From contig CM073323.1 of the NCBI GenBank assembly GCA_037043015.1, forward strand, positions 24,642,758-24,706,757: a stretch of DNA of 64,000 nt, in the 5' to 3' direction. The stretch comes from Bryum argenteum (Eukaryota; Streptophyta; Bryopsida; Bryales; Bryaceae). This document shows positions 1 through 64,000 of the stretch, piece by piece. Below the pieces are notes generated by a model. That model had not been told where the DNA came from. It saw nothing but the letters and a program-made list of their open reading frames with translations, and ran no database searches. The position numbers were made by a program, and so were the translations under genes. Numbering within the stretch: position 1 is the stretch's first letter; every line of letters starts with the position of its first letter.

Positions 1-186
1 GCAGCTACCAAGGAGGCACCCTAGAATCCGTGGGGATCTCCCAAGGCCGTTTTTGATAATTTTGAATTCAAATTTGAGGTCTGCGACCCCAGGTTATCCT
101 TGGAAGCTTACTGCTTGGCATTTAATATCTATACATCAAAAAATTAGGGGGCTCATTACCCCTCCTCCATCCTCCTTGGTAGCTGC
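1..186. mobile_element. MITE with perfect 16-bp terminal inverted repeats, cut by window edge
   Basis: Bases 1-16 (GCAGCTACCAAGGAGG) are the exact reverse complement of bases 171-186. The interior is non-coding, about 150 bp. This is the structure of a short non-autonomous DNA transposon. Because the left repeat begins at base 1, the true end and any target-site duplication lie outside the window. The superfamily cannot be assigned. Confidence 0.6.
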
Positions 187-299
187 TACGAACGCTTACC
201 CCTCCCTGGCTGGCTGGCTGCCTGGGTTTTGAGCACTTTGAGGCTGACTCTCTCTGTGTCTGGCTGTACTACGTATGATACTTCTACTCTTGTCAGACA

Positions 300-322
300 T
301 GTGGGGGTGGGGGTGGGGGTGG
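300..322 (+). repeat. (GGGGGT)n short tandem repeat
   Basis: About three and a half copies of a GGGGGT unit form a G-rich tract. No gene is recognised around it; bases 187-536 otherwise hold nothing I can identify. Confidence 0.7.
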
Positions 323-540
323 CGCCTTCGTTTTCTCTCTTGGCTGCACTCTCCATTAACATTCCATTTCCTCCTTTGTCTTACTACTTCCTTGCTTCAA
401 TCTTATCGTAGCTCTTGTTGCCATATGACACTTTTTCTATTCGACATGCACACCCCTCTTGTGCGCACACATGTGCTCCGGCCACTCGTTTCCGATTTGA
501 GCTCGCTTTTTTGACAACAGATGTGTTCGAAGCCGATTAA

Positions 541-1398
541 CCCCTATAAGCTCCTTGAGTGTTATTGAGAGCTTGCGATTTTCACTCCCGGGGGGTGAAA
601 AAATGATTTTTTGTTTGGTTTTTTCTCCCTTTTTTTGGAACTTCTAAAATTTGACGGTTGGATGTTTATTGTTTGAGAGATCATAACATCCAAAGTTTGT
701 CTTTGAAGTTTTTTTGGAGCATTGTGAATATTGCTTTTGAAATTTTTGGAGGCTACCCTTGTGAAGTTGATGAACTTTTTAACGAGGGTTGTCATAGTGG
801 GCGGACGTCTGGTTCGCCCGATATGCCCAATATGTCCGTCTTATAAAGATCTGCGTCTGCCCGATGTAGTCAACACTTAAATTACCCAATAAAATAATAA
901 TAATATCATAGAGTTGAAGTAAAGTATAAGATAAGGATTTTGTTTGACTATAGATTCACTTTCAAAAAAATTACATGACCCCCAAGAATCACAACATTCG
1001 GTAGTGTGCAGGCCGCCTGCCCCCCTATCTGTTGCGCTCGGCCATTTCGTTTGTCCGATGACCCCTACCGCCCGATATAACAACCCTATTTTTGAATTGG
1101 GTCACTTCGGAGCTTAAGTAGTGATTTGGTCATGAGAAGATTTCCAAAAAAGAAAAAAGAAAAGGAACAAAAAAGACTAAATTTTAACCTCCCAAACTTC
1201 CCTATTTGGGCTTGAAATCAAAGATTTGTATTAAAAAACTCTAAAGTTGGAAGTTCACTTCGCAAATTTTTGCACACACACCTTATAGTATAGGAAACTC
1301 TCACACCAATTTATAGCCCATAATATTACAGTTAGACCCTTCATTTAAGCTGCCCAAATCAACACAAACCCATTTTAGCTCTCAAGGAGCTTTAGGGA
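541..1398. mobile_element. TTAA-bounded non-coding element, family 2, copy 1
   Basis: The element is flanked by TTAA at 537-540 and 1399-1402. Its ends are inverted repeats: the left end begins CCCCTATAAGCTCCTTGAG, and the right end read inward begins TCCCTAAAGCTCCTTGAG, differing by one substitution and one indel. The interior at 590-800 is clearly similar to 57,900-58,090, which lies in another element with the same ends. No coding capacity is seen. A second CCCCTAAA end starts immediately after the right TTAA, at 1403, so two elements may abut. TTAA targets with CCC-starting ends are characteristic of piggyBac-type transposons; that assignment is an inference. Confidence 0.6.
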
Positions 1399-1402
1399 TT
1401 AA

Positions 1403-2199
1403 CCCCTAAATTTTCTTAAAAACCGAAACGGTCTTTTGATGTTTTGGGTAGCCTTAGTTTCCTAGTAAAAATGAATATTTTTGAGATATTTTTTGGAATT
1501 GTGTGAGTTACATTGCAAAGTAGGTGCGGCAAAAATTGCAAAGTCAAATTCCAATTTTTGAGTCTTCTAGGACGATCCTTGGGTTGCGAGCCGAGATGGG
1601 GCAGCTCAAATAAGTAACTTTTTTGAATTTTTTTTTTTTTTTTGAAACATGTTCATTACTAAATCACTACTCAAATTTCAAAGTGACTCAAGTCAAAAAG
1701 TTTTTTCAAAAGCTGATAACCTCACCATTTGGCTTTTCAACCCTAATTTTTTAAAGTTTGCATTTTTCATCGTTGTAAAATAGCCTTAGCATTTCATTTT
1801 CATGTGAAAAATCAAGCAATTCTTTAAAGCCTACTAAGCTTAACAATCATGTGGACATGTACCTAACTCATTCAAGAACAAAAATATGAAGAGTCTCAAG
1901 TCATATTTACTTCTCACGAAAAACTTTAATCCCTTTCTGCAACAAAGTTTAATAACGTCTTTCAACAATATCACCGCGCAAATGGTAAGGAACTTGCGTA
2001 TAAGAGTCGATGTTAACAAGGATAAACTCGGATGCACATGATGTCTATGTATACACCCATATCTTTGTGATTTCAGAATTTTAAATTTTCTAAGTGAGGT
2101 TTTTGTAATTGTTTTGTAGTAAGTTGATTTCTGTTGTACATAAAAGTTTGAGAGATTTACACTTCGCAATTCAAATCTTTGGTATTGTTACAGACGAAT
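1403..2199. other. Gene-free AT-rich stretch
   Basis: The stretch starts with CCCCTAAA directly after a TTAA, like the end of another TTAA-bounded element, but no matching right end was found. No credible exon or RNA gene is seen. Confidence 0.4.
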
Positions 2200-2539
2200 T
2201 CTATCATCTATATATATAATAAAATACCGTACTGCAATCCTTACTACCCACCAACCTACCAACATACAAACCTACCAACCTACGAACTTCCTAACCTACC
2301 TACCTACCTACCTACCTACCTACCTACCTACCTACCTACCTACCTACCTACCTACCTACCTTCTTTTATGTTTTCTCGATTATGTATGAAAAAAATTGTA
2401 AGAAAAGAAAGAAAGAAAAAAAAAACACGGGATATAAAAATAGTAAACATAATAATGTTTGAGGGAATGGTAAACACGGGATACTTTTTTTAAGTACCAT
2501 ATAAAGAGCTTGCCCGTCGGGACAACGGGACCTTACTAG
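2200..2539 (+). mobile_element. Candidate non-autonomous Helitron, about 340 bp
   Basis: The left end starts TCTATCATCTATATATA, similar to the TC-starting AT-rich 5' ends of plant Helitrons. The right end has a GC-rich hairpin (CCCGT, seven-base loop, ACGGG at about 2512-2528), then ACCTTA, then CTAG at 2536-2539 followed by host T. This fits the Helitron 3' rule of a hairpin shortly before CTRR with insertion before T. The 5' flanking base is T rather than the expected A. The element carries the (CCTA)n tract. No Rep/helicase is encoded. Confidence 0.5.
2294..2361 (+). repeat. (CCTA)n microsatellite
   Basis: About 17 uninterrupted CCTA units, preceded by imperfect CCTACCAA units. It opens a long but meaningless proline/threonine/tyrosine reading frame. 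It lies inside the candidate Helitron, whose amplification may have created it. Confidence 0.9.
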
Positions 2540-4161
2540 TATATGAAAGCAAAATTCAAGTTGACAAAGGTATTGTTTGCGGTTGACTCAAAGGTTGTAG
2601 TACGTACGTACAAGAAAAGAAAGTTCACGAAGACAATGAACGATCCTACTTGCATGCAATCATACACGGTGGTTGTATGTCCATGACAAAAAGAACCGCG
2701 CTCACCATCATGACAACGAATGATGCAATATAAGACCCAGAATGCTGACTTGATAACAAACCCCTTTAATTGTGGGCGACAACCAAATTGATAACAAGCG
2801 CACAACACATAAGGAAGCATGTACCATGTGGAGAAGGACAATGAATCATCCATCGGGTTCCGGAAAAAAATGTGCCCAAGTCAACAAGCACGGGCACAAA
2901 ATCCCACAAGCGCGAGCTACTACGTTGCTTGCATGAGTTAATTAGTGTGTAGCGTGCTCGATCCCGAAAAAAAAGCTTGGAGGAATATAAATTAAGGGTC
3001 TCGAGCACAATGAGTACGTACCTCTTCATTGCTAGTAACGTCTCGAACCAATGATGATCCATCATGTTTGAGTGTGGTCGGGTGAAGCCCGTCATTTATT
3101 ATCCCCACTCATTACCCCCCTCCCCCTAATACGGTTTTTGTGGGGAATTTTGAAGAACAAGGAATCTCGACGGTATGTCGTGGTGTACTTTAAATTCATT
3201 GCTAATGTAGAAAAGTATATGAGCCATTCTTTGAAAAATGAGATGTTGCGTGCATGTAGTTGCTATGTGAAAGGAGTTCATTGACCTTGAGAATTTTTGT
3301 AGGTTTGTTAGTTTCTAAGCTTTGAAGTTGTGACTTCCTAATATTCTTTATAAATTGGTTGATGCAAGATTTACCACAACAATGATTTTATACCTTCTAA
3401 GGAGTAATTTGTATGACGATAGAAAAAAATGAAAAAGCGTAGTGAATTACAAAAGAAAATGCATGCACATACTCAACTTAGTACACTTCTTGGAGAAAGA
3501 GATGTTTGGGTAAACAATCACAATGTTTATCTCTACACAAAGTAAACTATGACTTTCAAGCAATGGCAAATTGGAACTTAGCATCGGTTTTGAACGTTGT
3601 AGTCTTACAAAGTCTTATTTAATGGTGTGCATCCAACGGCTTAAATATAATACAATATCTTTTATAGTAGTTAGCTTCAAGAGCCTATATAGTTGAAAGT
3701 TTTAGTACATTATGATATTATGATCCATACCCTCATTTGTGCATAGTGTAGAAAATGATCGTTTTGGGATTTTGAGCTCCCAAAATTACAAAAGCTATTA
3801 TGAGAGAAAAAATTGTACATTCATGAAAGACAAGAATATAATTATCCCTCCATAATTTACATTCATATTCTTGAGTTGGTGTGTTAATGTGTGTGCAAGA
3901 TTGAAGTATTGAGCATAAACACTTACTTTGCAAATAGTCTATGAATCTTGTAGACCACTTGACCACTACAACAATATATCATGAGGCAGAAACAACTCAA
4001 CCACAACAACTTTCCTTGAGTCAAAAACAAATTCTCACATATGAAAGTAGAAAAACAAAAAATCCTCTCAACAATGTACTGGACAAAACCCGATAATAAC
4101 GCTTGTGCGGCATTGCCACGCACCCATAAGTACTTTGACAATGCCCGTTCTTGCAACCGTA

Positions 4162-4200
<39 letters not shown>

Positions 4201-4718
4201 AGAGAAGAAGAAGAAGATTCTATCTTGTAGGCCTACGTTTCTATTTTTGGCACAATATCTAAGGCTCTTGACGATGAGATTCTCACGATGGGTTTCTCAA
4301 GTTTTTCTGGTCTATATAAAATTAGGTCCTTTTTGTAATTTCCGGTAATATTTTGGACCATAGATATTTTGGAGTTTGATATCTCAAACCGGAATTGCCA
4401 TTCGATCGTTACCCATACCCCTACAAAAATACCCACTTCTAACAACATCTCATGTAGCCCGATCCAATCCTCGGTCTCCGAGATCATATTGTCACAAACA
4501 AAACAAACTATCTGCCTAAAATATATAAATATGCGGATATTTCAACGATTAGTCCTATGCTTGTAAAGAGTTTTGGTTTGTGTGCTTCTCTCTTGGGAAG
4601 GTATATAATGGTACAAACAACATGCGTTGGCCTTCAAACAACATCTGAAAATGCTCCAATGCCCGAGCCAAATTAATAATTTCATTAGTTGGTCTGTACT
4701 CAAGGATGCCTGTTCAAA
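2540..4718. other. Gene-free stretch with a 36-bp poly-A run
   Basis: Reading frames here have no recognisable domain, no splice-supported exon structure and AT-rich composition. A run of 36 A residues lies at 4163-4198, followed by GA-rich sequence. It could be the tail of an old retroposed copy on the plus strand, but no body was recognised. Confidence 0.4.
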
Positions 4719-4731
4719 TGTCCATGACCAA

Positions 4732-4851
4732 GATAGATAGATAGAAACTCCGGTCCCCTTCTAAGGGGCGGGTGTGAATGAAGTGCCTGTTCGTAATGCT
4801 AATATCCCGATGGCCACCGGACAAGGGGAAATTGGAACAACACTACTTCCT
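4732..4851 (-). mobile_element. 5'-truncated SINE copy with 13-bp target-site duplication
   Basis: Read on the minus strand, this matches the last ~120 bp of the full-length SINE at 39,436-39,796, including the conserved CCGGTGGCCATCGGGATATT block and the (CTAT)n tail. It is bounded by the perfect 13-bp duplication TGTCCATGACCAA at 4719-4731 and 4852-4864. A duplication that directly abuts the truncation point shows the copy was already 5'-truncated when it integrated, as expected for reverse transcription by a LINE. Confidence 0.85.
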
Positions 4852-5084
4852 TGTCCATGACCAACATATGGTAGGAAGTACAAAACACCTAAAATCGTCA
4901 CTATGAGCACTTCTGGCATATGATGTAGAGGGTATCGTATGAGAAGTCTTAGTACTAAGACATTATATTCTTGATGACATCAAATTTGATCTACATCATT
5001 TTCAATATTGTATGGTTGAGAACAAATTATCTTTCCTTCATATACATTTATAAAATTTTAAAAAACTCGTGTATCATGATTTAA

Positions 5085-5543
5085 CCCTTAAACACGCCAA
5101 ATGTAGAAAAACAATATTTTGGATGGAAGGCAACAACTTTGACGAGCCACAACTTCTACATCCAAGGTCCATTTTGGATGAAATTACTTGAGTTAGGTTC
5201 TGAATGAAGTCTACTCTGTGTAGTAAAAATTGCAAACTTATACAAATAAGGTATGAATTAATGGCATGCATTTTAGTGGAAACAACTCTTGTTTTTGGGT
5301 TTTGAAGCATGGGGTGTGTTTACCATTGCAAGCCAATCACGTGAAACCAAAAATAGTTATTTATGATTTTATTTATTTATGATCATAATATTGAGATGAT
5401 TTTTACTAGCAACTTTCTAGTTGGAATTTTTTTGACCCAAATACTTTTGCTATTGGATTTGCAATGATGTTTTGTTAATGAAAAAAGTGGAAAAGTGAAT
5501 GATACTTGAAGAGCTATATCTCCTACATCCACTATTGGATTTT

Positions 5544-5588
<45 letters not shown>

Positions 5589-6078
5589 TTTTGAAATGAT
5601 TCCAATCAAATTCTAGTTCAAGTGGTAGAAACCTCAACAAGATCAAAACATTTTGAAGATAAGGCATGAATTTGAGTGCAAATGGTATAGATTTGAATTC
5701 TTTTTCCTCAGTGATTTTTTTGGCGGTTCTCACCATTGCAAGGCTATTATCTGAGACAAGAATTTTTTTGATGATTTTTTTTGGGAAAATTTGCTATTGA
5801 GATGAAGGTAGACAACTTTGTAGTCCGTGATTTTTTGATTGCGATCGGTTTGTTGGTAGAATTTCCAATCTAAAGTGAAAATGATGAAATCTTGCATTCT
5901 GTTTTTAGTACTGATACATTACGATCTTCTTGTGACGTGAAGCAAAATTTAAAAATATTCTCTTTTTGAAATAACGCTCATTGTAATAACCATCAAGCTC
6001 TATTTGAACACAAAAGGCCTACTTTCAAGTATGAGGTTACATCTTCTTTGAAGTATGAGATTTGGAGGACGTTTGAAG
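5085..6078 (+). mobile_element. TTAA-bounded non-coding element, family 1, copy 1 (994 bp)
   Basis: It is flanked by TTAA at 5081-5084 and 6079-6082. The body is collinear with the copies at 18,331-19,322 and 44,101-45,114 (for example the GGCATGCATTTTAGTG and ACCATTGCAAG blocks). It has no open coding frame of note and contains a ~59-bp T-rich tract at 5529-5587. The left end begins CCCTTAAACACGCC, and the right end is degraded (TTTGAAG before TTAA). Lengths of the three plus-oriented copies agree within about 2 percent. Confidence 0.65.
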
Positions 6079-6082
6079 TTAA

Positions 6083-6744
6083 GAGGATTCACAAATGCAA
6101 GTGCTTGCTCAAGAGTTATGCTCATTGTAAACATAGCCAAGTGAAGTTGTAAGGAGAAAACATAAGTTTATCAAGTATGTTTTATTTGTTGTTGTACAAT
6201 TTTTTCTTATCAAATTTTGTTAAGTGATAAGTATTTGGGAAATTTGCACCATAAGAGGAAGTTATTTGCAAAATGGTCTATAAAACATGATTAGATGGTC
6301 ACTAAACTCTCATTACCTCAATCGTATAGAGTATGCGTGGAAGCAAATTAAAGCTTGAGTGTAACACATGAATAAAATTCAAAATGCAAATATCAATGAG
6401 AGGATATGCCTCAATGAAGTATCAAGAACTCTTTGTAATACAAAAGGTGTGAAAATAGATTATTTATAGATTGTCATGCAATCAAATGTTAAAAATTTAT
6501 CATGTTTGTATATACATAAATCATATATTTTTAAATTTATCATCTTGTTGTTAATCCCAAATGGATCAAATAAAAGGATTTGCCAAAAATGAAGTTGTTT
6601 TTTAATTTTAGATTAAAATTTTGTATAATGGTGAAGGTTCTATGAAATAATAGATTTGATGAGATAAATGTAATAAAATGGAAATAAATGAAAGAATCTC
6701 AAGATTTCACTGAGGGGTTGTAAGACATATTAAGAGGTATTAGT
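6083..6744. other. Gene-free AT-rich stretch
   Basis: No gene, RNA gene or defined repeat end is recognised. Confidence 0.4.
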
Positions 6745-6865
6745 AGACTTGTTGTATGGGTACCTCAAAGCCTTTTTGAGGGAAACTATGTTGGTTACCT
6801 TTAAGGTACTAGTGGCTTGGAAGGGATTGGTATCTGGTAGTGTTCACACCCCAAGAAGGGTTAGT
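6745..6865 (+). mobile_element. Fragment related to the middle of the SINE
   Basis: The segment starting TTGTATGGGTACCTCAAAGCC is clearly similar to the central part of the full-length SINE (about 39,569-39,660). The tRNA-like head and the conserved 3' block are missing, and no target-site duplication was found. It is an old fragment or a related SINE family that shares only the middle module. Confidence 0.5.
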
Positions 6866-6949
6866 AGTCTCCCCATTCATTGGTACGATAACCACCATGT
6901 AGACAAGTTGAACAAACACTCTATTTACGCCGACCTCGAGTATACCGAC

Positions 6950-7051
6950 GTTGAGTACGTCGACCTCGAGAATGTCGAGTACGTCGACCTCGAGAATGTC
7001 GAGTACGTCGGCCTCGAGAACGCCGACGTCGAGAACGGTAAACTCGAGTAG
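6950..7051 (+). repeat. 24-bp GC-rich tandem repeat, open in both directions
   Basis: Three near-identical 24-bp units (6950-6973, 6974-6997, 6998-7021), with partial units on each side, are built from GTCGAG, TACGTCGAC and CTCGAGAA blocks. The plus strand reads VEYVDLEN repeats to a stop at 7051; the minus strand reads DILEVDVL repeats. The GC content contrasts sharply with the AT-rich surroundings. No upstream exon or promoter is recognised, so coding status is unknown. Confidence 0.7.
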
Positions 7052-7561
7052 GTCTGGGATTCCACTGTACATACCACTTTTAAAAGTTTAACTTTCTTCA
7101 TTTTGGGTTTAGCTTCTTCAAAATTCATAATTGAATCAACCAATATAATCTTCTTCTCAATACTAATTAATAAATAACTTCTTATCATGAAATTAGAATT
7201 CATGGGAGTTTTATTCATTACAATCGCCCCTTTTCTTATGCTACTATTTTATAGCTCAATAAAGTACTTCAATTTTGGATCCAATCATGTACCAAACCTA
7301 TGAAGGAATATCTTAACAAATTGCTAAGTATGCATTGCTTCAAGATATGAGTTAGTTGCAACCTAAGCAATGATTTTTCAAATCAAGCTATGATCCCTAT
7401 TTCTATACACATTATGTCTTGTTCATTAGCATTTTCGTTATTATTTAGAGGTAACATGCGAATTCTAGAAAGCTTCATAATATGAACAAGAATCGATTTT
7501 GATAGAATAACCATAGAAAAAGGTTTTCTAGTTTATTTCTAAAATCTTATTACATTTTCAA
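7052..7561. other. Gene-free AT-rich stretch
   Basis: No gene or repeat end is recognised. It lies just 3' of the basic-protein reading frame on the minus strand and could include its 3' untranslated region. Confidence 0.3.
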
Positions 7562-8148
7562 TCAAAATAGAAATGGTTGTGGCTTAAGCCTCCTCCTCGG
7601 ATTGATGCCAAACAACCTGCACAAAAGTGCTCTAAAACCCAAGGGCCTCTTAGCACATGGCTTCCTTGGTACAAGAATAGGCTCAGAGAAATTAATTGAC
7701 GAGTTTTCACAAGAAGAATCTTGGGAGTCATTGACATTTCTTTTTGACTTCCCAGTCTTTGCTTTAGTAATCTTGGGTCCTTTGTTTGGAACTTGCCGAG
7801 TTTGCTTGAACTTTTGTGTGTTAACGGTTTTGAGAGATTTAACTAGTTTATACCGAGCTTTCATGTGCAAATTTTTAAGTGGCCTTTTTACTTCACATCG
7901 TTTGATAAGTTTTAATCCACTAACGGGTTTGATTCTACTAATGGGTTTGTGCTCCCACACCTTTTTTGTTGCGGCTTTGTATCTCTTCGCAGGTGTTTTT
8001 TCTGGTTTTTCTTCACACCGCTTTCGTGCGCGCTTCTTTGGCCTGGCTTGGATTGTTTTTCCGGTCGGAAGCATCCCTTCTTTGTTGACCTTCGCAGGAA
8101 CAACCTCTACGGGACTAGGTAGCTTGGGACTAGGTATCTCTACGATAA
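7562..8148 (-). CDS. Partial exon of an unrecognised, very basic lysine/arginine-rich protein
   Basis: An open frame of about 195 codons ends in a stop at 7562. There is no in-frame ATG near its 5' end; the first methionine is about residue 27 (GMLPTG). A possible splice acceptor (TTGATTATCGTAG) lies just upstream, so this is probably a terminal exon whose 5' exons were not found. The product begins proline-rich (PSPKLPSPVEVVPAK). It then has dense K/R clusters (KKRARKRCEEKPEK, KRYKAATKKVWEHK), a serine/asparagine-rich part (NDSQDSSCENSSINFSE) and an arginine-rich C terminus (NPRRRLKPQPFLF). Such clusters would suit a nuclear or nucleic-acid-binding protein, but no domain is recognised. It could also be a remnant. 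Confidence 0.35.
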
Positions 8149-8152
8149 TCAA

Positions 8153-9002
8153 AAAACATAAATTTGCATTAGATAATCATTGCTAAATAACGTGCAAGTT
8201 AGACATTCATATGTTGGAAATGCATTTTGTTAAGGTATACCATGAAGCAAATTATCTACCCCAAAAGATTCTATAATCCATGAAAATAATTGCTAACATT
8301 ATGGTTCAATGAACGGCATAGAAGAATCTAATGATAACTACTAAGGTTCCTTACATCCATTTAAATTCTTCCTCACAACTCTCACACCTCTCAATTGATA
8401 TAATGATTTGTGGCAACTACCAAGGGGATGGATATAAGAATTTATTTATATAACTATCTTCAGAGCTAGATTTAGGAAGAGATTAGGATTATGATTAGCA
8501 AATAAGGCAAGTAAAAGAATTGAAAATGATTGTGTTGCATAACGAGTAAAGACTTCCATTCACCATGGTAACTGAACCTCGGTATTGTCAAATCAACTTT
8601 GGTGTTATAAAGGGGAAGATAAGAGCAATGAATCTAAGAAAATATGATAACATTTGGAGTACAAGATAATAAACTGCTTTAACTTTTAAAGGAGAGACTA
8701 TTATACATCATATAGCATTCAACATAATAAATAAAAATCCAACACAAAACAATTTAACTTATCTCCCACCACATGACTCCATGTCAAAAAGGGCACATGC
8801 AATACCACTTAGGGTAATGAAAAGAACAATACTTTCTATGGATTGATGCAAGTAGGACATGATTAACATCAAGTGTGATATTTCCACTACTTCTCCACAA
8901 GTATTTTAACCAAGAATGTCTCATTCCACTGAGCTTGGTGTAAATCTTGGTGGAATGAGTCATCCAAGTTGGTGGAAATGCCACACATCTCCACATCTCC
9001 AC
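8153..9002. other. Gene-free stretch with a small hairpin
   Basis: CTCATTCCAC at 8920-8929 is the exact reverse complement of 8950-8959, giving a 10-bp stem with a 20-base loop next to the MITE at 9005. Upstream exons of the basic-protein gene could lie here but none is convincing. Confidence 0.4.
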
Positions 9003-9004
9003 TA

Positions 9005-9221
9005 CACTGAATAGGTAGATTAGTGTTAGATTTTTATAAGATTTGAAAATGCTATAAGTTTTTACTTCTGGTAAAAAAAATTTACCAAGAGTATTGACTC
9101 CAATACTCTGGAAGGATCCACATCTTGACAAATGTAAAGGGTAAAAATGTTGACCAACAGTAAAAACTTATAAGGTGTTTATATAAATTAGTGTATCTAA
9201 CACTAATCTACCTATTTAATG
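9005..9221. mobile_element. TA-flanked MITE, copy 1 (217 bp)
   Basis: The terminal inverted repeats begin CACTGAATAGGTAGATTAGT (left), and the right end read inward is CATTAAATAGGTAGATTAGT. TA dinucleotides lie at 9003-9004 and 9222-9223, consistent with the TA duplication of Tc1/mariner-type transposons. The interior, including a GAGTATTGA...CCAATACTC core and AGTAAAAACTTATAA near the right end, is shared with the copy at 57,551-57,765. It is non-coding. Confidence 0.8.
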
Positions 9222-9223
9222 TA

Positions 9224-9722
9224 GTGCATGCATCCTATTCATGGTCAAGAATCAAAAACATATACCAACATTGCCCGACATCTAGTAGCAGAAGTTCACA
9301 TTGTATCTACTATTCAATGAGACAGCTTCATCTTCTGGCGAGTTTGTACTGTGCCCCAAGTCAAGCAAGCACAGAGGCAATCAACAAAACACAAAGTGCA
9401 TAGACCTAGATAACAAAATTCAAATAAACAAGACGCTCGAGAAAAAGAGAACCAAAGAAACTCACTACAAATCCACAGGAGAACCAAATGCATAATCCTC
9501 CTTGTAATTGGGAAGCTCTGGGAAGCAAGAAACAAACAACCAACACCCCAAGACAGCACTTCAGCAATAACGATCAATAACTGGATACATTAATTTATTC
9601 CGTTCAAGGAATGAATTTGTATTCCAGATCAACACTAAATCTCCCACAGAAACAGGAGAGAATGGTCGCCTATACAAAATCAAGTAAAGAAGAATCTGGT
9701 CATATGCAGTCAAAAGCTTCCC
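9224..9722. other. Stretch downstream of the OTU gene
   Basis: It probably contains the 3' untranslated region of the minus-strand OTU gene ending at 9723. No separate gene is recognised. Confidence 0.4.
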
Positions 9723-12700
9723 CTAAAAGAAAGACCAGTGCCTCTTCTTGTGTTGTTGCTGTTGCTGTTGCTGTGGGTAAGCATATGAGTAGATATCTGA
9801 CCAGTCAAGAAGAGGTGAGCTGTGAGAATCAAAAATGCTGTCGAAAAGTGAAAATCGCAGCAAAAAATGAGAGTGCCGTGAGTCCTCACCTCCTATAGGA
9901 TAGATCGAGTTGTAGTGAACCTCAGCCCAGAAACTCAAATAGATTTCTGCATGTATAATCCGAAAACGTACCAGTTAAAATAACCTCCTCAGCCCAAACA
10001 GAGTTCACAACCGTGCTAAGCACTCAACTCGGATGTTAGTGTCCATTACGTCGTTTACAGTAAACTAATCTACTGTAAGCCCATACTTGCAAGGCAAATA
10101 TGGAAAAAATTGTTTGTGAAGCAAGCTAACAGGTTGGTATGGCACTTTAGATCAATATAAGCATGAGTTGATACAATGAAGTGTCCCGTTCAGCGAAACT
10201 AGTACACAACGGCCATTCAATGACTAATATCACGAGAGTGAAGGAACAATGGTAAGAGAAAAGACCTCTGGTGGACTTCTGCTCGGCAGGAACGATCTCA
10301 ATGAAGCAGGTCTCTCTAAATGAGGTGATTAGAGAGATCCTTACGCCAAACTGCACCCAACCCAGATTTGCAACTTGAGGATTCCATGCCAGAAATGACC
10401 ACATCATCAAACTTGGTACAAGATTGATAAGATAAGGGATAGAATGAGTACGTGATCGGCAGCTGCTTGCAGAGTTACATGGTCACCCCACTCACCGTTC
10501 CTGCGGTATATAACAGGTTGATATTAGCCTTCGATATTTTTGTTACGTAACAGAGAGCCATCAGATGATAGAAGACCTACTTGGCCATGTTCTTCAAGTA
10601 TTCTGGATAGCTCATGGGCACGTAGTTTGCATACACCTCCGGGTATGACTTCAGCTGTTCACAAGACCAAATATTAGTATGTGGTACTTGCACGGTAAAG
10701 AGCACTTATTAAAAATCATTACTAGAGCTCCCTAAAACTAATTGAAGATGAAGGTCTTGAAAGAAACGAGCTAGTAAATGAGAGGAATTCGTGAGAACAT
10801 CAAACCTGCTTCACGACGACCTTCCTCACATACTTGTGATGTTCTGGAGTGCGATATAGTTGATCTGAAAGAGCACGAAACTGTCACAGGGAAGAGAAAA
10901 TGAAAAGTTCAGGGGAGATGATATCATGAAGTTAATTAAACAGATATTCGCTAGAAGCAAAGGTCCTCGGTGGAGGCAAAAAAAGTACCTGGCAGTTTCC
11001 ATCACCTTTGATCTTCTGCTCCGTCAACCCATACAAATACAGCCTGAAGACATGCAACATGGCGGATAAGCACTCTAACGAATACCGATGTTTATAAACA
11101 GAATGTATGTTCAGTCAGAGAAAAAGGAAAACTCACCTCTCCGCGAGCCGTTGGTGGTCAGCAGACGCGACTTCATAAGTTGGAACTGATAGATTAGTCC
11201 GTGGTACATGCTGCAGAATCAAAATAAGGAAAAACGTTCTTTGTGAGCAAACCATACATAAGCAAATTCACCTTCACTCAGGCCTCAGCCTGCCATATGT
11301 AAGATTCATACGGCAATAGAGGTAACAGATGTCAAGCCTGGATACTCTTGTAGAACCATAATGATTGTACATTACACGAACAGCTGTTTCATTTGGACCT
11401 CACGAAATGACTCGAATGGTATGACCCCCTCGTCACCCTAAAATGAAAAAAGGTGATCATCTAAGCGCTCCATTTCTCACTTATCTTCAACCTGTGCTCA
11501 GAAGCTAGAAACTCCTATACTGACAAGGAACATACAAAATCTCGATATTTTGATTGATTGAACTTACTCTTGGACTGCTATCAAGCTATCATCTAAGGTG
11601 AAGCGGACAAGTTGCAAATCCAAGTATTCACCACTCCCTTGTTTAAGCAAGTGATATTGCAAACCTGGTGAATGGAGAGCTAGGAAGGGAAGAGAACACA
11701 CACCTTCATAGATTCCAGCTTCGTAAGCCGGTTGGCTACTTCTTTATCCACGTGTTGATACTCTTCCGAAAGTGCTATCGCGAGTTGTCTGTCATCGTCA
11801 TCAAGCGAATAGGGGTCCTGGGAGCTTGAGGTCGTTGACACTGTCGACAATGACCCTACCTTTCGTCGATCCATATCTTCGTTGGTGCTCTCCCAGTCGT
11901 ATACAATCATGTTTCCATAATTACTACCCGAAGCGGACCCTTGAAGATCTGGTGAGCTTGAGCTGTCCCTTGAAGTTCCTGGCTTCTCACCCCACTTCTG
12001 GACGAGAACCAACTCCTGTTGCAATCGAGCCAAAGTCCAATATCAGTATCTCAATACCACCAATTCAATTGCAAACAGACATCAGTGCTATCATCGTTCT
12101 CAGTGGGATTAAAAGAAAACTTTGATTCCCTTACCCATATCATAATATCCTCTACGAGACATTCTTACTTCTAGATGCACATTCTCCCATTTCTACACGT
12201 ATGATACGGCAAGGTTAAGTTCATCAAAAGAATATGATGTAAACATATTTCCATGGATGTGACTACAGGACCAAGCAATAACACTCCAGTGTCATTGCTA
12301 CATCTCATCATCTGTTGATGACACACTAAACATGTTCTGCGAGAATCAGTAAGAAGGTACCAGAAGAAACCATAGCCTACACTTTAGAACAAAATAAACA
12401 AGCTATAAAATTATCATTTAGTGGACTTTCAATGTATAAGGGACAGACGAAAAGCACCTTTTCTTGGACTGGCTGACCAGCAGCTTCAGCAGCAGCTAGT
12501 TTTTGAAACTCCTCGTGGAGCGCCTGGGCAATGACAGCGTCGTTGGCAGTACTGGCAGTCAAGGATGATACTGAATGTTGAAAAGGACCACGTGCTCGTT
12601 CGTATAACGGTTCGCCAAAATCATTAACAGGTACGATATCACTGCTTCTAATTTCTACAAATTGAATTTCAACTCTTGGTTGAGCTGCCTCGTTTACCGG

Positions 12701-12970
12701 TTTAATGGAGTCATTATTCTTCCTTCTGGTATCCACCACCTTCGTCTCTACTATGGGTGGTTGCTCTATTACTTCGTCATAGCCACTGGTTGTGTTGTTG
12801 CCGGTATTGTTAGCACTGGTTGTGTTGCTGTCGATGTGGTTGTTTTGAACTTTAACTTCGAGTACTTCATGCAGCACGGGTTTGGCGTCACTGCTACCTG
12901 CATCATTGGCAACATACCCGCTGCCTTCAAGCTCATGAAGACCCCATCGTACTAAATCATTTGCCACCAT
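9723..12970 (-). CDS. OTU-domain deubiquitinating cysteine protease, 9 exons
   Basis: Removes ubiquitin from proteins; the family acts in the cytosol and nucleus. Exons on the minus strand: 12970-12458, 12015-11704, 11210-11137, 11043-10989, 10880-10806, 10654-10581, 10500-10452, 10350-10266 and 9946-9723. All have GT-AG introns and consistent phases, giving about 486 residues. The start ATG at 12,970 is the first in frame. Residues 1-275 are low-complexity and hold two ubiquitin-interacting-motif-like helices (DAVIAQALHEEFQKL and DDDRQLAIALSEEYQ). The OTU domain follows, with catalytic Asp and Cys in GDGNCQ, then FRALSDQLYRTPEHH and GEWGDHVTLQAAAD, and catalytic His in WAEVHYNSIYP. The order matches plant OTU9-12-type proteins. 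The last exon carries seven glutamines before KKRHWSFF. An optional in-frame 93-nt intron (9889-9797) could remove a 31-residue insert that relatives appear to lack. Confidence 0.93.
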
Positions 12971-14417
12971 CCTGTGATGCTTCTCTACAGACTAATCACT
13001 ACCCCGCAACTAATGCAGTTGTTACAATGAGAGTGATACTAAAAAGGCATCACAGGGCTTGAATCCACTAAAAATGTATCTAAATTCCCCTGTCCTCGTT
13101 GCCCTTCCAAAGCTCCCATCAGACCAGTGCTAGACTGGAAACTCTCTCAACTCTTTCGCAGTCAAGGAAAAATCATCATCATGATGCTTGCACAGTAGCT
13201 TGAAACCTGCTCACACATATGCAAATCAAAACAATATCTAGCTCAAACATCAAAACCTTCTTTGGCAAGTGAAAATTCGCAAAAACCCTGGGCATGTACA
13301 CCGTGAAAGAAAAATCTGAACCCTAAAGCTGCAGAATCTACAGTGTTGCCCAAACTGAAAAACAAGCTTCACATGAAACACAAATCTCGAAAACATCGGA
13401 AAAAACAATGCTCAAAGAACTCATAGGATCGCTAAAAGCTTCATAAAGAACGTAATTCCCTGTAAATGATGACCAATTTTCTACTCTGATCTACACATCA
13501 AGCAAAAAAGAGAGAATGACCTCCAATTTCTCGAGATCCATAACCTCACTTTGTATAAATACATCTCACAAGATCTCAGAAAATTACACGATTACTCTTT
13601 CGATCAATGCCGAGATAATCAATATGAAAGATCTGATAATAATATTATCGAAACTGTTCACCTGATTAGGGCTAAATCAAATTCGACAAAAATCAGCACT
13701 CCGAACAATCGCTGTGTGCAGATCTCAAGACACAATATAAGCAAAATTTTACCAGTCACAGCAAGCGTGTCGCGATCTTCGGGCTGCCACCGAGATCAGA
13801 AAAAATTCCACACAAGATTTGGAACATAAAATCCTGTTAATCTTCTTCTTCGTCCTCCTCCTTGACCTCCTCGACCTCCTCCACCTCCTCAAAATTCACC
13901 TCTCAAAAATGCCACCAAACCTAGTGAAACAAAACGAAACGGCGGCTTGACGCAAACGACTCATCAGTTTCTAAGACCATCCGCTACCTTACGATTCACT
14001 TCATTCACCAGGACAATAATCTATCTATCAATTCGGGAGGGCAGCAAAACCAATTGTTAACAGGAATCCGCACCATGATACAATTCAAACACACGAATGC
14101 GAATCAACCATACTGTACCTCTTCCTCCTCGGGATGGACGGCCGCCCTGGTACCCGGAAGTCGAAAAGATATCAGCCCGGGTATGAAAGTGGATGAAAGT
14201 CCACCTCATTCTCCGACCCTATCCAGAAACTAAACGGGGTGGAAGATGTACCAGGGGCCAAGATTATACGGTCATAGGATGTGCACGGATATAGGGAAAA
14301 GTGAATCTCATCTTAGCGTAACGGATGAATATATATCTTCGAATCTCTTTTCGTCGATGAAAACTTTCAACGACCTTCAAATACCCTCGCGCTTCGGCCT
14401 CTCCCCTTCTGGCAGCC
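12971..14417. promoter_or_regulatory. Divergent intergenic region between OTU and PRPP synthetase genes
   Basis: The two genes start head to head 1.45 kb apart. An acceptor-like site on the minus strand (TCTGTAG at about 12,987) just before the OTU start suggests a 5' untranslated intron there. A CTC-rich pyrimidine tract lies at 13,838-13,895, and a TATATAT element at 14,330-14,336 is about 80 bp before the synthetase ATG. The central part is more GC-rich than the surrounding repeats. A shared promoter is an inference. Confidence 0.5.
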
Positions 14418-17400
14418 ATGGCGATGGCGTCGCAGGCGAGAGCGGGCCTACAATGGCTTGGCTTTACAGCTTCCTTGTCTTCTTCGTGGAAGGACTCAAG
14501 CCTTGGATTTGGTCTTCGTGAGAAAAATTGGAAGAAATGGCGCTCTCAAACGGTACGGGCTTTTGTTTTGTTGAATACCTCTTTGTTTTGTTATGTGATG
14601 GAGAATTTCTTATCTAAGACTTGGTGAGTATTTACTGCGAATCTGATGTGCCGAAGCCTAAAATGCTGACGGCGATTTTGTGGAGTTTCTAATGATCGTG
14701 CGGAGTTTCTAATGCTGTGTAAAGTTATACTTCATGTACCTTGTGTTTCAGGGCAATCAATTTTTGTTTGATATCTCTTTATTTTGTTATGTGATGGAGA
14801 ATTTTTTTTTCTTTCATACGATGTGGAACTTCACAAAAAAACATTAGCAAAGCCCGTCAGAGTTTGAAGGATTGAAGTAGCAGATCCACGAAGGCAATGA
14901 GAGGGGGAATTGTAAGGAGGAGATTGGCAGAGTGGAGACCAGATTAGTTGTGCTCGGGATTTTTCATAGTGAGTTAGGTGGATGGCTGTATCTGGTTTGT
15001 TCGTCAGTTTCTTATAAATCTGGTGTAGTAGAAGTTCTCAAATACTGTCGGTGAAAATTTAATCTGATTATGTTCCGTTAAGGTGAATCGTAGTTTCTGG
15101 AGCTGCAGCATTAGTTAGTTCAGTGCTCTCGTTGCGATGCGGAACTCAGAGTCAGTGACGTGTGAAGTTTTGGCGAACGAGATCTAGGACTTGTGTAGGA
15201 GATGGCGTTTGCAATGTGACTAGCAGGAGGATTGATGATTCAGATTATTTCAGCATGATTCTTATCAGAAGGACGTGCGTTTCTTTTAGAGGTCCGTAAA
15301 GAGGTATCATCCTTATTACGAATTCGCTTGGAGCTTCTGCTGGCCTGATTGTTGTTTTGATAGCAAGTATATCTTCGGCTATCTACTCAGGCAGTAATAA
15401 TCGTCGTAGTATGCTCGGGTTAACGGAGTTTCATTCATATGTTAGGTTTCTTTCTTGCCATTGCTCGATTCTTCTTCACACGAGGTATCTAGATGAACTA
15501 ATTATGAATCACGCGTGTCACTGGAGATGAATGCAGGTCGCATATACGCTAGAGGCTGCTTTCGAGTTACGAGTCGGTTTCTGTTTATGTGTTGTAGAAT
15601 TCGTCATCTTATCATAGGTGACATTATCATTGTACTGCTGGAGCGTAGGAATGAATGTCTTGACCGCTCCCTGCTAGTTATGAGGTGAAACGAGTGAGCA
15701 TCTTAGTGGAGCTCATTGTTCATATGAATTTGTTGGAGTAGAAAAATTGATCAATTTACACATCCAATAGATCGTTGCCGTGAGAGATATGAAAACTGAG
15801 CCTTAGAGTGCCTGTCGAAATCAGAAGGCTGACTGGTATATTGGTATACTGGTTGCAGAAATGTACGCTGGCGGATTCTCCTGTATCATGGAACGGCAAA
15901 CCTGTACTACCTGTGATGCCGTCGCAAAATTGGAACAGCAAGGCTGGGTCCAAAGCTCTGAGGGATACCGTGCTTCCAGAAATGCGTTCAGACAATCGTC
16001 TGAAAATTTTCTCCGGCACTGCAAATGAACCTCTCTCTCAGGTACGCGCACAATTGTTGACATGGCTTGAATTTTTCTGATAGCGTCAATTGACCTCTCT
16101 ATACTGGTCATCGTTTTCAGCTTATTGAGGTTATCCTCATAATCCAGGAAAGGAGAGTGATGATGTCGTGGTAGGCAATAAGATAAGTGGCCTCTAAGAG
16201 TTCCTGTGAACGCATGGAGATTTCTTCTCTAAATTTCGGTTGTTTTGCAGGAAATCGCGTACTATATGGGTCTTGATTTGGGAAAAATAAAAATAAAGCG
16301 GTTTGCAGATGGTGAAATCTATGTACAGCTGCAAGAGAGTGTTCGTGGTTGTGACGTTTTTTTGGTACAACCGACATGCCCACCTGCAAATGAGAACCTG
16401 ATGGAGCTCCTTATTATGATAGATGCATGCCGCAGGGCGTCTGCTAAGAACATAACAGCTGTATTGCCATACTTTGGTTACGCCCGAGCTGACCGCAAAG
16501 TGAGTATCATATCACAGCCTAGGGTATTTTGGTATTTGCGGCGTCCTGGATAAGACGAGGAGGGATATTCAGGGAAACTTGTGAGGTGGAATCCTGGATT
16601 TGAGTGGGCTTTAATTTTCCCTTCTCAAGCTAACGATTTCTTTGCTGTTAAGGCAGAACAAGCTTAGCAGCAGGTAGAGTATTCTTATGGATTCAATTTT
16701 TTTTAACATTACAGACTCAAGGACGAGAGTCTATTGCTGCCAAGTTGGTGGCTAACTTAATTACAGAGGCTGGCGCCAATCGAGTGCTGGCTTGTGATCT
16801 TCACTCAGGCCAGTCAATGGGCTACTTTGACATATCCGTTGATCACGTTTATGGTCAGGTGAGTACCACATGCATGTTTTTCCTACTAGTGCAGCATATC
16901 TGAAGTGCAAGCCCCCTGATCGATCAAGCGTGGCATTGTGCAGCCTGTGATACTTGACTATCTGGCGAGTAAGATGATATCATCGAACGACTTAGTGGTG
17001 GTGTCACCTGATGTTGGCGGAGTTGCTCGCGCTCGTGCATTTGCTAAGAAGTTGTCGGATGCCCCACTTGCTATTGTGGACAAACGAAGACAAGGACATA
17101 ACGTATCAGAAGTATCAACTCTACCACTCTGTTTACTGCGTAATATCATATCAGCACAATGTCATTGTCATTCCTATTAACCTGGTGCGCCTTTGTTCGC
17201 CTCAATCCAGTAGATATTATCATGATCCAAAAGGCCTCTAATCTTATCAGAGTCCGACCTTGCCAGGTTATGAATCTTATTGGAGATGTCAAGGGAAAGG
17301 TGGCAGTAATGGTTGATGATATGATTGATACTGCCGGTAAGCCTTTCTCAGTCAGCATATGTCCTCTAATCTTTACTGTGTCTTTGCCGTGAGAAGCGCT

Positions 17401-17997
17401 AGAGTTCTATAACCTTCGGAAAGGTTACATATGGCAGTATTCATTATGTTGAGACTCTTTGCATTCTCTCTTGAAGTGGCATTGTCCAAAGGCTCTGATC
17501 TGCAAAAATACTGACATAACGAATACTACATGATACGCACTACGCATTACCCACTTGAGATAGAAGTGGACTTACCCGCACTGACGAGTCTGATTGTGTG
17601 CTCTTTTAGGAACCATCTATAATGCAGCAGCCCTTCTCCATGCGGAAGGAGCTCGCGAAGTCTATGCTTGCTGTACGCATGCTGTTTTCAGGTAACAAAA
17701 TTTTATCTTCTTGCGAACACGTTCTTTTGACTCGTTTTCCTTTCATCGTTCCTCTCGCCATCATCTATCGTCCGTTTTTGTGACTGCAGTCCACCTGCGA
17801 TAGAGAGACTCTCGGGAGGACTATTTCATGAAGTGATTACCACCAACACAGTACCCGTGAGAGAAAAAGTCTACTTTCCTCAGCTGACTGTGTTGTCCGT
17901 CGCCAATCTCTTGGGAGAAACTATATGGCGGGTGCACGAGGAAGGCTCGGTGAGTAGCTTGCTAACACTTCGCTTTAAGAATCCAGCGTTTTCCTGA
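14418..17997 (+). CDS. PRS: Ribose-phosphate pyrophosphokinase (PRPP synthetase), plastid-type
   Basis: Makes phosphoribosyl pyrophosphate from ribose-5-phosphate and ATP, for nucleotide, histidine, tryptophan and NAD synthesis. Exons: 14418-14552, 15859-16041, 16251-16499, 16715-16858, 16944-17111, 17267-17336, 17610-17691 and 17790-17997, all GT-AG with consistent phases, giving about 412 residues. Exon 1 encodes a Ser/Arg/Trp-rich leader without acidic residues at the start, resembling a chloroplast transit peptide; the ATG is in a good context (GCCATGG). Visible motifs: [14 protein letters not shown], the ATP-site region [19 protein letters not shown], the [12 protein letters not shown] signature, the DKRRQGHN loop and the PRPP-binding [11 protein letters not shown]. 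The sequence closely follows the Arabidopsis PRS1/2/5 type. The end is uncertain: reading on past GT at 17,950 gives the family-like SVSS before a stop at 17,995, whereas splicing to CAG before 18,054 would give a different short tail. Confidence 0.95.
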
Positions 17998-18326
17998 CAT
18001 ATTTCGGTTCTGGGGTTTTCATTCTGATATTAACTATTGCTTTTCTCAGACCAAACCTCAGCGATACTCTAACCTTGCATGATAGCCACTTTGGGCTGAC
18101 TCTTATCGCAATCAACAAGCCTGAGGAGTCGCAACTACGAGGTAAAGAGACCTAGGTTTGTACACAATTTTGTAATATAGATTGGAGTTGTATTATAGGG
18201 TACATAAGAGTTGATAACTTGGCAAACGCCTCTCTTTTTGGAAGTTGATTGGTTTTGTTTCCAAGATCGATTTGTTGATCTCACAATTTTTATACATTTT
18301 TATATATTGTGGATAAATTGGAGTAC
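17998..18326. other. 3' flank of the PRPP synthetase gene
   Basis: It probably holds the 3' untranslated region; an alternative small last exon could start after the CAG at about 18,053. No other gene is seen. Confidence 0.4.
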
Positions 18327-18330
18327 TTAA

Positions 18331-19322
18331 TCCATGAACGTCCCTCCCTAATGTCAAAACGACATTTTGGTAGAAACTTTGAAGAGCCATAACATCTTCA
18401 GTGGTCCCGGTTTTGGACAAAATCACTTGGGTTGGGTTACAAAGAGCCATAACATCTTCAGTGGTCCCCGTTTTTGACAAAATCACTCGGGTTGGGTTAC
18501 AAATCAAGTCTAGTTTATATGGGAAAAACCGCAAACTCAGTAATAAAATGTGAATTTATGGCATGCATGTTAGGGAAGGCTGCTCAAGTTTTTGGGTTTT
18601 CAAACATTTGGCATGTTTTACCATTGGTGAGATCAAAAATTGTTTTTCACAAAAGAGAATTTCGTAAGTGTGATATCCAATTGCATTCCAACAACTTCGG
18701 AGTTTGTAGATTTTTGATCCTTTTGTGTTGGATTAGTTTCTTCAAAGAAAAAGTGAAAAAATGGATGATTTTTGAGCAATATCTCCGTCGTTCATCTGTA
18801 GATTTTGACTTAATCTTTTGGGATGGACTCCTATTACAATCTTGTTTTACTATTAGAAACCTTGATCTAAACAAAGATGTAATAAAAATAAGGCATGAAT
18901 TTGAGTGGAAGGGGTCCAGTTTTGGACTGATTTTCCTCTACAGAATGTTTGGCAATTTTCACCATTGCAAGGCTACCATTTGAGCCAAGATATTTCTTTG
19001 ATAAAATTCTTTGGTACAATAGAGTCCTTGAGATGAAGATGAACAACTTTCTAGTTGGTGATTTTCGTATTGCAAATTTCATGTTGGTAGAATTTTCACT
19101 TCAAAGTGGAAATGATGGTTTTTTTGTAGCTTGTTGTGAACTAAAATGTTATGATCTCGCAATGTACAAGGTTTCATGAGGCAAGTTTCGGTCCACATGA
19201 TCTAAAGCAAGTATATTACAAGTTTGTACAATTGAGATTTGAATAGATTATTTTCATTTTCACCCATGACATCGTTTCAAAAATAAACTTTTGGCTAAGA
19301 ATACCCCAAGAACGTATAGAGG
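18331..19322 (+). mobile_element. TTAA-bounded non-coding element, family 1, copy 2 (992 bp)
   Basis: It is flanked by TTAA at 18,327-18,330 and 19,323-19,326 and is collinear with the copies at 5,085 and 44,101. The left end (TCCATGAACG) is diverged from CCCCTAAAC, and the right end read inward starts CCTCTATACG. Near the left end is a 60-bp tandem duplication (18,381-18,440 and 18,441-18,500) starting AAGAGCCATAACATC. Confidence 0.65.
18381..18500 (+). repeat. 60-bp tandem duplication
   Basis: Two units of 60 bp differ at only a few positions. Other copies of the same element have a single unit here, so the duplication is private to this copy. Confidence 0.9.
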
Positions 19323-19326
19323 TTAA

Positions 19327-20079
19327 CAATTCAGTGGGTAGGCATATCGGAATTTTTCAATTAAATGTGTACATGTTGCATGCTTCACATGGTATTTTGG
19401 TTCCGAACTAAATATATCAATATTCTTAATATACATATATTTCAAGAGAAATCAGGTGGTGGAGAATTAAGGCCTTAATTATCTCTTGAGGTTTTTGATA
19501 TGAAACTAACTCATAGTTCTATTAACATATAGAGCTTCGAAATAATTCAAATTGGGTTTTGTGACTTTTGGGTAGCCTACTTTAATCCCTAAAAGCCCAG
19601 CCTACTATATTGTGGTTGATGCCAAACTTTGAAGCATCGCAATGCCTAAAATTGGAAGGTTTTTCTTTCTTTTCATGAAGAAAAACTTTAGTAAGTTTAT
19701 TTTGATATGCAATAATAGGGATTCATTTTGGTTTGTAGATTTTTTGTTATAAGCCTTCAAACTGAAATATGGCAAAATTTTTATCATAGGCAATTTGGAG
19801 GCCAAACTATAGACCAATCACGTCAATTTAATTGAGTGAGGTGGCACCACAGTAAAGTGTCCAACTTCAAAAAAATTGGATAATCGTAGATTGGCAATGA
19901 CAGTGTGAGGGTCATCCATGATTTATTATTTTCATGAGACCTAATAATAAAAATAAAATTAACAACTCTTAGGAAAGTACTTATCAAGAAATTAGAAATT
20001 AAGGTGGTACTCATGGTTGTTGTAAATGGTTGCTATTTGGTTCACTATAAGTTAGAATAGTAGTCAAATGACATGTTCT
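19327..20079. other. Spacer between two oppositely oriented TTAA-bounded elements
   Basis: AT-rich and without a recognised gene. TTAATCCCTAAAAG at 19,582 resembles another element end, but no partner was found. Confidence 0.4.
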
Positions 20080-20083
20080 TTAA

Positions 20084-21654
20084 CCCCTAAACATCCCGGC
20101 CTAATTTTAGCCAAAAACCACATGTTCAAAAAAAGTGTCATAGATGGAAATGAAGATGAGTTACTAAGATCTCAACCGTAAAAACTTGTAATACACTTGA
20201 TGAAGATCTTGTCGAACAAAATTTGAGTCATGAAATCCCATAAACCAAGAGAACGGAACGTAATAGTACTAAAACAAACCACAAAATTTCATCATTTTCA
20301 CTTTAGAGTGGAAATTCTAGCAACAAACCAATTGCAATTAAAAAATCACCAACTACAAAGTTGTCCACCTTAATCCTAAATTCCTAATAGCAAATATGCC
20401 CAAAATAATCATCAAAACACTTCTTGGCTCAAAAATTAACCTTGAAATAGAGAAAAGTGCTAAAATTTTTACAAAAGAAAAGTTATTCAAAACTAGAGTC
20501 TTTGCACTCAAATTCATGCGTTCTATTCAATACATTGTTGATCTTGTCAACGACTAAAACTAGACTTTAATTAAAAGCCATTCCAAATATTGAGTTGAAA
20601 TCCAAGAGAGGATGAAGGAGATATAGGTCCTCAAATATCATCCATTTTTCCACTTTTTCCATTGACAAAACATTATTGCAGATCCAGTAGCAAAAGTATT
20701 TTGATAAAAAAACTTCCAACTAGAAAGTTTTTAAGAATCATCTAAAGATTACAATCATGAAAATAAAACGCATAAAAAACTGTATTTGACATGACATAAT
20801 TGGCTTGCAGTGGTAATACATGTTCTATGCTTCCAATGGTAAAACATGCCTATAACGTATTAGTACACAAAACATGCCACAAATCTTCATCATTTTCACT
20901 ATAGAGTAGAATTCCTACCACCAAAGCTACTCCAGTGAAAAAATCTCGAACTATAAAGTTATTCACCTTCATCTCAATATTACTCTTTTACTAAAAGAAA
21001 GATTACCAAAAAACTTTTTTGACTCAAAAATAGCTTCGCAGTGGTGGAAAGTGCCAAAAAATTTACAAAGGGAAAATAGACCAAAACTAAACCCTTTGCA
21101 CTTGAATCCATGCCCCATCTTCAATACATCTTCAATTAGGTTAAGTTTTCTACCACTAAAATTAGAATATGATTAAATTCCATCCCAAAAAATAAAGTTG
21201 GAATCTAATGGTCGATGAAAGAGATAAAGCTCTTTGAATATCATCCATTTTATCGCTTTTTTCATTGTGGGAACATCATTGCAAATCTAATATCAAAAGT
21301 GTTTGGATCAAAAGTCTTCCAGATAGAAAGTTGTTAGATTTCATCTTAATAACATGATCATGTAAAACAAATTTCTTCAAAAACTATTTTTGGTTTCACA
21401 TAATTGTCTTGCAATCGTAACACATGCCTTATGTTTGAAAATCCAAAACCAAAAGCTGCCTTTACAAAAATACATGCCATCGGTTCATACTTTATTGTGT
21501 GGGCTTGAAAATTTTACAACAAAAACTATACTTGATTAAAGATTCAACCCAAATGACTTTGTTCATAACAAAGTCTCAATGAAAAAGATATGACTCTTCA
21601 AAGTTTCTTCCCTTTATTCGAAATGTAGAGAAAGGATATTGGAAACGTATAGGA
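20084..21654 (-). mobile_element. TTAA-bounded element, family 1, inverted and internally duplicated (1.57 kb)
   Basis: Flanking TTAA lies at 20,080-20,083 and 21,655-21,658. The left end on the plus strand starts CCCCTAAACATCCC. The body is the reverse complement of family 1. From about 20,880 the body starts again from the same internal point (TTCATCATTTTCACT...AGAGT...GAAATTC), so most of it is present twice. The other end reads CGTATAGGA before TTAA. No coding frame is seen. Confidence 0.6.
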
Positions 21655-21658
21655 TTAA

Positions 21659-23140
21659 TTGTAAACATATTCTAAAGAAGGTGTGAGGAAAAATTATCAA
21701 AGATATTATATATGTGTTTATTTTAACACGCAATATTAAACTCAAGCAGTTCGGTTTACCCCTATCGTGACAAAAATTACAAATGTATAAACCTCGTATT
21801 TGCAAATTGTATTAAACTTAAACATTGGGCTATTCTATGGGTGAGCAGTGCTTTAAGCACTACAATAGTCCTATGTATTTGAGAAAGGGGAGTTTAAACT
21901 TGAGGACCCAAGAGAAGTGGGCATGCCTTTTTTGAGGACTATTTAATAACAAAACTTGATTTAGTGTTAAATAGTAATTTGATTCAACACAACCATTATT
22001 GTGGAAAGACATGACCATAATTGTGTTTTGAGTGATTTCAAGGCAGAAACTATGAAAATCATGAGGATGTTTTGTTTTAAGTGACTTTCAATAGGTGTAT
22101 CTCAAAAACCTTTGACTCAAGCGGCTATAAGATCTATAAGTAGCTACCATTTTCTCAATACCCTATTTATCTTTCCCAAAGCCTCATTCTCATAAGGATT
22201 AAAATACCTGATTCGCTTGGTTCAAATTTGTTGGCCATACTTCAACTCCTTGACTAGAATATTGGTTGTTAAATATGTGATTAAACTTTGTGAGATTGGT
22301 AAATATTGTGAATGTTGGAACTTATGTACCAAATGGTGTACAAAACATTAATCAATGACCACCAAATTCTCTTAACCTCAATTCTATAGAGCTTTGGTGA
22401 AAGCAAATCAAAGCAAAGAAAGAAACCACAAAACAAGAACAGATTATGAAAATTAGCCAATCTGGCAAAAGAGAATATACTTCAAAGCAGTATTAGAAAA
22501 TTGGTATCTATAATGCCATACCAAATGGAAAATGTTATAGCAGTTCAAAGTGGTAGAACTTGGTGGTAGTAGGTGCTATATTTTTCCATACAATAGTTTC
22601 TAATAAAGAAGACATATTGTAAGTTTAATATCACGTAGAACTTCTACATTCCTATAGCTTCTCCATGATACCTTATTTGATTGTATTTATTCAAATTTTG
22701 GCCAAGTAGTTGAGTTTGATTTTCTTAATTTTGAATCTAAATGAATGAAAATTGGAGAGTACATCATAGCAACATCGAGGAACATTTACCTCCAAAGTGT
22801 CCATCGTCACATACAATGGACATGAATAATGTTATTTCCAACATATTGGTGCAATTAGATGTTAAAAAATCATGACATATATCTCCCAATAACTTCATCT
22901 CAAATTACAAGGATAATGTAAAACAATTCACCACCAGTAAGATCCAGATTCTAGAAGCATTCAGTTGTCACACCCTAAAGCATTCAACTTTTATAAAGCC
23001 CCAAAAGATTGAATTGTCACCCAAGCTCACCAACAGTGAAAGCCCATATCGGGGTATTGACTGAAGTATATAATTTCCGGTTCATGCCTGGCTTGCCAGA
23101 GGAATTTCTACAACTCAACTATTACAAGACTAGTTGAAAA
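21659..23140. other. Gene-free stretch downstream of the TIR-NB-LRR locus
   Basis: AT-rich; no recognised exon, RNA gene or repeat end. The part next to 23,140 may hold the receptor's 3' untranslated region. Confidence 0.4.
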
Positions 23141-23933
23141 CTACTGATTGTCTGCCCAAAAGGCGGCTTGGTTGGCCAAATCGGTAGGAGTTTGGAGATC
23201 GCTTGGTAAGTGACCAATGATGTCGTCTGCAACTTCTTCCCCGATGTCTTCTAGAATCTGCTCCAACTTTGTTTCTGCCAAGTAGTCTACTTCAATCTGC
23301 CAATGCGATGTTGGAACCATAATGGTAGGAGGAAGTTGGGCGTCTCTACCCAAGCTCACCAACATAGGAGGTAGTTGGGAGTCTCGACCCAAGCTCACCA
23401 ACAGTCCGCAACCATCAACATTTAGGGACTCTAATTGCTTCAATCCACTTATGTTCACAGACAACATATCCACTTCTTCACACCAACCACCATTCAACTT
23501 CTCCAAAGCCTCTGAAGATTGAATGTTGCCCAAGCTCACCAAGTTCCCACACCTATTAACATTGAGTGACTTTAATTGCTACAATTCACTCACGTTCTTT
23601 GGCAACATCTCCGAGTTTTCACACTGTAAAGCAATCGAAGTTTTAAAAGCCATCAAAGATTGAAGGTCATCCAAGCTTATAAACTTCCCGCACCAGCTAA
23701 CATCGACGGACTGTAATTGCTTCAATCCAATCATGATCACAGGCAACATCTCCAAATTTTCACACTCTAAAGCATTCAACGTCTTCAAAGCCTCCAAAGA
23801 TTGAATATCACCCAAGTTCATTAACTTCTCGCACTAACTAACATAGAGGACTGTAATTGCTTCAATCCACTCATGTTCTCTGGCAACATCTCCAAGTTGG
23901 CACACCCAAAAGCTCTCAACGTCTTCAAAGCCT
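23141..23933 (-). pseudogene. Decayed 3' end of the LRR exon and C-terminal tail
   Basis: Continuation of the receptor's reading frame after its premature end. LRR units remain recognisable (LGDIQSLEALKTLNALEC and others) but are broken. There is a 1-bp deletion near 23,944, a TGG to TAG change at 23,834-23,836, a further 1-bp loss near 23,848, and AAG or GAA to TAG at 23,579-23,581. Beyond this is an intact stretch: one degenerate LRR unit, a 39-bp tandem duplication encoding LVSLGRDSQLPPM and LVSLGRDAQLPPT, and a non-LRR tail (EVDYLAETKLEQILEDIGEE to AAFWADNQ, stop at 23,141). The tail was probably the original C terminus. Confidence 0.75.
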
Positions 23934-26900
23934 TCAAAGATTGATGTCACCCAAGCTCATCAACTTCTCGCAATGATCAACATCGAGGGACTGTAATTGC
24001 TTCAATTCACTCACGTTCTTTGGCAACATCTCCAGGTTCTTACACCATGAAGCATTCAACGTCTTCAAAGCCTCCAAAGATTGAATGTCACCCAAGCTCA
24101 CCAATTTCTCGCACCAACTAACATCGAGGGACTCTAATTGCTTCAATCCACTCATGTTCTCTGGCAACATCTTTAGGTTGTTACACGCTGAAGCACTCAA
24201 CATCTTCAAAGACTCCAAAGATTGAATATCACCAAGGCTCACCAACTTGGAGCATCTACTAACATTGAGGGACTCTAATTGCTTTAATCCACTCATGTTC
24301 TCCGGCAACGTCTTAAGGTTGTTACACCTTGAAGCATTCAACGTCTTCAAAGCCTCCAAAGATTGAATGTCACCCAAACTCACCAACTTGAAGCATCTAC
24401 TAACATGGAGGGATTGTAATTGCTTCAATCCACTCATGTTCTTTGGCAACATCTCCAGGTTGTTACAATTAAAAGCATTCAACGTCTTCAAAGCCTCCAA
24501 AGAGTGAATGTCACCCAAGCTCACCAACGTCTTGCACCAACTAACACGGAGGGACTCTAATTGCTTCAATCCACTCATTTTCTCTGGCAACATCTCTAGG
24601 TTGCTACACCCTGAAGCATTCAACGTCTTCAAAGCCTCCAAAGATTGAATGTCACCCAAGCTCACCAATTCCTCACACCAACTAACATCGAGAGACTCTA
24701 ATTGCTTCAATCCACTCATGTTCTCTGGCAACATCTCTAGGTTGTTACACCCAGCAGCATCCAACTCTTTTAAAGCCTCCAAAGAATGAATGTCACCCAA
24801 GCTCACCAACTTTTTGCACCAACTAACATCGAGGGACTCTAATTGCTTCAATCCACTCATGTTCGCTGGCAACATCTTTAGGTTGTTACACGCTGAAGCA
24901 CTCAACATCTTCAAAGACTCCAAAGATTGAATGTCACCCAAGCTCATCAACTTCTTGCAACAAGCAACATCGAGAGACTCTAATTGCTTCAATCCACTCA
25001 TGTTCTCCGACAACATCTTGAGGTTGTTACACCTTGAAGCATTCAACGCCATCAAAGCCTCCAAAGATTGAATATCACTGAGGCTCACCAACTTGGAGCA
25101 TCTACTAACATTGAGGGACTCTAAGTGCTTTAATCCACTCATGTTCTCTGGCAACGTCTTAAGGTTGTTACACCTTGAAGCATTCAACGTCTTCAAAGCC
25201 TCCAAAGATTGAATGTCACCCAAACTCACCAACTTGAAGCATCTACTAACATTGAGGGATTGTAATTGCTTCAATCCACTCATGTTCTTTGGCAACATCT
25301 CCAGGTTGTTACACCTTGAAGCATTCAACGTCTTCAAAGCCTCCAAAGATTGAATGTCACCCAAGCTCACCAACTTCTCGCACCTATTAACATTGAGGGA
25401 CTCTAATTGCTTCAATCCACTCATTTCCTCTGGCAACATCTCCAAGTTGTTACAATTAAAAGCATTCAACGTCTTCAAAGCCTCCAAAGATTGAATGTCA
25501 CCCAAGCTCACCAACGTCTTGCACCAACTAACAAGGAGGGACTGTAATTGCTTCAATCCACTCATTTTCTCTGGCAACATCTCTAGGTTGCTACACCCTG
25601 GAGCATTCAACGTCTTCAAAGCCTCCAAAGATTGAATGTCACCCAAGCTCACCAACTTTTTGCACCAACTAACATCGAGAGACTCTAATTGCTTCAATCC
25701 ACTCATGTTCTCTGGCAACATCTCTAGGTTGTTACACCCAGCAGCATCCAACTCTTTTAAAGCCTCCAAAGAATGAATGTCACCCAAGCTCACCAACTTT
25801 TTGCACCAACTAACATGGAGGAACTCTAATTGCTTCAATCCACTCATGTTCTCTGGCAACATCTTGAGGTTCTTACACCATGAAGCAATCAACGTCTTCA
25901 AAGCCTCCAAAGACTGAATGTCACCAAAGCTCACCAACTTCTCGCACCTATTAACATTGAGGGACTCTAATTGCTTCAATCCACTCATGTTCTTTGGCAA
26001 CATCTCCAAGTTGTTACACCAAGAAGCATTCAACGTCTTCAAAGCTTCCAAAGATTGAATGTCACTCAAGCTCACCAACTTCTTGTTCCAACTAACATCG
26101 AGGGACTCTAATTGCTTCAATCCACTCATGTTCTTTAGCAACATCTCGAGGTTGTTACAATTTGAAGCATTCAACGTCTTCAAAGCCTCCAAAGATTGAA
26201 TGTCACCCAAGCTCACCAATCTCTCGCACCAACTAACATCGAGGGACTCTAATTGCTTCAATCCACTCATGTTCTTTGGCAACATCTCGAGGTTGTTACA
26301 ATTTGAAGCATTCAATGTCTTCAAAGCCTCCAAAGATTGAATGTCACCTAAGCACATCAACTTCTCGCAACTAGCAACATTGAGGGACTCTAAGTGCTTC
26401 AATCTTGTGATGTTTGCCGGCAACATCTCCAAGTTTTTACATGAACTAGCATCCAACTCTTTTAAAGCCTCCAAAGATTGAATGTCACCCAAGCTCACCA
26501 ATTTCTCGCACCAACTAACATCGAGGGACTCTAATTGCTTCAATCCACTCATTTTCTCTGGCAACATCTCTAGGTTGCTACACCCTGAAGCATTCAACGT
26601 CTTCAAAGCCTCCAAAGATTGAATGTCACCTAAGCACATCAACTTCTCGCAACTAGCAACATTGAGGGACTCTAAGTGCTTCAATCCACTCATGTTCTCC
26701 GGCAACGTCTTAAGGTTGTTACACCTTGAAGCATTCAACGTCTTCAAAGCCTCCAATGATTGAATGTCACCCAAGCTCACCAACATCCCGCAATAACTAA
26801 CATTGAGGGACTCTAATTGCTTCAATCCACTCATGTTCTCTGGCAACATCTCCAAGTTTTCACACCAAGAAACATTCAACGTCTTCAAAGCCTCCAAAGA

Positions 26901-28432
26901 TTGAATGTCACCTAAGCTCACCAACATCCCGCAATAACTAACATTGAGGGACTCTAAATACTTCAATCCACTCATGTTCTCTGGCAACATCTTGAGGTTG
27001 TTACAATTTGAAGCATCCAAAGTCTTCAAAGCCTCCAAAGATTGAATGTCACCCAAGCTCACCAACTTCTCGCACCAACTAACATCGAGGGACTGTAATT
27101 GCTTCAATCCACTCATGTTCTCTGGCAACATCTCCAAGTTTTCACACCAATAAACATTCAACGTCTTCAAAGCCTCCAAAGATTGAATGTCACCTAAACT
27201 CATCAACATCCCGCAATAACTAACTTTGAGGGACTCTAATTGCTTCAATCCACTCATGTTCTCTGGCAACATCTCCAAGTTGTTACACCAAGAAGCATTC
27301 AACGTCTTCAAAGCTTCCAAAGATTGAATGTCACCCAAGCTCACCAACTTCTTGCACGAACTAACATCGAGGGACTCTAAGTGCTTCAATCCACTCATGT
27401 TCGCTGGCAACATCTCCAAGTTCTTACACTTTGAAGCACTCAATGTCTTCAAAGCCTCCAAAGATTGAATGTCACCCAAGCTCATCAACTTCTCGCACCA
27501 ACTAACATCGAGGGACTGTAATTGCTTCAGTCCACTCATTTTCTTTGGCATCATCTGTAGGTTTTTACACCATGAAGTATTCAACGTCTTCAAAGCCTTT
27601 AAAGATTGAATGTCACCTATGCTCACCAATTTCTTGTTCCAACTAACATCCAGGAACTCTAATTTCTTGAACCCTTTGCAATTATTTGGAATCACTTTCA
27701 ATCTCTTGCAGCGTTTACCATTGAACTTCTTCAAGGCCTTCAAGGCTTCAATATCACCAAAGTTCACTAAGTTGTTGCATTCATCAATTTCTAGTTCCTC
27801 CAATTTTTCCAAGCTACTCATGTCTCTTGGTAAATGTTTCAAATTGTCACACTTGTAGACACTTAGCTTTCGTAATGCAGATGCCCCTATAATGCCATCC
27901 AAATTTTCAAGAGCTGAACATTCGTGAATCGTAAGAATTTGGAGTCTCTTAGAACTTTTCAACAGCTCGTGAACAAACGCTCCCCTGCAATTTGATAACT
28001 GAAGAAAATTGAGGTTGTTTAAGTTTTTCACTTGATTAGTTCTCAAATTAAGTCTTGGACAACTTCCAATTTCAAGGCTCCTTAAATTCTCCAAGCTTCT
28101 CACATTCATGTCGACAAGCTCATGACAATTATATAGGTACAAGACTTCCACATTTGAGCAAACCCCAACTTTGCTCGTTCAAAACTCTTCGCTTTACTTG
28201 TGTGAATAATAAGCCTCTCAAGAGAAGACCAACATAATCCCGAAGGTTTTTTTAAGAGCTCAAAAGGAACATCTGCTCCTTCTTTGTTGATGAGATATTT
28301 TCTTTTCTTGAATGCGCCTTCTTTTGCTTGAATTTGAGCAAATTCAATGAATAAATCATGAATATGAATCCATGATAGCTTAGAATAATCATTGTCTGAG
28401 TAAAGAAGTCCATTCCTCTTTAAAGCATTGAC
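23934..28432 (-). CDS. TIR-NB-LRR receptor exon 4: end of NB-ARC and giant LRR domain, with frameshift
   Basis: The exon starts after the acceptor TTTGCAG at 28,433 in phase with exon 3. The first part (VNALKRNGLLYSDNDYSKLS...WIHIHDLFIEFAQ) is the end of the NB-ARC region with an IHD-type variant of the MHD motif. Within ERAK, at 28,170-28,172, the frame shifts by one base. Restoring one A in a run of A's would join it to VGVCSNVEVLYLYNC, which starts the LRRs. The LRR frame then stays open for about 1,400 codons to 23,934. It begins with about 170 residues of ordinary variable LRRs and continues with 26 near-identical double units. It ends early because of a further 1-bp deletion near 23,944. 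The frameshift could be real inactivation or a homopolymer sequencing error. Confidence 0.85.
23942..27640 (-). repeat. 141-bp tandem repeat: 26 double-LRR units
   Basis: Each unit is 47 residues, two plant-type LRRs: MSGLKQLESLDVSWC, then a segment ending LVSLGDIQ, then SLEALKTLNAS, then C-x-NLEMLPEN. I count 26 units in frame, with single-residue differences. Higher-order structure is visible. Units carrying GDIHSLEALKELDAAGC, then GCSNLEMLPEK, then AFNCNNLEML occur in that order twice (units 14-16 and 21-23). They are followed both times by RCFKLV and SASACNNLKML units. A block of about seven units was therefore duplicated and then lost members. Confidence 0.95.
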
Positions 28433-28852
28433 CTGCAAATATACACAAGTACATGTTAAATCATACATTTAATGGCGTATAATTTCAACCTCAAGATTGT
28501 GTAAGACACCTTATGGTAATTTTTATTAACTATTGAAATATTCATTTTTCTGGTTTAAAAAGCTCGTAATTCAAAACACCACCCTAACAATCAAAAGTGG
28601 TTACTAAACAAAATGCAACTTCTACAACCAAGTTCAAGTCTTAGGTTGTGATAGTTGTAAGCAATAAGAAATCCATTTTAAAAACCTTTCTTTACTTAAG
28701 CATTCAATTTTTGAAGCTAAGTATAAAAGAAGTAGTTGTAGGAATACTTGGCTCTACATGTAAACATATTTTGAATGTGTATATCTAAACCAAAAACATT
28801 AATGATTATTCAATCATGATTGAAGTTTCTTCAATCAAAATGAATTACTTAC

Positions 28853-29530
28853 ACAATCTTTCATCTCTTTTTCTGTCTTCCTATGGAATATGCACATCCA
28901 ATCCCACATGTACTTAAATTCAGACCCCCAACTTCTCCATTGGGGTGTCCATAAGAGTGCCAAGTCCAAAAATATGTCTTGATCTTCCAAGCATAATGTA
29001 TCAAACCCGAGTCGTAAAATAGTGAATATAGGATGGTTTTTCTCCCTTAACACATTGAATCTTTCAACATTCAACTTCTCCAAATATTTCACCACTGACA
29101 GTTTTGATTCCTGCCCTTGAGATATAGCTCTTTGCAATTGACTCCCCAAAACTTTGAGCGCTAATGGTACATACTGTTTCTCTAACTTCGTGTTACACTT
29201 CGAGTCAAGACTTCCTCCCTTTGGAAAGCAACATTTTGCCACATACTCCTTCAAAATGTTATCTTTCTGATTGAACATGGTTCCAAGGTAGTAAGAAAGT
29301 ACCGCAAGTGCGGAAGTATCATCCAATGGTGGCATTTCCATGCAATTACTTTCATCAATATGAAGTTGAAATAATATATCTTTAGATCGTGAGGTAATAA
29401 GAACCACACTCTTATCGTCATATTGGATGTCCAAGTATTTCTTCACTTCTGGAACTTGGTCACTCTGTACATTGTCTAGTACAAGTAATACACTTTGTTT
29501 TCTCATGCATTTCTTCAAAAGGTCATATAG
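28853..29530 (-). CDS. TIR-NB-LRR receptor exon 3: NB-ARC, kinase-2 to winged-helix part
   Basis: The acceptor is TTTGACAG at 29,531 and the donor TGT|GTAAGT at 28,852; 226 codons, phase 0 at both ends. It contains kinase-2 (VLLVLDNV), an RNBS-B-like motif (VVLITSRSKDIL) and a GLPLAL equivalent (YVPLALKVLGSQL). An RNBS-D-like segment (LCLEDQDIFLDLALLW) follows. The D-N-V at kinase 2 and absence of a CC-type RNBS-D fit the TIR class. This region would bind and exchange ADP/ATP as the receptor's switch. Confidence 0.9.
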
Positions 29531-29877
29531 CTGTCAAATTAGCATTCCACATGTCAAAACCTAAGCTGATCAACCTACAATCATCCTCAATCATATCAAT
29601 TAATTCTTGAAATCAATACTAAACTCATCCATACCTTTACAACTAGCAACTACCACATGCACAACCGCTACATTTTAAACTTTGAGATTCAATCAATCGA
29701 CAAGATGAAAACAAAATTAACCTTCAAAGGTTTAAAAGAAGTCACCACAAAAACTTTATTATTTACCTTACAGATATTATACTTAAGGTTTCCAAATATA
29801 CAATATAACCAAAATCCTAATGTCATCAGAATCACATCAAAATCATAATTACATCAAAATTACATCAGAATCATCAC

Positions 29878-30129
29878 CTTGCCATGATGCTTCTCGATGG
29901 TTGTTGAATCTTCATAAGTCAAGTCTTTAAGTATCAATTTTTCCACTTCCACATAATTGATGTGCCCCAACTCAATATGGGATACTCTCCCACCATATTC
30001 CCCAAATTTTTCATTGCAGATTGCTCTTGAGATGGTTGTTTTACCAATTCCTCCCATACCATGTAGACCCATCACTTTCACCTCAAGTCTAGAAGTTGGT
30101 ACAATATTCTTCATTTTTTGCAATATTGG
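29878..30129 (-). CDS. TIR-NB-LRR receptor exon 2: P-loop
   Basis: 84 codons between the acceptor GTGATAG (30,130) and the donor AAG|GTGAT (29,877), phase 0 at both sides. It contains the Walker A motif GMGGIGKTT, then AICNEKFGEYGGRVSHIEL. The exon joins FLCK of exon 1 to LYDLLKK of exon 3. Confidence 0.9.
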
Positions 30130-30333
30130 CTATCACACACTCAAGCATGATGGAACTTAGTAAGACCTCAAAAGCATCATATCTTTAATACATTCATATT
30201 CTAACATAATAACCAAGAAACTAACAACACTTTATAATTTAACTTCATTCTCGCGAACGTACTCCAAGAAATTAAGAATAATAATTGAACCATCTAAGAA
30301 TAACTCATAAAACACCTATGAGGAAAAACTCAC

Positions 30334-31092
30334 CTTACACAAAAATTGAATTGATTGATTGTCAGGAACATTAAATTTTACATTCGGTTCCACCAACTTA
30401 CAAATTGCGTCCACCACTTTCTTGATAAAGATTTCCCATCCCTTTGTGTTACAATAAGTCATGGAATTGTTTTTCTTGATTACAGATAATGCTTTCTCCC
30501 ATTCATCCAAGTCAATCCTCTTGTCACTTTCTCTCCATTTCTTCCATTTCTCAAGCCACCTTGATTTACTTTTATTGAATTGCTCAAATGTTGTATCCAC
30601 ATACAGAGGCAACACTTTCAAATTGGGATTTGATGTCTCTTGTGCCTTAGCAAACTCGTTCAACTCCATCATTGGCCACTTCGAATTAAGGAAGAAATCA
30701 TCTGACAACACCACAATAGCAACTCTACATTGCTTAGCAGCATCCATCATAGTGTTGAACCATCTCTCACCCTTGGGTAAACTCTGATCGGATTCATCAA
30801 AGAATGGTGAGTATTGAGCATGTTTCAAGGCATTAAATAAAATCCTTGTGAACTCCTTTTGTTTTCCACTATGGCTTAAGAAGATTGTATGCTTCGGCTC
30901 CCATTGCACAATCGGCACCACTTGCTCATTGAGAAAGCCCACTTCGCCCAACCCCAATACATCTTTTTTACTCGACTCCAAATTGCTTGTGTTCTGTTCT
31001 CTTTCAACGGGTGACTGCAAGCGCTCTTTGAGGTGATGAAACAATAGTACCAGTAGGGCAAGGTCAAATCCGGTAGCAACCTCACCAACCAT
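30334..31092 (-). CDS. TIR-NB-LRR receptor exon 1: TIR domain
   Basis: Starts at ATG 31,092 (MVGEVATGFDLALL) and ends at the donor AAG|GTGAGT (30,333); 253 codons. Residues about 1-60 are an N-terminal extension with a short leucine-rich segment. The TIR domain is at about 68-200: HTIFLSHSGKQKEF, FFDESDQSLPKGERW, CRVAIVVLSDDFFLNSKW, then MMELNEF carrying the glutamate equivalent to the catalytic Glu of TIR NADases. TIR domains of plant receptors cleave NAD+ to signalling molecules after receptor assembly. This exon shows no disabling mutation. Because the locus is broken downstream, it could still yield a TIR-NB product. Confidence 0.9.
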
Positions 31093-32937
31093 TGCTACTC
31101 TTCAATAGCTTCGTCCCCTGCAACATACGCACTCTCAGCAAAAGAAGCCTTTTTCATGTCCATATCTTTACCAACTCCTAAACCACATAATCCACAGCCA
31201 TAACTTGTCATGATGTACACATATCCACCGAGAAATAATACATGTCAATGACAGGAAAGGAACAAGTGACCGAATGTATGACACAGGACGCAACCTCCAA
31301 GCTTTTACTTACAAGATCGAATTCTCCACAGCCTGCCGAATACCAGAGCGGACTCCGTGAAGAGTAGAAGACTCCACGGCGCGCACCTCTGCAACTTCAG
31401 AGCACGGAGGCCAGCAGACTCCCCCAATTACTGTTGGACTGACTGGTCGCAGGATCTGCAAGTGCGGTAAGTGATCTGGCCTGTGGCTCCCAAACTGATA
31501 CTCGATTGTAGTACTAGCGACCTCCTTGAAGCCTCACCGCATGGCCCAGGGGATGGAGGAGACGGATGGAGCGCCTCTCGTGTTAGAGAAGCTGTGAGAA
31601 TGTGACTCTAGCGACAGAAGATGCTCGGTCACGTTTCTTAAGGTGATGGCGATTTGCAAGCACTACATGTGTTACCAAATGAAACACAGCACTATACAAC
31701 CTCACGGTGGGCCTCCCTCAGAGATTAGTCACCAGCAAAGACTACTTGCCACTTTGCGACCCAAGGAATCCTTCTCACAGCCCAGGCTACACAATCTCTC
31801 TAGTTCGAACACACGAGTACACAATACACTGATCCGTGATGGACATTGAACCGGCAGACTGCTCCGATTACCGCTCTATCTCCTTCCCTTCCTGAGCAGA
31901 CACAACAATGAGCCCAGACAGACGTGAGACCGCCAGAATCAGGCCTTCTTGCTCTACCATTCGGAAGCGAAGCGACTAGACCCACTGTCCGGACATGCAG
32001 CCTGACCACCAAGCCCACTCGCACGAGACTGTTCAATGCCGCATACAGTCTGTAGGTTAAGTTACTGTACCATCAAGTCTACAATTTCGAGGTCTGTCAC
32101 AGCCTGGCGTGGGGCTGGCATGGGCCCGGGATGATGCGGCATCACCGTCCATTGAATCAGCACCGTCCAGGTTCGTCATCTGGACGTCCCCCGACGACTT
32201 CAAGGGCTTTGTTCACGTGGGAAGACTGCTCCTCGGCATGATTTCGTGCGCACGATGGAAAAGAGTGACTATTTTATAATCACAAGACCGACTAAGTAAA
32301 CCGCTTGAGTAAAACAAAATTGACGATCAGCTGCAGTACTGTAGTCAAGACGACTGTGGGTGCCTACTGTAGTGACGAGGAGCAGACTCAACAGTACAGT
32401 AGAAGAGTTTTCGTTGTGGATGGTTCCTCGTTGTCACTACAGTAGCTTGTTCCCACCAGTGTTGTGCAAGGATATCGTTGGATTAGAAGATTTGAGAGTC
32501 TGTATCTGTCCCAGGGGTATCTGAAATCTAAAACCATGCTATATTTTTGGTACTTTTGGTGAATATCTTTCGATCCTTGGTTCCTACACAGCCTCTTGGA
32601 GGAGTAAGGTAGCCTACTCATAAAGGAATAATACTCAAGGTAGCCTGTCTCACTAGACCTTGAACACAGAGGTACATAACAACTTCAAAGTTCAATCCTC
32701 CATGTACGGAGGTGAACATTTCAGGGTATTATCTTTTCAGTCCAGCTGAAAAAAAAATTAATAACAAAACTGCAGGAAAGTCTAGAATTGATGATTCCAC
32801 TTGGTCTAAAAATGCTCAAACGGGTAACTCCGTTGCACAATTTATTGCATTGAAATTCAGTAATCCACCTTTCAGGTCTGCACTTCTGCAGCGTTTCATA
32901 AGCATAGAATTCAGTTTGCTTGCACCGACCTTTTAAT
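31093..32937. other. Upstream region of the receptor gene, relatively GC-rich
   Basis: From about 31,300 to 32,260 the base composition is clearly richer in GC than the surroundings. I see no convincing exon. It probably includes the receptor's promoter and 5' leader. A strong hairpin is at 32,364-32,445. Confidence 0.4.
32364..32445. repeat. Inverted repeat, 17-bp stem
   Basis: CTACTGTAGTGACGAGG at 32,364-32,380 pairs with 32,426-32,445, with a two-base bulge; the loop is about 45 bases. It could be the core of a small MITE or a transcript hairpin. Confidence 0.7.
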
Positions 32938-33352
32938 AGGAATGCAGAATTTAATCGTCCCCCACGCTCATGTGATTCGTGTAACAGTGCATGTAAGTAT
33001 GTTTTATTTTTGAATCTGATTCATCAGCAATTCCATTCAAATGGTGGTATAATTCTGTGGAAATGTCAGGTGTCGGGTGGCTCGATTTCTATTAAAAAGT
33101 AGTGACCAAAATTATGTGGATTTAGGTTAAGTGAGGTTACAATGTTTCGAGACTGTTTATCTTGAAGCACAAGTCTAAATTATCATAAAGAGCTGCGAAG
33201 TGATGTTGATTATGTATGACAAAATGACACTTGACGTGTAACCATTCCGATGGAATTTCCCGATATTAAGTGCATTCCAGTTGAGATGACCGTTCATTAC
33301 TGCTTGTTATCATCGAGCCGTGTGGGTTTTGTGGTTCCTGATTCACAACTGA
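32938..33352 (+). repeat. Repeat A, left part (split by the CACTA insertion)
   Basis: Matches the reverse complement of about 53,912-54,320 along its whole length. It ends exactly at the left TGA of the CACTA target-site duplication and continues at 46,519. No coding function is recognised. Confidence 0.9.
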
Positions 33353-34654
33353 CACTACTAGAAATTGACCCCCATTGCTACGGCAAAAACGTAGCATTTT
33401 AGTCTTAGTTAGTTCTTTGTCAATTGTACAATAAACGTTGCTTTTTGCTACTCCAAAAACGTTGCTTCCGTAAAAGCCACGTTTGGGGAGTAGCTTAAGC
33501 TACGTATTTCATGTCATGAGAACAAGGAGTTCCCCTTCTTAGAGTTGTTCCCTATATATTCTTCTATGTTAGTTTTGAATGTTGTAAAACTGAATTGGTA
33601 AAAAAAAATTAAAGTTAATAAATTGGTAATATTGGTGAAAGTAAATGATATGGTAAAAGTTGACCAAAAGTATTTATTGGTGAAGTTTTGTAAAAGTTGG
33701 CAAAGGGCATTTTGTAGATTCACTTTTCATAGGTGTGAAATTCAAAGCATAACATATATTGATACCAATATTTATAAAGTTATTTAATTGGTGCTTTTAA
33801 TTTTGAAAATTTGAGAATAAAGAATTAATATATACATGCACCAGTAGAACACAATATTTGTAAGGAAAATAAAAATAAGCTTTATTTCAAAAAAAAGTGG
33901 CAAATACATTGTACCATAAAACATAATATTCACACCCAGCCTAAAAGGCTGAAAAGCCATAATGTAGCCCCTAAATGAGAATGATCCTCTCGGCTTCAGA
34001 ATCTTCGAAAAGAAAATTTTTGTATCCCCTCCAGAGTCATTGAGTACATCAAATTCACTCGGCTTCTTCCGTAAGCATCCTTGCACAGTCATCCCTGTCA
34101 TCATCCAAGTACATCAAAACCAATTTTGATTGGAATTAATACTGTGCTTAACACTCCAAATAGCAACATGAATAATAATATAAGGGATATGTGCACTTAG
34201 TATACAGTATGCACATCAAATATAATATGAAACATATAAAATAAAACAAACACCATTACCCAATATGAGTTATTAAGAAATTCATCCCATTATAAGAAAC
34301 AAAAATATGCAAATGCTCACCTGGTTGTTAACTGCTTGATTGTGTTCCTGCGCGCCCCAGAGTTTAAGAGGTGTTTGGCGCCCTGCACAAAATCAACACT
34401 TTCTCTTAGAGATATCCAACACATAGTTTTGTATGAAAACAATTGTATGACCACGAAGCTACGAGACATGACATGAAGCTCCTAAATAAAAATATCAAGC
34501 CTCGGTAGAATTTGAACGGGACAAGTCTCAACAATCGGGAATAATCACACATATAATTGCTAAAAATCAATCACAAACGTCACGTACACAAGGTAGTGTG
34601 ATGCTACGCATCCTCATTATGTGCAAGGTCGAGCTCCATAGCTTTTGCATGATA

Positions 34655-35791
34655 CTATTCATGCATTGTAGAAATTAATGCGGCTACTCCATTCCTTTTA
34701 GCAAAATAAATCTCCTCCTCCGTAGGTTGCCGGTTGAACTCACCAAACTACAAACACATTCACAAATTAGAGTTTTTAAAACACATCATAAGAAGAATGC
34801 ATGAAAGAGTTCATTCATAAATTAGAGTTTTTAAAATACAAAACATACATAATAAGGATAAATGAAATAATTAATGTTGAAATCGATTCAAAACTTACAC
34901 AAACACATTCACAAATTAGAGTTTTTAAAACACATCATAAGAAGAATGCATGAAAGAGTTCATTCATAAATTAGAGTTTTTAAAATACAAAACATACATA
35001 ACAAGGATAAATGAAATAATTAATGTTGAAATCGATTCAAAACTTACAAACTTCGAGACCAACCCGCTCACACCATGTACTCCAAGTTTGTGTGTAAACT
35101 TCAAGCGCTCTGTCCTTGCAACGGCTGCTACAACGCACTTCTCCGATTTTGCTTGTAGTTGAGCATTTGACAAACTCTCATAAATAAAATTCCAAGATTC
35201 TAAAGTACATCCACCCGAACATGGAACACTTTCTTTGTTCCTTGCACTTTTGAAAGCCCTCCTCAATCTTACACGTTTCTCCCTAATATTATTTCCTACT
35301 TGCCTCATAACATATCTAACATCCCAATTTCCGGGATACAAGTGCTTAAGTGAATTTAGAAACCGTCTCTTAGTATCATCATCTTGACTTGTCCAACTAA
35401 CATGCCAAGGAAATATAAGAGATGCTCTTTCAAAAGCAAAGTTAGACATGTGTTTCCAATATGCCCCTATTGGCTCGTCTTTACTATTTAATTGGGAAGG
35501 AGGGATATTAGATCTATGTTTCCAAGTTCCTAACAATAAAGGATCATCACAAATTATATTCCCCCCACTCTCAGGGTTTGCAATAGGAGCTTCACTTACT
35601 TGGTCAAAGGTTGTCCTAAGTCTACTTGGAACACATTGTCGCTTCTCTATGCTCTTTCTACTACCTCCTAGTAACAATTGGCGTTTTTTTTCAAGTTTGT
35701 GAATCTCTGCCTCAATTCTTTTGATTTGAGTGGCCTTTGATGGAGTTCTAAGGTCTTGTTTTGTACTTTTCTCTCTTGTTTTCCCATCCAC
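34655..35791 (-). pseudogene. Transposase_24-like plant transposon protein, degraded
   Basis: The main exon, 35,791-35,048, encodes a basic coiled-coil start (ATQIKRIEAEIHKLEKKR). It continues with RFLNSLKHLYPGNWDVRYV and a C-terminal LKFTHKLGVHGVSGL. It ends at a donor TTT|GTAAGT. After a 300-bp intron it continues with FGEFNRQPTEEEIYFAKR (34,747 downwards) and stops at TAG 34,655. The order, a W/R-rich block, a K-F-x-H-x-x-G segment and then R-Q-P-T-x-x-E-I-Y/F, resembles the plant En/Spm-associated Transposase_24 family. There is no ATG at the 5' end. Further exon-like pieces at 34,322-34,385 and 33,880-34,095 may be its 3' end. Confidence 0.55.
34751..35048. repeat. 149-bp tandem duplication in the transposase intron
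   Basis: Units 34,751-34,899 and 34,900-35,048 are nearly identical. Each contains the AACTTAC that is the reverse complement of the splice donor, so the intron now has two copies of the donor sequence. The near-identity indicates a recent event. Confidence 0.92.
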
Positions 35792-36279
35792 CTTTAAAAA
35801 TCAAGAAAATAGTGGTTAGTATATTTTTCTCTTAAAACTACGCAAGAAGTATTGATTGGGGTTATATGAAAATTAGTCTTATTTACTTAAAGTCACACGT
35901 TACAAACTTTGTCAATAAACACAAAATTAGAAATTTTTGCACTTGGGGGTAGAATCATGCACTTGCAAATGGATGGTTCAAGAAATCGCATAGAGAGAAA
36001 TTAGGTGGACCATTTCATCCTTAAATATGGTATCTTATTTTAGTATCAAAATTTTTAAAAAAAATTGTTTCTTGTAATTATTGAACCTCATAATTGGATG
36101 CAATGTATCTTGGCAATTTCTTAAGTGTACTATTCAATCCCCAAATTTAGACCCCTTCAAGTGGTTGAAATGGCCAAGACATCCAAAATTTTATCGCATT
36201 TTTGTAACAAAAAAAACATGTAATATGTAAGAAATCCAATACTTCTACAAACTCCTTTAGTTAGCAACCATAATTTATA
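35792..36279. other. CACTA interior without recognised gene
   Basis: AT-rich and upstream of the transposase remnant on its strand; 5' exons may be lost. No motif is recognised. Confidence 0.3.
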
Positions 36280-36288
36280 ATTACTACT

Positions 36289-36423
36289 CGAGAGGGGGAA
36301 GTAGTATTGTTCTAATTTCCCCTTGTCCGGCGGCCATCGGGATATTAGCATTACAAACGGACACTTCATTCAAGCCGGCTCCTTAGAAAGGACCGGAGTT
36401 TCTATCTATCTACTCTATCTATG
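36289..36423 (+). mobile_element. 5'-truncated SINE copy with 9-bp target-site duplication
   Basis: Matches the last ~135 bp of the full-length SINE at 39,436, starting CGAGAGGGGGAAGTAG and ending in CTATCTATCTACTCTATCTATG. It is bounded by ATTACTACT at 36,280-36,288 and 36,424-36,432. It is the second copy truncated at nearly the same place. Confidence 0.85.
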
Positions 36424-36432
36424 ATTACTACT

Positions 36433-38509
36433 AAAATAAACTTACACTGCTAAAAGTAAACCTTCGCTTCACTAAATATTAATATCTACCTAATTTCTAC
36501 ACTAATAACGGTCTATATCATTTTGGAGGTGTTCGTTATTTATATATTCAACGTGCATTGCAATTTATGCTAGAAGGTGTGGTTTTGCAAAAGTTGGAAT
36601 TTTGATGTTTCGCTCCGTTGAAACACCATATGTTGAAATACAAAGTTGTTGAGGTTCTTCGGTTCTTGCATGTTGTGTTTCCCCACCAATACGCCGTTCT
36701 CTATAAGAAGCTCTACAACTCCATCGGGCCTACTCAAGTTCCGTTGCTCTTCAAAGGTTTGTCAGTCAAAATCTGTTGTAAGACTACATAGAAGTCTTCT
36801 GCCCACCGTATTTGTTCTTGCCCTAGGAGGTGCTACATTTTGATATCCAACAACGAGAATTCCAGAACCCAATTACTCCATCTTTATCAACCTACAAGAA
36901 ACCCACAAATACTTTGTCATTCATAATGTGAAGCTTAGAATCTCAAGGTAATCAATTATTTTTAAAACTCTACTACCAAATCATCAAGTTCACTTGATTT
37001 TGAACTAGAAATTGATGTAAAACCTATGAGATCCTATCATCCAAGTTGGACACTTTGGATGACAATCTCAAATCCATTGAGAGACCTGAAACTTCACCAT
37101 GGCATTCTATGTTGATAGATTCAAGTTAGGTTGAACGCCAAATCAAGTCTAGGTCTTTTGCTACAAGTTACAAAGTTGAAGAAGATCATATGAATGAATA
37201 GCATGTAATGATGTGAAGGTAGCTCTATTTTGAGAGGCTTAAAATGTAAGGTATGTTTTACAACTAGAAGCCAATTCAATTCCAAATATCCGATTAGGGT
37301 GTTACACATGCCAAATCTTTGAAAATAAAACTAATAATTTTTTTATAGTGTATGACATACACTCTATTTGTCTCGCATATAGAAAAAATAATTATGTGGT
37401 AAGTGATAAAACTACATGATTGTCAAGATCTTTGATTCTATGCATAAATTATCATCAATAAAAATATGTGCATGCCCCTTGTACCTCGAACCTTGTAATC
37501 ATGTACGGAAATTTATAAACAACACTACTAGAAAAGAGTGGGATTTGCAAGGTTTTTTTGGAAATGTTGTTCAAGTGAAGTAACGTCTTGGTACTAGCTC
37601 TAGCAAGGTTTTCATTTTTAAATATTTGAAGTTGTAAAGAACGTTTCTCATCAAAACAATAACTTTACTTGTTTTTGTGATAACATTACTACAACAAGAC
37701 CTAGGACATTCTTTTACTTGCATAGCGTTCGACAAAAAAACGTTGGGGATCCCCCTTTTAATTTTTAGTAATGTAAAAATGTGAATTTTGGTTTGATAAT
37801 ATAATTGAGAGTAGATTATAATATGAGGTTGTTTCCATGATTTTTATTCACTATATAAATGTCATATTTATGGAAATTCTATTTTACTTCTAAAAAACCA
37901 AAAATCGTGGAGGGTGCTATTAATATTGTGCCAATGGCGCTCCAAAAAAATTCAAGTCAATATTATCAAATTTGAGTAAATTAGAGCCATTCAAACTTGA
38001 GAATCTCACAACACATAAGTAAAGTAAAATTTGAAATAAAAGGTTGCTTTGAGTATTTTATAAATATTACATGCATGTTATTTATTTATATTATATTACA
38101 TGGAGATGCAACTTCCCAACTCAAACACTAGAGCAAATCATAAAAAGTAAAAGAAATAGAAAAGGAAAAGAAACCAACAAAAGCTAGAAAGAAAACAAAG
38201 ACAAGGAAGAAAACAAGATCAAATACTAAACAAAAATGAAAAAAAAAGAAAAAGTAATAAGCAACAAAAGTTTCAAATAAATTCTAAATACTTTTATAGA
38301 TTAATTTTTTTTACAGAAAAAATAATTAACAAAAATAAAAAATTTAAAAAATTTAAAAAAATAAAAAAATAAATAAAAAATAAAAAAAAATAAAAAAATA
38401 AAAAAATAAAAAAATAAAAAAAAAATAAAAAAAATAAAAAAAATAAAAATAAATAATAAAACAAAAATAAATAAAATAAATAATTTTTTTTAAAAAAAAA
38501 AAAATCCCA
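36433..38509. other. CACTA interior, AT-rich, with one stray CACTA-type terminus and A-rich low complexity
   Basis: CACTACTAGAAAAGAG at 37,523 followed by TAACGTC, GAACGTTT and AAACGTTG motifs looks like the start of another CACTA-type element; no partner end was found inside. From about 38,310 to 38,505 the sequence is an (A)nT low-complexity tract. No gene is recognised. Confidence 0.4.
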
Positions 38510-38935
38510 TGCCACCGAACAGCCCCCTTGGCCCTCCGGCGGCAGAGCATACCTCCGCACGCGCGGAGGGGAGGTTGGCAGTCGGCTGCTTGGCTGAGGC
38601 CGCCTGGCCGGAGCTGGCTGGGCTGGCCGCCTGGCTGAGGCCGCCTGCCTGGGGCAGCCTGCCTGGGGCTGGCTGGGCTGCCTCCAAGGCCGGGGCTGGC
38701 TGGGGCTGGCTGGGCTGCCTCCAAGGCCGGGGCTGGCTGGGCTGCCTCCATGGCTGGGGCTGGCTGCCTCCATGGCTAGGGCTGGCTGCCTGCCAAGCCG
38801 CCGCCGCCTACTGGGTTCTGCTGCCTGACCAGGTTGGTTAGGGGTGGGGTTGAGTCGCCCCCGCCCTTTATAATCAACAGCCTTGCCATAGCGGCGAGGT
38901 GAATTGGGGAGGGTATAAGTACCCCTCCCCACATT
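38510..38935. repeat. GC-rich low-complexity island
   Basis: Degenerate tandem units of GGGGCTGGCTGGGCTGCCTCC and GGCCGCCTGGCTGAG make up 38,580-38,800. On either side are unique GC-rich blocks, including TTTATAATC at about 38,868 and a GGGGAGGGTATAAGTACCCC near-palindrome at about 38,914. The island abuts A/T-rich low-complexity DNA and differs strongly from the rest of the CACTA element. Both strands show long Pro/Ala/Gly-rich reading frames that are composition artefacts. It may be the end of a captured sequence or retroelement promoter. Confidence 0.6.
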
Positions 38936-39435
38936 TCATTTTTATTATTTGCAACTAATCACATACTTTGGAGGTGGATATTTTTTGAAGGAACAAGAAG
39001 TGATGATCACTTCAACGTTTTAACCTAAATAAAATAGGGTTTCATTGTTAAAGTTTCCAATTTTACATAATTTCACAAGTTCTTGTAAACTTCCTTTGCA
39101 ATACTAGGGTTTTATTAAAATTTTTTTTTTTTTGTACCTTTTGAATTTTGTATACTTAATTATTATTTGTTTTTTTCATGGTTTTTTGTGTTTATATGGA
39201 TTTTTCATGGGATACTAGGGTTTCATTGCAAATTTATTTTGTAGCTTAAGGATTTATATAGTTTGAAATATATTGTTGTTCCATACGGTTATGTGGTTTT
39301 ATAGGTTTTTGTAGTTTATTTTGGAGCTTTAGGATTTCATTACTTTTATGTCGTTTGTGGTTTTCCAACCTTTGCGATTTTAGAATTTTATTGCAACAGT
39401 ATTTTCAAGTTCTAGGTTTTTTGTTTGTTTGTGGG

Positions 39436-39796
39436 AGGCACCACAAGCCTTGGCTTGGTGGTTAGGGCTTAGGCCCCCAATGAGGAGGTCGTGGGTTCTA
39501 TTCCCCATGCCGGCATGGTGCTCACCACTATAGTCCACCCAACTATTGTGGGGGGTCTTTGGACCTTGTTGTATGGGTACCTCAAAGCCCTTTGGGAGGA
39601 TACTATGTCAAGTATCTTTAAGGCACTAGTAACTAGGCTAGAAACTAGCGTAGTTATAGTGTCCACCCTCGAGAGGGGGAAGTAGTATTGTTCGAATTTC
39701 CCCTTGTCCGGTGGCCATCGGGATATTAGCATTACGAACGGACGCTTCATTCACGCCGGCCCCTTAGAAAGGGACCGGAGTTTCTATCTATCTATC
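39436..39796 (+). mobile_element. Full-length tRNA-derived SINE with 12-bp target-site duplication
   Basis: The head contains RNA polymerase III boxes: A-box-like TTGGCTTGGTGGTTAGGGC and B-box-like GGGTTCTATTCCCC about 30 bp later. The body is followed by a conserved 3' block (GAAGTAGTATTG to GGGACCGGAGTTTC) and a (CTAT)n tail. The perfect duplication TTTGTTTGTGGG lies at 39,424-39,435 and 39,797-39,808. Transcription by Pol III and mobilisation by a partner LINE are known for the class. The element is nested in the CACTA transposon. Confidence 0.92.
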
Positions 39797-39808
39797 TTTG
39801 TTTGTGGG

Positions 39809-41186
39809 TTTTTGTCGTTTTGATATTAATTGTTGTATTTTGAGCTTCAAAGTTTGTTTCAAATTTTAGTTTTTATTAAATTAAGGCTTTATGTAACTCA
39901 TAAGTTTCATTGCAAAACCAATCTTTTTGGATTTATTTACGATAGTTTCTACCCTTGAGGATTTTGTAACTTGTGGTTTTTGTGTATATAGATTTCTTTT
40001 GGGTTTTTTGTAGTTTTAATATTTTATTTCCCAAAACTTACAATTTTTTTCGGTTAATTCAAAAGTCATATGTGTTTGTAAAATAATCATTTTTTACAAT
40101 ATTGTTAAAATCTTTCTTACAAATTTTTATTTTTAAAATTTTACTTTTAGAAAAAAACTAATGTACAAATACAAAATTTTATTTTTTCAATTTATTTAGT
40201 TATAAAATAAATAAATAATAAATATTTTGAATGACACTTTTGAATAGGCAATGATCTCTAGGGATGAGGGTTTCCACTTTAATCGAGAGGGGGGTGAGGT
40301 TTCAAGGTTGGACCAAGTGCCATTTAGAGGGATAGATGCTATGGTGGTGGAAAGGGCAATGGATTATGCGAGACTCCTTGATTGCATGGGAGATGCGATC
40401 ACATGAAGGGCGAGGAAGTAAACCTGCCACCCGAGAAGAGCAACTACAATCCCAAAGTGTCGGATTAATAGCTGAAATCCCTCTAAATTTGCAGTGATAG
40501 GTTTGTATACAATATGTATTGTAAAAAGTGCAATGCACGTTTGGACGATATCAGATGTATATTTGTTTTGTGACAATAAAACATGTAATGTTTTATTTGG
40601 AGTAAAGTAAATAAAGTCTTGTCTCATGATGGATGTATTTGAGTTTTAAGTTGCAATAAATGCATGTTTTCATATGGCCTATTCATTACTAAAATGTTGA
40701 TAAAATATCATGGATGTTTTGATAATTCTTGTATAGAAGTTTGTCATGTTGGAATGACATCTATTAAGGTGTACATTATCATGAAAAAAATAGGGTATCT
40801 ACATTGATAGTGATTTGGTATACCAATTTGAAAAAATCAGAGATTTTGGTTGAAACGGATTGCAAATGTACATTGCACTTCTTGGGTGCAAAATTAACGA
40901 ATTCGGTGTTAATAATTCTAAGATTATTGTTCAATTTTGGCCACCATTGCAATCAAAGCTCTTTTACCTATTTATCAAGCCGCCAATTACATCAATTTCA
41001 ATAAATTCTTCGTGTTACAAGGAAATTTCCATATCTCACATTTAGTGTTATGTTTTGAAGATTTCTTGTTATGACATTATAGTAACGTGTGAAATATAGT
41101 GCATTAATTTGCAATTAACATTTGTAATACTAATCAACAATCCTTGTGTAGTAAGTATTGAAAAAAAGATATGGAAAAGAATCACC
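39809..41186. other. CACTA interior without recognised gene
   Basis: AT-rich; downstream exons of the minus-strand acidic-repeat gene might lie here, but none could be joined with confidence. Confidence 0.3.
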
Positions 41187-41818
41187 TTTTTACTTTTCCT
41201 TAGAATCGAAGCAAAAGCTTCTGGTTCCAAATCGGATAAGAGCATGGCTAGGAAACCCTGGCCATTATTTTCTTCACGAATTTGGGATGCAGGGAGCGAC
41301 TTCGGTGACTCTAGTCGCGGCGGCTCTGTGGACTCCTTTGGTACCACCTCCTCCGACTCCCTTGGCTCTGTGGACTCCTTTGGTACCTCCTCTTCCAACT
41401 CCCTCGACTCTTGTGGTGACTCTGTCGACTCCTCATGCACCAGCTCCTCCGACTCTAGTCGCCGCGCCTCTATCGACTCCTTTGGTATCACCTCCTCCGA
41501 CTCCCTCGACAGCTGTGATGACTCTGTCGACTCCTCAGGTACCACCTCCTCCTGCGACTCCTCCATCGACTTGCCTCCCAATTGTAAGAGCTTCACTAGT
41601 GTAGGTGACTTCGTAGCGCATCGACTAAAAACTTTTGTTGGTGCTTCGATCTCACAACCCTCCTGGAACAAGTGACTCCTCATCTTTACGATGTCTTTAG
41701 GTGGTGCAATTTGCAACTTCTCGAGGTGGAGGAAGAGAGCAACCACATAACAAGGGATTTGAAGACTTTTTGAGAATATAGCCGCCACTTGTCTCACTCT
41801 ATTTTGGTACGCACTCAT
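41187..41818 (-). CDS. Unrecognised protein with acidic E/S-rich repeats (first exon)
   Basis: ATG at 41,818 opens about 211 codons to a donor AAAAAG|GTGAT (41,185). Residues 1-85 look globular (QIPCYVVALFLHLEKLQIAP, then KVFSRCATKSPTLVKLLQL). Residues about 88-170 are six or so units of about 13-16 residues built on EEVVPKESTEPP-like cores. The end is FLAMLLSDLEPEAFASIL, helical and leucine-rich. It lies inside the CACTA element in the same orientation as the transposase remnant. It is either a transposon second protein or a captured host gene. No function is assigned. Confidence 0.5.
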
Positions 41819-44096
41819 TTAATCAAAGGTTTTTGAAAGTATCTCCTGATTTAGGGTTGAGGAAGAGTGTTTGCGGCGGCGGCCGTTGTATACCGAGCCA
41901 CTGAGCCAGCTTTTTTCACTGTTTTACAGAATTTACTTGACTTTAAGGCTTGAGGTAGGCGGTATATTTAGGAACTGGGCCGCTTACCGAGCCACCGAGC
42001 CACCTGTTTTCACATAATTTACTTGACTTTAGGGCTTCAGGTCGGCCGTATATTTAGGAAGTGATCCTGTGAAGCGCAGCGCGTTGGAGGCTTGTTTAAC
42101 CTTTAAGCATCCAAGCAAGCACAAAGGGCTTGTTTCCTAGAATCTTCTCTGTAGTTGTTTTGATACTCAGATAGTCATTTATTATTTGATATCATTTTGG
42201 TCACCTTCTTATGATGCATTCAAAAAGTGAAATTTTATAATTTAATTCACAATTTGTATGAACAATTTGTGCTTTCAAAGGATTGTGGTAGGTAGGTTGC
42301 GATTGCACATAACATGATGTCCTAGTATAAGAAGTGCACTATTCATGATGCCCAAGTCTAAAAGATGTTGTGATCCAATTTTGGTAATAAAATTACATTT
42401 TATGTAAAATTGTACAATATTTATATACAATCTAATGATCTATGAGTGTGATTAATAATTTGAAGGGCACATTACAAAAATGATTTTAAGATGTGAAAAT
42501 ATTTACATGAGTATAAGATTGGATTGTTAAAGTGTAAGAGACACTTTTTTACTATGATACCTTGCCTCTCACCCTCTATGTCATCGTAAGATTTATATCA
42601 ATTTGTGACAAGATGTAAATATTGAATATGCATCTTTTTGTTGTAAATATTATATTTGTTTTAAAATTTATACATTGTAACATAATTTGTATAATTTGGT
42701 CTCATACATGCAAAAACCGTCATTCATATATACTACGGGTATTTTTAAGTTGATGTAGTTTGGGAACATGAGTCATGGTTTTGAAGGAATATTTAAGTTC
42801 GGGACTGAATTTTAAAAAAAGGTTGCAAAGTTTCACAGTGATATCAATTATCCAATCTTCTATATATCAAAAGTTACCCTAAAGTTATAATTTATATTTG
42901 ATTTGGAAATTATTAAAGCAAAGTTAAATTTTAGTTGATTATAATAAAAAACCAAAAGTTATAGAACCAAAATTGATTGCAACTAAGTAATCCTTAATTT
43001 ATATATCCTTTAATCTTCTATACATATGAAAATATGAAAAGACTTATTTAACGACTTTGTATTTGTCTTTTTGTCTCTATCTCTTTGTTTAACTATCCGT
43101 CACCCTATTTTTAAGCTTTGTTAGTACAACAAGTAAGATTATAAAGTTAAGTCGTAATTATTATTTGTCTTGTAGCTTTTGATTTAATTCCTAAAAACTC
43201 CAATTTGACTTTGATTCTTTAATTTTCTAATGAACTTCAAATGAACTTTGTGTTAACTTTTAAAGCTAATGTATACTTGACAAGGTACCTGAATCCACTT
43301 GTGAAAATTTTCCTTGAGTTTTTATAGTTACGCTTTACAATGCGTGAGTTGAAAAAGCGTGACAAACGGATAAACATATTGACAAAATTATTACATGGTT
43401 TCTCTCATATTCCATATGTATAAAAGATTAAAAGTGGTTATAGTAAGTTGTTTTCAATTGAAGAATACGTTTTTGAAGATTTTTACCAATTTACTAGGTA
43501 CACATTTGTAACTAGTTCTACATTAAACACTTTTAAAATATTTCCAAGATACATAAAGTGAATAATGGATACATGTTAAATTTAATTATGAATGATGATA
43601 GTCATACATGAAGATGTACTCAATGTTTTTTATTTTCCAAATTAAAGCAAATTGTTTTATGCCAATGTATGGAGTTTTTAAAGATATTGTTTAACATTTC
43701 GTTCTAATTTTACTATAATATAAAAAATATAACCAAAGATTTACAACTCTTATAATCTACATAATAGGTTTGTTTTCATATTATCTGTTGTCTAGAAAGA
43801 GTTTTTGGAATTGAGGTTTAACACCTATACGTCCTAGGACGACTACCAGATTCAAATCCTTCTCACATTCTCCTCAATTCTTGGATGAAACTTTTTGGAG
43901 ATTCTTCACCAAGTTGATGTCATATCCAACGGTTGGATGTAGTCATACTTGACTACATATTCTTCTAAGATTACAAATGTAGAAGTACGTCCAGTTGTTG
44001 ACCAAGCAGAAATTGCATTGAATGTAGCTCAAAAGTGGAATAGCAAAAATGAGGTCATAGATTTAAGAAACACAAAATTTCAAAAACCCACCATGT
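41819..44096. other. CACTA interior, AT-rich
   Basis: A short imperfect duplication (GAGCCACTGAGCCAGC and GAGCCACCGAGCCACC, about 41,896 and 41,991) lies upstream of the acidic-repeat gene. No other gene or defined element is recognised. Confidence 0.4.
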
Positions 44097-44100
44097 TTAA

Positions 44101-45114
44101 CCCCTAAACCTCTTTCATGCCGAGAAACAACATTTTGGATGAAGGACAGAAAATTTGAAGAGCCATAACTTCTTCCTCAAGAGTCTTCTTTTGAAAAAGT
44201 CACTTGGGATGGTCCCAAATCAAGTCTATTTTGAGGGATAAAAATTGCAGACCCATCCAAAAAACTATGAGTTTATGGCATGCATTTTAGTGAAGGCAGC
44301 TTTTGTTTTTGGTTTTTCAATCATGGGTCGTGTTTTACCATTGCAAGCCAATTATTTGAAATCAAAAATAGTTTTTCGTGAATTTATTTTACATAAGTAT
44401 GATCTTAAGATGAAATCCAACAACTTTGTAGTTGAAAGATTTTTGATTCACATATTTTGGTGTTAGGTTTGCAATGATGTTTCTCGAACAAAAAAAGGGA
44501 AAAAATATATGATTTCTAAAGAGCTATATCTCCTTTTTTGGGATGGATTCCAATTACAGTCTAATTTTAGTGGTAGAATCCTTGACTAAATCAAAGATTT
44601 TTTGAAGATAAGGCATAAATTTAAGTGCAAAGGTTGTAGTTTTGAACTAATTTACCTTTGTAATATTTTGGCAGGATTCACCATTGCAAGGCTATTATTT
44701 GAGCAAAGAATTTTTTTTAATGAATTTTTTTGGTTCAAGGCTAATATTGAGATGAAGGTGAATAACTTTTGAGTTGGAGATTTTTTCATTGTGGTAGCTA
44801 TGTTGGTAGAATTTCCACTCTAAAGTGAAAATGATGAAATTTTGTAGTTTATTTTCTCAGTCTATTTTGAGTACTAACACATTCTGATCTCACAATGTAT
44901 AAGGCTTCATGACCTAAATTTTGCTTCACGTGACCTACAACAAGTGTACTACAAGATTTTACAGTTGGGATTTAAACAACTTACATTCATTTTTATCGAA
45001 CCAAAAAGGTGTGCAGAGACTCCTCGGGCTATCCCAATTCAACCGCATCTACATCAAAAAACTTTCTTTTGAACATATGTTTTTAAGCCAAAAATAGCCA
45101 AGGACGATTAGGGG
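44101..45114 (+). mobile_element. TTAA-bounded non-coding element, family 1, copy 3 (1,014 bp)
   Basis: Left flank TTAA at 44,097-44,100, then CCCCTAAACCTC. The right end is GGACGATTAGGGG, followed by TTCA (one change from TTAA) at 45,115-45,118. The ends are short inverted repeats (CCCCTAA on both). The body is collinear with copies 1 and 2. It lies inside the CACTA element, so it inserted later or travelled with it. Confidence 0.65.
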
Positions 45115-45118
45115 TTCA

Positions 45119-46384
45119 TAGTATCTCATTCCAAAATCATTCCATTAAATTTCTAAAATTTGAAATATTAAAATTTTGTTTGTAATCAAATTTAGAAAGA
45201 TTTATAAGTTTTAGCTTTCAAAACTTATAGTTAAATATTTGTAACATTATTATTTATTAGTGAACTGAACCGTACAAATGGAATCTAAAATTCAAAATCT
45301 AAAACTTTTTTACGTATACCAATTCCAAAATATTCTTCTAAATAGTAGTTTTAATTTTTATAATGTTTTCTTAAATTGTCAATTCTAAGGACTCCCTCGT
45401 ACGTTTATGAAATGAAAGAGGTAGTATCAAATTTCATATTAGTCAATAGGTTGGCTTAATAAACCATAGGTAACATGTCTTTCTAATAAGACCACCAAAT
45501 TCTTGGAATGAATGAACCTTGTAATAAGTATTCTTTCATTCTATTCAAATAGCTATATAGTTATAAAACTAGGAACGTTAGCTTGGCATCAACACAATGT
45601 TTTGTAATTAAATATATTTGTTTGTAAGAATTACATATAATTTTAGTTTACTTTTTCTTTGAGAAGGGGTTTCACAATTTACTATATGCAACATATGACA
45701 TTATTCTTGTTGCAATTGGTTGTTGTGTATTAATGTGGCTCACATCGGGCTAAATTACTTTCACAATTTACTATATGCAACACCGGTAGATGACAATGTT
45801 TCAAGGCCTCAAAGTGAACATCGATCAAAATTAATTATATGGGCGTTCAAATGTTAAATAAGGCAAAAATAAATAAATTACTTTATTCATTAAATCAACA
45901 TCGATGTTATGGTATTGCTAATTCTTGAAAATCCAAAGTATACCTTAATTGAAAATTTAATGTTCTCTGCATATCAGCCTCCTACATTGAGCTTTTTTAA
46001 ACATATGGTAAATGGGATAAGACAGGCATATGCGTATGTGTAAAATTCAAAACTACATGTGTTTAAAATGTAAAAGTGCTTATGTGTCACTACAGTTTGA
46101 CTATTGCCTCTATACTGGAGAAGTATTGATAAAGAAATGTGTTGAACCCAATTCTTCTTTCACCTAATTATGTTTTCACAATACACAGAAAGCTACATGC
46201 AGTTAGATGCTCAATTTACTTAACAGAGTTTTTTTTGTCCAAGCTGTAGACATGTGTATTCGGTCTCCACGTGTCTGAGAAAACGAGCTGGTGCTACTGT
46301 CCGGGCAATCACAAAACAATTTCACCAGGCATAATCATCACTTGTTCACTTCGCCACATCATGGGAACGTGTGCACAAGCATAA
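45119..46384. other. CACTA interior near the right end
   Basis: AT-rich and without a recognised gene. A short duplication TTTCACAATTTACTATATGCAAC occurs at about 45,670 and 45,760. Confidence 0.4.
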
Positions 46385-46518
46385 ACGTAGCTTGAACGTA
46401 GCTTCTAACTATGAATCGTAGTTGAATCCAAGATAACGTTGCTTGTGATGGCAAACGTTGTTCTACTTCCAAAACGTAGCATTCTTAACGTAGCAAGTAG
46501 TGTTAAATCCTACTAGTG

Positions 46519-48115
46519 TGAAGGCATCTAGAAATGCAGACTTTTCGGTGAAAAGTGGTTCTCACGACCAGTTTCATGCATTCTCGTGTTCGTTTCTTTC
46601 AAGCAGCAAAGTGTCCAAGAAGATCTAGAACATCACCCTTACAATCCTCTGCTTTGTATCATCATCATCCAGTTGATACCTACAAGGGTGATATTCATGT
46701 AATACTTCGGTATTATTGTTCAAGATTCTGAAATGGTAAAAAACCCTAACTTTCAAACTCCAATCAGCAATTTCAAATTTCTTCAGCCTCATCTGTAAGT
46801 AGAATGCCGGTTGGACGTTCCTATTTCAGGAACCCCTTGTATCAAAAGCCTTGCTAATCTCGGTCCTCCAAATCTTCAATACGAGAACTTTTGTAGAGAA
46901 ATCAAGGGGTCTCTGTGGCTCTGAATGCAAACTGACATTGTCGTGAACCCACTTTGATGCAGCGGGATTTCACAAAGCAAGTCATCATTAAAAAAGTTCA
47001 TATAATTAACTTTATTATCTTGAAGTAAGTTTGTACACTAAATCACGTGTCGCCCCATATTCCACTCCAATTTCTTCACATTCGATTTCGTTTCCTTTTC
47101 GCAATGAGTGGCATTCGTAGTGCCTTCAATCTGCATACCATTGTGAGGCTCTGCTGCAACACAATCATCTCAACGAAAACACGTCCAAGAGACTGGCTCT
47201 CTTTCTATTACGAATTTAAACAAGTCGACCGTGGACAGCTTCATTGATACAGTCTCATCAGCCCTCCCACACAAGTGATTTCAACAGTTACAAACGTTAA
47301 TTATTCATTTTTCAATGGTTAAGAAGCAAGATTGCAGTAGGTCTAGACTAACAGTTCTGCCATTGATATGAATTTCTCCTGAATCATATGAAATTTTCCT
47401 CAAGAACCTTTGGCTAGTATTAAAACCACCTCACCATCGTTCATCTCCTGCAATCCCAGTTCGAACATTCTGGCTTGTTGGTCAACATACTATCTAAGGA
47501 AATCTGCATTGATAGATCACCCAAGCAAGTATCGAGGGCAATCGGAATCTATAAAATTCATGACAACAAATTATATATGATGGACCATTTTCAGCCTTTC
47601 TAGCTAGAGCCTGGAAAAGCACTGAAGGAGACATACTCTCAGAGTTTTATGAGTGAGCAGAACTTTTACTTACAAACTTGGATCTGCTCTTGCCTTCTTG
47701 CCAGTTGAGAATCTCACTCGCATACACTTAAAATTGTTAGAAGAAAAGTGGAGGTTAGAACAATTTGATAATATCTCTCTTCTCGATTGTGAAAGTTATT
47801 TCTCCCTCAGAATTGTAAGCGTGAGTTGCATGTTAAAAGTCTCTGATATAATGCCAGTGACATACGAAGAGCGATTTTGAGAAGGATGATGTTTAGTGAA
47901 AAATGCAACGAGCAACGATCACCGTGTACACAAATGTGAATGCAATTGTCTACTTGTTCCTGTAGCTCGCCACGATAAGAAAAGCGATAGCCCCTCATCT
48001 GTGCTTTTATCGTTACTGCAATTTGGGAAGTGGGGTTTGTAACGTCTTTTTTTCCTCAAACGTGACTTAAGTGCAACATCGTTTCCTCAAACTTGCTTCA
48101 GCAACATTCTGAAGT
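46519..48115 (+). repeat. Repeat A, right part
   Basis: Continues the repeat interrupted by the CACTA element and matches the reverse complement of 52,261-53,911. Conserved short frames (for example SGIRSAFNLHTIVRLCCNTI) occur in both copies but carry stops and indels and match no known protein. Its right end contains AACGTGACTT and CTTCAGCAAC motifs similar to CACTA subterminal repeats. The unit may therefore itself derive from the end of a CACTA-type element. Confidence 0.9.
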
Positions 48116-48295
48116 GATGTAACTAGGAAAAATATCTATTAAAGCCTTGAATGAGTAAAAAGACCTCCAATTGTACTAATATGAAAATAACCTTACATAT
48201 ATCACCAAAATCTTGTGATTCACAATAGTTGACTGCGGTTGTAGAAACAAGTTTGAGAAGCTAACTGTCACCACATAGCCTTGCGCTTTCCAACT

Positions 48296-48425
48296 TAGTT
48301 GAACATATAAACCTCAAACTTGTCAACTTACCATGAGTGTTATGCAACTTACCATGAGTGTTATGCGCTTTCCAACTTAGTTGAACATATAAACCTCTAT
48401 GCATAACACTCATGGTAAGTTGACA
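48296..48425. repeat. Compound direct and inverted repeat
   Basis: GCGCTTTCCAACTTAGTTG and its following bases occur twice (about 48,289 and 48,355). ACTTACCATGAGTGTTATGC occurs twice directly and once as its reverse complement at about 48,401-48,422, making a hairpin. Confidence 0.85.
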
Positions 48426-48582
48426 ATCCCAAGTTTTGTTTTCAGAGTTTCAAGTACGATAAATCGCGTGGCTTTGTCTCCATAACGTTCAATTAACCAT
48501 TGTGGCATAAACTACAAAAAGAAAGGAAAGAGTTGAAACAGAGTGACACATGTTCAAATCAAAGTTGTAGATAGTGAAAACC

Positions 48583-49080
48583 AACCCCGAAATTCCCTTC
48601 ATGTGATCTCTAGCAAAACTAAAAACTAGAGATATTGCAAAGCAAAGATGAAAAGCAAAAGAACATATCGCCTGATTGTATAATTGTAAGCTCTGATTGT
48701 AGTATGTGTAAGTGCGCCTACATTGCTTTCGGCAAATCTTTTTTACAATTGAAGTAGCTCCCTTTTGGCAACGCTACCAAAGCCTCCTCGATAGTTTTGA
48801 AGTTCTTCATGGTGTTCTTGAACCAACATAACAGACACCACTTTTGGTTATTTCTACGATCACTCCACTGGCCTTGGCCATGGTTCGGTGATCTAAACAT
48901 GCACTATTATCACAATCCCAAGCCATCCCATTAGTGAAACTATGTGATATAAGAGCAATTGAACTATACGCAATGAGGCAGTGAACAATCCGACAATGAG
49001 CAATAAAGACAATACGGAATTCAACACTGTGCAACTGAACAATGCGCAATCATATGACAAGGAGTTGAACAATAAGCAAG
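48583..49080 (+). repeat. Direct repeat C, copy 1
   Basis: Matches 54,540-55,108 in the same orientation, with about 83 bp missing relative to copy 2. The minus strand has a frame with NFKTIEEALVALPKGSYF, preserved as NFKTIEEALVELPKGSYF in copy 2, hinting at a former exon of an unrecognised protein. Confidence 0.9.
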
Positions 49081-49190
49081 TGAGCAAACAGTTGAACAAT
49101 AAGCAAACAGTTGAACAATAAGCAAACGAGCAAGCAGTTGAACAATAAGCAAACAAGCTGACAAGCAAACGAGCTAAGAGTTGAACAATA
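49055..49190 (+). repeat. Minisatellite, GTTGAACAATAAGCAA units
   Basis: About six imperfect copies of a GTTGAACAATAAGCAA-type unit with variable spacers. Copy 2 of repeat C has only one unit at the same place, so the array expanded after duplication. Confidence 0.85.
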
Positions 49191-49376
49191 AGTAGAGGAG
49201 CTAAACGTTGGATGTTCTGCAAACAACTACCTTATTCATTGATTCAAAAAAATTAAAGCACAAAACACTACTATAGTTGAAACCTTTCATATACATACAG
49301 TTACTCAACAACAGAAATTTCAAAATGGTTCGATCAATAACTTTCCATGTTGATATGATTACAGTCAATTACTTTT

Positions 49377-50525
49377 TAGAATTTCACTATGGCATGTTAT
49401 CTACAATGCAATCTACAATGCAGTTGAGCAGTTTTAGTGCATATCTCTGGCACCCTAAAATGTTCACTTAGAGTAGATGGCTTCAAAGTTAATGAGAACC
49501 TCTTTGTGATAAATTTTAATTAGTCATGATTGAACACGCGTCACTTGTAAGCATGTTATGATTAGGGATCTCTATATTGTAACGAGAAAATCCATGACAT
49601 CGTTCTCACACTTGGAGGATTTTGAACACCATTGGTCAAATCCTTCATGATTAGAACTGGGTTTTTTGGGATAGTACTTCCCATACTCATCATAAATGCT
49701 CTTCTCAAAATTGAGTTAAACTAGGTCAGTTGACCCAAATTGGTTCTCCTTGGCATTAAACAAGTCAACACTTCTTAGATATAAATATGTGAATGGCTTT
49801 TTATATTTTGTTTTCTATGAATCCTTTGGAGAGAAAGTGTTTAGAAGAAGCATGTCCTTCTCAACTAAAATAAACCCATGAAACTACTATGCCATATGGA
49901 GTGAATATCACACTGATATTGTGATAGGAGGATTTCCTACATTGTGATCCATGAAATCCTATGATGTATCCAGAAATTCCCAATTGTTGTGATTGACCAC
50001 TTTCCAAGTTGATAACTATTGTTAGCTGCTCAATAATGTTTAACATTTCAATATCGCAAGTTATCTACAATGCACTTTCTTTATGATTGTAGGCAATTTT
50101 AGTGTGTGGGAAAAGTAAGTGGGAGATTAGACCAAGTGATATCATCATACCTTCGCCCTTTTAAAGTTTGTTATGAATCTTTTAAAATACACCTTTTATA
50201 AAGGTGTTTCTAAATGGTGTTTTAAGATGGCACCTTAAAATGTTTTTGAAGGGTACCTGGCAAATCCAACTTCAACGCCAATATGTACATGTTTGTAATT
50301 AAGCCTAATAAGACACTCGTAGACACACTTTTGAGTAGTCGACCTTATTACATGTTATGATTGGGGGATCCCTCTGTTGTAACAAGAAGATCTCTAATAT
50401 TGTTCTCACACTTGGATCAATTCGAACATCATTGGTCAATCCCTTTATGACTACCACCGGATGTATCAAGAGACCACTTCACTCTGGGAAGCCTAAACTC
50501 ATCACAAATGTCCTTCTAAATTAAT
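49377..50525 (+). repeat. Diverged local direct duplication
   Basis: The segment 49,377-49,720 (TTATCTACAATGCA..., GTTATGATTAGGGATC..., TTCTCACACTTGGA...) recurs diverged at 50,035-50,525 in the same order. No gene is recognised in either copy. Confidence 0.75.
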
Positions 50526-52260
50526 GTGATTCTACTTTGTGCATAAATACATACTACATTTAAATTCATCAAGGGGTACCTTGCTTTACATGCGCCTTTT
50601 CCTTACATGTGTAATTTTTATGGTATTTGTAGAATTTAGTGAAATATGACATAAATATGGGAAGTCTGGTTGCATGTGCATGTACATGAATGCATGTGAG
50701 GAACAAATGAATGAATGAATGTTTAGAAATAGTCATGAAAGGTTTCTAGTAGTGGTATATAAATGTAATTTTATAATGCATAAAATTGCAATTTAAAAAA
50801 TGAGCAAAGGATTGGTGTGTTTTGAGAGCAGGTAGTGGCAAAAAAATATCTATCATGTAAAGAGGTTGCGTAATTATGTAGTAGCATATGCAAATGTTGA
50901 ATACATGTTGTAGCCAAATTATTTATTTGAGAATCATAATTGTCCTCGTATGTTCAATCTTAACAACTTAATTTATTATTTAATGCGTAAACTGCATGTA
51001 TTACAAAACTTGATCATTTTTTACCTCATGGGTTAAAAAGCCCAATCTAAGAAGTATTTGCAAGATCCAATAAAAGGTTCTCAAAGTTAACTTGTCATTC
51101 TACACATACATTAAATCTAATTGTTGATTTATATATTTTTTTTTTGTTTGTGACATCGTAATGGTCAAAATTAGCTTGAATATTTCACTTGCATTTTTCT
51201 AATATAAATAGAGAAAAAGATGAAGAAATAAGTGTAGATGATGCAAACGTTTTTGAAGCTTATGTGGTTTAATCAACTTGGGATGATTTTGAGGATACAT
51301 GAGCATAAAACGTAGTTTTGGGCAAATTTCAGCATGCAATAATAGTGTTTGGAAACTTTAATTGCAAGTATCTCCTACACTATGAGGAACTTCAAAGTAC
51401 GAAATGACTGTTTGGAAAGGTATGGGAAAATTCTACATCCTCCAATAGGCAATGACTCCGCTTTACCTAAACATAGTAAATCAAAGGTTGGCCAAAGTCT
51501 AAACGACTTGTTTTGATCGGCAACTTGCCAACTTGCCAACTTAATCAATCACTACAAATTTCAATTTTGGGAGATGCCCACCAGAGAGAAGCTATATCTA
51601 CTGCGGGAGATAGCAGCACTATGTGATTGATATTATGCCAATCATCAATCTCCTTTGATGATTGTTGTATGTCTTGACTATTTCAAATAAACCAAATCAT
51701 TGTGGTATGAAACTAGACTTGTTTATCTTCAAAGATGCAATTTATAGTGTCAGAAGTTGCTCATACTTCCGTTTTTGCTGGAGCAGCAATTCTGCACCAT
51801 AAAGCTATCCACATTAATATATCAGTATGCACAATGTAATAACCCATTTCAGCACGTCTTCATCATTCAAGGCTTCTGATTTTTGGGTATAAGTCAAAGA
51901 ACATACTAATATCTAAAATGGGAAAAGTAATAAAACAGCGCCAAGGAGTGCTAGGAGCTCAACATAGACGACTTTGATTCACATGAGAATTAACTTAAAT
52001 CTTTGTATTTTAAAATATACATTTTATTATGAAATTTTCATAATCTTGAATTTTTTTCAACTTAATGAACTGGTACTATGCTGCACATGGTGGGATAACG
52101 TGCACGCCATTATGAATAGTAGAAAAGAGGAGGCTTTGCAACGTTACAAACGTTGTTTACGTGAAGCCACGTTTTGGAACATGCTTCAGCAACGTTTTTT
52201 GAAGATAAGCAACATTTAAAACCTCTAAAATACTAAATTATAAATAATGTTGCTTATTTT
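50526..52260. other. AT-rich stretch, one possible CACTA-type terminus
   Basis: TTTCTAGTAGTG at 50,743-50,754 is the reverse complement of a CACTACTAGAAA end but has no AACGT cluster beside it. Bases about 51,290-51,560 resemble 59,050-59,300. Bases 52,130-52,260 contain several GCAACGTT and AACGTTGT motifs like CACTA subterminal repeats. No gene is recognised. Confidence 0.45.
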
Positions 52261-54320
52261 CTTCAGAATGTTGCTAAAGTAAGTTCCAAAATAATGCTGC
52301 ACTTAAGTCACATTTGGGAGAGGAAAAAAAAAACAAAAAAACATTGCAAACCCCCTTTCCCAAATTGTAGCAATGATAAAAGCAGAGATGAGGGGCTATA
52401 GCTTTGCTTATCTACAGGAACAGGTAGACAATTTCTAACTCATTTGTGTACACAGTAATCGTTGCTCGTTGCATTTTTCACTAAACATCATCTTTTTCGA
52501 AATCGCTTCTCGTATGTCGCTGGCATTATATCAGAGACTTCTAACATGTAACTCAGGCTTTCAATTCTGAGGGAGAAAAAACTTTCACAATCAAGAAGAG
52601 AGAGATTATCAAATTGTTCTAACCTCCACTTTTCTTATAACAATTTAAGTGTATGCGAGTGAGATTCTCAAGTGGCAAGAAGGCAGGAGCAGATCCAATT
52701 TCGTCAGTAAAAGTTCTGCTCACTCATAAAACTCTGAGAGTATGTATCCTTCAGTGCTTTTCCAGGCTCTAGCTAGAAAGGCTGAAAATGGCCAATCATA
52801 TAGAATTATTCGTTGTCATGACTTTTATAGTTTCCGATTGCCCTCAATACTTACCTGGTGATCTATCGATGCAGATTTGCTTAGAAAGTATGTCAACATG
52901 CCAGCATGTTCGGACTGGGATTGCTGGGATTGCAGGAGATGAATGATCATGGTGAAGTAGTATTAATACTAGCCAAAGGAAAGTTTCCATATGATTCAGG
53001 AGAATTCATACGGCAGAACTGTTAGTCTAGACCTAGCTAGTGCAAATCTTGCTTTTTCAGCATTGAAAAACTGAAGAATTAACTGTAACTGTTGAGATCA
53101 CTTGTGTAGGAGGGCTGATGAGACTGTATCAATGAAGCTGTCCACGGTCGACTTGTTTAAATTCGTAATAGAAAGAGTCAGAGTGACAGTGTCTTGGACG
53201 TGTTATCGTTGAGATGATTGTGTTGCAGCAGAGCCTCACAATGGTATGCAGATTGAAGGCACTACGAATGCCACTCATTGCTAAAAGGAAACGAAATCGA
53301 ATGTGAAGAAATTGGAGTGGAATATGGGGCGACACATATGAGTGACTGAATATAATTGTACTCCAAGATATTAGAATTAATTATATATACTTTGTTTATG
53401 ATGACTTGCTTCGTGAAATCCCACTGCATCAAAGTAGGTTCACGACAATGTCTGAGTGTGCATGAGTGTGCATTCAGAGCCAACAGAGACCCCTTGGTTT
53501 CTCTCCAAAAATTTCTCGTATTGAAGATTTGACGGAACGAGATTAGCAAGGCTTTTTATACAAGCAAGGGGTTCCTGGAATAGGAACGTACAACCGGCAT
53601 TAACTCTTCACAGATGAGGCTGATGCATGAAGTTCGAAATTGCTGATTGGAGTTTGGAAGTTCAGGTTCTTGTACCATTCCAAAATCTTGAAAGATAGTA
53701 CCGAAGTATCACATGAATATCACCCTCGTAGGTATCAACTGGATGATGATGATACAAAGCAGAGGATTGTAAGGGTGATGTTCTAGATCTTCTTGGACAC
53801 TTTGCTGCTTGAAAGAAGCGCGTTGGTACGAACACGATCGAGAATGCATGAAATTGGTCGTGAGAACCTCTTTTCACCGAAAAGTCTACCTTTTCAATCT
53901 ATGATGCCTGCAGTTGTAAATCAGAAGCCACAAAACCCACACGGTCTCGATGATAACAAGCAGTAATGAAGGGTCATCTTAACTAGAATGTACTTATCGG
54001 GAAATTTCATCAAAAGGGTTACACGTCAATCGTCGTTTTGTCATACATAATCAACATTACTTCGCAGCTCTTTATGATATGACTTGTGCTTCAAGACAAA
54101 CAGTCTTGAAACATTGTAACCTCACCTGACCCGAATCCACATAATTCTCGTCACTTCTTTTTGATAGAAATCCAGCCACCCTACACCTGACATTTCCACA
54201 GAATTATACCACCATTTGAATGGAATTGCTGATGAATCAGATTCTAAAACAAAACATACTTACATGCACTGGTACACGATGCACATGAGCGTGAAGGACG
54301 ATTAAATTCTGCATTCAGGA
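52261..54320 (-). repeat. Repeat B: uninterrupted inverted copy of repeat A
   Basis: The reverse complement follows repeat A from 32,938 to 33,352 and then 46,519 to 48,115. At about 53,909-53,912 it reads straight through the site where A contains the 13.2-kb CACTA element, giving the empty site. Confidence 0.92.
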
Positions 54321-54539
54321 TCATAAGTTTCTCGAAAGATGTATGCTGTTTGCCATGAGGAACACTTGCAGACTCGGGGGTTAGAGAGCTTGGTCAGACA
54401 CAAGCGCCATGTATTCTCCGGAAGTAGGAATTTGCACCGACTGCGAAGAAACTTTCACATTACAAACTTCCTTTAAAAAGAGTATGGAGGCTTGGAGGCT
54501 ATTAATGTACAAACATTGTAATAGTGTCAAAAGGTGACT

Positions 54540-55108
54540 GAACCGCGAAATTCCCTTCATTTAATCTCTATCAAAACTATAAACAAGAGATATTGCAAAA
54601 CAAAGATGAAAAGCAAAAGAACATATCACTTGATTGTAAGCTCTGATTGTGGTACGTGTAAGTGCACCTACATTGCTTTTGGAGATCTTTTTTTACAAAA
54701 TAGCTCCCTTTTGGCAACTCTACCAAAGCCTCCTCGATAGTTTTGAAGTTATTCATGGTGTTCTTGAACCAACATGATCAATGCAAAACAAGAATTAGAT
54801 CATTTCATACACTATGTCATAGCTTGATGACAAAAAATGAGTTGTATGCCAATATTTCTACTATAGACACCACCTTTGGTTATTTTTACAAACACCCGAG
54901 TGGCCATGGCCATAGTTCGATAATCTAAACATGCACTATTATCACTATCCCAAGCATCCCATTAGTGAAAGTACACAATTAATATAAGAGCAATTGAACT
55001 ATATGCAATGGGGCAATGAGGCAAACAATGAGCAATAAAGACAATGCGGAATTCAACACTCTGCAACCAAACAATGCGCAATCATATGACAAGGAGTTGA
55101 ACAATAAC
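54540..55108 (+). repeat. Direct repeat C, copy 2
   Basis: Same orientation as 48,583-49,080. It carries about 83 bp (GATCAATGC to CTACTATA) absent from copy 1 and lacks the expanded minisatellite. Confidence 0.9.
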
Positions 55109-56332
55109 CTCTTAAATGAGTTTTTGCGATTTGAAGCAGCCCATATGAAGGTACCCTAATGTGGTACATGTTTTTCTAAATCTTTGTTTTTGAACGTTGT
55201 TCTAGAAACAATGTGCATAAAGGTCAAAAAACTAGAATGAATCTCTAAAATTTTGCATAAGCGTTACCCAACTTGATTACCTACATATGTAAACAAGTAT
55301 GCCCAAAATGTTTGGGGTAACAAACTTTAACTTGTCCTTGACACCAACTATACTATGTGTCCCGTGCAATGGCCAAAAGAACTTTTGCATCAACTTTGAA
55401 CATTAAGATCCTACAAATAGAAAAAGATCCAACGATTGAAAATTTGAGTAGCAATTCAAAAACAAGTAAGGTATAAGATCCTACGGTTGAAAGTCTAGAA
55501 ATAGATAAAGGACTTGATTCACATGGCCGCGAGTGCACACGACTTAAAAAGGGCAGTTTTGAAACTTCTTGCTCCTAAAACTACAAGGAAATTTAGGGGT
55601 GAAGTGATTTGTGACCAGTACATAGGACTCCATTCTTTGTAAGAAAAGAAGATACATTTTAATTATATTAAATTTCATTAATCAATCAGTTAAGAATCTT
55701 GTTGAGTACCAAACTTAGAACCTTAGGAAACCAATAGCTCTCACCAGCACGTATTGGTTTTAGTATGAAGTTCATATAATTCTTGAAAAGACCTATCTAT
55801 CTACTAATGGTTTTAAGCACTAAATGCCTATGCATACAAACCTTAGAGAATAACCAAATGCTTTGGTCATTTTGAACTCATCCAACCCTACCCTCTTTAG
55901 TGTACCAATCTAGCTGATGCTTAATCTCAATAGAATAATCCACATTAATTTTAAGGCCTTAGTCAAAAACTTGAAGTTGAAAAGTTGTGGATATAAGATG
56001 TTTAGGAGTTGCAAGTGTTTATATTTTAACACTAATGACTTCAATCTTGTAAGTCATATGATTTGTGCATTAGAAAAAATCAATCACTATATCACCAATC
56101 ATGCAAGAAGAGGAACAAACCTCAATCTCTTAAAAATGGCCTCGTTCCGCTAAAATGGTGCGTTGTCGAGTGCAAAAAAAGATACGAAAACCTAGGTTTT
56201 GTCAATTTTTGACCTTGAAGGACAAAAAATTCCGAGCTATAGTTCAAAAATGTTGCTGCTTTTGGACGGTCGTTGAAAAATATTTGCTCTTCGACAAATT
56301 ATTTCTCAGCGACTGTTGGAAAAGAGCAATGT
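55109..56332. other. Gene-free AT-rich stretch
   Basis: No credible exon. ATTTAGGGGTGAAG at about 55,590 resembles a degraded TTAA-element end. Confidence 0.4.
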
Positions 56333-56336
56333 TTAA

Positions 56337-56598
56337 CCCCTAAAACGACCACGGCCACCGATTCGGCTTTTACGGTCAAGGCCAAAAAAAATTTATAGTC
56401 AACTTCAAATGTTATAATCTCACATCCTGTGATGATTCAACGGTTGAAAATTTTCACACTACTACCTATGGTAGTCTACTTCAAGATCATACGGTTGAAG
56501 TTATGAAAAATTTCCAAAAATGTTGGACGTACCCGCATTAGTACATAGTGGTCATTGTTGGGATTTCAAGCTCCCAAAACATCGTAGATCTTTAGGGG
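56337..56598. mobile_element. Short TTAA-bounded element (262 bp)
   Basis: Perfect 12-bp inverted repeat TTAACCCCTAAA at 56,333-56,344 and 56,591-56,602. The TTAA on each side can be read as the target duplication and CCCCTAAA as the terminal repeat. It is non-coding. Its interior does not obviously match families 1 or 2. Confidence 0.55.
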
Positions 56599-56602
56599 TT
56601 AA

Positions 56603-56894
56603 GATATGCAGTTTAGAAATAATTCTTTGAGGCTTTGACACGTTTTCAAAGATCTAAACCATCAAAATGTGTGATATTAGAAAAAAAAAATGGTGATATA
56701 ATGAAGGATGTGCTTGCATTAAAAAACTGTACCGTTTTACAAGCATAAATATTTTGGAATGCGGTTCAAAAAATGCCTCTAAAATGGCAAGTTCTAAAAT
56801 GCAGGCCAAAATGACATATCAAGGTTTTGGAAATGGAATAATGCCATTTTAATAGGATTGAAGTCGATAACAATCCTCTATAAAAAAAATATTA

Positions 56895-56938
<44 letters not shown>

Positions 56939-57312
56939 AGCATGTTTTAGATTGGACTAGTACTACAATCAATGAAAGAAGAATTGGCCACGACAATGGT
57001 TGCTTTTCTCTAGTAAACAAGAAGACTCCATGTTTGTTTATTTACTTCTAAATATAGTCATGATTTTTTAAAAGAAGGGTAGGAGGTAGTTTTAGTATCA
57101 TTCATTCAAAATTCTAACTTGTAGGGTACATTGAAGTTTGGGATTGGAAACTAGAATCTTCCTCCTTGGAAATCCCCCTCCTTTTGCACTAGAAAAGAAT
57201 GATATCCTAATGCAAAGGTTTGTCCGTCAAAGAGCCCACTCATATTCAACATCAAATGTCAACAATTTTGTCTTGTTTGAGCCCCAAAGGTGGCAAAAGC
57301 ATTGCTTGTAAG
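56603..57312. other. Gene-free stretch with a 36-bp poly-A run
   Basis: A run of 36 A lies at 56,900-56,935. No gene or retroposon body is recognised before it. Confidence 0.4.
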
Positions 57313-57398
57313 GCAGAGTTTTGGTAGCACTTTTTGCAGGGGCAGATGCAGTGCAGAGTTTTGGGAGCACTTTTTGCAGGGGCAGGTGCAGTGCAGAG
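57313..57398 (+). repeat. 40-bp tandem repeat, 2.15 copies
   Basis: Units 57,313-57,352 and 57,353-57,392 start GCAGAGTTTTGG and differ at two positions; a third unit begins. GC-rich relative to its neighbours. Confidence 0.9.
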
Positions 57399-57550
57399 TG
57401 AGACGGCACACGGTAAACTGGCCCGTACACACCATAGCAAACTGCAGTATTGGAAAGAGTGTCAAAATCCACTAGGACCACCACCAAGATTTCCACCAGA
57501 TGTGTCTCATTGTACCAAGCCTCGTGAACATTTTGACATTCTTTCCAGTA

Positions 57551-57765
57551 CACTAAATAGGTAGATTAGTGTTAGATTATAATAAGATTTGAAAAATGTT
57601 TTGAGTTCAGGGTTTAGGCAAACATAAATAAATTACAAAGAGTATTGATTCTAATACTTTGTGAGGATCCCCATCTTGGCTAAGGTAAAAATATTGATTA
57701 ACAGTAAAAACTTATAACATGTTCATACCAATTAGTGTATCTAACACTAATCTACCTCTTTAGTG
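57551..57765. mobile_element. TA-flanked MITE, copy 2 (215 bp)
   Basis: Ends CACTAAATAGGTAGATTAGT (left) and CACTAAAGAGGTAGATTAGT (right, read inward). TA lies at 57,549-57,550 and 57,766-57,767. The body aligns with the copy at 9,005-9,221 throughout. Confidence 0.82.
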
Positions 57766-57851
57766 TACATAGTGTATACTTTTTGCTTTTATCTCTATCA
57801 ATTGTAAAGTTGTATAAACGATTGTTCAATCTTTTATCATTGATGAATTTA

Positions 57852-58375
57852 CCCCTATAGCCTCTTGTGTGTTTTTGGGAGTTTGAAACCTCAAAATTGC
57901 GATTTTTGGCCCTCGGGTGAAAACCAATTTTTTTTTTTTTTTTAAATATTGTACTAAAGATTGACTGTTGGATGTTTACCAGTTGAGAGCTCGTAACATC
58001 CAAAGTTTGTCACCGAGGTTCTTTTGAGTACTGTGAAGATTGTGTTTGAAATTTTTGGAAGTGACCCTTATAAAAGTTGTAAAAGTTTCAACTCAGGTCA
58101 CTTAAGAACATAAATACTTATTTGGTTGTGAAAATACTCCCTCAAAACATCTCCAAAAAATATTGGACTTGAACCACCCCGTTTCGGCTTGCAACTCAAG
58201 AATTTTCCTGGAAGACTTAAAATTTGGAATTTGGCTTTGCAGATTTCACCACATATAACTTACATGTATTTCTACACTTTCTCAAGATTCTAGCCTAAAG
58301 CACCAAAGTTAGATAAATCATCTAGGCTGCCCAAAATCCCAAAAAGCGGATTATGTGTTACAAGGCCTTTAGTGA
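57852..58375. mobile_element. TTAA-bounded element, family 2, copy 2 (524 bp)
   Basis: The left flank is TTTA (57,848-57,851, one change from TTAA), then CCCCTATAGCCTCTTG. The right end is CAAGGCCTTTAGTGA, then TTAA at 58,376-58,379. The interior 57,900-58,090 matches 590-800. It is shorter than copy 1, so an internal deletion is likely. Confidence 0.55.
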
Positions 58376-58379
58376 TTAA

Positions 58380-60229
58380 AAGTAAGTCCTAAGGATCCTT
58401 AAAACTTGAATTGGGTTTTTGCAATTTCTGGCAACCTAGATGAAAGGGTTGAAAGAAATCGATTCACCTAAAATCTTTTATTGGGTGCTCCCTATATTAC
58501 AAAGTGTAGAGTGAAACTACCTATGCTCGTGCACTCAAGGAAAATTAAGGAATCTCATACTTGGAGTCATAAAATGATTCCCTAAAAATTATTATTTTAC
58601 ATAAGGATGCAGGCAACAATCAGATCACAATTTGGCTCAATGGATCCCAAGATAATAAAAGTGTTGGACTCTTGGCCCTATAAATATTCGAATTGATTTT
58701 TATGAGGGTGATAAGCCGCATGGGCATATCACTATAGTATGGTGAAATGACCTAAGGTCACTTAAGGAAAATTTAAGGAATTTTATACTTGGAGTGATGA
58801 TATGAGGCTCTTCAAATTCTTGTTCCTAGGTGAGTTGAGAACATGTTTGTGCAATTTGTATTCTCATGCGTGTGAAAAATAATAGAATCAAAGATCTGAA
58901 CTCTTAGATCGTCCCTTCAAACCTTACGTATATGTAAAATAATAAAAATTAAAAATTAAATAAAATAAAATTAAAATAAAAATAAAGTAGAAATCTTAAT
59001 TTTAGGTGAATTTCATAGCTATTGCAATCTCATTGATTTTGGGAGATTTTGAGAATAATTGGGCAGTTTGGGCAGATTTCAAATAGTGTTTTTAAACTTT
59101 GACAATGGATATCTCCTAAAGTACAAGGACTTTTGGAGCACGAAATGACTTTTCACAAAGGTATGGGAAAACTCTACAATATGCAATAAGTTTCAACCTG
59201 CAATAAGTTTCAACCTCATGCAATATATCTTTAGTTACAGAGACCTAACCAAAGTCAAAACGGCCGCTTTATGGCCACTTGGAGCATCACCGGTTAAGTC
59301 TCATGACCCAAACAACATCACATACAATAAAGCTCATTACAATATTGTAACATTGAGTTGAATATCATAATTCTACATAACCTAACTTGGACGTCTAGGG
59401 GTTAGAGACTTAGATATCATTTCTCAAATGATTGTGCATCCATATGCACATGATCAGGTGTCCACCAGTGAGATTGGTCGCAACCACGTCACAGCAAAAG
59501 TCATGAGGCAAAATCTTCAAGGGTGCACTATTTCAGAATCTTGTTACCAAAAGTGGGGGCGTACTGGATACTTTTGGTCATGATTGGGTGGGGGATACCA
59601 AATTTAGACTAGCTGGTGCTCACGGTTAACTGGTGAGTATGGGTAGCTGGTTCCATATCTACCTTACAGCCGGCTTAAGAAGCGCGACTTTACTGTTCGT
59701 CCTCATCGTTCCCAAAGCAGGCACAAAGTAGCATAGCAGCTAGCGCCCCGGCCCCTCGTCTCCCAGGCATGATGCACCAACTCCTCCAATTGAATCTCTT
59801 GATTCTGTTCAAGTATTCCAACTTATCATCTCGAGATCCTCTCCCGCCCGATCGATCTCTTCCTGGCGGCTCACTGCTGAATCAGTCCACATACTGGCAA
59901 CGCAGCACTCAGGCAGCTATCCACATGTAATGGTAGTACTAGTACTACCGCTGCCTGCCTGCCTGCAACAGTCCCACACTAAAAACGTAGCGGCGGTGAC
60001 TAGTACCTGTCATTCATAGGTCGTTGCAGACTAGTACCTGATGATTAGCTCTGCTTCGATCAGTGTGTAACCCCCCCCCCCCACCCCTCTAGCACTTCCA
60101 TGGAGTACTAGTAATCATCAATCGTGAGTGCGAACATCTGGGTTTTCATAGTTGCCAATCCAGCAATCCCTGCCATGTGGATACATTCCATCTAGAAACT
60201 GCAGCACAAAATGTCTTCAAAGCAACAAC
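58380..60229. other. Gene-free stretch, repeats then GC-richer upstream region of the oxygenase
   Basis: Bases 59,050-59,300 resemble 51,290-51,560. From about 59,650 the base composition becomes balanced, with a 12-C run at 60,071-60,082 and a GCCTGCCTGCCTGC tract near 59,950. This is probably the promoter and 5' leader of the oxygenase gene. No exon is recognised. Confidence 0.4.
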
Positions 60230-60345
60230 TGTCTTGAAGGTACTAACACACTTCGCATTCGGATCATTCATTGATTATCTTGAAGGTTCACACTTTGCAT
60301 ACAGATCATTGATTGTCTTGAAGGTTCACACTTAGCATTCCGATC
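60230..60345 (+). repeat. 38-bp tandem repeat, three copies, upstream of the oxygenase
   Basis: Units 60,270-60,307 and 60,308-60,345 (ATTGATTATCTTGAAGGTTC and ATTGATTGTCTTGAAGGTTC starts) follow a more diverged first unit. Confidence 0.85.
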
Positions 60346-60766
60346 ATTAATGTTATGTTACTGAAGTGTTTAACGCTATTTTGCAGCATAGATGTTGCAG
60401 GTATAGCGAGGTTGCCGATGCTGCCTGCTCTTGGACGACAGCAATAAAAGAAGGGAGCAGCATAGCCAGTTGGAATTCGAATCAGATGACTCACATGGTA
60501 ATCGCTGGTAGTGTAAACGGTATGCCATCCTTTGAACTCACGCGCTCAGTACTTGCTGGGTTTAAGGATGTCGCCTTTCATTCCTTTGGAGCACGCAAAA
60601 TGTGCGGACGGTGTAGAAGTTCGAATCGAAATGTGGACGTTCTAGGAGCGGTTAGCATGGCTAAACATCCGGTTTTCGTGTGGTCACAGCTCTAAGATGA
60701 TCGTTTATATTATGTTATGGGGATGATCGACTTACTTTGGGTGATGTTTTCGTACTGCAGTTTGAA

Positions 60767-62339
60767 ATGGAGGCAAACGGACATTCGAAGAGAGATATCA
60801 TTCCTGTTATTGATCTTGCACCACTGCTGCAAGACAATCCAAGTGATGAACGGGAACGCAGGCAGATAATTTCTGAGATAGCAGATGCTTGCAAGGATTG
60901 GGGTGCTTTTCAACTAGTGTATCACGGCATTGAAACTAGTGTGATTGAGAAGGCAAGGGCTGAAGCACGAAAAGTGTTTGAATTACCGACCGAAACTCGG
61001 TGGAAAGCGAAGCGACCGCCAGGCAGTTTGACTGGATATGGAAATGGCGCTGTGACTGCAGACGCTGTCAACACGAAGATTGCATCTGAAGCTATCACCT
61101 TTGGGTACCCGGAGTCTGAGGCATCTTTAGTTGCAGCAAAGTTGTGGCCCCACGGCAATCCTGGTTTCGGGTGAGCAGACCTGCCTATCACTCTTAAGTC
61201 CCTCGTCTCTTTGATCTATATTTCTTATGATCTACGCCACTCTTGGGTTAGATTGCAAGTACAATTGCAGCCTTTTCTTTTAGACCTCTTATACTAACTG
61301 GTAAGAATTAACTTTCTCCGAAGGACCACAATTAGAGACACTTCGTTTGATAACGGGTACTTAAGACTCTGCAGTATTCAGTTACTTAGAGCATATCGAA
61401 TTACGGTTTATCTGTCTCAGGAACCATAAATGGCAGTTTCGACCTTCTGAGAGAGGATGTCTGGCTTCCGAGTAGATTCAGGTTAACTCGGAATGTAAAG
61501 AATTGAGCTACGATGATATCTCTAGCTTGACTGCAAATATGGACTGCTAATTTATCATTTAAGCAAGCTATAGTTAGACTGACGATTGCCCTGTTCTGTT
61601 CAAAATAGGGTAAGCATAGACGAGTATAATGAGGACTCGCACAGCCTGGCATTGAAGGTGATGAAACTCATGGTTGAGGGCTTGGTACCTCAGGTAGACA
61701 CAGCACATTTCCGGCCTTACTTGACAGAGCAGTTCGGAGTGCTGCGAATCAACAACTACCCCAGAAGCGACAATCCAGCCGGAGACATCGGACTCCCATC
61801 CCACATCGATGATGCCCTTCTCACCATCATCCACCAAGGTTGCGAAGCCGAAGGGCTTGAACTCTTGAAAGATGGAGAGTGGGTCACCGTGCCTGCCCGG
61901 AGCGACGCCATGATTGTGCTAGTGTCCGCTGTTTGGCAGGTAATACATCCCCATTTTTACATTCTCAAACTCTGTTCTGTATAGAAAGGTTGTTATTTTC
62001 TTATTGAGGGGTTATTCTGAGAGAGATTCTATGTGTGATTTGCAGGTGATTACAAATGATACCTACAAAGCAGTTGTACATCGAGCAGTTTCGAATCGGA
62101 AAAGAGCCCGACTATCCCTGGTGTATTCGGCCTATCCGCCAACGATGCTTTCCATCACTCCTGCTCCTGAGTTTGTGAGCGTTACGCACCCTCCCTTGTA
62201 TAAACCATTTACATGGTCCGAGTATATGTCTGGTCAAGTCAGCCACATCCTCAACCCTATCGATGGCTTGAAGCAAGCAGAACCCCAAAGCCAGTTTTTA
62301 GAATCTTTAGCAAACGGGAGTAACCCTCTAGAGGAATAG
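60767..62339 (+). CDS. 2-oxoglutarate/Fe(II)-dependent dioxygenase, 3 exons
   Basis: Exons 60,767-61,170, 61,609-61,939 and 62,046-62,339 give 342 residues, typical for the plant DOXC class. These enzymes hydroxylate or desaturate hormones and specialised metabolites in the cytosol. The N-terminal DIIPVIDLAPLL and DACKDWGAFQLVYHGI are the DIOX_N domain. The catalytic domain has the iron-binding HID (SHIDDALLTI, equivalent to HxD) and the distal His in YKAVVHRAV. The 2-oxoglutarate-binding RLS follows in RARLSLVY. GLELLKDGEWVTV is the usual GLQ-W segment, and VITNDTYKAV matches the conserved TNGxYKSV. A CTGCAG just before the ATG at 60,767 suggests a 5' untranslated intron. The substrate cannot be deduced. 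Confidence 0.93.
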
Positions 62340-64000
62340 AAACTTACTCGCTCGAGAGTATTATTATCAATTTCTTGACGAACTTGTTTTGCAAATCACA
62401 CTTTAGGTAGAAAAATGATAGCTTAATCAGCTGTAGTGCGAAGCTCCTTGACATAGGCAGTTGTTGGAAGGTGGATATGAGGACTTGAAAGTCTTCGTTT
62501 AGATTCGCCTGAGTTAGGAAGTCACCTGTAGAAGTAGCCTACTACAGAGTAGCTCAAGATACTGAAGCAAGTAATGAGTTGAGTAGAAACTCACGGATTT
62601 GCTGGCGCATGAAGAAGTCGCTGGTACAATGTATCGCCACCTACTGAGGTCCTCTTTGCGACATAAATAAACTGACACGAGTATTAAACTACCATGAAAA
62701 TTGTGCAATCTTCATGGCAATCTTCATAACCATTCATCACTAAGGAATATTATATAGGAAATATACCGAAAAGATTAAGATGCAGAATCGAATTCTCAAC
62801 AATGATTGATGAGATCTAGAGAAGGGAATCTCGGCCGTGGTGCAAGCTCGATGGCTTTTTGAATCTAGACTGTGACTTCCCGAGAGTCAACACATGATGG
62901 GCGGATATCATTCAAGAACATTTGAACCTCTAAATTGTTGTTGGAAATAGGAAGTAATGCTGGGGCTGTAGAACGTCTGATACAATAATTACCACGAATA
63001 GCGCCCACGTTCGAACATATGAATTCAAAGAATCATCGGGCGATTCGCTCCTTCCCCTCCGACAAAGGAAGTCAATCATAAGCCTGCCTGCAATCTCATC
63101 CTTGGACTTGATCAAATGCAGAATAACGAGAAGAATCTAAAGAGAATAAACATCTTGATACTGTAATCTCCGACCTCACAGTGATGACTTTGACTCGGGC
63201 AACCCCTGACCAGAGAATCATTTCACAGAGATTCGAACGATGCTCATAGCAAGAATGATACCATGATACATGAAATAAATCGAACGTCGAGCCACAGAGA
63301 ATATAACATGATTGATTACCTGTCTGAAAGACCAGTTAGTAACAAGTTGACACTTGATTTGGGGTACTCTGGTTCAGAAGGATATACCGATTCACTGCAC
63401 TGGGTCAATTCATGGAAGACTGATGAGAGAGGGAACTCGATTATTGACATCGTGATCGATGCATAAGGTAGATGAAGATTCTGCATGACGTGGTACTCAA
63501 ATGAAGCTCGATCCTAGTAATTTACACTCAAAATGACAGAATTTCCCACCAATATCATGATACTTCTACCAGCTTAAGGACCTCTTAAGCAAAGAAATTA
63601 GAAACGTTTCGATCGAAGTCGTTGGTGCTTGTTTCGGTCATACCTCTCATGCCGCTCAGCAACTCTACATAGAGCAGTGTAGGATGCTTCAAGAATACAC
63701 ATGAGGTGCTGCAAAGAGCATACCTATTGAAAAATATTCTCCAGTACAAAAATGAGGGTAGCTCAAACACGATTTCGTCCTTAGACTAGAAGGTTAACAT
63801 CATTCAGAGTCAAGTTCAACAAAAGAAGACGCTCCCGATGGTCGACAGCAAGACCATCGATGGCGTAAAAATTTCATATAGGAGATCAGAATTTACATTC
63901 CAGAGAACGATGTACTTACAAAGTGCTTCAATCTATGCAACTCTCGTCAGAATAAATTTGTCATTCCTCCAACGGACACATGGCTGCATCTGGAAACCCT
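62340..64000. other. 3' flank of the oxygenase and unassigned sequence to the window end
   Basis: Base composition is balanced as in genic DNA, but no open frame shows a recognisable domain or splice-supported structure. It could include untranslated regions or introns of a neighbouring gene beyond the window. Confidence 0.35.

Follow-up and report, generated by a model that had tools for sequence, protein, structure and literature searches.

We analysed a stretch of 64,000 nucleotides (the window; C3:24642758-24706757) from the genome of the land plant Bryum argenteum, and searched this genome over 258.8 Mb in 25 contigs, ten of them of 17–44 Mb, with the eleventh measuring 6.5 Mb or more. 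The window holds several copies of a stretch of about 1 kb that is bounded by TTAA. We conclude that these stretches are very probably non-autonomous, MITE-like DNA transposons of the piggyBac type, which move by cut and paste. The initial annotation had proposed the piggyBac superfamily from the ends of the copies, and this assignment is now well supported by the TTAA target, by ends that start with CCC and by PF13843, the transposase domain of piggyBac, for which the genome gave 116 scored matches. The link between these ends and a piggyBac enzyme is a probable one, drawn from the target, the termini and the presence of the enzyme in the genome. Elements of this kind are already known; the host, the abundance and the youth of the copies are the surprising part.

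Three plus-oriented copies in the window (c1, c2 and c3; Table 1) are collinear and of near-equal length, as initially described, and their pairwise identity lies between 63 and 71% (0.631 for c1/c2, 0.708 for c1/c3 and 0.707 for c2/c3), with BLAST E-values of 3e-64 to 4e-126 among the window copies. Direct reading of the junctions bore out the reported TTAA bounds at each copy and the single right flank changed to TTCA. On the left, the junctions read TTAA followed by CCCTTAAACACG in c1, by TCCATGAACGTC in c2 and by CCCCTAAACCTC in c3; on the right, GTTTGAAG (c1) and GTATAGAGG (c2) are followed by TTAA, and GATTAGGGG (c3) by TTCA. The minus-strand copy runs, in element orientation, from TTAATCCTATACG to ATGTTTAGGGGTTAA, and was recovered in two BLAST pieces because of its internal duplication. 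Allowing up to two mismatches to TTAACCCCTAAACG, we counted 12 matches in the window, where 15 Markov-1 random sequences averaged 0.47; at up to three mismatches there were 19 against 4.7, and at up to four mismatches there was no excess (49 in the window, 44.6 in random sequences). The alignment of c1 and c3 with their flanks extends about 25 bp beyond the left TTAA (5053/44074), into A-rich sequence, and the score of the two 30-bp left flanks was equalled by 1% of random 30-bp window pairs. We take this likeness as chance, because the sequence is A-rich, because it concerns one of six flank comparisons and because no such extension is seen in the genome copies. The TTCA end of c3 is common to its relative L002, which is 97% identical to it and whose flanks are also alike (98.7%); the two therefore belong to one duplicated segment and do not represent two insertions. 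As the window copies are degenerate, the ends were defined from young copies elsewhere in the genome. The tandem 62-bp stretch of c2 is 95% identical between its units, a duplication that looks far younger than the element itself.

Table 1. TTAA-associated elements in the window (positions count from its first letter; lengths of c1, c2 and c3 include the tetranucleotides at both ends)
Feature	Position	Strand	Length (bp)	Remarks
Copy c1	5081..6082	+	1002	TTAA at both ends; right terminal repeat degenerate; long internal T tract
Copy c2	18327..19326	+	1000	TTAA at both ends; 62-bp tandem repeat at 18382-18503
Minus-strand copy	20080..21658	-	1579	Element orientation TTAATCCTATACGTTTCC to GGGATGTTTAGGGGTTAA; internal segment of ~0.6 kb present twice
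Copy c3	44097..45118	+	1022	Best-preserved ends, CCCCTAAAC / GATTAGGGG; right TTAA changed to TTCA
270-bp element of another family	56333..56602		270	Both ends TTAACCCCTAAA; 84% identity with the 270-bp elements of L063 and L068
Probable 866-bp element	537..1402		866	Degenerate ends TTAACCCCTATAAGCTCCTTGAG / TTAATCCCTAAAGCTCCTTGAG; right TTAA common with the end of another element at 1399

With c3 as the query, at least 52 matches were found genome-wide. We examined 26 further copies from 27 loci, one of which holds two copies; L026 and L027 were excluded, each having one end off the end pattern, and L001 corresponds to c3. The copies were partly picked by a pattern that demands TTAACCC-like ends, the unbiased test being the comparison of first bases with VTAACCCCTAAACG given below, and L002 (with c3) and L003–L006 lie in duplicated segments, so the independent insertions number fewer than 26. 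The genome copies are about 980 bp long (958–1004 bp, or 958–1022 bp over 29 copies) and are bounded by TTAACCCCTAAACG...CGTTTAGGGGTTAA or near variants: the left end mostly reads TTAACCCCTAAACG(T/C) or TTAACCCTTAAACG and the right end is the inverse, a few copies having one or two changes. Seventeen copies form one family with a 981-bp consensus, to which nine are 99.4–99.9% identical, one 98.0% and seven 92–93%. The nine near-consensus copies indicate that at least one lineage amplified recently. In L021, an internal duplication of the 980-bp element was observed (1276-1352 and 1647-1723; 77 nt, 73% identical, spacing 371). Considering also the larger one in the minus-strand copy of the window, growth through internal duplication seems to recur.

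We analysed the borders of the copies by comparing their flanks. Over 20 columns on each side of 23 genome copies and c1–c3, no column had more than 14 of 26 equal bases; L004–L006 were left out of this test, their flanks being the same as those of L003. The alignment of L003 with L008 stops within 1–2 bp of the TTAA borders. The genome copies examined end at TTAA and have unrelated flanks, save where they lie within larger duplicated segments (L002 with c3; L003–L006) or beside an adjoining element; the flanks of L019 and L023 share a 70-bp stretch some bases off the element end. The flanks of L003, joined at one TTAA, were run against the genome. The one empty site examined, a paralogue of the L003 site at C10:14756450-14756853, has a single TTAA and is identical at 389 of 404 positions, with no gaps. 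Since TTAA is palindromic, a TA or TWA duplication could mimic it, and we therefore tested whether the outermost T varies. The end TTAACCCCTAAACG occurs 3,260 times genome-wide against 3 for its reversed control, whereas the same end with another first base, VTAACCCCTAAACG, occurs 104 times against 118 for its control. The outermost base is T in 3,260 of 3,364 ends, and the remaining 104 are at the control level. The target is strictly TTAA, with a 4-bp duplication; neither a TWA target (PIF/Harbinger) nor a TA target (Tc1/mariner, Stowaway-like) is seen, the outermost T varying at the control level only. Whether TTAA might instead belong to the terminal repeat, a doubt raised at the outset, is largely settled by the empty site together with this first-base test. 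In addition, abutting elements share one TTAA at seven places (L016, L014, L008, L071, twice in L078, and 1399-1402 in the window), which is what repeated insertion would give.

In the young consensus, the terminal inverted repeat measures 17 bp with TTAA (TTAACCCCTAAACGTCC on both sides) and 13 bp without it (CCCCTAAACGTCC), the repeat expected of piggyBac being about 12–19 bp; a repeat-arm computation on the element gave 24-nt arms of 88% identity. The young terminal motif is CCCCTAAACG, and the young families begin with CCC and finish with GGG. The fourth terminal base is C (CCCC) in the main family, as against T in the published CC[C/T]T; c1, the L003–L008 subfamily and the TTAACCCTGG family have CCCT. 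In most genome copies the left end is adjoined by a short palindrome (TGTCGAAAAACGACA, with slight variation), after which comes TTTTGGATG; in many copies the left subterminal sequence reads TGTCG-A5/T5-CGACATTTTGGATG. The 434-bp family described below has the mirror of this palindrome, TGTCGTTTTTCGACA, at one of its ends, which makes the palindrome a candidate transposase site. Two reading frames of 77–102 aa were found in several subfamilies, each at a similar place. We propose no protein for these frames, since their amino-acid identity between subfamilies in the plus frame (0.47–0.75, reaching 0.9 only within two close pairs) is lower than the nucleotide identity, and since each of the two is shortened or absent in some copies. 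The ~1-kb element has no evident gene and appears non-coding, a small protein being unlikely. Its homogeneous length, its terminal repeats and the thousands of ends are those of a MITE, for which 980 bp is long.

The same ends are carried by other elements. Across the genome, we counted the 12-base core TTAACCCCTAAA 14,192 times and its reversed control 172 times, and elements of about 80, 270, 434, 936 and 980 bp were found at the loci read. The 80-bp elements and one end of the 434-bp elements carry variants such as TTAACCCTTAA, and the spacing of the listed ends suggests a further family of about 1,315 bp. Related ends, TTAACCCTGGAACGTCGGAGC, bound a 746-bp family (212 exact ends to a pattern with T or C after ACG). 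L034, L036 and L046 have the ends of the ~1-kb element, yet no match to the 980-bp set. The end types TTAACCCCTAAA, TTAACCCTTAAACG and TTAACCCTGGAACG coexist, and several families of unlike interior have one terminal motif in common.

The transposase of IFP2-type piggyBac elements carries the DDE_Tnp_1_7 domain. Searching the same genome with the corresponding profile (PF13843), as proposed initially, brought out a large set: 775 first-look candidates were obtained, 116 were scored and all 116 are above the Pfam cut-off. Matches lie, for example, at C1:23341202-23342323 and C3:13767352-13768539. The best match (281.6 bits, E = 7.4e-82) spans positions 1 to 349 of the domain; 93 of the 116 have no stop inside the match, and the open frames around the matches measure 447–1331 aa. 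Six matches (C1:24627430, C2:2426161, C2:9109846, C4:13758654, C8:13523609 and C9:4435876) have an identical score of 258.4 bits, which suggests near-identical copies. The profile gave no match in 14 control genomes, a weak control, the only one identified being a bacterium. A Pfam scan of 30 of the longer frames, 10 from the window and 20 from the loci, found no piggyBac domain. We assessed the proximity of ends to transposases with 60 of the 116 scored matches, 55 of which fall in the range covered by the listed ends (the 14-mer on C1, the ACGACCAHG subset on C1–C2 and the TTAACCCTGG type up to 20.3 Mb of C4). Two of the 60 listed matches on C1–C4 have a listed element end within 6 kb, which is at chance: random placement of the 55 matches in the covered range gives a mean of 1.28 and a probability of 0.37 for two or more. 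Both nearby ends face inward and precede the start of the domain by 4071 and 4077 bp; these near-equal distances are suggestive, but the two end sequences differ (TTAACCCCTAAACGACCATG and TTAACCCTGGAACGTCGGAGC). By eye, the 26 TTAACCCTTAAACGCG ends are all more than 10 kb away from the listed transposase matches, and no further transposase match stands beside the TTAACCCTGG ends, listed on to the start of C5.

Longer candidates were examined and rejected. On C1, the ends of the 14.2-kb pair (L029/L030) match the two parts of a single 980-bp copy, which looks as though an insertion had split it. In the 8.3-kb and 10.4-kb pairs on C2 (L060–L062), at least one end has a nearer partner, with which it bounds an element of 936 or 270 bp. 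A repeated element of more than 7 kb that has long frames (L063, L068, L070 and L073) was rejected as the autonomous partner, being hAT-like and holding a 270-bp MITE. Its copies are 92–97% identical, with the 270-bp TTAA MITE at the same place in each; a hAT dimerisation domain was found in frames of L068 and L073, and L068 also has a RING-H2 finger frame.

Other superfamilies could produce elements of this appearance. If they were MITEs of PIF/Harbinger (TWA) or Tc1/mariner (TA) type, their target would read as TTAA through an overlap with a palindrome, and direct repeats alone do not fix the length of a target; moreover, DDE_Tnp_4 transposases, which we take to belong to PIF/Harbinger elements with TWA targets, are abundant in the genome (PF13359; 420 candidates, of which 150 were scored). 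With a TA or TWA target, however, the outermost base would be free to vary, and the first-base test found it to be T apart from a remainder at the control level. By eye, the 14 listed DDE_Tnp_4 matches on C1 all lie more than 5 kb from the listed ends of that contig, the nearest at about 8.6 kb, and the end that does stand near a DDE_Tnp_4 frame, in L059, is that of a separate 269-bp element. We consider such an origin very unlikely. The elements might also be driven by some other TTAA-specific transposase that is absent from Pfam, such as Sola3, with the piggyBac genes as unrelated passengers. The chance-level proximity of ends and piggyBac genes would be compatible with this, as would the coexistence of several end types. 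Against it, piggyBac, the sole TTAA-specific transposase family searched for, is abundant in the genome, and the end motif is close to the piggyBac hallmark published in the available part of PMC2872659; this explanation is, in our judgement, an improbable one. Kolobok-type elements, the other well-known superfamily that duplicates TTAA, agree with the target duplication observed here, but their termini are given as 5'-RR...YY-3' against the CCC...GGG of the young families, and the plant hosts named for them in the part of the source available are algae (PMC9587614). We hold a Kolobok origin to be exceedingly unlikely.

According to the preferred piggyBac reading, piggyBac-type transposases of the same genome would act in trans on the ends of the MITEs, probably recognizing the short terminal repeat together with the adjoining stretch. 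The elements would be excised and then pasted into new TTAA sites, and the system may have been active recently. We also lean towards the broader proposition that piggyBac is native to this land plant, where it would have radiated, been recently active and become a dominant type of DNA transposon; the system would comprise 93 or more uninterrupted domains, out of the 116 scored, together with MITE ends in the thousands.

The distribution of these sequences over the genome is uneven. The largest contig, C1 (44.1 Mb), is strongly depleted: its 98 TTAACCCCTAAACG ends amount to 2.2 per Mb, whereas the rest of the genome has 14.7 per Mb. It makes up 17% of the genome, yet has 5 of the 116 scored piggyBac and 14 of the 150 scored DDE_Tnp_4 matches. 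C1 could be a sex chromosome or have otherwise different chromatin. Many uninterrupted frames of more than 450 aa are found among the 420 first-look candidates for DDE_Tnp_4, which is of PIF/Harbinger type. On its minus strand, the window itself probably carries a TIR-NB-ARC-LRR resistance gene in the region 23934-31101, where one LRR frame is uninterrupted over 1414 aa; the match to NB-ARC is below the Pfam cut-off. In the window, the Pfam scan also returned a 2OG dioxygenase frame, and an Rfam search gave no match. At L075, a PsbO frame matches best the PDB chain 8c29_O (408 bits), which we take to be from Norway spruce, and then 3jcu, 5xnl and 9i4t (392–393 bits), presumably from spinach, pea and Arabidopsis; together with the contig sizes, this order hints at a bryophyte, perhaps a moss, more than at a flowering plant.

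PiggyBac, whose enzymes are best known from animals, is a workhorse of animal genome engineering, and plant papers, in the parts of them available, treat it as an imported tool (PMC10794571, PMC5505980): a plant review places PiggyBac among the class II superfamilies and elsewhere treats it as a tool (PMC10794571), and a Physcomitrella paper of 2017 describes the piggyBac system as yet to be tried there (PMC5505980). The available part of a bee paper states that piggyBac has been identified in plants (PMC10140906). Among the matches listed by our literature search, which mostly covered papers outside subscription, no title dealt with piggyBac elements native to a land plant or with TTAA MITEs in one, an absence that is unproven; in the part available of one moss paper, the search term matches the word "piggybacking" alone (PMC10619864). 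If our conclusion is true, Bryum argenteum would offer a natural model of how a TTAA transposon is amplified and silenced and how MITE families form in plants, a source of plant-adapted transposases for a plant-born piggyBac toolkit, and a test case for whether this lineage inherited piggyBac or acquired it horizontally. From the strictness of the TTAA target and the common terminal motif, annotators also obtain a rule for classing otherwise unknown repeats.

The elements resemble known systems in several respects. CC[C/T]T termini and TTAA are the hallmarks of piggyBac, and piggyBac MITEs with such termini are known in corals, as described in the available part of PMC2872659. Like the CMITEs of Acropora reported there, the elements analysed here have a TTAA duplication, short terminal repeats starting with CC, abutting copies, filled and empty loci, interiors common across families and a piggyBac-type transposase in the genome (PMC2872659). 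Unlike these CMITEs, which are about 100 bp long (PMC2872659), the main family measures 980 bp and the others between 80 and about 1,300 bp; they live in a plant, and their young terminal motif is CCCCTAAACG. The T2-MITEs of Xenopus and other Kolobok elements share with them TTAA duplications and long-lived MITE subfamilies, but their termini, so far as the available parts of the two sources describe them, start with purines (RR...YY; AGGRR in the Xenopus T2 MITE, PMC6004289), as against CCCC...GGGG here (PMC6004289, PMC9587614). With the piggyBac (IFP2) of Trichoplusia ni and its relatives in bees, as presented in the available part of PMC10140906, they have in common the TTAA target and terminal repeats of about 14 bp. 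Those elements, however, are about 2.2–3.5 kb long and encode a transposase (PMC10140906), whereas the elements described here have no evident gene, and the frames around the transposase domain in this plant reach 1331 aa.
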